Source: a bacterium
GTDB lineage: Bacteria; UBP15; UBA6099; DSWB01
NCBI GenBank assembly: GCA_020061125.1
Contig: JAGUYV010000270.1
Span: 1 to 11,128 of the forward strand
Direction of reading: 5' to 3'
DNA length: 11,128 bases
The position numbers and the translations under genes are program-made. The notes under the pieces are model-generated. The model was not told where the DNA came from and did not search any database. It saw only the letters and a list, made by a program, of their open reading frames with translations. Every line of letters begins with the position of its first letter. Position 1 is the stretch's first letter. This document shows, one piece after another, positions 1 to 11,128 of the stretch.

Positions 1-57
1 ATGCGCCACCGGCGTCACGGCCCCGCAATCCTGGCATTCGTACTCGCGAACAGGCAT
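1..57 (-). CDS. FmdB-family zinc-ribbon protein, N-terminal 19 codons only
   Basis: Read on the minus strand this opens with MPVREYECQDCGAVTPVAH and runs off the left edge. The start M-P-x-x-E-Y-x-C-x-x-C-G is the classic N-terminus of the FmdB-type putative regulatory zinc-ribbon family, which are small proteins with a CxxC...CxxC knuckle. Cys8 and Cys11 would be the first zinc-ligand pair; the second pair lies outside the window. The start is supported by a GAGGAG Shine-Dalgarno sequence five bases upstream of the ATG and by a TATAAT box behind it. The gene is divergent from the amidase gene at 192. The exact role of this family is not well established; it was named from the fmd operon of Methylophilus. 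The family call is fairly firm but rests on 19 residues. Confidence 0.7.
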   Translation of the reverse strand, partial: MPVREYECQDCGAVTPVAH

Positions 58-74
58 GGCTTCTCCTCATTATC

Positions 75-80
75 ATTATA
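75..80 (-). promoter_or_regulatory. -10 box of the FmdB-type gene
   Basis: A perfect TATAAT on the minus strand lies 17 bases upstream of the ATG at 57, with the GAGGAG ribosome site between them. The predicted leader is therefore only about ten bases. No convincing -35 hexamer is seen at the usual 16-18 base spacing. Confidence 0.45.
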
Positions 81-120
81 GGTCCAACCAATTCCGGGCG
101 GCAATGCACTTTGTTGGGTT

Positions 121-142
121 CTTCAATACAGTCTGTTTGAAG
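121..142. repeat. 22-bp imperfect palindrome, candidate operator
   Basis: CTTCAA at 121-126 is matched by TTGAAG at 137-142. Inside these arms lie ACAG (128-131) and CTGT (133-136), offset by half a base from the outer dyad. The palindrome sits directly upstream of the -10 box of the amidase gene, covering where its -35 element would lie. This suits a dimeric repressor or activator. That it is an operator is inference from position and symmetry; the regulator is unknown. Confidence 0.35.
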
Positions 143-145
143 ATA

Positions 146-156
146 TGCTATATAAT
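146..156 (+). promoter_or_regulatory. -10 region of the amidase gene
   Basis: TGCTATATAAT contains a perfect TATAAT (151-156) and, in an alternative register, an extended form TGn-TATATA. It lies 35 bases before the ATG at 192. No good -35 hexamer is seen; the palindrome at 121-142 occupies that place, so an activator or a -10-only promoter is plausible. Confidence 0.45.
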
Positions 157-191
157 AAAGTGACAATTCGACCAGTATGCGAGGTGGCGGC

Positions 192-1010
192 ATGAAAATC
201 ACGGCAGCGGTTGTGCAGATGACATCCACCACGGACAAGAAGCGCAATCTCGAGGCCGCGGTGGAGCTGGTGGACCGAGCCGCGGGCATGGGCGCGGAAA
301 TCGCGGCCCTGCCCGAGAACTGGCTGTACATGCGCGGCCCCGGCGACCGCGCACCGCGCGGCGTGGACCTCGAAGGCAAGGAATTGTCCGCACTGCGAGA
401 CCTGGCGCGCACGCGCGGCATCTATCTTCTGGCCGGAACCGTGCCCGAAACCATCAAGGGCAGCAAAAAGGTTTACAACACAAGCCTGCTGTTCGGCCCA
501 AACGGCGGCGTTCTGGCCAGGTACCGCAAAATCCATTTGTTCGACATCACGCTCACGGGCGGGGAAACACACAAAGAGAGCGCGGCCGTGAAGCCAGGCG
601 CCAAAACCGTTGTGGCGCGCACACGGTTTATGAAGGTTGGGCTTTCGGTGTGCTATGACCTGCGGTTTCCAGAGCTATACCGCCGCATGGCCATGAACGG
701 GGCGCGCCTGTTCTTCATTCCCGCGGCATTTACCGAACGCACGGGCCGCGACCACTGGGATGTGTTGCTACGCGCGCGCGCAATTGAGAATCTGTGCTTC
801 GTGCTCGCGCCCGCGCAGTATGGGGCCAACACCGCCAGCCGCGTAACTTATGGCCGAAGCGCCATCATTGACCCCTGGGGCGTTGTGCTGGCCCGCGCTC
901 CGGATATGGAAACTGTGGCTCTGGCGGAACTGGACCTGGATTACCAGGAACGCGTGCGTTCGGATCTGCCCTGCCTGGAACACGCGCGCAAATGGCTATC
1001 CGGCCAGTAA
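192..1010 (+). CDS. Nitrilase-superfamily amidase (Nit1/Nit2-like carbon-nitrogen hydrolase)
   Basis: A 272-residue cytosolic carbon-nitrogen hydrolase, a typical full length for the family. The Glu-Lys-Cys catalytic triad is visible: Glu42 in ALPENW, Lys113 in YRKIHLFD and Cys154 in SVCYDLRFPELYR. The last motif is characteristic of the Nit branch, which includes deaminated-glutathione amidase and omega-amidase. Such enzymes hydrolyse the amide of alpha-keto acid or deaminated glutathione side products (metabolite repair). Which substrate is used here cannot be read from sequence. The chosen start has GAGGTGG four bases upstream. An in-frame ATG 15 bases earlier (177) would put that ribosome site inside the gene and is rejected. 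The gene stands alone: divergent from the FmdB-type gene and followed by a 280-base gap. The superfamily is certain, the substrate is not. Confidence 0.93.
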   Translation: MKITAAVVQMTSTTDKKRNLEAAVELVDRAAGMGAEIAALPENWLYMRGPGDRAPRGVDLEGKELSALRDLARTRGIYLLAGTVPETIKGSKKVYNTSLLFGPNGGVLARYRKIHLFDITLTGGETHKESAAVKPGAKTVVARTRFMKVGLSVCYDLRFPELYRRMAMNGARLFFIPAAFTERTGRDHWDVLLRARAIENLCFVLAPAQYGANTASRVTYGRSAIIDPWGVVLARAPDMETVALAELDLDYQERVRSDLPCLEHARKWLSGQ

Positions 1011-1034
1011 TGTGCACAGCACAAGCATTTTTTT
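1011..1034 (+). terminator. Weak candidate terminator after the amidase gene
   Basis: Immediately after the stop codon, TGTGC (1011-1015) can pair with GCACA (1019-1023) across a three-base loop, followed four bases later by seven T residues (1028-1034). The stem is only 5 bp, so termination is plausible but weak. Confidence 0.25.
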
Positions 1035-1244
1035 GCACTATCCGCAGCACGCTTCACAATTCCCATGATTTCACGATTCGGAAATCCCTTTTATTCAAGC
1101 CCTTTTTCAGTTTTGTTCATTTTGACGCCAATGGCATATTTTTTGATCACATAAAATATCAAATCATGGCGTTGCCATGGAACCGCTACAATGTAAGTGG
1201 AGACAGTGCAAAATATAAATTGAACTATATTTTTTTACAATTCG
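1035..1244. other. AT-rich intergenic stretch with nested inverted repeats
   Basis: No credible gene is seen between the amidase and the PorV-like gene; the stretch is visibly more AT-rich than its flanks. Its centre holds three inverted repeats. ACGCCA (1125-1130) pairs with TGGCGT (1167-1172), and TTTGAT (1142-1147) with ATCAAA (1158-1163). CCA-A-TGGCA (1128-1136, one bulged A) pairs with TGCCATGG (1173-1180). The first and third compete for the same bases. They lie about 70-120 bases upstream of the -10 box at 1248, so they are more likely DNA-level operator structure than part of the downstream leader. Function unknown. Confidence 0.4.
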
Positions 1245-1253
1245 TGGTATAAT
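1245..1253 (+). promoter_or_regulatory. Extended -10 promoter of the PorV-like gene
   Basis: TGGTATAAT is a perfect extended -10 (TGn-TATAAT) 37 bases before the chosen ATG. Upstream is a T-rich run. TTGAAC at 1220-1225 is 22 bases away, too far to act as a -35, which fits extended -10 use. Confidence 0.6.
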
Positions 1254-1256
1254 GCG

Positions 1257-1284
1257 ATCAGGAGGCATGGCGATTATCAGGAGG
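1257..1284 (+). promoter_or_regulatory. Duplicated ribosome-binding motif
   Basis: The nine bases ATCAGGAGG occur twice, at 1257-1265 and 1276-1284. Only the second has correct spacing (six bases) to the ATG at 1291, and that ATG begins a textbook signal peptide. The first is one base before an in-frame ATG (1267), too close to serve it. This decides the start at 1291. Confidence 0.6.
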
Positions 1285-1290
1285 TCTCCC

Positions 1291-2184
1291 ATGAAAAAAC
1301 TGTATGCAACACTCACGCTGCTGATGGGTGTTTGCCTGTTGCCGTCCATGGCCATGGCCGAAGGCACGGTGGGCAGCGTGTTTCTGCTGGTGGGTACGGA
1401 CGCCCGGTGCGAAGGCATGGGCGGCGCGTGCATCGCCACGGTCAAAGGTTCTCCGGCGGTTTCCTACAACCCCGCGGCCATGGCCGAAAGCTCCGGCCAG
1501 TCCGCCAGTTTCATGCACAATGAAACCGTGCTGGATTTGAGCCAGGAATACATTTCCTATGTGAGCAGCTATGGCGGAACCGCCTGGGGCGGCAGCCTTA
1601 TTTATTACGATATGGGTTCCCAGCAGCGCTACACAACCGACAACTTGTCCAGCGGATCGTTCAGGCCCAAGAGCTACGCGTTCACCATCGGATACGGCAA
1701 ACAGGCCAACAAACAGGTGTCATGGGGCCTGGCCGCCAAGTATGTGAAGGAAGAAATTGACGACGCCGCGGGCACGGCCTTCGCCCTGGATGCGGGCCTG
1801 CTCTACAAGCCCTCGAATTCCAACTGGCGCTTCGCGGGCGTTTTGAGCAACTTCGGCACCAAAATCAAAGTGGGTTCGGTTTCCGATCCCCTGCCCCTCA
1901 CCTTCAAGGCCGGCGCCGCGTACACCATGCCCCGCATGCCCCTCACGCTCACCACAGATGCTTACTTCATCAAAAACGCGGACCCCGAATACCACTTCGG
2001 CGCCGAGTATTTGATCTCCAATTACATCGGCGTGCGCGCCGGTTACAATTCGGACGACGACCTGGACAACGGGTTCACCTTCGGACTCGGGTTCTACCAG
2101 CAGCAGTTCGGCGTGGACTATGCCTATATCCCCATGGGCGTGTTCGGCGATTCGCACCGGTTCACTCTGTCCGCGAATTTCTGA
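1291..2184 (+). CDS. PorV/PorQ-family outer-membrane beta-barrel protein
   Basis: A 297-residue exported protein. Residues 1-23 form a signal peptide (Lys-Lys, hydrophobic core, AMA cleavage before Glu24). Just after it comes the family signature: RCEGMGGACIA at about 39-49, then SPAVSYNPAAMA at 54-65. This gMGgA...d.sA...NPA pattern marks the PorV/PorQ (UPF0164, FadL-like) group. The rest is alternating amphipathic strands rich in Tyr, Gly and Asn, ending in Phe297, the usual barrel recognition residue. It is smaller than Bacteroidota PorV, which plugs the SprA translocon and shuttles type IX cargo. Many relatives in other phyla have no assigned role. The next gene encodes an SprA-like giant barrel, which makes partnership plausible. 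It has its own extended -10 promoter and a strong terminator, so it is probably monocistronic. Family call good; function inferred. Confidence 0.82.
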   Translation: MKKLYATLTLLMGVCLLPSMAMAEGTVGSVFLLVGTDARCEGMGGACIATVKGSPAVSYNPAAMAESSGQSASFMHNETVLDLSQEYISYVSSYGGTAWGGSLIYYDMGSQQRYTTDNLSSGSFRPKSYAFTIGYGKQANKQVSWGLAAKYVKEEIDDAAGTAFALDAGLLYKPSNSNWRFAGVLSNFGTKIKVGSVSDPLPLTFKAGAAYTMPRMPLTLTTDAYFIKNADPEYHFGAEYLISNYIGVRAGYNSDDDLDNGFTFGLGFYQQQFGVDYAYIPMGVFGDSHRFTLSANF

Positions 2185-2209
2185 CGCCGCAGACTCTCAC
2201 GAAAAATAC

Positions 2210-2259
2210 AAAAACAGGCGCCCCTTGCAAGAGGGGCGCTTTTCGTTGCCTGTTTTTTT
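2210..2259 (+). terminator. Nested two-stage intrinsic terminator
   Basis: The inner hairpin GCGCCCCTT (2218-2226) pairs with GAGGGGCGC (2231-2239) around a GCAA tetraloop and is followed by TTTT (2240-2243). An outer pairing, AAAAACAGGC (2210-2219) with GCCTGTTTTT (2248-2257), brackets the inner hairpin, shares two bases with it and ends in seven T residues. Either one should stop transcription coming from the PorV-like gene. Confidence 0.88.
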
Positions 2260-2269
2260 CCCCCGTGTG

Positions 2270-2275
2270 TATAAT
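2270..2275 (+). promoter_or_regulatory. -10 box for the SprA-like gene, probable leaderless start
   Basis: A perfect TATAAT ends six bases before the ATG at 2282. The usual distance from -10 to +1 would place the first transcribed base at or next to the start codon. There is no purine-rich ribosome site between terminator and ATG, so a leaderless mRNA is the simplest reading. Confidence 0.5.
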
Positions 2276-2281
2276 TATCTA

Positions 2282-5200
2282 ATGCACAGCCCGCGCGTCG
2301 CGCCCGGAATTCTCCTTGCCGCACTGGCCGCGTTTTTGTTTGCGCCATCGTCCGCCATGCGCGCGCGCGCGGCGCAGTCCCCGGCTTTTTATTCCAACAT
2401 GATTATGGATTTCAACACGGGCAAGCCCGTGTTCGTGCAAACGCCAGACGGCGATGTGTCCGGCCGCCTGTATGATCTGGCGCCCGGGGATCGCCGCATT
2501 CTGGTCGTGCCTTCGCGCGTGGCTGCACCCCTGGCCGCTTACACCGGAGTTCTGGACGCGGACCGCAACGCCACGGATTCAAGCGGCATGCTCCGCGCCC
2601 TGGGCGCGGCCGCGGCCATCGAACCCCTGTCCATGCCCTACTTCGAAAATCTTCTCCAATCCGCTCCGGACCAGGCTCCGCAGTCCGGCCCCGCTCCGCC
2701 ATTTGGACAGTCTCCGCAGGATCAAGACGGGGACCGGCAGGATCGAAAAATCAAATTCGACATCCGCGGCTACCGCTACATCAAATTCCGGCAGTACAGC
2801 TCATCGGGGGATTCGCAGACATTTCTCTCGCAGAACGGGCTGTTCACCTACGGCGACACCATCGAGCAGGGCACCAGCCTGCAAATCTCGGCCAAGCGCG
2901 ACGACATCGAGCTTTCTGGAACCATCAACGAGCTGCCCCTGCAGGAGCGCGACCTGGCTTTCGACATCCTCTACGGCGCATACGGCGTCAAACTCGGCGA
3001 CTTCAATTCCGAATTCAAAGGCGGCACGCTGGCCTCGCTCAACAAGCGCATCACCGGCGCAGAAATCCTCTACGAATCGCCCAAATACGATTTCGGATTC
3101 GTGTCCTCGCAGGCGCGCAGCCAGCCACGCACCATCAGTTTCAACGGCAACAACACCCACGGCCCCTACGACCTGAACACCTTTGAAATCGTGGCCGGCA
3201 GCGCGCAGGTGCTGCTCAACGGCCAGCCCATGCCCGAACACATGTACGATCTCGATTATTACGCGGGCCAGATCTCCTTCTGCTCCACCACCCTGCCCCC
3301 GAAATGCACACCCATAAAAACCTCGGACACCGTGCAGGTGACCTTCGAGCAGAAGCTGCTGCTGTCACTCACCGCAGGCAATCTGCAGGGTTTCAGCGGA
3401 GCGTACAAACTGCCCGGGCAAAAAGGAAAAATCGGAATGGCCTGGCTGACGCAGGAGGCAAACCGCGCCGCGCAGAGCGCACGAAGAAACAACACGGAAA
3501 CCTTCTCCGGAGCGCAACTCCTGGCCCAGGGCGCGACCGAGGAACAGCAGCGCATCATTTTCCTGGACCCGCCCAACAGCCGTTTCACCTCCGCGGGACT
3601 CGAATTCATCGTCAGAAACACTGTGACCGTGCACAGGAACGGACAACTCCTGGATCCGGTTTCAGATTTCAGCATCCCCTACAGAGGCTACGCCTCGGGC
3701 CGCATAGACCTGGCGCAGACGCCCTCTACCGCGGACTCGTTCACGGTGAATTATTCCTATTATGTGGATGACTTCATCAATGTAAGCCAGCAGGAGGAAA
3801 TCCGCGAAACCGGGGACATCGTGTTCACGCTCCAGCGCTCGCAGGTGTTCGCTGGCTCCGAGGTCGTTCACTACTGCACCAACCCCACCTGCACAGGCCC
3901 GGATCTCCTGTCCCCCGGCCCGGCCGCGGATTATGAAATTGACGAAACGAACAACACGCTCATCATTCACTCCGTGAAACGCCCGAACGAGATTGACGGC
4001 GCGTTCCTGCAAATCACCTACTACTATGTGCCCTCCGAAGCGCCCGAGGCCACGGACTTCGATCACACCGTGCGCAACATCTTCGGCGCATACAAGATCG
4101 GCGGCAACACAAGCATTGAATTCGAAAGCGCCACCAGCAACAGCGACGCCGCTAAAACGCCCATCCAGGTCATGAACGAAGTCGTGGCGCGCCCGGCCGC
4201 GGACATTACCTGCCCCGCCACGCTCACTCCCGCGCCCGAATGCCAGTACATTCTGGCCAACACCAAAATCGAGGAAAACTCCGAATCCATCCGCATCAAC
4301 AACAACCCGATCACCCTGCGCCGCGGCGCGGACTACACCCTCGACGCCGACACCTCGCGCCTCACCTTCACAGGAGGCGTCACCATCCCCGCGGGCGCCG
4401 TGGTGTACGCCAACTACCGGTACAATCCCGACATAGATCTTGGCCTGGTCACCGGCAACGCCACGCGACTCACCGCGACCACCAAACTGCGCAACATCTC
4501 TCTGACCGTTTCAAAGCACGGCGCCGACCCCTTCTTCGCGCCCATCGGCGGCAACACCACCCTCGAAACCAGCCGCCTGGACACCACTCTGTCCTTTCCT
4601 GTTTCAGAAACGCTCACCATTGACGCCGTGCGCTCGAAATTCAAAACCGCGGAAGACATTTACGAAACCCACAACACCACCACACGCGACAACACCACGC
4701 GCATCACCTGGTCCCCGGGCGGCCGCTCCTGGCTCCAGAGCGCGGCCTGGTCCTTCGGCGGCACGGACACAAGCGACGACCGCCCCACGCCGGCCACGGA
4801 CAACACGCGCCGCACGCGCTCCCTGGAATTCGACATCCTCGTCCCGAAGTTCAAGAACATGAAGTTCAACACCTCCTTCGGGTCCGAGCAGTACACGGAC
4901 AACACCGCGCTCACGGACAACACGAAATCCTCGTTCAGCAACATGGCCCTTTCCTACAAGCCCCGCAACGAACTCTCCCTTGACCTCACCATCCAGAAGA
5001 CCGGCGTGGACTCGACAGGCCCCACGGGAAACAATTCGAGCGCCAACACCGCGCGCAGCATGCTCCTCACCTGGCAGCCCGTTCCTCTCATCACGCTGAC
5101 AGCGGACATCAACTCGCAACACCAGGCAAACTCCAGCGCGGACATCGAGGACACCACCATAGACACCACCACCGTGCGCCTCACCACGCTCCCCTTCTGG

Positions 5201-5866
5201 AGAATTCGCGTGTTCACCTATGGTCTCACCCAGCAGGACCGGCCCAGCCAGTTCACGGGCGGCACCCAGAGCAATGTGCAGAATGTCTCATTCACCACGG
5301 ACGCGGGCAACGGCGTCTCCATTACGCCCACGCACACCATTTCCAGTTCCTCCTCGGCTTACACCTCTTCCAAAACCACGCTCGATTCCATACGCGTGGA
5401 ATACCTGCCTGCGGAGCAACCCTGGGAAGCCTCGCTTCTCACGGAAACAAGCGGCACCAGCAGCCTTTCCTCAACGGCCGCGCAATCCAACACGGACACG
5501 AACCGGCTTTCCTGGGATCTCAAATACAAATTCACTCCCTACACCAGCATCCTGTACCGCAACAGCAACAACAGCACGACGCACAGAAGCGAAACGATCT
5601 CCACGAACTCCGAACAGCGCCACACATTCCAGTTCGAGCACCAGGTCCAGAACAAATGGGTCCTGCGGGCCAGCTACATCCTCTTCGACCGCAGCGCCGT
5701 GTTCGACACTTCCGAGCGCAACTTGGAAATCAATTCCGAATACCGCCTGTCGGAAATTCTTTTCTGGAACTTCAATTACCGCATCATAGGATACGACTCC
5801 CCGCAGCGCCCGGAAACCAGCCACGACGGCCAGATCCTCGAAACCGAACTCCGGCTTCAGTTCTGA
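2282..5866 (+). CDS. Giant SprA-like outer-membrane beta-barrel / surface protein
   Basis: A 1194-residue protein. Residues 1-31 are a signal peptide with a hydrophobic core at about 9-20. An N-terminal globular part covers 35-120, and a Pro/Gln/Asp-rich linker about 125-155. From 158 to 300 come barrel-type strands with YGVKLGDFNSEFKGGTL, LNKRITGAEILYE and NGNNTHGPYDL. I recognise these motifs from SprA-like and related giant barrels that lead into DY modules. Four such modules follow (303-355, 441-493, 521-583, 661-713). Residues 720-1194 are Thr/Ser/Asn-rich alternating strands ending in Phe1194. Bacteroidota SprA is about twice as long, so this would be a reduced or distinct relative. Exactly six cysteines exist, in three tight pairs. 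The start at 2282 is chosen for the signal peptide; the open frame extends upstream to 2120, but across the terminator. No Shine-Dalgarno is visible. Alternatives: an orphan surface adhesin or transporter. Outer-membrane location is likely, the SprA relation is moderate inference. Confidence 0.75.
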   Translation: MHSPRVAPGILLAALAAFLFAPSSAMRARAAQSPAFYSNMIMDFNTGKPVFVQTPDGDVSGRLYDLAPGDRRILVVPSRVAAPLAAYTGVLDADRNATDSSGMLRALGAAAAIEPLSMPYFENLLQSAPDQAPQSGPAPPFGQSPQDQDGDRQDRKIKFDIRGYRYIKFRQYSSSGDSQTFLSQNGLFTYGDTIEQGTSLQISAKRDDIELSGTINELPLQERDLAFDILYGAYGVKLGDFNSEFKGGTLASLNKRITGAEILYESPKYDFGFVSSQARSQPRTISFNGNNTHGPYDLNTFEIVAGSAQVLLNGQPMPEHMYDLDYYAGQISFCSTTLPPKCTPIKTSDTVQVTFEQKLLLSLTAGNLQGFSGAYKLPGQKGKIGMAWLTQEANRAAQSARRNNTETFSGAQLLAQGATEEQQRIIFLDPPNSRFTSAGLEFIVRNTVTVHRNGQLLDPVSDFSIPYRGYASGRIDLAQTPSTADSFTVNYSYYVDDFINVSQQEEIRETGDIVFTLQRSQVFAGSEVVHYCTNPTCTGPDLLSPGPAADYEIDETNNTLIIHSVKRPNEIDGAFLQITYYYVPSEAPEATDFDHTVRNIFGAYKIGGNTSIEFESATSNSDAAKTPIQVMNEVVARPAADITCPATLTPAPECQYILANTKIEENSESIRINNNPITLRRGADYTLDADTSRLTFTGGVTIPAGAVVYANYRYNPDIDLGLVTGNATRLTATTKLRNISLTVSKHGADPFFAPIGGNTTLETSRLDTTLSFPVSETLTIDAVRSKFKTAEDIYETHNTTTRDNTTRITWSPGGRSWLQSAAWSFGGTDTSDDRPTPATDNTRRTRSLEFDILVPKFKNMKFNTSFGSEQYTDNTALTDNTKSSFSNMALSYKPRNELSLDLTIQKTGVDSTGPTGNNSSANTARSMLLTWQPVPLITLTADINSQHQANSSADIEDTTIDTTTVRLTTLPFWRIRVFTYGLTQQDRPSQFTGGTQSNVQNVSFTTDAGNGVSITPTHTISSSSSAYTSSKTTLDSIRVEYLPAEQPWEASLLTETSGTSSLSSTAAQSNTDTNRLSWDLKYKFTPYTSILYRNSNNSTTHRSETISTNSEQRHTFQFEHQVQNKWVLRASYILFDRSAVFDTSERNLEINSEYRLSEILFWNFNYRIIGYDSPQRPETSHDGQILETELRLQF
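3188..4420 (+). repeat. Four diverged DY-type beta modules within the giant barrel protein
   Basis: Protein-level repeats at residues 303-355, 441-493, 521-583 and 661-713. The shared pattern is: strand, N-G-x (for example LLNGQPM, HRNGQLL, RINNNPI), a DY-like turn (YDLDYY, SDFSIPY, ADYEID, ADYTLD), a strand like G-x-I-x-F, then a strand ending V-x-Y/F-x-Y. Modules 1 and 3 carry short inserted cysteine loops, and a third such loop precedes module 4. DNA identity between copies is low, so these are old duplications. Confidence 0.6.
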
Positions 5867-5909
5867 CATGAAATAGCCAATGACAACCGGGTGATTTATG
5901 CTTTGCGAT

Positions 5910-5942
5910 GGACTTGCATTAAAACGCGCGCGCAAAAAGTCC
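5910..5942. repeat. Inverted repeat between convergent genes
   Basis: GGACTT (5910-5915) pairs with AAGTCC (5937-5942), enclosing an A-rich stretch and a self-complementary GCGCGC core. It lies in the 81-base gap between the convergent barrel and membrane-protein genes. No T-run follows on either strand, so it is a poor classical terminator; a bidirectional role is possible. Confidence 0.3.
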
Positions 5943-5947
5943 GAGGA

Positions 5948-6412
5948 TTACGCCCAGCCCTTGAGCCAGATGGTGATCACCAGCAGGCTGGCGAAGGCGA
6001 TGATCACGAGCGACCGCGAGAAAATGCCTTCGGCGCGCTCACGGCCCGAGTTTTTCCAGGTTTCATCGTAAAGCGCGTCGTCCGCCAGGTATTCGCCGGG
6101 GATGAAGAATCCAAATGCGTGATCAATCGAGCAGATGGCGCGCTGGATGTCGCAGTGCCGCTTGTAGTTTTTGATCAGGTGGTAGCACTGCATATTGGCG
6201 ATGACGATGACGAGCACGGTGGCCAGCGCCCTGGCCGCGCCCGAATTGAGCGCCTGCCGCAGTCCGGGATGATACAGCACAAACACAATGCCCAGGGTGT
6301 AAAACAGCACGGACACCCCACCGGTCACAAACTCCGAGCGACGCCGGTACAGCAGTTCCTGCTTGTGCGCATTGTATGCCGTGGTCAGAATCTGAACCTT
6401 GTCCATTTCCAT
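5948..6412 (-). CDS. Small three-helix membrane protein of unknown function
   Basis: A 154-residue protein not recognised as a known family. It has a charged N-terminus with an RRR cluster (23-25). Predicted transmembrane segments are about 27-47, 61-80 and 130-150. Between the second and third is a roughly 50-residue hydrophilic, His/Cys/Asp-containing domain that by the positive-inside rule could face either side. The ATG at 6412 (MEMDKVQ) is preceded by GAGGAGG at ten bases; a second in-frame ATG at 6406 is 16 bases away and less likely, and the upstream ATG at 6454 has no ribosome site. The gene is convergent with the giant barrel gene and divergent from the foldase gene, so it is a lone transcription unit. 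Hydrophobicity and a clean ribosome site argue it is real. Confidence 0.72.
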   Translation of the reverse strand: MEMDKVQILTTAYNAHKQELLYRRRSEFVTGGVSVLFYTLGIVFVLYHPGLRQALNSGAARALATVLVIVIANMQCYHLIKNYKRHCDIQRAICSIDHAFGFFIPGEYLADDALYDETWKNSGRERAEGIFSRSLVIIAFASLLVITIWLKGWA

Positions 6413-6531
6413 GCCCGCGGGGCCTCCTCGGCGACAATATGTTCGTGGATACAAATTTTCATCATCCTATAACAACCATGCAACATTGGCAAGCCCCTCG
6501 AAAGGGCGCGGAAATGTCCCGGGAGCCGCCA

Positions 6532-6602
6532 CGGGATCCCACCCGCGCAAGGGAGATCCCGGCCGTTTGCGAGGCCGGTTTGATATTCGACCGCAAACCG
6601 GC
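6532..6602. repeat. Cluster of competing inverted repeats in the divergent intergenic region
   Basis: The 271-base gap between 6412 and 6684 holds several overlapping dyads. CGGGATC (6532-6538) pairs with GATCCCG (6555-6561), and CCGGCC (6559-6564) with GGCCGG (6573-6578). GTTTGCG (6565-6571) pairs with CGCAAAC (6592-6598), and GCCGGTTTG (6574-6582) with CAAACCGGC (6594-6602). Several use the same bases and are mutually exclusive. They lie upstream of the foldase promoter, so if transcribed they would more likely belong to a leader of the minus-strand gene or to a small RNA. No coding frame here looks real. Confidence 0.5.
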
Positions 6603-6625
6603 GCCGCGGACTTTCGGCCGCGCTG

Positions 6626-6655
6626 TTGACGAACCCGCCGCAAATTGCGGATAAT
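6626..6655 (+). promoter_or_regulatory. Sigma70-type promoter of the foldase operon
   Basis: TTGACG (6626-6631) and GATAAT (6650-6655) are 18 bases apart, each one mismatch from consensus. This is the only promoter in the window with both hexamers. It gives a leader of about 22 bases containing the AGAAGG ribosome site (6674-6679). Confidence 0.65.
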
Positions 6656-6683
6656 GTACGGGGAATTCTGATAAGAAGGCATT

Positions 6684-8276
6684 ATGGTCGAGCTGCTCAA
6701 AAAACGCTGGTTCCAGGTGGTGGGCACAATCGTGCTCCTGGCCGCGTTTTCGGTTGTGTATTACAAATTCACAAACAAGAAGCCCGAGGAGCCGACGAAT
6801 CTGATAGCCGATGTGTGCGGCGAGAAAATCACGCGCCTGGAATTCCAGACCCATGTGCGCCGCCGCACCCAGCGCGTGTACCAGAAAGAAGGCATGCTCC
6901 GCGGCTCCGACCAGTTCAGCATCCGCCTTTTCGTGTTCCGCTCCCTGTTCAACGATAAGCTGCTCAACAAGATCGCCCGTGAGATGAAGATCGAGGTCAA
7001 ACCCGAAGAAATTGACGAGCGCATCGCACAGATAAAAGAACAACTTCAGCACCCGGACAAGGATTACGCGTTCAGCCTGTTCCTGGAAATGGGCGGGTAC
7101 GGGCACGGCCCCGAGGCCATGGGCCAGTTGCGCGAAGACCTGCGCCTGGAAATTCTGGAGCAGAAAATCGCCGACGCCAAGTTCCCCACGGACAGCGCGG
7201 AGTTTGAAATTTCCGACAGCGAGCTTCAGGATTACATCCCCACCAGGCGGCTGCAGCAGATTTATTTTGCCATAGACCCCTCGCGCACCCTGTCGCAGGA
7301 CATCAACGAAGCCTCGGCCAAGATGATGGACCGCGCGGACGAAGTGTACGCAAAAGCCGCGGCCAACCCCGCGGACCAGGAGCTTTTCGGCACCCTGGCC
7401 ATCCAGTATTCCATGGAGCCGCAGGCCGCGGCGCGCGGCCACATCGGCTGGGTCAGCAAGGGTATCGTCACCGCCAAATTCTGGGAAAATGTCAAAAACC
7501 TGGAGCCGAACCAGATTACGCGCCCGTTCATCTCCGAGGCGGGCATTCACATCGTGCGCTGCGTGGACACCGCGAATCCCGGCGACCGGCTCTATGAAAC
7601 CTACAAGGATGTCATCCGCTTCCGACTGCAATTCAAAAAACAGAAGGCACGGTTCGCGGCCTGGTTCACCGAACAGATCACCAAGATGCACGACCAGGAC
7701 TGCGTCAAGGTTTACGACGACTATCTGTTGGCCGTGCGCTACGAGGCCGAGGGCAAGATAGACAAGGCCATCGAGCACCTCAAGAACGCCGCGCGGCAGG
7801 AATCGCAGAATCCCTATTACCAGGTTCACATCGGCAAACTGCTGGCGCGGCAGAACAATCGCGAGGACGCGCTCATGGCCTTCCGCAAAGCCACGGAGAT
7901 GGCCCCGCGCGATCCTTATGTATTCTTCGAGCTTGGCTCCGCGTATATGGAATACGGGGACATCGAAAAAGCGCTCCGCGAATTCCGCAAGTCTTCGGAC
8001 CTGGCGCGGCTCGACCCGGAAATTCACAACCGCCTCGAAAAAATCTACACCGGCCTTGGCATGCTCGAGGAAACCGACGAAGAGCACCGCCGCTATCTGC
8101 ACGCCATCCAGTTGCGCGCTCCCAAGGAGGCGCAGGAAAAAATCGAACAGGCCCTGCCCGGCGACGACCGCATGCTCCAGCAGCCGCCAGAGACCCTCAT
8201 GCCCGACATGCGCGCGCCCATGCCGTCCCAGGACACCCTGCCCGAACTGCGCCCGCCGGGCGCCCCGTCACCCTGA
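6684..8276 (+). CDS. Membrane-anchored parvulin-type peptidyl-prolyl isomerase with C-terminal TPR repeats
   Basis: 530 residues. A short basic N-terminus and one transmembrane helix (about 9-28) anchor it in the inner membrane, with the rest in the periplasm. Residues 40-170 form a SurA/PpiC-like chaperone region opening with DVCGEKITRLEF. A parvulin rotamase domain follows (about 189-295): RRLQQIYFAIDP, then LFGTLAIQYS, GHIGWVSKG, ITRPFISEAGIHIVRCVD. Residues 343-475 are three to four TPR repeats, and the tail from about 495 is Pro-rich. The family folds outer-membrane and secreted proteins, catalysing proline cis-trans change. TPRs suggest docking to a partner. The ATG has AGAAGG four bases upstream and a good promoter behind it. 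It is first in a probable operon with the phosphoesterase (29-base gap). The parvulin and TPR calls are strong; the combination is less usual than plain PpiC or SurA. Confidence 0.88.
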   Translation: MVELLKKRWFQVVGTIVLLAAFSVVYYKFTNKKPEEPTNLIADVCGEKITRLEFQTHVRRRTQRVYQKEGMLRGSDQFSIRLFVFRSLFNDKLLNKIAREMKIEVKPEEIDERIAQIKEQLQHPDKDYAFSLFLEMGGYGHGPEAMGQLREDLRLEILEQKIADAKFPTDSAEFEISDSELQDYIPTRRLQQIYFAIDPSRTLSQDINEASAKMMDRADEVYAKAAANPADQELFGTLAIQYSMEPQAAARGHIGWVSKGIVTAKFWENVKNLEPNQITRPFISEAGIHIVRCVDTANPGDRLYETYKDVIRFRLQFKKQKARFAAWFTEQITKMHDQDCVKVYDDYLLAVRYEAEGKIDKAIEHLKNAARQESQNPYYQVHIGKLLARQNNREDALMAFRKATEMAPRDPYVFFELGSAYMEYGDIEKALREFRKSSDLARLDPEIHNRLEKIYTGLGMLEETDEEHRRYLHAIQLRAPKEAQEKIEQALPGDDRMLQQPPETLMPDMRAPMPSQDTLPELRPPGAPSP

Positions 8277-8293
8277 CACATCCCCGGCCCTCC

Positions 8294-8299
8294 AGGTGA
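8294..8299 (+). promoter_or_regulatory. Ribosome site deciding a TTG start
   Basis: AGGTGA lies six bases before TTG at 8306. That codon is followed directly by the first metallophosphoesterase strand (KFILFSDVHGN), so TTG is the true start; no ATG or GTG fits. Confidence 0.7.
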
Positions 8300-8305
8300 C
8301 CGCCC

Positions 8306-9061
8306 TTGAAATTCATTCTCTTTTCAGATGTCCACGGCAACCTCGAGGCCTTTGACACCTTTCTCGAACGCATCGAGTCCATCCAGCACGACCGCATTTA
8401 CAACCTGGGCGACATCATCGGATACGGCGCCAACCCCAACGAGTGCATCGAGATCATGATGGAGCGCGACATCCCCAGCGTGGTGGGCAATCACGACGAT
8501 GTGGTGCTCGACAAGTACGAGCCGGAGATGTTCAACCCGGATGCGCGCCGCGCCGTACTCTGGTGCCGCGACCAGCTCACGGAAATGAACCGGGACTATC
8601 TGCGGGAACTCAAGGACTTCATCTGGATTGATTCCATGCTGGGCAAGGTGCTGATCGTGCACGGCAGCCCCATGGACAAGGACGAGTATGTGATGAGCCG
8701 GTGGCATGCGGAGCGCGCGTTCGTGAACATGATGACGCGCGACATCGCGGTGGCATTCGTGGCGCACACGCACCAGCCCTGCATCTGGGCGCAGACCCCG
8801 GACGGCGCGGCGGAATTCATGCCCCCGCCCGAGGACGGCAGCCCCGTGGCGCTGAACAAGTCCGCCAAAGCTATCGTGAATGTGGGCAGCGTTGGGCAGC
8901 CCCGGGACGGCGACCCGCGCGGCGGATTCGTGGTGTGGGACGATGTGGCCCATGTCATCGAGTTCCACCGCTTTAACTATCCCATTTCCCAGGCGCAGCG
9001 AAAAATCCGCGAGGCAGGCCTGCCCCGCTTCCTGTCCGAACGCCTGGCCGGAGGCTTTTAA
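8306..9061 (+). CDS. Calcineurin-like metallophosphoesterase
   Basis: A 251-residue cytosolic phosphoesterase with the full set of metal-binding motifs: Asp8 and His10 in FSDVHGN, Asp36 in LGDIIGYG, Asn62-His63-Asp64 in GNHD, His119 in VHGSP, and His154/His156 in AHTH. The C-terminal NVGSVGQPRDGDPR is typical of the bacterial branch of short predicted phosphodiesterases (COG0639/YfcE-like). Such enzymes use two metal ions to cleave phosphomono- or diesters; the substrate here is not evident. Between 160 and 180 there is a Pro-rich insertion (MPPPEDGSP) ahead of the last motif. It follows the foldase by 29 bases with no promoter between, so it is probably cotranscribed. It begins with TTG. Confidence 0.92.
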   Translation: MKFILFSDVHGNLEAFDTFLERIESIQHDRIYNLGDIIGYGANPNECIEIMMERDIPSVVGNHDDVVLDKYEPEMFNPDARRAVLWCRDQLTEMNRDYLRELKDFIWIDSMLGKVLIVHGSPMDKDEYVMSRWHAERAFVNMMTRDIAVAFVAHTHQPCIWAQTPDGAAEFMPPPEDGSPVALNKSAKAIVNVGSVGQPRDGDPRGGFVVWDDVAHVIEFHRFNYPISQAQRKIREAGLPRFLSERLAGGF

Positions 9062-9095
9062 TCCGCCGCCCCTACCCGCGCGCTCTCCGCTCGGG

Positions 9096-9101
9096 TACAA
9101 T
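9096..9101 (+). promoter_or_regulatory. Possible -10 box of the lipoprotein gene
   Basis: TACAAT, one mismatch from consensus, lies in the 76-base gap, 36 bases before the TTG start. No -35 is visible. The lipoprotein may therefore have its own promoter in addition to read-through from the foldase operon. Confidence 0.3.
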
Positions 9102-9122
9102 ATACGGAACACGCACACCGGG

Positions 9123-9128
9123 AGGAGG
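9123..9128 (+). promoter_or_regulatory. Ribosome site deciding a second TTG start
   Basis: AGGAGG inside a longer purine run (9120-9129) is nine bases before TTG at 9138. An in-frame GTG at 9129 abuts the ribosome site and is too close. From the TTG, a lipoprotein signal peptide with lysine at position 2 follows directly. Confidence 0.6.
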
Positions 9129-9137
9129 GTGTCTCTT

Positions 9138-9962
9138 TTGAAAATAAACGCACTGACACTGCTGGCCGCTTTCCTGGCCGCGGCCCTGGCGTTCACAGGC
9201 TGCAGCAAGGATAAAGGCCCGGACAACGAAGCGCTCAAACAGCTCAAGCCCGACGATGTCATGGAACGCGTACTCTCGGGCCTGCGCGCCGGCGACACCG
9301 GCTCCCTGGCCGATTTCTTCGCCGCGGATGTGGACAAGAAACTTGTGTCCAAGCACCTCGCGGACCTGGCCGGAGGCATGGAGATTCAAACCACGCGCAT
9401 CGAGAAGCCCGTTGAGAAAAAATCCACGGCCACTGTGCGCTATGTCTATGTCTATACGGAAAAAAAGTTCGATAAATACGGAACCCGAATCACGACCGAA
9501 AAAATGCGCCAGGCCGGCACGGCCGTTATGGTCAAGGAAGACGGCGCGTGGAAAATCCGCCTTCTGGACGCGGTGTTCGCCGAGCGCCAGGACGACAAGC
9601 GCGTGATCAAGGATCTGGACACGGAACTGGACCGCGCCGTGGAAGCCGGGCTGTTCAAGCAATGCGTGCTGGCCGTGGAAATCACCAAGCTGGCCGAGCA
9701 GATGTACGCGGCCGAGCACAAGGGCGAATACACCAACAGCCCGGACCTGCTCCGCAACTACATCACAGACTACGACCCCACGGCGTGCAACAGCCTCAAA
9801 ATCCACGGCATCGGCGTGAACGACAAAGGCGAAAAAGATTACCGCATCACGGCGGAAACGAAGAACATGCCCGCGTGCAACATCTGGGCGACCAGGGACA
9901 AAACCTATCCCGAATCCTGGAAAAACAAGTGTTTGGGCCAGAAAAATCCCCTGCCCAACTGA
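9138..9962 (+). CDS. Lipoprotein with NTF2/DUF4878-like and pilin-like regions
   Basis: 274 residues counted from the TTG. Residues 2-21 are a lipoprotein signal peptide; Cys22 in LAFTGCSK is the acylation site (lipobox slightly off consensus, Phe at -3). Residues 39-150 (DDVMERVLSGLRAGDTGSL ... GAWKIRLLDAVF) look like an NTF2/DUF4878-type fold: a helix pair, then a sheet ending in a G-x-W-K-I strand. Residues 165-274 resemble the globular part of type IV pilins. There is a long helix (VLAVEITKLAEQMYAAEHKGEYT), then a strand region with IHGIGVNDKGEKDYRITAET. Mature cysteines 176, 217, 247 and 265 could form two disulfides. It follows the phosphoesterase gene and ends at a strong terminator. 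Lipoprotein status is firm; both domain calls are by eye and tentative. Confidence 0.75.
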   Translation: MKINALTLLAAFLAAALAFTGCSKDKGPDNEALKQLKPDDVMERVLSGLRAGDTGSLADFFAADVDKKLVSKHLADLAGGMEIQTTRIEKPVEKKSTATVRYVYVYTEKKFDKYGTRITTEKMRQAGTAVMVKEDGAWKIRLLDAVFAERQDDKRVIKDLDTELDRAVEAGLFKQCVLAVEITKLAEQMYAAEHKGEYTNSPDLLRNYITDYDPTACNSLKIHGIGVNDKGEKDYRITAETKNMPACNIWATRDKTYPESWKNKCLGQKNPLPN

Positions 9963-9998
9963 TAGACGGGCACGGGGCCACGCAAGGCAAACGGAATC

Positions 9999-10028
9999 CG
10001 GCGGCGCCGCACGCGCCGCCGTTTCGTT
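9999..10028 (+). terminator. Intrinsic terminator of the foldase-lipoprotein run
   Basis: CGGCGGCGC (9999-10007) and GCGCCGCCG (10013-10021) form a perfect 9-bp GC stem with a CGCAC loop, followed by TTTCGTTTT. Upstream AAACGG (9989-9994) can also pair with CCGTTT (10019-10024) as an alternative outer arm. Confidence 0.85.
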
Positions 10029-10061
10029 TTGTGAACCATGCTCATGCGCCCCGCGCTCCGT

Positions 10062-10067
10062 TATAAT
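10062..10067 (+). promoter_or_regulatory. -10 box of recD2, near-leaderless start
   Basis: A perfect TATAAT ends 11 bases before the ATG at 10079, predicting a leader of about four bases. There is no room for, and no sign of, a Shine-Dalgarno sequence. Confidence 0.5.
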
Positions 10068-10078
10068 GATTAGCAATC

Positions 10079-11128
10079 ATGAGCTTTGATCTGAAAAACG
10101 GCAACACTGGCCAGGAGCCGCCCGACACCCTCGAAGGCGTGATCGATCATGTTGTGTTCCGCAACGAGGAGAACGGCTACACCGTGGCGCACATCCGCCC
10201 TCTGGAGGGCGGCGACGCCGTGACCGTGGTCGGCTCATTCGTGAACATCAGCCCCGGCCTGCCCCTGACTCTCAAGGGCGCGTGGGTCATGCACCCGCGC
10301 TTCGGCCGCCAGTTCGAGGTCAAGTCCTACAAGGCCGACATCCCGCGCTCGGCCGTGGGCATCCGCAAATTCCTGGCCGGGTTCATCCGCGGCGTCGGCC
10401 CCGTGATGGCCAAGCGCATCGTGGACCATTTCGGCGAAGACGCCATTGACATCATCGAGAAAGAGCCGCGCCGCCTCACCGAAGTCGAGGGACTGGGCCG
10501 CGGCAAGGCCGCGGCCATCGCCGAGTCCTGGCGCGAGCAGATGCACGCCAAGGATGTGATGATGTTCCTGCAGTCCCACAACATCAGCATCGGTTACGCC
10601 ATGAAAATCTACCAGCAATACGGGGACGCGGCCGTGGAGGTGCTCAAGCAGGATCCCTATGTACTGTCGTCCGACATCTTCGGCATCGGGTTCAAAATCG
10701 CGGACCGCATCGCCCTGAACCTGGGCATCGAGAAAGATTCGCAGGTGCGGCTGCGCGCGGGTCTCCGTTTCGTGCTCGAACAGGCGGGCAACGAAGGCCA
10801 TGTGTTTCTTCCCACCGAGGGGCTGCTGGACGAATCCGTGCGCATCCTCGAGGCCGAACGCGCCAATGTGGAAGCCGCGCTGCGCACCGTGCTGCAGACC
10901 GGAACCTATCTGGTGGAGGACGAGGATCGCATCTATTTGGCGCCGTACCACTTTTCGGAAAAATCCGTAGCCGCGCGCCTGGCGCGGCTCATCGCCGACC
11001 GAAGCCAGGCGCCGCGCGTGGCCGTGAATCCCGCAGCCGTCAAAGCCGTGTCCCGCGACCTGGGCTTCGCCTTGAGCGAGGAGCAGCAAAGCGTGCTGCA
11101 TGTGCTGGCCGGCGAAAAGGTGGCCGTG
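10079..11128 (+). CDS. recD2: RecD2-type (RecD/TraA family) DNA helicase, N-terminal 350 codons
   Basis: The reading frame stays open for 350 codons to the right edge. Residues 17-85 match the N-terminal OB-like region of RecD2 (LEGVIDHVVFRNEENGYTV, then a VTVVGSF strand and HPRFGRQFEV). Residues 94-150 hold tandem helix-hairpin-helix motifs (FIRGVGPVMAKRIVDHFGE and EVEGLGRGKAAAIAESW). SSDIFGIGFKIADRIA at about 198-213 and LSEEQQSVLHVLAG near 333-346 are also typical. The latter is the Q-motif strand that directly precedes the Walker A loop, which lies just outside the window. RecD2 is a 5'-to-3' DNA helicase of genome maintenance in bacteria, often without RecBC. The start is forced: an in-frame TGA at 10067-10069 leaves the ATG at 10079 as the only usual start codon. 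No ribosome site is seen. Confidence 0.92.
   Translation, partial: MSFDLKNGNTGQEPPDTLEGVIDHVVFRNEENGYTVAHIRPLEGGDAVTVVGSFVNISPGLPLTLKGAWVMHPRFGRQFEVKSYKADIPRSAVGIRKFLAGFIRGVGPVMAKRIVDHFGEDAIDIIEKEPRRLTEVEGLGRGKAAAIAESWREQMHAKDVMMFLQSHNISIGYAMKIYQQYGDAAVEVLKQDPYVLSSDIFGIGFKIADRIALNLGIEKDSQVRLRAGLRFVLEQAGNEGHVFLPTEGLLDESVRILEAERANVEAALRTVLQTGTYLVEDEDRIYLAPYHFSEKSVAARLARLIADRSQAPRVAVNPAAVKAVSRDLGFALSEEQQSVLHVLAGEKVAV

Follow-up and report, generated by a model that had tools for sequence, protein, structure and literature searches.

A PorV-family protein and a half-length SprA-like barrel encoded side by side in candidate phylum UBP15: a probable compact type IX-like outer-membrane pair

Two adjoining genes of an uncultured bacterium in candidate phylum UBP15 probably encode the outer-membrane components of a compact type IX-like export system; the larger of the two proteins is homologous to SprA but only about half as long. 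They lie in an 11,128-nucleotide stretch of DNA (the window), which belongs to a 4.1-Mb assembly (G000). Six genomes of the same order (G001–G006) are most closely related to it, giving seven UBP15 genomes in all. The phylum was assigned through these relatives, as GTDB-220 records of their order include UBP15_UBA6099. Homology, fold match, conserved adjacency, and the pairing of PorV genes with genes for type IX-like C-terminal domains (CTDs) in the same genomes were computed. A pore, a lateral gate, PorV docking, cargo passage, and an energy source are inferred only. The initial annotation proposed a smaller homologous translocon in another phylum. This is supported by the homology and fold shared with SprA, the PorV adjacency, and the UBP15 host, but secretion, a PorV interface, and a motor have not been shown. 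Both open reading frames exist as it described them, and the features of the window are as follows.

177–1010: CN_hydrolase gene
1291–2184, + strand: PorV/PorQ-family outer-membrane protein, 297 aa, with a signal peptide, candidate cargo shuttle (NF033709, Pfam PorV, PDB 6h3i_F, orthologues adjoining the barrel gene)
2218–2243, + strand: terminator-like G+C-rich hairpin followed by TTTT, between the PorV and barrel genes (pattern only)
2246–2275, + strand: promoter-like TTGCCT-18-TATAAT, separated by 6 bases from the barrel ATG (pattern only)
2282–5866, + strand: half-size SprA-like giant β-barrel protein, 1194 aa (Foldseek, VIA-align, and hhalign against SprA)
2282–2743, + strand: signal peptide and low-confidence N-terminal region of the barrel protein, residues 1–154 (pLDDT under 50)
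2744–3157, + strand: N-terminal barrel strands, residues 155–292, matching the SprA N-terminal strands (hhalign 82%, E = 1.1e-5; reversed control 0.1%)
3149–3361, + strand: first GPY/DY module, residues 290–360, common to SprA (hhalign 97.9%, E = 3.9e-13; reversed 0.2%; local TIGR04189 matches in relatives)
3362–4441, + strand: middle part, residues 361–720, barrel strands with additional DY modules between them (79–94% by hhalign against the SprA module; DSSP)
4439–5863, + strand: C-terminal barrel, residues 720–1194, with 25 long strands and a terminal F (DSSP of the model; merged family against the SprA C-terminal barrel, E = 1e-5)
5948–6454, reverse strand: small open reading frame
6684–8276: SurA-like PPIase with TPRs
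8306–9061: phosphoesterase, after which a lipoprotein-like open reading frame and RecD2 are listed

As initially stated, no other type IX component was found in the window by Pfam and NCBIfam scans. The claim of separate promoters is plausible given the hairpin and the promoter-like motif between the two genes, which are sequence patterns only. The spacing of TATAAT to the ATG makes a leaderless barrel transcript possible. An operon with the upstream CN_hydrolase gene or the downstream PPIase/TPR gene was rejected, as neither adjoins the barrel gene in the relatives.

The barrel protein has a signal peptide and a C-terminal F. GPYDLN is located at residue 294 and YDLDYYAGQISF starts at residue 322, with three further modules; these GPY/DY motifs, pointed out in the initial annotation, are real and conserved across the barrel family. 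The family has 4–5 copies per UBP15 genome, and its tree contains four old lineages, each spanning the order, of which the window's lineage A is supported at 99/98. An AlphaFold model of the window barrel was obtained from 21 sequences with a pLDDT of 73.6 and low confidence up to residue 154. DSSP assigned about 40 long strands continuing to the end of the protein, though closure and the exact count are not derivable without coordinates. The description of the barrel as reduced accordingly fits its length (1194 aa vs. some 2000 aa or longer), while its strand number does not bear it out. Nor does the strand count of the model fit an ordinary 22- or 26-strand barrel, part of what would have refuted the proposal, as it is far above these values (closure not shown).

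The relation of this barrel to SprA is not detected by standard family models. TIGR04189 (SprA/Sov), whose equivalog threshold is 200 bits, gave no match to the window barrel at E up to 1, and within the order it produced only local matches to the DY module of relatives (best 34.9 bits, E = 3.7e-9). The SprA/Sov length criterion (at least about 1,800 aa, central region included) was also missed, with approximately 575 SprA columns unmatched. The barrel thus fails the SprA equivalog test and is classed as a variant. In Pfam and NCBIfam, the barrel had no matches except weak phage-tail ones on the DY module, far under the cut-offs, and a direct PDB sequence search with the barrel family was discarded as it gave a chance hit only. 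A SprA profile was constructed by aligning proteins from 20 other genomes and was compared by hhalign, in which the DY module alone and the N-terminal strands alone matched SprA with the scores listed above, while reversed profiles stayed under 1%. The barrel family merged with relatives of approximately 1,100 aa matched SprA columns 154–683 at 98.5% (E = 1.6e-15) and columns 1259–1954 at 82% (E = 1e-5), for which the best reversed E was 0.49. The profile–profile comparison, suggested initially as a check, was hence significant and colinear at both ends, with reversed controls near 0.5. E-values from single hhalign pairs are rough, and a reversed family profile (A1) scored highly against its forward form in the barrel region, so that matches of the barrel alone need caution. 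On these alignments, the protein is read as a SprA homologue lacking about 575 central columns.

The fold comparison pointed to the same protein. Using the window barrel model as the query, Foldseek ranked four SprA structures first with E-values of 1.1e-13 (8gl6) to 1.1e-10, followed by MtrB at 2.5e-8. VIA-align paired 646 barrel residues with SprA (6h3i_A) at 5.0 Å, extending over residues 154–1194 of the barrel and 132–2401 of SprA. The Z value of this alignment (17.3) was tied with those of small barrels, and the highest Z was obtained for MtrB (20.6). Ordinary barrels (TonB receptors, AlgE, and MtrB) were nevertheless rejected as better matches, since they aligned fewer residues at higher rmsd than SprA, only about 240–460 residues at approximately 7–17 Å. 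A paralogue from another lineage (model pLDDT of 79.1) also gave SprA first in Foldseek (1.4e-15) and in VIA-align (Z of 19.7, 628 residues at 7.1 Å; 708 residues at 7.7 Å for 8gl6). The two models have alignment rows in common and are not fully independent. TM-scores were low (0.31–0.40; 0.33–0.40 in the Foldseek comparison of the window barrel model). Structure prediction therefore identified SprA as the best Foldseek match for two family members, with an end-to-end alignment.

The 297-aa protein has a signal peptide and a GMGGA...NPA motif. It scored 173.7 bits with the PorV/PorQ family model NF033709 (cut-off 90) and 33 bits with Pfam PorV (cut-off 27), and an alignment of four orthologues matched the PorV structure solved within the SprA complex (6h3i_F) at E = 1.5e-18. 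Its assignment to the PorV family, already made in the initial annotation, is consequently not due to chance. It did not reach the cut-off of the PorV equivalog NF033710 (84.2 bits vs. 250), nor that of the PorQ equivalog. The protein is hence like the PorV/PorQ/PorV2 shuttle family in its full-length match, signal peptide, and motif, but unlike its named members in the equivalog scores. PorV-family matches number at least three in every UBP15 genome.

In G002, G004, and G006, just as in the window, the gene immediately before the orthologous barrel gene is that of PorV, although identity to the window proteins is only 47% for PorV and about 32% for the barrel, and the flanking genes differ. 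In G003, both genes are at contig ends in an order compatible with adjacency across the break. The two genes are on different contigs in G001, where other genes precede the barrel gene, and adjacency was not assessable in G005. Immediately before the PorV gene in G002, G003, G004, and G006 is a gene for a large protein whose C-terminus is a FlgD-Ig/type IX-like domain. This arrangement is general in the order, as 22 of the 23 assessable UBP15 PorV genes are directly downstream of a gene for a type IX-like CTD-ended protein, where four weak partial matches and one gene truncated by a contig end were left out. The sole exception is the PorV gene of the window, and its lack of an adjacent CTD cargo gene counts against the proposed explanation. 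The C-termini encoded upstream of PorV match the CTDs of PorU, PorZ, and TIGR04183, except for a group of 600-aa proteins that was scored only by a CTD profile built in this analysis, itself seeded with that group. Three UBP15 CTDs passed the TIGR04183 cut-off, and those of the window's own genome match the PorU CTD and FlgD_ig while remaining under it. Paralogous barrel genes are also immediately preceded by genes for CTD-ended proteins in G002, G003, G004, and G006. Giant surface-type proteins of 3,300–3,900 aa were observed in UBP15 as well (L046:6333-16280 and L164:1659-13256), of which the L164 protein, encoded upstream of PorV, is CTD-ended. In G005, a 2,967-aa protein with a partial match to the anammox S-layer (Kustd1514 family) is encoded directly downstream of a CTD-ended protein (L211:3911-12814).

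Canonical SprA was found in none of the seven UBP15 genomes, all of which have PorV. Among 145 diverse genomes, SprA was detected at E ≤ 1e-20 in 39, and PorV was present in all of these. PorV alone is no proof of a translocon, since strong PorV matches but no SprA match were obtained in about 11 genomes from outside UBP15. Peptidase_C25 proteins were found in five of the seven UBP15 genomes. The three that were scanned scored 130–157 bits with NF033707 (PorU; cut-off 420), covering only part of PorU without its CTD part. The search for type IX C-terminal domains that had been proposed for the source genome was thus positive in the genome and its order, beside PorV genes, and was accompanied by these peptidases. 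GldM (TIGR03517) was detected neither in the seven UBP15 genomes nor in the SprA-bearing genomes sampled. The only genome with GldM, a strong match, was G068, in which no SprA or PorV was found at the thresholds used, which limits these absence calls.

Half-size relatives are not restricted to UBP15. The barrel profile matches proteins of 1,050–1,230 aa in many SprA-bearing genomes, and relatives of approximately 1,100 aa are homologous to the barrel family over 760 columns (E = 3.6e-24; reversed 0.012). At seven loci (L254–L259 and L270), a CTD protein, PorV, several genes, and a half-size SprA relative are encoded in that order. At five of them, the CTD protein also gave a C25 match, while L255 and the truncated gene of L270 showed the CTD alone. 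In L258, the first gene scores 567 bits, above the PorU cut-off; an M6-like inactivated protease carrying a CTD is encoded in between, and an Omp85/BamA-like gene follows. These relatives differ from the window in the Omp85 gene at L258 and in their host genomes, which mostly also have full SprA; their DY module is often near the N-terminus. No name or description was found for the PorU–PorV–half-size SprA clusters or for the relatives of approximately 1,100 aa, and no paper on half-size SprA was found in the literature on SprA-like proteins and SprA paralogues, in which subscription papers were not covered. An apparently undescribed short form of the SprA export gate hence seems to be widespread.

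The resemblance to SprA could in principle be no more than a shared repeat module on top of a general similarity of large barrels. The DY module is indeed the strongest sequence signal, barrel composition alone can score, as the reversed A1 profile indicates, and the TM-scores are low. We consider this quite unlikely, because the N-terminal strands match SprA without the module (E = 1e-5), the C-terminal barrel does so at the same level where reversed controls remain near 0.5, and no other large barrel ranks as high as SprA in Foldseek with either model. The two genes could also be coincidental neighbors, a FadL-like protein of the PorV family and an unrelated large barrel without joint function, to which the terminator and promoter patterns between them and their separation in G001 (with G005 not assessable) would conform. 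Such coincidence has very little to recommend it, as the adjacency is kept from the window to G002, G004, and G006 despite the divergence of the proteins and the differing flanks, and both proteins are homologous to a known interacting pair.

A more serious, though still unlikely, alternative is that the barrel belongs to the SprA superfamily but is no longer a translocon, serving for example as a scaffold or anchor for exported β-propeller/Ig proteins or as a polysaccharide pore, with export performed by PorV and others. The 4–5 paralogues per genome in four old lineages resemble surface proteins more than one core machine, half-size relatives co-occur with full SprA in many genomes, and AlgE is among the next VIA-align matches. 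The AlgE alignment, however, covers only about 280 residues. No other SprA was found in the UBP15 genomes, the PorV adjacency and the CTD genes beside some paralogues fit export, and half-size relatives occur in PorU–PorV clusters.

A half-length export gate served by PorV, the reading preferred here, can be compared with the system of Flavobacterium johnsoniae, in which PorV docks at the lateral opening of SprA, a 36-strand barrel, binds the cargo CTD inside with its loops, and, according to the proposed mechanism, departs together with the cargo (PMC10994853). The UBP15 barrel would be an outer-membrane protein of about 40 strands that keeps the N-terminal strands, DY modules, and C-terminal barrel of SprA, and the PorV-family protein would be its shuttle. 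The scheme would be that of F. johnsoniae, except that the barrel would be shorter and the PorV shuttles would be dedicated ones, an inference without interface, pore, or secretion data. The barrel is like SprA/Sov, the Bacteroidota type IX translocon (6h3i, 8gl6; TIGR04189), in the order of its parts, in its best structural match, and in the PorV-family partner encoded close by. It is unlike SprA/Sov in being about half as long without the 575 or so central residues, in having no full-length TIGR04189 match, in its number of paralogues, and in the absence of a detected GldM motor. Type B cargo is known to have a cognate PorP/SprF shuttle encoded by the next gene downstream (PMC12618676), and the UBP15 arrangement of a signal-domain cargo gene followed by a shuttle gene is similar. 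In contrast to that system, UBP15 has a PorV-family shuttle, and its CTDs resemble those of PorU, PorZ, and type A cargo together with FlgD Ig-like domains. Whereas a single PorV serves all type A CTDs in F. johnsoniae (PMC12618676), several PorV copies are encoded per UBP15 genome, nearly each with its own CTD neighbor.

A broader reading, which we put forward only tentatively and do not regard as established on balance, is that UBP15 has a pared-down type IX-like system lacking both GldM and SprA proper. The single SprA/PorV machine would there be replaced by four or five half-size gates together with several PorV shuttles whose genes are each paired with that of a CTD cargo, and half-size SprA would be a general undescribed second class of translocon across many phyla. 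According to a 2024 paper, no type IX genes occur outside the FCB phyla (PMC11285876). The presence in UBP15 of a SprA homologue of half length, together with PorV and CTD proteins, and of its relatives in PorU–PorV clusters elsewhere would help to define the minimal export gate of SprA, would widen the range of type IX systems, and would offer a smaller protein for structural work. The PorV–CTD gene pairing points to dedicated shuttles for type A-like cargo, as are known for type B cargo (PMC12618676). In several lineages, the PorV family seems to consist of shuttles paired with their cargo, as a CTD-ended protein is also encoded directly upstream in 17 of 20 PorV loci (L274–L293) of two unrelated genomes, G064 and G051.
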